Positions 1 to 15,708 of a stretch of DNA of 15,708 bases are shown in pieces (the first letter of the stretch is position 1; every line of letters starts with the position of its first letter). A program made the position numbers and the translations under genes. Under the pieces are notes generated by a model. That model saw only the letters and a program-made list of their open reading frames with translations. It ran no database searches and had not been told where the DNA came from. Source of the stretch: Candidatus Poseidoniaceae archaeon (GTDB lineage Archaea; Thermoplasmatota; Poseidoniia; Poseidoniales; Poseidoniaceae); the NCBI GenBank assembly GCA_013330015.1, contig DUJC01000115.1, positions 1 through 15,708 of the forward strand. The letters run 5' to 3'.

Positions 1-135
1 ATTGTCCTCACCAGCAACATCGAAAACCGATTCTTTGGACGCTGGGGTGTCGATAGAGACATGACCGACTCCGACGTGTCCGATCACTATCCCGTCTGGT
101 TTGATCTCGATAGAACGGAGGATACGCTTGCATGA
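1..135 (+). CDS. Endonuclease/exonuclease/phosphatase family protein, C-terminal fragment
   Basis: The first reading frame is open from base 1 to a TGA at 133-135 and gives 44 residues, so this is the 3' end of a gene that begins outside the window. The fragment ends with DVSDHYPVWFDL followed by a short tail. The SDHxPV motif close to the C-terminus is typical of the DNase I-like endonuclease/exonuclease/phosphatase fold, where the His is the catalytic base. The substrate (DNA, phosphoinositide, nucleotide or another phosphodiester) cannot be told from this fragment. The stop codon overlaps the ATG of the downstream kinase gene (ATGA), so the two are probably co-transcribed and translationally coupled. 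The family call rests on one motif and its position. Confidence 0.6.
   Translation: MVLTSNIENRFFGRWGVDRDMTDSDVSDHYPVWFDLDRTEDTLA
117..121 (+). promoter_or_regulatory. Shine-Dalgarno site of the kinase gene
   Basis: GGAGG lies 10 bases upstream of the ATG at 132, inside the end of the preceding gene. It is a full core match to the anti-Shine-Dalgarno sequence. It supports the chosen start and internal re-initiation at the ATGA overlap. Confidence 0.7.
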
Positions 136-965
136 AACGCCGTGCATCCATTCCCGGTCGAATCAACATCATTGGCGAGCATACCGATTATGCAGGAGGG
201 TGTTCGCTTGCATTCGCATCCCAACATCGGCTTGTGCTTGAAGCAGAATTTGTTGAGGACGGCTACCATGGCGAACCAACGGTCGTAGCACTGTGGAAAG
301 AAGCAGGAGGGCCTCCTGCACATTTGGAGGTAACAAGTTCGATTCCGATCGGAAAAGGGATGTCATCATCGGCGGCACTCTGCTTGAGCATCGTTTTGTG
401 CGTTCACGGGGCGGGCATCGATAAGCAAGCAGCCTGTGAAGAAGCGCAACGATTGGAGCATGTGGTCCTCGGAACACCTTGCGGCTTGCTTGATCAAATG
501 ACGATGATGCATTCTCTTGAAGATGAATGTGTTCTCATCGATTTTTCGACAAAGACGACAACAACGATGTCAATACCATTCGAATGGACCTTCAAGTTGG
601 TTGATTCAGGAATTCATCGAACCTTGAATTCCAAAGATTATCGAACCACATCGACAGAAGAAACGAAGCGTTCTCATGTGGAATCTGAGAATCGACGTGT
701 TGAAGAAGCGATGAATTCCAACAGTGAAGTGTTGGGAAAACTCCTCAATGAAACGCATGAATCGCTGAAAACGATTGGCGTGAGTACGCCCGAAGTTGAT
801 GCCCTTGTCACTTCCTTGCAATCAGAGGAAGGCGTCCTTGGGGCCAGAATGATGGGCGGAGGATTTGGTGGTATGATTCTCGTTCTCGTTGAGAGCAAAT
901 CAGTCCTATCTGAATACGAAACAATGGTCCCATCACGACCTGGATTCGTTGAAGAATTCTTCTAG
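132..965 (+). CDS. galK: Galactokinase-type GHMP kinase (short form)
   Basis: This 277-residue cytosolic kinase should phosphorylate galactose, or a related sugar, at C1 using ATP. Three GHMP signatures are visible: PGRINIIGEHTDYAGG at residues 8-23, the galactokinase signature that carries the sugar-binding Glu-His-x-Asp; SSIPIGKGMSSSAAL at 69-83, the phosphate-binding loop; and GARMMGGGFGGMILVLVE near 237-254. GTPCGLLDQ at about 114-122 supplies the likely catalytic Asp121. A stretch near 160-180 resembles the galactokinase 'DSGxxHxLxxxxY' region. Usual galactokinases have about 350-390 residues. This one is about 80 shorter, partly because only about 45 residues separate the first two motifs. 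The start is fixed by a GGAGG site and the ATGA overlap with the upstream gene. The 3' end overlaps the minus-strand hydrolase-nucleotidyltransferase gene. Family identity is secure; the exact substrate is not. Confidence 0.87.
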   Translation: MKRRASIPGRINIIGEHTDYAGGCSLAFASQHRLVLEAEFVEDGYHGEPTVVALWKEAGGPPAHLEVTSSIPIGKGMSSSAALCLSIVLCVHGAGIDKQAACEEAQRLEHVVLGTPCGLLDQMTMMHSLEDECVLIDFSTKTTTTMSIPFEWTFKLVDSGIHRTLNSKDYRTTSTEETKRSHVESENRRVEEAMNSNSEVLGKLLNETHESLKTIGVSTPEVDALVTSLQSEEGVLGARMMGGGFGGMILVLVESKSVLSEYETMVPSRPGFVEEFF

Positions 966-2927
966 ACGTTCGAGACGCTCAGGCGTCCCCATATCCCAAA
1001 ATTTGGTGTTGTCAATGTGGACTTGGATATCCTTCGACATCGCAGGGTAGACCGTCTTTTCCCACGACCATTTGCCTTCTTTACCGAACGTTTCAACCAC
1101 AGATTTCCTGACGATGGAAGTACCTGCTTCGTATCCATTGAATTCCTTTGGAACAACAATATCTTTGGCATAATGAATCATTCGACCATTGGCATACTGG
1201 AGGTTTTTGTCGTGATGTTCGCTTGTAACGGTCATGGTCAGTTTCGAGGATGCTTCTCGATGGAGATTGACCAAGGGTGCATATTGGATCGGGTGATAAT
1301 CGTCTCCCCACAATAGAATAAATTCGTCTTCCAAAGAATCTCGAGCATTCCACAGTGCACCTCCAGTTCCTAATTGCTTCTGTTCTTTGACGAAGGTCAG
1401 GTCAATACCCGGATGGAGGAATCCATCGAATTGTTCGCCATGATGCCCTGTCAACACGACAACACGGTTGCACCCTTGTTCTTTCACCCAGTCGAGGATG
1501 TGCGAGAGGATGGGTTTGCCAGCAACTTCAATCAAGGACTTTGGTTGATTTTTGGTCAAGTCACCAAGCCTTGTACCAAGGCCACCTGCAAGGATGACAA
1601 CCTGTGGCATTCGATGTGATTCTGCTATGCTTGCATACAATCTTCCGCTTTCGCGAAGCGTTCGTTCTTGTGTCTCAAAATCAACATGATACAGTCCAAA
1701 GCACTGCTCGTATCCTTCTGCCCATTCGAAGTTGTCCATCAGGCTCCAATGGTAGAAACCTCGGATATCAAGACCGTTTTCAATGGCCTCTGCAGTGACT
1801 TGCAAGTGTCTTCGCACGTGTTCGGGACGCATGTCATCATCATCATCAGCGACTCCGTTTTCGGTAACGATGATGGGTATGTTCAACGGGGCAACCATCT
1901 CAAAGGCACGCTTCAAACCTTCAGCATACATGGGATAGCGGAAGTCAGTTCGCTCCTCCCAAGGCCGAATCAGAGGGTCGATCTCAACCTTGGTCGGCAT
2001 GAATGGAGTCGCCAGCAAATGTGTGTAGTAATTGACTCCAATGAAATCACTGCTCCCTTTCAAGCCATCAATTGAAACGCTTTTCAAGGCAGAAGGTGGC
2101 TTGAAACGACCGGTTTTCAGCCCATCAATCCAACATCGATTGAACATTCCATCCAAGAGTCTTGCTTGAAAGCGGTGCAATGGGTTCCAACGTCGATATG
2201 GATCAAACAGATTGATGTTTTTGACAAGTCCAATCTTCCTTGTACCTCCATGCTCCATCGATTTAAGCGTCCGATAGCATCGAGCATGGGCTCGCATCAG
2301 GTTCAGCGAAACCTGTCGAGTTTTCTTGAACGAACGCTCACCCGGCGGAAATTCTCCGAGAACATAACCCATTGAAGCATAGACAGCTGGTTCGTTGATG
2401 GTGCACCACCATACAACTCGATTGCTCAACACTTCAAACATCTTGGAACAAAATCGAATCCAATAGAGAATATTTGCTTCATCTTCAAACGCCCCCATAT
2501 CTTCCCACCAGAGTGGGTTGGTAAAGTGATGGAGCGTGACCATGGGCTGGATTCCATTCTCTAATAGTTGGTCGACAAGATCGCTGTACCAATCGATAGC
2601 ATCTTGATTCCAAGTTCCCATTTCAGGTTCAATTCGACTCCATTCCAGCGAAAACCGGTAATGTGTGACATTCAAATCTTTGATGAGTTCAAGATCTTGT
2701 TCTTTGCGATTCCAGTGATCGCAGGCATCTCCGCTTTCTTGACCACTTTTTGAACGTGGTTCAAATCGAGTCCAATTGTTCGTGTTTCCACCCTCAATTT
2801 GGTGCGAAGCCGTAGCCACACCCCACATAAAGTTGGGTGGAAAGGCCCGTCCATTCATCAATTTGGAATAATCAACATTGTTCCAATTTCGATGCTCTTC
2901 AACACCCATACGACCACTGACCGTCAT
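933..2927 (-). CDS. Fusion protein: family 1 glycoside hydrolase plus sugar-1-phosphate nucleotidyltransferase
   Basis: The 664-residue product has two complete domains and no signal peptide, so it should be cytosolic. Residues about 24-437 form a GH1 beta-glycosidase: the N-terminal signature FMWGVATASHQIEG at 33-46, the acid/base glutamate E179 in TINEP, the nucleophile E356 in IIVTENG, and the C-terminal HWSLMDNFEWAEGY. Residues about 440-664 form a nucleotidyltransferase resembling RmlA, GlmU-N and HddC: VVILAGGLGTRL, then PKSL, LGTGGAL, WGDDY and, near the end, FWDMGTPERLERLEEFF. There is no stop or frame change between the domains; the second domain begins at an in-frame Met (ATG at 1610) with no visible ribosome site. 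The start chosen is ATG 2927, which overlaps the upstream TGA as ATGA; a TTG at 2942 would add five residues but is less likely. The sugar released and the nucleotide used cannot be read from the sequence. Confidence 0.88.
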   Translation of the reverse strand: MTVSGRMGVEEHRNWNNVDYSKLMNGRAFPPNFMWGVATASHQIEGGNTNNWTRFEPRSKSGQESGDACDHWNRKEQDLELIKDLNVTHYRFSLEWSRIEPEMGTWNQDAIDWYSDLVDQLLENGIQPMVTLHHFTNPLWWEDMGAFEDEANILYWIRFCSKMFEVLSNRVVWWCTINEPAVYASMGYVLGEFPPGERSFKKTRQVSLNLMRAHARCYRTLKSMEHGGTRKIGLVKNINLFDPYRRWNPLHRFQARLLDGMFNRCWIDGLKTGRFKPPSALKSVSIDGLKGSSDFIGVNYYTHLLATPFMPTKVEIDPLIRPWEERTDFRYPMYAEGLKRAFEMVAPLNIPIIVTENGVADDDDDMRPEHVRRHLQVTAEAIENGLDIRGFYHWSLMDNFEWAEGYEQCFGLYHVDFETQERTLRESGRLYASIAESHRMPQVVILAGGLGTRLGDLTKNQPKSLIEVAGKPILSHILDWVKEQGCNRVVVLTGHHGEQFDGFLHPGIDLTFVKEQKQLGTGGALWNARDSLEDEFILLWGDDYHPIQYAPLVNLHREASSKLTMTVTSEHHDKNLQYANGRMIHYAKDIVVPKEFNGYEAGTSIVRKSVVETFGKEGKWSWEKTVYPAMSKDIQVHIDNTKFWDMGTPERLERLEEFFNESRS

Positions 2928-5518
2928 TGAACGCGAGTCCAAGATCCATCAGGACCAACATTCCAGTATTGCAATTCTGTGCTTGCATCAACGTACCACC
3001 CTGTTTCGCCCTGATGTGTGCCTGGAGCGGCTTGCATAACACCAACTTGGCCAGCCTTTGTCGCTAGTTCTTGGCGTAATGCATCGTCGAGCGTAGGCTC
3101 TGGATTGGATGATTCAACCGTAACTGTCGTATCTGGAGCATCCACATCCAACACATCAGATTCGCTTGCATCCACAACCAGACGTTCTTCATCTTCCTCA
3201 GAAACTTCGTAGAATTCTTCCTCATCCCACTCTTCGCCCCTTGTGTTACCTCTGCGAATAAGAACGACAAGAACAACGAAAATGAGCAACAACAAGGCGA
3301 TGATGATTGAAACGGCCATGTTGGTTGAACCGAGTGTACCACCAAGGAGAACGGATTCAACATCGTAGAACTGTTGTGAAATCAGGCCATTCCAAGTGAC
3401 TGTGCACGAACGATCAGAGCCTGCTTCTTCGAGTTCAATTTCCCACGTATCCGATTTGATGTGTGTTGCTTTTCCAGACGTGCAGGATAACGAGGTCTGA
3501 TCTGGGTTGACTTCAACACGATTTCCTTGGGAATCTTCAGCCCATACGGTAATCAGTGTGACTTCACCTTGGCTTCTCGTTTCGTTGCTCATACCTGTGA
3601 TGACTCGAACTGCTTGTCCCGGAACGATGGTGAGTGGAATGGAATGCTCTGCCTCTCCTTCTGAAAGTTCAAGTTGGTAGGTTCCACTCGTCAGTCCCGT
3701 AAGCTGCCAGAAACCACGTCCACTGGAAGAAGCCTCCAAAGAAACAAACTCACCGCCCATTAGTGCCACGTTTTCAGCAGGAGCTGTGTTCCCATGAACA
3801 TCAACGAGTTCGACAAACAAATCGAATGGAACGCCCGCTTGGATGCTCAATCCATCATCATTGTCTGTCAGCAAGGAGGTACCAGTTCCCGGAATCACAT
3901 TGATTCGAACCGATGCAAAAACGCCATCAGCATTCGCACGTACTTCGTGTTCGCCTACTTGGTTTGGATACCACTTTCCATCAGCCATCCGAATTTCAAG
4001 AGTCCGATCCGCACCGGAAATCGTCCAATTGACAGCAACATAAGCGATGCTGTTTCCATAAGCATCGGTGAATTGTGGATTAAAATCGAGGAAGGTATCT
4101 GCTGCAACTTCTGTACCAGACTCTGGCAATTCAATGAAAGCGAGACGACCTGGTTCAACGTCGTTCGACCAAACGGATTGGAAGGTTACACCTGATTTTG
4201 GGTCGACGTAATCAGCTTTGAAGCCAATGGTTTCCATTTCCTTTGGCATGAGTGAAACATACGACGAGAAGATATCGACACTTGCAAATGACCCCTCTGT
4301 TTGTGAGATGTTGGCGTCGACTTGCCAAACATTTCCGAAGGAATCGATGGCCTCGTGCACCAAGGCGAGTTGCGTTCCGGCTGAAACACTGGATTGGCTG
4401 GGAACGAGGCGAGTCGCATCTGCTGAGCCATGCATGACGCCGACGTTTATGCTCGCTGGAACATCCGAGTCAACGACATGCAAGGTGAATTGACCCGCTT
4501 GACCGGGCGTCCAGTGCACTTCATCACCAACTTGAGAGAGTATACCATTGCCTACTGTCCAGTTTCCAATGGGAATGGGAACTGGAGAAGAGTAGCCTTG
4601 TGAGTCTGTACGAACAGCATCGAGGCGATAGACTTCTCCAGAAACGTAGGTTTCTGCTTCAGGTGTAATCTGTATCTCAACGATTGAGGCATCAGCAGGA
4701 ACCACTCGAATGGTGCTGTTGCCCCAAACTGAGCCAGCACGTACGGAGAGATTCCAGATACCAGGAGCTGAAGCATAGTAATAGCCAACCGGTGTAATTG
4801 TTCCATTCTCGACCGTCCAAACCTTGTTTCCAGCGAGCGTGTTGTTCATTTTTTGACCAAAAGAATCGAGCAAATCAGGATAGATTTGCATTCCTTCGCC
4901 ACTTCGTAACACCAACTCAGATGGGAACGAGAACTCATACGGATCACCAGCAATCGCCTCCATCGTTAAGCTCTGCTCCAACTGATCGTATCGAGCAACC
5001 ACCTCGTACAAGCCAAGCGCTGGAGGCGTCCAAGACGGTTCTCCTTGGCCAACATAGAGCCCGTCAACGGTCCAAACAACATCGCGTCCCGGACGGGGGT
5101 TGTCATGCGAATCGATGAGATTCGCTTGCAGTGTGAACGGGAATTTCGCTCGTGGCTGAGCAGACGTATTGATCTCAATGGATTGACCAAAGCCTGCTTG
5201 AACAGTAACGACAACGGTATCATTGAACCCTGCATGCTCAGCCCGGATGGTCACTTGACCTGCTGACCATGGGAAAAACAAACCGCTATCCTCGATGGTT
5301 CCGTTCGTTGCAAACCATGTAATTTCACCATCAACAACGTTGTTGAGAGCGTCATAGAGCGTCGCTTCCATTTGCAGGACACCATCGGATGAAATCACAG
5401 TTGATGGTGTTGAAATCACAACCTGCGCAGGTGGCCCTGCCGCTACAGCGGGAATGGTAGCGACAACAGAAACAAGCATGAGGCTACACAAAAACAGTGC
5501 AGTCCTTTGCTGATTCAT
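2924..5518 (-). CDS. Membrane-anchored surface protein with about eight Ig-like modules and a Trp-rich cytoplasmic tail
   Basis: The 864-residue product begins with a signal peptide (MNQQRTALFLCSLMLVSVVA, cleavage probably after AVAA). About eight Ig-like beta-sandwich modules of 80-95 residues follow (about 28-728), many containing a 'xDxxGNxxP' turn of the bacterial Ig-like/invasin type and ending in 'xxVxPG' linkers. One transmembrane helix lies at about 731-753, followed by RR, which predicts a cytoplasmic C-terminus. The tail of about 108 residues is strongly acidic and ends in a Trp/Tyr-rich motif. The protein lacks catalytic motifs, so a stalk, adhesin or scaffold role is inferred. The start at 5518 is set by the signal peptide and by a Shine-Dalgarno site; the longer TTG start at 5548 lies inside the previous gene. 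It is 8 bases downstream of the giant gene and overlaps the hydrolase gene by ATGA. I recognise no named family for the full-length protein. Confidence 0.85.
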   Translation of the reverse strand: MNQQRTALFLCSLMLVSVVATIPAVAAGPPAQVVISTPSTVISSDGVLQMEATLYDALNNVVDGEITWFATNGTIEDSGLFFPWSAGQVTIRAEHAGFNDTVVVTVQAGFGQSIEINTSAQPRAKFPFTLQANLIDSHDNPRPGRDVVWTVDGLYVGQGEPSWTPPALGLYEVVARYDQLEQSLTMEAIAGDPYEFSFPSELVLRSGEGMQIYPDLLDSFGQKMNNTLAGNKVWTVENGTITPVGYYYASAPGIWNLSVRAGSVWGNSTIRVVPADASIVEIQITPEAETYVSGEVYRLDAVRTDSQGYSSPVPIPIGNWTVGNGILSQVGDEVHWTPGQAGQFTLHVVDSDVPASINVGVMHGSADATRLVPSQSSVSAGTQLALVHEAIDSFGNVWQVDANISQTEGSFASVDIFSSYVSLMPKEMETIGFKADYVDPKSGVTFQSVWSNDVEPGRLAFIELPESGTEVAADTFLDFNPQFTDAYGNSIAYVAVNWTISGADRTLEIRMADGKWYPNQVGEHEVRANADGVFASVRINVIPGTGTSLLTDNDDGLSIQAGVPFDLFVELVDVHGNTAPAENVALMGGEFVSLEASSSGRGFWQLTGLTSGTYQLELSEGEAEHSIPLTIVPGQAVRVITGMSNETRSQGEVTLITVWAEDSQGNRVEVNPDQTSLSCTSGKATHIKSDTWEIELEEAGSDRSCTVTWNGLISQQFYDVESVLLGGTLGSTNMAVSIIIALLLLIFVVLVVLIRRGNTRGEEWDEEEFYEVSEEDEERLVVDASESDVLDVDAPDTTVTVESSNPEPTLDDALRQELATKAGQVGVMQAAPGTHQGETGWYVDASTELQYWNVGPDGSWTRVQ
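2927..3007 (-). other. Trp/Tyr-rich C-terminal tail motif of the 864-residue protein
   Basis: The last 27 residues begin ETGWYVD and end with YWNVGPDGSWTRVQ. They follow an acidic, low-complexity cytoplasmic region. The pattern 'xTxWxVD ... YWxxxPDGSW' is also found, modified, at the end of the neighbouring 3057-residue protein. This suggests a small conserved cytoplasmic docking or recognition element. I cannot assign it to a known domain; it superficially resembles short aromatic repeats such as WW- or OCRE-like sequences. Confidence 0.55.
3337..5437 (-). repeat. Array of about eight Ig-like modules (864-residue protein)
   Basis: These are protein-level repeats of 80-95 residues with low sequence identity, counted by eye from recurring features: a start such as 'xxIxxxPxxxxVxxG', a central 'DxxGN' turn, a Trp after a beta strand, and a closing 'V-x-P-G' or similar linker. 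Module boundaries are approximate. The last module, next to the membrane, contains the only two cysteines of the ectodomain, suggesting one disulphide bond. Confidence 0.65.
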
Positions 5519-5522
5519 GTCA

Positions 5523-5528
5523 TCACCT
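5523..5528 (-). promoter_or_regulatory. Shine-Dalgarno site of the 864-residue surface protein
   Basis: On the minus strand AGGTGA (part of AGGTGAT) lies four bases before the ATG at 5518 and overlaps the TAG stop of the giant gene. It matches the anti-Shine-Dalgarno sequence and decides the start codon. It also implies translation of the second gene on the same mRNA as the first. Confidence 0.75.
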
Positions 5529-8500
5529 AATCCTGCCACTGGACCCAATCACTCTGTCCAGGTTCTCGATAGTACCATGTTTCATCCTCGCTTTGAGCCC
5601 ACTCAGTACCATCATCATCGGTTCGATAGTCAACCATCCAACTGGTATCTTCCATTTCTTCCTCTTCCTCTTCCTTTTCCTCTTCCTGAGGAGGGGGTCC
5701 TGATGGGCCTTTATCCGGAGCTGGCCCGCTTGGACCAGGAGCCGGCCCTGATGGACCACGAGCCGAACGTGGCTCATCCTCTTCTTCATCCTCGTCGTAA
5801 TCATCGTCCCAATCATCATCGCGACCTGAGCGTAATGCCATGACGAGTAAGACAAGAACGACGACAACAATGAGTCCAACCAGGACTGCTCCAATGTAGT
5901 ACAATGTTCCTCCTGCTGCAAAGAAACCACCAAGTGTACCTGTAACTTCAATCTCGTAGTCCTCACTAACTTGACCAGCTGACACCGTAATAGTTTGAGG
6001 ACCACTGTCCAAGGTTGTCACTCTCCATGTACCTTGGCCAGTACTCTCGACGGTTCCACGTCCAGTCGAATCGACACGAGTACTGCTCGGAACAGGAATT
6101 TGGTTTCCATATTTATCAAATGCTTGTACATTTACCTCAATAGAGGCCTCTTGCTCAACCGTAAGAGCGGACAATTCAACTTCGATGTTATCAACAATCA
6201 TCTGAGGTGAAATCGTCAAGTTGAATGTGTTAGAAGTAGTTGATGTGGAATAGACCATAACGTGGTTACCTGCAGCAGACGCTTCGTAGGTGTAGGAACC
6301 TGGGCCAACCCTTGGAACCACACGATCCGACAAGGAACCATCCTCAACCCATTCAACATCCTGCGGGAAGGTGTTTCCATCGCTGTCCATACCGGTAATG
6401 GTGATATCGATCTTTTCTCCTGCGTCTTCATCGAACGTATTGAGTTCATGTTCGAGTGATACAGCAATACCGTGGTACACAGAAATATCAACAGAACGAG
6501 TGTAGTTGAATCCATCTGCATTCTCAACGTAAGCAAGCAGTCGGTAGTTGCCGACCGTTGTCGCTTCCCACTGATAGCCATCAGCGACAAAGTCCGATGT
6601 GATGTCGGTGACTGTTCCGGAATCTGTATCCTCGAATAGCCACGTTAGAACATCAACACTGAGTGGGTTCAAATCACCATCACTGAGAGCGACAGAGAAG
6701 TCAATTGAGTGATCAGCACTGATGTTGTAGACTGTTCCTGTATCCCCGTTTGAAGCTGTTGTGGTCATTGTGAAGACTTGGATGATACCTTCTGAAACCT
6801 CCACATTCACAATCTCGCTGAACAGTTGACCGTTGTACGTGTATTCTGCTCGAACGACATAGGCGGTAGACGAGGCTAGGACCGGCATAAATTCAGTCTC
6901 ATCCGATGGTGTACCCGTATCCGGCCAAAGTACGGATTGCTCGCTCCACTCTGGATGAGCAACGGTCCAGTTAACGTCAATGGTCCAGCGGTTGCCTTTC
7001 GCATCGCTTGCCTTGGCCTTAACAAGAAGAGTTTCATCGGCTGTTATGCCGAACGTCTGGTCGTTTGCATCGTTTGAATCAACGATGAGGACCATATTGT
7101 CCATGACACCCTTTGAAACGTTGATGGTTATCGATGCGAGGGTTGTCTCATATTGTGCAGAGATAATTCGAGCACCGAGGCCGTTCGGAATCCACTGGAC
7201 TGGATGGTCGAGCGTGATGTTCAACGCGCCATCATCGATTGAAGTCCAATTTGCTAGCGGTAGGGCGACAGGTAATCGGTTGCCCTGAATATCGATTCTC
7301 GTGGTATTGAGGAAGACGAACTCATCAGCAGTGATGTCCCATGCGGATGGAACGATTTCCAAAGATGCCATCTGACCGTGTCCAGTCTGGATGGTAATTG
7401 AGTCCGTCAGGCCGATTGCAGATGTAACAGAAAGTTGCCAGGTACCAACGGTGTCAGCGAAATACATGCTCGTTGCTTCACTGTAGAATCCATCGTTGAC
7501 GGAATAGGAAAGTGCACCTGCCTCTGTGAGCGGAATGACATTCCCGAATTGGTCGTAAAGCGTTGTTGTGATTTCACATTCAGTACCAGCAGGTACAACT
7601 CCTGCACATCCTGTGAGTTCGAGGGTTGTTGGTGCGCCCAGCTCTACAAGGATGTTAACCACAACAGAGGTTGTTTGCCATGTGACGGTAACGGTTTGTC
7701 CACCAACAGCGTATGGCTGGAAGATATCGCCGAATGTACCGCCCATGCTACCGTTGCTTGGCGTGAACGTAATGCTCTGACCTGGTACAGCATTGCCGTG
7801 TTGATCCACAACGTCTGCTGTCAATTCAAGCGTTTCATCCGCAGTGATTGTGGCAGTCAGCGGTGTAACAATCAATTCGATTGGAGCACCGGGTGTGACG
7901 GTCACTGTCTCGTCCTCACAGACGACACCGAAACAAGCGGTGACCGTGTGGGTGCCAACCGATGATGGCGTAAACAATCCGGTCGAGTCGATGCTACCGC
8001 TGCTTGTCGACCAAACAACAGGCACACTCGCTGCCAAGGAATTGTAGTCAAATGCCGAAGCACTAAACTGAACGGTTGAATCAGCATCCGTTGATGTCGC
8101 CGTCGGTGAAATAATGATGGAATCAATATCGGTGTAATTCATTACCAACGATGGACGATTGGAAAGTGTTTCATCGCTGTTATCGCTAAAGTCCAGCTCC
8201 ATCCAACCCTGTGTCGGTGTACCAACAATGACCCAACTGTGAGTGCCATCGATGTAGAGCATTCTGTGCCCGAGGTTGAAGAGTATCCATGTATCCGTCG
8301 TTTGAGAATTGCTGATGAAAACCGAATCGAGTGGTGTTGCATCATAATCAACTCCTGCTAGCATTCCTTGAGCACCCCAACTAGCGCTACCTGTTCCGTT
8401 CCATGTTGCAGTCGTCTCGGACCAACCAGTGGTGAGAACTCGATGAACACTAAGAGTCATTCCTGTAGCACCACCACCAAAGTTCAAGTCCTCGAGATAC

Positions 8501-11500
8501 ATGCTGTATGTCACGTCATGAACGTTCATGCTTGGGTTGAATGGGATTTGCCCGAAATCAACATCGACAAGCAAGCGGTACTCGTCTTGTGCAGCATTGA
8601 CACCGATTACATTGCCATTTCCATCGAGATTGGTATCGCTCAAGCCACTGAAGATGGACACGTCTTGGACATTGGTATGCGCAAGTTCTTCAATTTCATT
8701 ACCAGTTTGGAATTGATATAACCAGATGTGGCCGTTGTCGTACGTCGTTTGAGGATCACCCATTCCGACAACCCAACGAGGTGAAGATGGACCTGGAATC
8801 GAACCATTTACCGCTTGAACCCACCACTCGAAAGTAGAACCTGAATCGACATCGTTCGCAAATGTGAAACTTGTACCGGTGATTTGGCTGGATGTTGCTG
8901 ACTTGAACGTGAATTGTCCCGTTTCGTTTCGTATTGTAACGATATAGCCTGTCGCTCCCGGAACGGTGTTCCACGTTAGAACTGGCTTGTCCAAAGTATC
9001 GAGGAGATCGTTCGTGGTATCGTAGAGCACAGCACCATCAAGAGGCGAGAGAAGTACAGGCTGTGCAGGAGGTACAACACCAGCAACATTGTCGACATAG
9101 TCGATCCGTAGTGTTGGGCGCAAGGACTCCGTTGCGTATTCACCAGAGGCAAACGTGTGGAGGCTGCTTCCCGAACCTACGGCCTTGAGTTGGATGGTCA
9201 TTGTGAGATTACCATTTGCAATGTTCGATTGTGCAAGCGAGGTGATGTCCCATTCAAGCCATCCAGATGGAGGCGTAACAGAAAGTGTCGAACGTGTGAT
9301 TTCAGTAGCACTGCATGCAGGTGGTTGGAGTGCCGTGACACTCGATTCTGTAAAGGTCGAACAAGCGTGAGCACTCACGGTCAGCGGAGAGACACCAGCG
9401 ACTTGGGTTCGATGCAATCGGAGCATGGTCGAAGTCGGTGTCATTGCACTTGGCCATGGCATCTGCGAGAGATCGAATTCGATGAAAATCTCATGGTCGC
9501 CGGATGAACTCGCACCTAGGTTGAGCGTTGTACTACCGCCGTAGTTTGTGTTCAATGCAGAAGAAACGGTGTGCGTATCTGGAGCAGCCGGGAGCAATCC
9601 CGTATCGGTGAAGATTGAACCACTCGAGAGATTCACCGTGTGATTACCCGCACCATCGTCATAGCCTTGGTCGTCTGGAACTCGGTATGTGTTGACTTGC
9701 GACCACTCGCCGTGTCGGTAAAATTCCTCTTGGACGATTTCTTGGAAGGAAAATACACGCCAGTAAATCCAGTTATCTATTGATGTAAGATTCGCAATGG
9801 TGAATGTAGAATTCGTTGGATCCCAGGTAATATTTCCATCGGTGAATCCATCAGATGTGGTTACAGTTCCGCAGTTGAGGTCGTAAATCATCCGGGCATC
9901 TGAAGCGGAGCAGATGTAGAACCCAGTTTCATTGTTTGATGGTGGGGTCCATGACAGGTTTACGTGGTCGGCGCCAGATGGTCTTGGGGAAGAGTAGTTC
10001 CAAACAGTTGTTGCATCAACTGGCAACAGTCCCGTTGGGCTTGAGTCGACGTATGCATTGGTCATCCGGTACGTGATGTTCAGAGAAGGACGTAGCGCTG
10101 CACTCGCTTCATTGCTTGAATAGAAGTCCATTCGGCCGTCAACATTGCTGTAATTTTCCTCGGCTTGGATAAGGAAATCGAGCGTTGTCATACCGTTCGC
10201 AACTGCGCGTTGAAGCATCATTGTGATATCTCCGCGATGCGTTGCGTTCGATGAGTCAACCAAGCTGGCTCCGCCCTGTGGGATATTCGTATCGGATGAA
10301 TGGTATGCTCCAGGAGAATTCCACTGCGTTGAATTGGTGGCATTGTTCCAGTTCGCATCACCATCAAAGGCGGTGTTGAGTACAGATCCACTCCACCACA
10401 CTTCGCCATAACTGGTCGACTTCGTATTCAACGTGAAGAAGGCACTCATGATTTCGTAGGTTCCATTGATTGGTAACTTTGTCAAATCAACCGACACAAT
10501 GGTGGATGAGCGTTGCGATGATCCAGAACTGTATGAGGAACGACCAACGCTAATGGTTCCTGAGTTGTAGAGGTTGGCATTTGGTGCTGCTGAATCCAGT
10601 GTTGTATCTGTTACGAATCCTGACGGTTCGTTCATCTCTGGCAAGAATCCACCTTCGGAGACGTTGATGTAACCCCATGTACTGTTGATTTCGTTTCCAA
10701 TGTCGTGTGGAATATGGAAGACAGAACTGGTCGAACGCGGCCCAAGCATCTCATCGTTGACGGGTTGAACGAACCATCGAATGCTTTGGTTTGTTGCCAG
10801 ATTACTCGATGGTTGGAATGAGAGGTTCTGCACGTCAAACATGGTCGTGTCAATTCGTGAATCGTAGATTGAGAAACCTTCCATAATATCTGTTGGATCG
10901 TTCTGAATGAACACCTTCCAATCGTCGATGTTGGCGGCATTGGAGTGTGTCCATGTCATCACAGGACGGGTTGAAGGTTCAGGAACGTGGCTGCTCAAAT
11001 TCCAAGCAATATCGCCATCCATTGGAACTGCATTACTTGCGGCAACCGTTGGAATCGATGCAGTCCCATCGGTCCAAGTGAGATTAAGCCAGGGTCGCTG
11101 ATTGGTTGCTCCTTCCGTACTCGTGAAAGTAATCAAACCATTAGATGCATCACTGGTCATCAGGGCGATGGAGAGATAGGAGTCACCGTTGGCAAGCGCT
11201 GCTTGCACAAGTTCGGTTACGTCCCAATCCATCCAGTTCGCTGGTACAGATGCACTGAGGTCACTCAATGAACCGACGTCGGATCCAATACCTCGAGCAC
11301 CATCGACAGACCAATTGTTGGTGCCGTCATAGGTCGAATTGTTGAGTGCAGTGGTCCATGTTTGTAGGACAGGACGAACGGCTACCTGAACGTTGGTATC
11401 TGAACCCAATTGGGCCCACATGGTCAATTCAGCGTTGGTCACACGAGCATTGCTTGGTGATGGCAGCTGATTCAAAGGAATCTTGAGAAGAGCAGAAGCA

Positions 11501-14500
11501 TGGTGTCCGCTACTCAACTCACCGACCTTCAATGATGTTGACGCCGAGTGGTTTTGTTGGCCTTCGATACCATCTTCTGCAAGCCACGTATCGATGAAGT
11601 GTGGAAGTTGCAGTTCAGGCATGGCTTCATGGTGGCGAATTTCAACAGCAGCACTTGTCGCGGAGAGGTTCCAAGTGACCAATGAAGGGAGATTGAAGTG
11701 GAAGGTTTCCGACCAATTTCCAAGTTGGTTGGTCGAAGAAACGGCACGAACGCGCCAGTACCACGTCTTCCCATCATCGAGATCGGACGTTGGTGTGAAC
11801 GAATTGTTGGTCAAATCAAAGCCTGAATTTGACCATGACGTTTCAATGCTCATGTCATTGCTATCAAAGGTGTTGACAGTATCCATTTGAACAGCATAAC
11901 CACTGACTCCCACGCCGGAAGAGTGTGTCCAATTCATGAGAGGTCGGTACACTGGTTCTGGATTGATTCCATCGGCAACGCTCCAACTTCCATTCAATGG
12001 AAGAACTGGAACAGGCTCACTTGGAACGGCATCTGAGCCAGGCACGTAAACAAACGAAAGCTCTGGGCGCTTGGCATCAACAGCGGCTCCAGTATGGAAC
12101 AGAACGTCACGAATTTGACCGCTGCCTGCTCCAATGATTCCGAGGATAAAATCCGCAGAGTGGTTGTTTCGCATTGCATTTTGAACGGCTAACGTGACGT
12201 TCCAATTTGCAGAAGAACTCGATGTGTAACCAGCACCTATGCTGACCGAATCGAGAAGCGAAGAACGTTCGCTTCCCTTTGCACCGACCGAATTCCATGT
12301 GTTCGTTCCGTCGTAGGTTGCCCACGTAGCACCGTTTTCAGTCCATCCATGTTGTGTGTTTTCCCATGCTCCGACAACAGGTGTTCCGAATGGGAAATCA
12401 CTCAGGTACAATTCAAGGTTTGCAGATTCAACTGCGTAACCAGATGGTAAGAAGGTTGAGGAAAGATCGCACCCAAACAGAACCGTTGTTTCCGAAGGAA
12501 TCGTGTTGTACGAAACTTGCAATTCAGACTCAGAACCGTAGTTTGAACTCGGCATACCTGAATCGATGTAGGCGTCAGCACACGCTGGGTGAAGACCGTC
12601 GGAACTTGCGTTGCCTTGCTTCAACCTGAATTCGTACCGATCACCCCCAAGCCATGTTGAGTTCATGGCACTGATGAGGAATGAAGAGTACGACCACTCT
12701 CCGTGACGGTTGTCAGAATCAACGTGCAGCATACGCCAGTTGTACATATGCCCTGCTTCGAGACTGTCAAGACCGGTGAAACTTATCTCGCCATCGCTTG
12801 GTGCAAAGTCTGTATCGGTTCGAGTATCAATTCGTGCGACACGATCGTGGAACAATGAGTCGGTCGATAATTCGAGAATCATATCGTAGGAAGAGGAGAT
12901 TGAAGATGCCCAAGTTAGTGTAGGTGTTCTGTTGCCGGTAAAGTTGTGACCCGTTTGGTTCCACAAGGTTTCCCCGTCCCATGGCGATGTTAGAGAGGGA
13001 GCGACAGTAACAGGAGATGACCAATCGTACTTGATGTACAAATGTGGCTTATCATCTTCGTTGACTGCGTCAGAGGAATGGAAGGTGACGGAATCAACGC
13101 CACTGTTAGCATACGCACCGTTTTGTGAGCGGGCAGTCATGGCAAAATCAAGACTTGAGGTTGGCATTCCGTCGTCAAGGTATTGTTGAAGCATGCTTGT
13201 CATATCAAAGACGAAGTCGTCGCTTGTTTGTGACCCAATCACGCCTGAGTCGGTGACATAGTCGAGGTACTCCCGACCTCCTTCATCCCAAAGTTGACCA
13301 TTGGTAGGTCGACGCCATGTGACTTCATTCTCAGACCAAATGTCAACCGAATCCACTTCATGTAGTGCTAGACTTGCAGAACCACTCGAAGTCGATCGTG
13401 TCACATTCAGCGAGGCTTCAACAATCGTCGCATTAGGGTGTAAACCTAAATGATCGAAGTTAATCCTGAAGTGAGATATCGTCTCACGTGTTGTCGTAAC
13501 TTGCGTTACGAACGTCGAATCTGAACCAAAGTTGACATTCTTATTATTCTCGTCAACGTAGGTATCCTCGATGAATATGAAGTCATCTGAAAGATCGTTG
13601 ACATCGACCGCGATGGACGCAGTACCGTCATTGTTTGCCGTTATGTCGTGCGCAGGCAAGAAGAAGTATCCACTCGTCCACGAGCCAAGGGTACCTGTTT
13701 GATCCATCGCTCGCATTCTGTAGTGCATCTCAGTGCCGTTTTCGAATGCATCCGTGGAGGGAATATTGAGAGCACCAGTGGCTCCGGATATCGTGAAGAT
13801 CGGCGCATGAATATCGGTATTATACAACCAATTGTAATTGTCCTGATCGCTCTTGAAGCCATCATCCATCGAGATTTGGACCTCTGCGAGTATTCCAGAA
13901 TAGGAATCCCAGGTCATACTCGGATTCAAATCAGCAGCGAGGTAGAAATCGTTGGACATGAGAGGAGCGCCATCGTCGACAAAGTTTGGTGTGATGGTTC
14001 CACCGGACCCTGCTGTCGACGTCGATGAATCCACTCGGAGGCTCGGCCGATTACCGACGCTGAGCGTTTCGTTCAGAGCACAGTCGTATTGTGAACCAAG
14101 AGCAGAAACGATGATCTCGAGCGCCGAGGCACCCGAAGCTACAGCACTTTGAGCAAGCGCTGTAACATTGAGTTGTACGTTGGATGATCCCCCTGTCGGC
14201 CCGAGAGGAGAGGTAACAATTGGTGGCTCCCAATCGGAGCGGTCCGTACCATCCTCAACACCTGGCTCACCCCACGCTAGGATTCCATCTCTTGAGTTCC
14301 AAGTTGCATTTTCATCCCAGGTCAGGCTGGTTGAAGCGGGGTAAACCGCTAAGCCTATGGATGCCGCATTGTTCGAACAAACGAGATCTAATCGAGCAGA
14401 ATGGATGGTATCAGTCGAAGCAAAGTTGAGAGGGAATGAGAGGAGAAGCCGGGCGTCGCTCGTTCCAGATACACCGAGCAGACCCGTATCAGCGCCAGCA

Positions 14501-14700
14501 TAATCGCTGTTTGGATTATCGGAATCGATGTAGGTATCCAGTGTTGGACTTATGGTTGAAATGACATGTTGAACGGCTGGTTCCTCTTTCAAAACTTCTG
14601 GCGCAGGAAAGGCGGTTGGAACAAAGACGTCGGCAAGAAGGAACATCAAGATAAGAGTCACTGCTGTGGAGACATTTCGATTTGCGGTACGGTTTCTCAT
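5527..14700 (-). CDS. Giant membrane-anchored surface protein: 7 DNRLRE-type modules with FN3-like spacers, 8 Ig-like modules, TM helix, charged tail
   Basis: The 3057-residue product starts with a signal peptide (core AVTLILMFLLADVFV). Seven DNRLRE-type modules (disaggregatase-related/CBM96-like) follow at about 55-227, 377-560, 707-887, 1032-1210, 1361-1545, 1706-1870 and 2009-2192. Each opens with a 'DTYID'-like strand, has a central 'W.E...TW' strand, and closes with 'RPxLxxxY'. Between them are six FN3-like modules with 'PxxTW...W.V......G.WS' patterns. Residues about 2193-2925 hold about eight Ig-like modules, and about 2933-2955 a membrane helix. The cytoplasmic tail of about 100 residues contains Asp/Glu tracts, three GPSGP repeats and a Trp-rich end. 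Members of the DNRLRE group are known on archaeal and bacterial surface proteins and some bind polysaccharide, so adhesion or polysaccharide capture is the inferred role. There are no catalytic motifs. The start at 14700 fits the signal peptide. This is the first gene of a three-gene operon. Confidence 0.88.
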   Translation of the reverse strand: MRNRTANRNVSTAVTLILMFLLADVFVPTAFPAPEVLKEEPAVQHVISTISPTLDTYIDSDNPNSDYAGADTGLLGVSGTSDARLLLSFPLNFASTDTIHSARLDLVCSNNAASIGLAVYPASTSLTWDENATWNSRDGILAWGEPGVEDGTDRSDWEPPIVTSPLGPTGGSSNVQLNVTALAQSAVASGASALEIIVSALGSQYDCALNETLSVGNRPSLRVDSSTSTAGSGGTITPNFVDDGAPLMSNDFYLAADLNPSMTWDSYSGILAEVQISMDDGFKSDQDNYNWLYNTDIHAPIFTISGATGALNIPSTDAFENGTEMHYRMRAMDQTGTLGSWTSGYFFLPAHDITANNDGTASIAVDVNDLSDDFIFIEDTYVDENNKNVNFGSDSTFVTQVTTTRETISHFRINFDHLGLHPNATIVEASLNVTRSTSSGSASLALHEVDSVDIWSENEVTWRRPTNGQLWDEGGREYLDYVTDSGVIGSQTSDDFVFDMTSMLQQYLDDGMPTSSLDFAMTARSQNGAYANSGVDSVTFHSSDAVNEDDKPHLYIKYDWSSPVTVAPSLTSPWDGETLWNQTGHNFTGNRTPTLTWASSISSSYDMILELSTDSLFHDRVARIDTRTDTDFAPSDGEISFTGLDSLEAGHMYNWRMLHVDSDNRHGEWSYSSFLISAMNSTWLGGDRYEFRLKQGNASSDGLHPACADAYIDSGMPSSNYGSESELQVSYNTIPSETTVLFGCDLSSTFLPSGYAVESANLELYLSDFPFGTPVVGAWENTQHGWTENGATWATYDGTNTWNSVGAKGSERSSLLDSVSIGAGYTSSSSANWNVTLAVQNAMRNNHSADFILGIIGAGSGQIRDVLFHTGAAVDAKRPELSFVYVPGSDAVPSEPVPVLPLNGSWSVADGINPEPVYRPLMNWTHSSGVGVSGYAVQMDTVNTFDSNDMSIETSWSNSGFDLTNNSFTPTSDLDDGKTWYWRVRAVSSTNQLGNWSETFHFNLPSLVTWNLSATSAAVEIRHHEAMPELQLPHFIDTWLAEDGIEGQQNHSASTSLKVGELSSGHHASALLKIPLNQLPSPSNARVTNAELTMWAQLGSDTNVQVAVRPVLQTWTTALNNSTYDGTNNWSVDGARGIGSDVGSLSDLSASVPANWMDWDVTELVQAALANGDSYLSIALMTSDASNGLITFTSTEGATNQRPWLNLTWTDGTASIPTVAASNAVPMDGDIAWNLSSHVPEPSTRPVMTWTHSNAANIDDWKVFIQNDPTDIMEGFSIYDSRIDTTMFDVQNLSFQPSSNLATNQSIRWFVQPVNDEMLGPRSTSSVFHIPHDIGNEINSTWGYINVSEGGFLPEMNEPSGFVTDTTLDSAAPNANLYNSGTISVGRSSYSSGSSQRSSTIVSVDLTKLPINGTYEIMSAFFTLNTKSTSYGEVWWSGSVLNTAFDGDANWNNATNSTQWNSPGAYHSSDTNIPQGGASLVDSSNATHRGDITMMLQRAVANGMTTLDFLIQAEENYSNVDGRMDFYSSNEASAALRPSLNITYRMTNAYVDSSPTGLLPVDATTVWNYSSPRPSGADHVNLSWTPPSNNETGFYICSASDARMIYDLNCGTVTTSDGFTDGNITWDPTNSTFTIANLTSIDNWIYWRVFSFQEIVQEEFYRHGEWSQVNTYRVPDDQGYDDGAGNHTVNLSSGSIFTDTGLLPAAPDTHTVSSALNTNYGGSTTLNLGASSSGDHEIFIEFDLSQMPWPSAMTPTSTMLRLHRTQVAGVSPLTVSAHACSTFTESSVTALQPPACSATEITRSTLSVTPPSGWLEWDITSLAQSNIANGNLTMTIQLKAVGSGSSLHTFASGEYATESLRPTLRIDYVDNVAGVVPPAQPVLLSPLDGAVLYDTTNDLLDTLDKPVLTWNTVPGATGYIVTIRNETGQFTFKSATSSQITGTSFTFANDVDSGSTFEWWVQAVNGSIPGPSSPRWVVGMGDPQTTYDNGHIWLYQFQTGNEIEELAHTNVQDVSIFSGLSDTNLDGNGNVIGVNAAQDEYRLLVDVDFGQIPFNPSMNVHDVTYSMYLEDLNFGGGATGMTLSVHRVLTTGWSETTATWNGTGSASWGAQGMLAGVDYDATPLDSVFISNSQTTDTWILFNLGHRMLYIDGTHSWVIVGTPTQGWMELDFSDNSDETLSNRPSLVMNYTDIDSIIISPTATSTDADSTVQFSASAFDYNSLAASVPVVWSTSSGSIDSTGLFTPSSVGTHTVTACFGVVCEDETVTVTPGAPIELIVTPLTATITADETLELTADVVDQHGNAVPGQSITFTPSNGSMGGTFGDIFQPYAVGGQTVTVTWQTTSVVVNILVELGAPTTLELTGCAGVVPAGTECEITTTLYDQFGNVIPLTEAGALSYSVNDGFYSEATSMYFADTVGTWQLSVTSAIGLTDSITIQTGHGQMASLEIVPSAWDITADEFVFLNTTRIDIQGNRLPVALPLANWTSIDDGALNITLDHPVQWIPNGLGARIISAQYETTLASITINVSKGVMDNMVLIVDSNDANDQTFGITADETLLVKAKASDAKGNRWTIDVNWTVAHPEWSEQSVLWPDTGTPSDETEFMPVLASSTAYVVRAEYTYNGQLFSEIVNVEVSEGIIQVFTMTTTASNGDTGTVYNISADHSIDFSVALSDGDLNPLSVDVLTWLFEDTDSGTVTDITSDFVADGYQWEATTVGNYRLLAYVENADGFNYTRSVDISVYHGIAVSLEHELNTFDEDAGEKIDITITGMDSDGNTFPQDVEWVEDGSLSDRVVPRVGPGSYTYEASAAGNHVMVYSTSTTSNTFNLTISPQMIVDNIEVELSALTVEQEASIEVNVQAFDKYGNQIPVPSSTRVDSTGRGTVESTGQGTWRVTTLDSGPQTITVSAGQVSEDYEIEVTGTLGGFFAAGGTLYYIGAVLVGLIVVVVLVLLVMALRSGRDDDWDDDYDEDEEEDEPRSARGPSGPAPGPSGPAPDKGPSGPPPQEEEKEEEEEEMEDTSWMVDYRTDDDGTEWAQSEDETWYYREPGQSDWVQWQD
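5530..5652 (-). other. Trp/Tyr-rich C-terminal tail motif of the giant protein
   Basis: The last 40 or so residues begin EDTSWMVDY, contain TEWAQSEDETWYY, and finish REPGQSDWVQWQD. Aromatic residues recur every few positions in an acidic context. The order 'xTxWxVD ... WYYxxPGxSxW' parallels the tail of the downstream surface protein, although most intervening residues differ. It should lie in the cytoplasm, because it follows the single membrane helix. Confidence 0.55.
5655..5687 (-). repeat. 33-base homopurine tract encoding an acidic run
   Basis: The minus strand is uninterrupted purine (the plus strand is all C/T) and encodes the Glu/Lys run EEEKEEEEEE in the cytoplasmic tail of the giant protein. 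It is built of GAA/GAG codons with a recurring AGGAAG hexamer. The tract is low-complexity and may be prone to length variation. Confidence 0.8.
5689..5757 (-). repeat. Three imperfect 21-base coding repeats (GPSGP[AP]P)
   Basis: Units lie at 5737-5757, 5716-5736 and 5689-5709. The first two are directly adjacent; the third is separated by six bases encoding Asp-Lys. Each encodes GPSGPAP or GPSGPPP. The units differ at several positions, mostly third codon positions, so protein selection on the motif is likely. They form a Pro/Gly hinge between two acidic blocks of the tail. Confidence 0.75.
5926..8124 (-). repeat. Array of about eight Ig-like modules (giant protein)
   Basis: From residue about 2193 to 2925 the giant protein changes to Ig-like modules of 80-110 residues. 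They show 'ITADETLxLxAxxxDxxGN' patterns, central Trp strands and closing 'VxxG' linkers. The style and approximate count match the array in the neighbouring 864-residue protein. Boundaries were set by eye. Confidence 0.62.
8125..14538 (-). repeat. Seven-unit super-repeat of DNRLRE plus FN3-like modules, about 325 residues per unit
   Basis: DNRLRE module starts fall at about residues 55, 377, 707, 1032, 1361, 1706 and 2009, giving spacings of about 322, 330, 325, 329, 345 and 303. Each unit is a DNRLRE module of about 175 residues, an FN3-like module ending in 'LP' or 'IP', and a linking strand. The last unit passes straight into the Ig-like array. Sequence identity between units is low at both protein and DNA level, so this is an old duplication series and not a recent tandem expansion. 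Confidence 0.7.
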
Positions 14701-14830
14701 GGCGCTCGTTCGACCTAAGATGTGGAAGGTTATGACTGATTCGGCGGCCGCCCCCCTTTAGGGGGGCGAGATTTAGGCTTGAGAAAATTCAATCCGAATG
14801 TTGAAAGATGCTCGCCATTCTCTTGGGTTT
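14701..14830. promoter_or_regulatory. Divergent promoter region
   Basis: These 130 bases separate two genes transcribed away from each other, so promoters for both must lie here or in the adjoining starts. No strong archaeal TATA box is evident. Weak candidates are ATTTAGG at 14771-14777 and GAAAATTC at 14783-14790 for the plus-strand gene, and TCATAACC (minus strand, 14735-14728) for the giant gene. No convincing ribosome site precedes either start, so leaderless transcripts are possible. A GC-rich hairpin occupies the middle. Confidence 0.5.
14749..14768. repeat. Perfect 8-bp GC inverted repeat with TTTA loop
   Basis: CGCCCCCC and GGGGGGCG are exact inverted copies around the four-base loop TTTA. 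The left arm overlaps a 10-base palindrome, GGCGGCCGCC, at 14743-14752. It is the most GC-rich spot I see in the window and lies between two divergent starts. It could be a protein-binding operator, an RNA hairpin in a 5' leader, or a boundary element. A T-run after the stem is absent on both strands, so it does not look like an archaeal oligo-T terminator. Confidence 0.6.
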
Positions 14831-15708
14831 ATGAGCGAACTTTGGGTCGAGCGACATCGCCCACAGAGTGTTGATGAAATCCGAGGACAAGCCTCTGTCG
14901 TCAGTCGCCTATCTGTTTATGCAGAGCACAAGGAATTTCCACACTTGCTGTTTGCAGGGCCGCCTGGAACCGGAAAAACGACGGCTGCGATGGCTCTGAC
15001 CAAGGACGTGTTTGGCGAGCATTATCGTGACAATTTGCTCGAGATGAACGCATCGGATGAACGAGGGCTGGACAAGATTCGTTCCAAAGTCAAGCAATTT
15101 GCTCGAACACAGCCGTATGGCGATGCCAAATTCAAGATTATTTTCCTCGATGAGTCCGATGCCTTGACAAATGATGCCCAAGGCGCTCTGCGTCGAATCA
15201 TGGAACAATACGCTGAGACGTGTCGGTTCATCCTCTCGTGTAATTATTCATCAAAAGTCATCGAGCCGATTCAGTCTCGTTGTGCAGTGTTTCGATTTCG
15301 GCCACTAGCCGATTCTGAGGTTCTCGACCAAGTCAAACACGTCGCAAGCGAGGAGAACGTGGCACTGGAAGACGATGCAGCAGAAGCCCTAGCGAAAATT
15401 GCACAAGGCGATTTGCGAAGAGCCATCACTGCTTTGCAAGTGTCTGCTGCGATTAGCGAGACCATCACTCGTTCCATCGTATACGAAACATCAGCTACTG
15501 CGCCGCCAGAGGCGCTTCATCAATACATCATGGCGTGCAAAGACGATGGATTCCACGTTGCTCGCCGACGTCTTCAGGAACTCTTGAATAAATACGGGCT
15601 AGCAGGAACAGATTTTGTCGGCCAACTTCACAGAGAGTTGTACAATGTCGATTTCATTTCAGAAATGGACAAACTAGATCTCACTGAAATTATGGCCGAG
15701 GTTGATTA
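14831..15708 (+). CDS. rfcS: Replication factor C small subunit (clamp loader), partial
   Basis: The frame is open from ATG 14831 to the window end, giving 292 residues of an expected 320-330, so only the C-terminal end is missing. It is the AAA+ small subunit of the archaeal clamp loader, which uses ATP to load the PCNA sliding clamp onto primed DNA. Visible motifs are the N-terminal WVERHRP, Walker A GPPGTGKTT at 43-51, the Walker B box LDESD ending at 110 (commonly LDEAD), the following ALTNDAQGALRR, sensor 1 region SCNYSSKVIEPIQSRCA at 136-152 with the SRC arginine-finger motif, and GDLRRAI (sensor 2 region). The start at 14831 fits the family's usual 'MSExWVExxRP' beginning. An in-frame ATG at 14798 would add 11 residues unlike the family. 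No intein interrupts the visible part. Confidence 0.95.
   Translation, partial: MSELWVERHRPQSVDEIRGQASVVSRLSVYAEHKEFPHLLFAGPPGTGKTTAAMALTKDVFGEHYRDNLLEMNASDERGLDKIRSKVKQFARTQPYGDAKFKIIFLDESDALTNDAQGALRRIMEQYAETCRFILSCNYSSKVIEPIQSRCAVFRFRPLADSEVLDQVKHVASEENVALEDDAAEALAKIAQGDLRRAITALQVSAAISETITRSIVYETSATAPPEALHQYIMACKDDGFHVARRRLQELLNKYGLAGTDFVGQLHRELYNVDFISEMDKLDLTEIMAEVD

Follow-up and report, generated by a model that had tools for sequence, protein, structure and literature searches.

Adjacent surface proteins of a Marine Group II archaeon share a duplicated eight-Ig stalk and end in distinct, predicted cytoplasmic mini-domains

In Sulfolobus, SlaA and SlaB are encoded by tandem genes and include an Ig-like stalk subunit with a membrane anchor. 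Parts of PMC10903991 describe them as a two-component S-layer. Another archaeal arrangement, set out in passages of PMC8416519, is the arCOG07710 module of the Thermococcales, a hypervariable operon in which a large surface protein with Ig domains comes first and smaller membrane proteins come after it. Methanogens have surface proteins with DNRLRE/CBM96 domains and disaggregatase repeats, and in bacteria Big domains build adhesins such as invasin, intimin, FdeC and LigA. For Marine Group II (MGII), described in portions of PMC6461757 and PMC6864105 as the most abundant planktonic archaea of the surface ocean and as lacking cultured members, particle attachment has been discussed via archaella, thrombospondin and flotillin genes (sections of PMC6461757 and PMC6336850).

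The locus described here lies in the 57% complete genome of an uncultured ocean archaeon, a Candidatus Poseidoniaceae member of MGII; the window, the whole stretch of DNA that was analysed, is 15,708 nucleotides long. It encodes two neighbouring surface proteins, P1 and P2. Like SlaA and SlaB, these come from tandem genes and have an Ig-like stalk with a membrane anchor, but they are absent from part of their order and carry a predicted folded cytoplasmic tail. As in the arCOG07710 module, a large Ig-domain protein comes first and smaller membrane proteins follow, but here the followers are stalk paralogues, and gene order and length are conserved across 80 loci. The P1 head matches the same families as the methanogen proteins (NF033679, PF24517 and PF06848), yet sits here on a stalk of eight Ig modules, in a protein with a cytoplasmic tail. 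Unlike in the bacterial Big-domain adhesins, the anchor of P1 and P2 is a C-terminal helix followed by a mini-domain that is predicted to be cytoplasmic; no barrel family, such as the outer-membrane barrel of invasin and intimin, was matched by P1 or P2 at E <= 1, and in the P2 model an N-terminal helix leads straight into module 1, without a barrel. No publication on the locus or its tails was found, judging by titles and the starts of abstracts, among the matches listed in open PMC.

P1 is a giant protein of 3057 residues (5527..14700, minus strand, as are all features below), recognized from its open frame and translation. Its order is signal peptide, DNRLRE/FN3 head, eight-Ig stalk, membrane helix and cytoplasmic tail. 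P2 (864 residues, 2924..5518) lacks the head and is otherwise laid out in the same way. The P2 ATG, picked via the signal peptide in an open frame that itself begins at 5548, lies 8 nt past the P1 stop. Position 8124, which the first-pass annotation gave as the end of its interval, is the outer end of the P1 stalk and not a gene end. A survey of related genomes, proposed with that annotation, found P1 directly upstream of P2 in 74/74 loci having upstream sequence, and the neighbourhood persists although the proteins can be as little as 36% identical. The gene rfcS lies upstream in all 48 loci with a 5′-closed P1 frame (closed frames being those > 2900 aa; L069, with a closed frame of 2853 aa, is outside this count).

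The stalks had been counted by eye as eight Ig-like modules per protein, and structure prediction gives the same number. AlphaFold2, run with family alignments for P2 and for P1 from the stalk to the end, places eight β-sandwich modules in residues 2192–2920 of P1 and 32–721 of P2 (mean pLDDT 83 in both models, mostly about 90 across the modules). Modules 1 to 8 of P1 are encoded at 7894..8127, 7642..7878, 7381..7626, 7114..7371, 6793..7104, 6475..6783, 6208..6459 and 5941..6189; those of P2 at 5198..5425, 4952..5182, 4700..4942, 4433..4684, 4160..4417, 3893..4144, 3623..3883 and 3356..3613. They superpose on solved Big domains, a likeness to the Big fold in general. Big_1 (PF02369) stays below its curated cut-off of 34.9 (P2 29.6 bits, P1 21.5 bits); precomputed Pfam lists name Big_1 for many orthologues. 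A Foldseek search with the full-length P2 model retrieved many kinds of long Ig arrays at low TM scores, which identifies the fold class only. The LGG linker described earlier is present in both proteins of the window; in the P1 orthologue consensus GG alone is left of it.

Aligned over their full length, the two stalks share 24% identity in 741 columns (BLASTP E = 2e-32; profile–profile E = 2.3e-59 across 668 columns). Compared module by module, they pair in register: out of 40,320 permutations, none of the others does as well as the in-register pairing, which scores 61 at shift 0, as against 24–32 at shifts of 1 to 4. The one-to-one correspondence of the modules strongly supports the earlier proposal, as far as the stalks are concerned, of a duplication on one plan; neither unequal module numbers nor stalks as distant from each other as from unrelated Ig proteins were found. 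Since the stalks are homologous in register, we conclude that one eight-module array was duplicated whole. Same-index modules of P1 and P2 have a mean score of 61, different modules within one protein 30 and 34, and the duplication therefore probably took place after the modules had diverged. The same-index pair exceeds all within-protein matches at 5/8 positions, with modules 2, 6 and 7 as exceptions. A P2 query against its own incomplete genome matched nothing at E <= 10 besides P2 itself and P1.

A third paralogue, P3, occurs in other genera and has six modules (1, 4–8), in the register of P1 and P2 minus modules 2 and 3. In a midpoint-rooted tree, each of P1, P2 and P3 falls into a clade of its own in which both families of the order are represented; the duplications are thus old, and given this root the tandem duplication predates the split of the two Poseidoniales families. 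P1 may have acquired its DNRLRE/FN3 head, or P2 and P3 may have shed theirs. The first-pass annotation had also suggested, as a possibility, two partners of a surface complex with stalks matched in length. Stalk lengths are nearly fixed (719–738 aa in P1, 696–702 aa in P2) and do not co-vary (r = 0.00, 42 genomes), and P3 has just six modules, so that the locus does not follow a rule of matched stalk lengths. Rows L064, L069 and L091, whose P1 tails are out of frame or have masked letters, were dropped from the stalk lengths of both proteins and from the P1 identity and tail counts; they were kept in alignments A2 and A3, and hence in both structure predictions and the profiles.

The P1 head (residues about 49–2180; 8161..14556, boundaries by eye) comprises seven DNRLRE modules with FN3-like linkers. 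It matches NF033679 in seven stretches (285.2 bits, cut-off 34) and PF24517, CBM96, in five (192.9 bits, cut-off 26), whereas PF06848 is barely above its cut-off (36.2 vs 33.9). Passages of PMC9971899 describe the founding CBM96 as an alginate binder, and parts of PMC2447325 name DNRLRE in archaeal and bacterial surface proteins. From these matches we infer polysaccharide-binding modules of the DNRLRE/CBM96 type.

A membrane helix, basic residues and an acidic tail of about 100 residues, reported earlier for both proteins, are indeed present in P1 and P2. The helices have low model confidence and are clear as hydrophobic stretches: 5824..5907 in P1, including the first basic residue (AlphaFold2 helices at 744–763 of the model, pLDDT about 57–75), and 3257..3325 in P2 (helix 732–753, pLDDT about 51–61). 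The 99-residue P1 tail (37 D/E, 7 K/R, 6 W) starts with a disordered acidic linker (5641..5823, pLDDT < 50 over most of it) that includes GPSGPAP-type repeats (5689–5757), present in 42/44 P1 tails counted. It finishes in a Trp-rich end, type A (5530..5631), predicted as a three-stranded mini-sheet (pLDDT about 83–89 for the strands) and conserved in alignment A4. The P2 tail (110 residues, 27 D/E, 7 K/R, 4 W) has a linker that is likewise disordered and acidic in the AlphaFold2 model (3095..3256), and a mini-domain, type B, predicted to consist of one helix and three strands (2927..3085, pLDDT about 90 over most of it). Pairwise identity in P2 is 0.63 for the type-B domain, 0.48 for the stalk and 0.29 for the linker, the lowest of the four regions measured; the type-A end of P1 (0.57) is no better conserved than its linker (0.59) or membrane region (0.60).

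Trp-rich ends had been listed among the features common to both proteins. The layout is alike, but the sequences have no detectable relation (hhalign probability 1.2%), and we found no common origin of the two tails. Neither tail gave a credible match to Pfam, NCBIfam or PDB sequences. Both are short, three-stranded and Trp-rich, which we take to be a likeness to the WW domain and to actinobacterial DUF2510, as is the GWY...W...W spacing in type B; WW and DUF2510 are not among the Pfam families at E <= 10 for A4 (16) or A5 (22) members, in lists from which the HMMER filters drop the majority of matches weaker than about 0.1. The models suggest that the tails look like small folded domains, previously unrecognized, and the positive-inside rule predicts that they lie inside the cell.

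The tails recur on other proteins. Type A is likewise the C-terminal part of FG-GAP and WD40 propeller proteins, and of a soluble protein that is 246 aa long in the source genome. In G000 and G033, the two genomes read, neither a signal peptide nor a membrane helix is visible in this soluble protein; type-A frames of similar length (232–283 aa) were counted by eye in 36/42 positive genomes. Type B is a mark of P2 and P3, and is found in addition on a surface subtilase in one genome, G026, and, in G398 from that genus, on a frame of 2770 aa. When 389 genomes of the phylum were searched with the P1 stalk-and-tail profile and with both tail types, each picked out an identical set of 83, all from the order; this co-distribution was measured on tails alone and is partly built in because the P1 profile includes the type-A tail. 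Profile and tails are missing from 18/60 relatives of the same order; all 18 belong to family f2 and have small genomes (1.2–1.6 Mb), so that one streamlining episode could explain the distribution. Two linked traits were considered and rejected. Archaellin (E <= 1e-5) is found in 35/36 f1 genomes (not the incomplete source genome; G009 below the cut-off) and in g15, g19 and the P1-negative g14, though not in the P1-positive g17, and tracks the pair only partially. GH13 amylase occurs in just 29/42 positive genomes and in 2/18 negative ones, where the two matches (g12), in frames of 547–596 aa, have much higher whole-model scores and seem to be of a different type. In parts of PMC6336850, a distribution similar to that of the P1 family is reported for the degradation of algal oligosaccharides by MGII.

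These data are consistent with a model that we hold to be somewhat probable, in which P1 is a polysaccharide-binding adhesin and P2 its headless partner, with one duplicated stalk and with tails that dock in the cytoplasm. P1 and P2 would be type I membrane proteins derived from one ancestral eight-Ig stalk gene. The seven DNRLRE/CBM96-type modules of P1 would bind anionic polysaccharide, probably algal, the stalk, about 30 nm long if each of its eight modules spans about 4 nm, would keep this head away from the membrane and one helix would serve as anchor. P2 would be a companion that shares a transcript with P1 and whose stalk reaches to an equal height. On the cytoplasmic side, the flexible acidic linker may present the small folded mini-domain, which would dock to cytoplasmic partners. 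Type A may be a common docking module, with the soluble type-A protein as the best candidate for part of a scaffold, and type B may be the P2/P3 version; as A and B have no sequence relation, the idea that they dock by one logic is a guess. North Sea MGII cells were mostly unattached by microscopy, according to passages of PMC6864105, which counts against the adhesin.

Other explanations bear on different parts of this model. That generic Ig modules gave rise to the two eight-module arrays separately, and that the arrays match only by coincidence, is extremely improbable: modules within each protein are related to one another as well, and P1 module 2 is closer to P2 module 1 than to P2 module 2, but the register test, with its exceptions at modules 2, 6 and 7, rejects independent growth, and P3 keeps the same register with two modules missing. 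P1 and P2, with P3, might instead form a two- or multi-component, S-layer-like cell envelope with an Ig-rich anchored stalk subunit, in which the P1 head would serve as the outer lattice or as a face that binds glycans, and not for adhesion to foreign surfaces. We regard this as distinctly unlikely; the 18 relatives without the P1 profile and tails would need another envelope, and the same folds are found in adhesins (invasin, FdeC, LigA).

A doubtful, if less remote, alternative is that P1 and P2 took independent jobs after the duplication, their adjacency reflecting only vertical inheritance of an operon. The stalk lengths without covariation and the different tail types fit this idea, as does the G026 locus, where P3 directly follows rfcS and P1 and P2 are absent, so that the parts are separable; adjacency in all 74 loci despite such divergent proteins, and the gap of 8 nt in the window, argue against it. 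The mini-domains could also be sorting, membrane-insertion or turnover signals, since they are short, extreme C-terminal and attached to unrelated ectodomains, as sorting signals are. This we consider unlikely, for they are predicted to be folded and to lie inside the cell, and type A also ends the protein without visible signal peptide or membrane helix, with frames of similar length in most positive genomes.

Returning to the adhesin with its headless partner, we speculate further, and quite tentatively, that types A and B are two new cytoplasmic docking modules that wire unrelated MGII surface proteins (the CBM96-type giant, FG-GAP and WD40 propellers and a surface protease) to a shared scaffold including the soluble type-A protein, a counterpart of the tails of animal adhesion receptors. 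The GPSGPAP repeats of P1 could be one of the ligands of such modules.

The locus is a conserved and specific candidate for an MGII polysaccharide adhesin, its distribution resembling that of MGII reported to degrade algal sugars. The surprise lies in the tails: small, conserved modules, predicted to be folded, that recur beneath unrelated ectodomains and also in a soluble protein. They are a concrete, testable candidate for signalling from surface proteins to the interior of an archaeal cell and, if they do dock to a scaffold, attachment outside would be joined to the inside of the cell, as in animal adhesion receptors.

P1, the 3057-aa giant surface protein with a DNRLRE/FN3 head, is encoded on the minus strand at 5527-14700. 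Its headless 864-aa neighbour P2 is encoded on the same strand, with an ATG at 5518 and a frame open from 5548; 8 nt separate the P1 stop codon from the P2 start. Upstream of P1 and divergent from it lies rfcS (14798 onwards), and the next gene after P2 (933-2942) encodes a GH1-nucleotidyltransferase fusion. A galactokinase-like gene (132-965), located downstream, is convergent on the fusion gene, and the two frames overlap by 33 bases.

Conservation of the pair was followed at the best 80 of 131 loci from a P2 profile search. P1 lies directly upstream of P2 in 73 of these 80, and at L093 the P1 tail is encoded in the 367 bases upstream of P2; six further loci start at or inside P2 and fall outside the adjacency count. 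Within this best 80 of 131, the genes are adjacent in 74/74 loci with upstream sequence. In all 48 loci with a 5'-closed P1 frame, rfcS lies upstream, and closed frames of > 2900 aa encode 3019-3183 aa (median 3059, n = 47). Three alignment rows (L064, L069, L091), whose P1 tails are damaged or masked, were retained without correction. A homologue of the fusion gene comes after P2 at 21 of these 80 loci (L042-L058, L060, L078, L107 and L117), with no BLAST match at 1e-5 in the others. L054 (CALDQY010000023.1), titled as a Rhodobiaceae bacterium, contains the same archaeal locus at 91% identity and is probably a mislabelled bin. One genome (G015) carries the locus twice, on contigs C9 and C28; the two P2 copies score equally, and the bin may contain two strains.

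The first-pass annotation had proposed, by eye, that P1 and P2 share one stalk plan, and this is borne out: both have eight modules in the AlphaFold2 models, and the stalks align end to end with the modules paired in register. The models, computed from family alignments of 52 rows (P2) and 47 rows (P1 residues 2180-3057), have mean pLDDT values of 83.2 and 83.4 respectively, with most module blocks at ∼ 90. The eight predicted beta-sandwiches span residues 32-107, 113-189, 193-273, 279-362, 368-453, 459-542, 546-632 and 636-721 in P2, and 2192-2269, 2275-2353, 2359-2440, 2444-2529, 2533-2636, 2640-2742, 2748-2831 and 2838-2920 in P1. Big domains of LigA, SbsC, invasin and FdeC superpose on the modelled modules, which settles their predicted fold class, not their function. 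The best P1-P2 BLASTP alignment pairs P1 2195-2924 with P2 43-740 (24% identity, E 2e-32), and the family profiles align over 668 columns (E 2.3e-59).

When all 64 P1 × P2 module pairs were scored by hhalign, the same-index pair came top in seven of eight rows and seven of eight columns, the exception being module 2, and the in-register sum was the single best among 40,320 permutations. The mean score was 61 in register versus 24-32 at shifts of 1 to 4, and 30 and 34 among the modules of P1 and of P2 respectively. Same-index pairs exceed every within-protein match at five of eight positions (not at modules 2, 6 and 7), which argues that most of the divergence among modules came before duplication of the entire array. 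Stalk length ranges over 719-738 aa among 44 P1 proteins and 696-702 aa among 49 P2 proteins, and the two lengths are uncorrelated (r = 0.00, n = 42). A P2 search of the window's own assembly (57% complete) at E ≤ 10 returned only P2 itself and P1. The P1 profile, run at 1e-10 against 389 genomes of the phylum, matched in eight outside the order; the three such matches with listed positions cover ∼ 200 of 875 positions, equivalent to two modules.

To survey the third stalk paralogue, P3, 12 regions were taken from 11 further genomes covering both families (f1 and f2, taken as Poseidoniaceae and Thalassarchaeaceae). Ten of these regions carry P3 at the locus: nine have it downstream of P2, and in G026 it immediately follows rfcS, P1 and P2 being absent from the locus; it was not found in L042-L121. 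P3 has kept modules 1 and 4-8 in their order but not modules 2 and 3, single modules being unassigned in some genomes owing to weak matches. In a tree of 60 stalks, P1 (25), P2 (25) and P3 (10) form one clade each (support 100/100, 99/98 and 100/99), and f1 and f2 split inside each clade. The duplications therefore predate the families if the root falls between the three groups; rooting was by midpoint, and the tree carries long-branch warnings, L149 and L152 among them. In P2 of three f2 genera (L143, L144, L149-L151, L153), the match starts at residue 246-262, with ∼ 210 residues before module 1 that are additional relative to f1.

C-terminal of the stalk, both models show a membrane helix (of low confidence), a disordered acidic linker and a small folded end, comprising a helix (812-825) and strands 840-843, 849-854 and 860-863 in P2, and strands 3024-3027, 3033-3036 and 3042-3045 in P1. 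The Trp-ended tail that the two proteins had been thought to share proved to be of two types, A on P1 and B on P2 and P3, between which hhalign detects no sequence relation (probability 1.2%); searches of Pfam, NCBIfam and PDB sequences gave no credible match to either. Pairwise identity in P2 is higher in the type-B domain (0.63) than in the stalk (0.48) or the linker (0.29); the regions of P1 differ little, with 0.52 in the modules, 0.60 in the membrane region, 0.59 in the linker and 0.57 in the type-A end. GPxGP-type repeats occur in the linker of 42 of 44 P1 tails counted; in the window the GPSGPAP-type repeats lie at 5689-5757, and copy number ranges from 0 to 6 among the 44 genomes.

Type A occurs in 42 of 60 relatives of the same order, the same 42 that match the P1 profile, a coincidence partly built in since the profile includes the tail that P1 bears. 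In G004 the profile match is the tail alone, and a P2 protein search finds the same set minus this genome (41/60). The informative part is carriers other than P1, which we counted from the match list and classed by frame length. A type-A protein of 232-283 aa is present in 36 of 42 genomes (plus a 110-aa frame in G016) and a larger non-P1 type-A protein in 38 (short or cut frames in G002, G009, G019 and G026), at least one of the two classes being found in 42/42. Among sequences examined, type A sits on FG-GAP propeller proteins in G000, G031 and G033; the carrier in G026 has no Pfam match. G044 (f2) has six type-A matches, including a WD40-propeller protein and a weak-TSP3 protein (L160:1103-5053 and L159:1336-4857). 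G000 and G033 encode a soluble, highly acidic protein ending in type A (L156:3093-3884, L158:2695-3435), beside a divergent gene whose product looks MPN/JAB protease-like by eye.

Type B occurs in 41 of 60 relatives: 40 have it on P2 or P3, and G026, which retains the tails although P1 and P2 were not found there, has it on a surface subtilase. This 2771-aa protein (L163:3013-11328; Peptidase_S8, PA14, laminin-G) has a membrane helix and ends in type B; in G398, of the same genus, the tail is on a 2770-aa frame. Across the phylum's 389 genomes, type A, type B and, outside the eight, the P1 profile occur in an identical 83 genomes of the order. Given these other carriers and this shared set, the tails are separable modules bound to this lineage among the 389 genomes. 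A search for tails only, at 1e-5, found no type A in the 18 relatives that lack both P1 and P2 (all of f2, from six genera). With only 1.2-1.6 Mb, these P1-negative genomes are small and could all trace back to one loss. The co-distribution may therefore reflect a single event, though the tails sit at several separate loci.

Nothing recognisable on the P1-P2 locus was found in the open literature by title or abstract start. MGII (Poseidoniales) adhesion is discussed, in the accessible text, via archaella, thrombospondin and flotillin genes (PMC6461757, PMC6336850), and North Sea MGII cells are described as mostly free-living in appearance (PMC6864105). Seven DNRLRE modules of the P1 head score far above the NF033679 cut-off and five above that of CBM96, whose founding member is described as binding internal alginate chains (PMC9971899). 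P1 and P2 are present in f1 genera and were not found in g4; among f2 genera they occur in g15, g17 and g19, of which g17 lacks archaellin and the other two have it, g22 also matches the P1 profile, and g14 has archaellin and lacks the pair. This resembles the MGII pattern in the accessible part of PMC6336850, where algal-oligosaccharide glycoside hydrolases are reportedly confined to MGIIa and MGIIb.9,.10 and.11, and flagellar genes in MGIIa and MGIIb.9,.10 and.14; the matching of our genera to these subclades is one we infer. GH13 occurs in 29 of 42 P1-positive versus 2 of 18 P1-negative genomes and only partly fits the glycan pattern. In G000, a GH13 alpha-amylase frame (L039, contig C154) seemingly ends in a membrane helix and short acidic tail. 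On the head matches, the alginate precedent and the glycan-like distribution, we suggest that P1 would be a stalk-borne polysaccharide adhesin and P2 its headless companion off the same transcript, with the tails as putative cytoplasmic docking modules; a candidate for part of the scaffold would be the soluble type-A protein.
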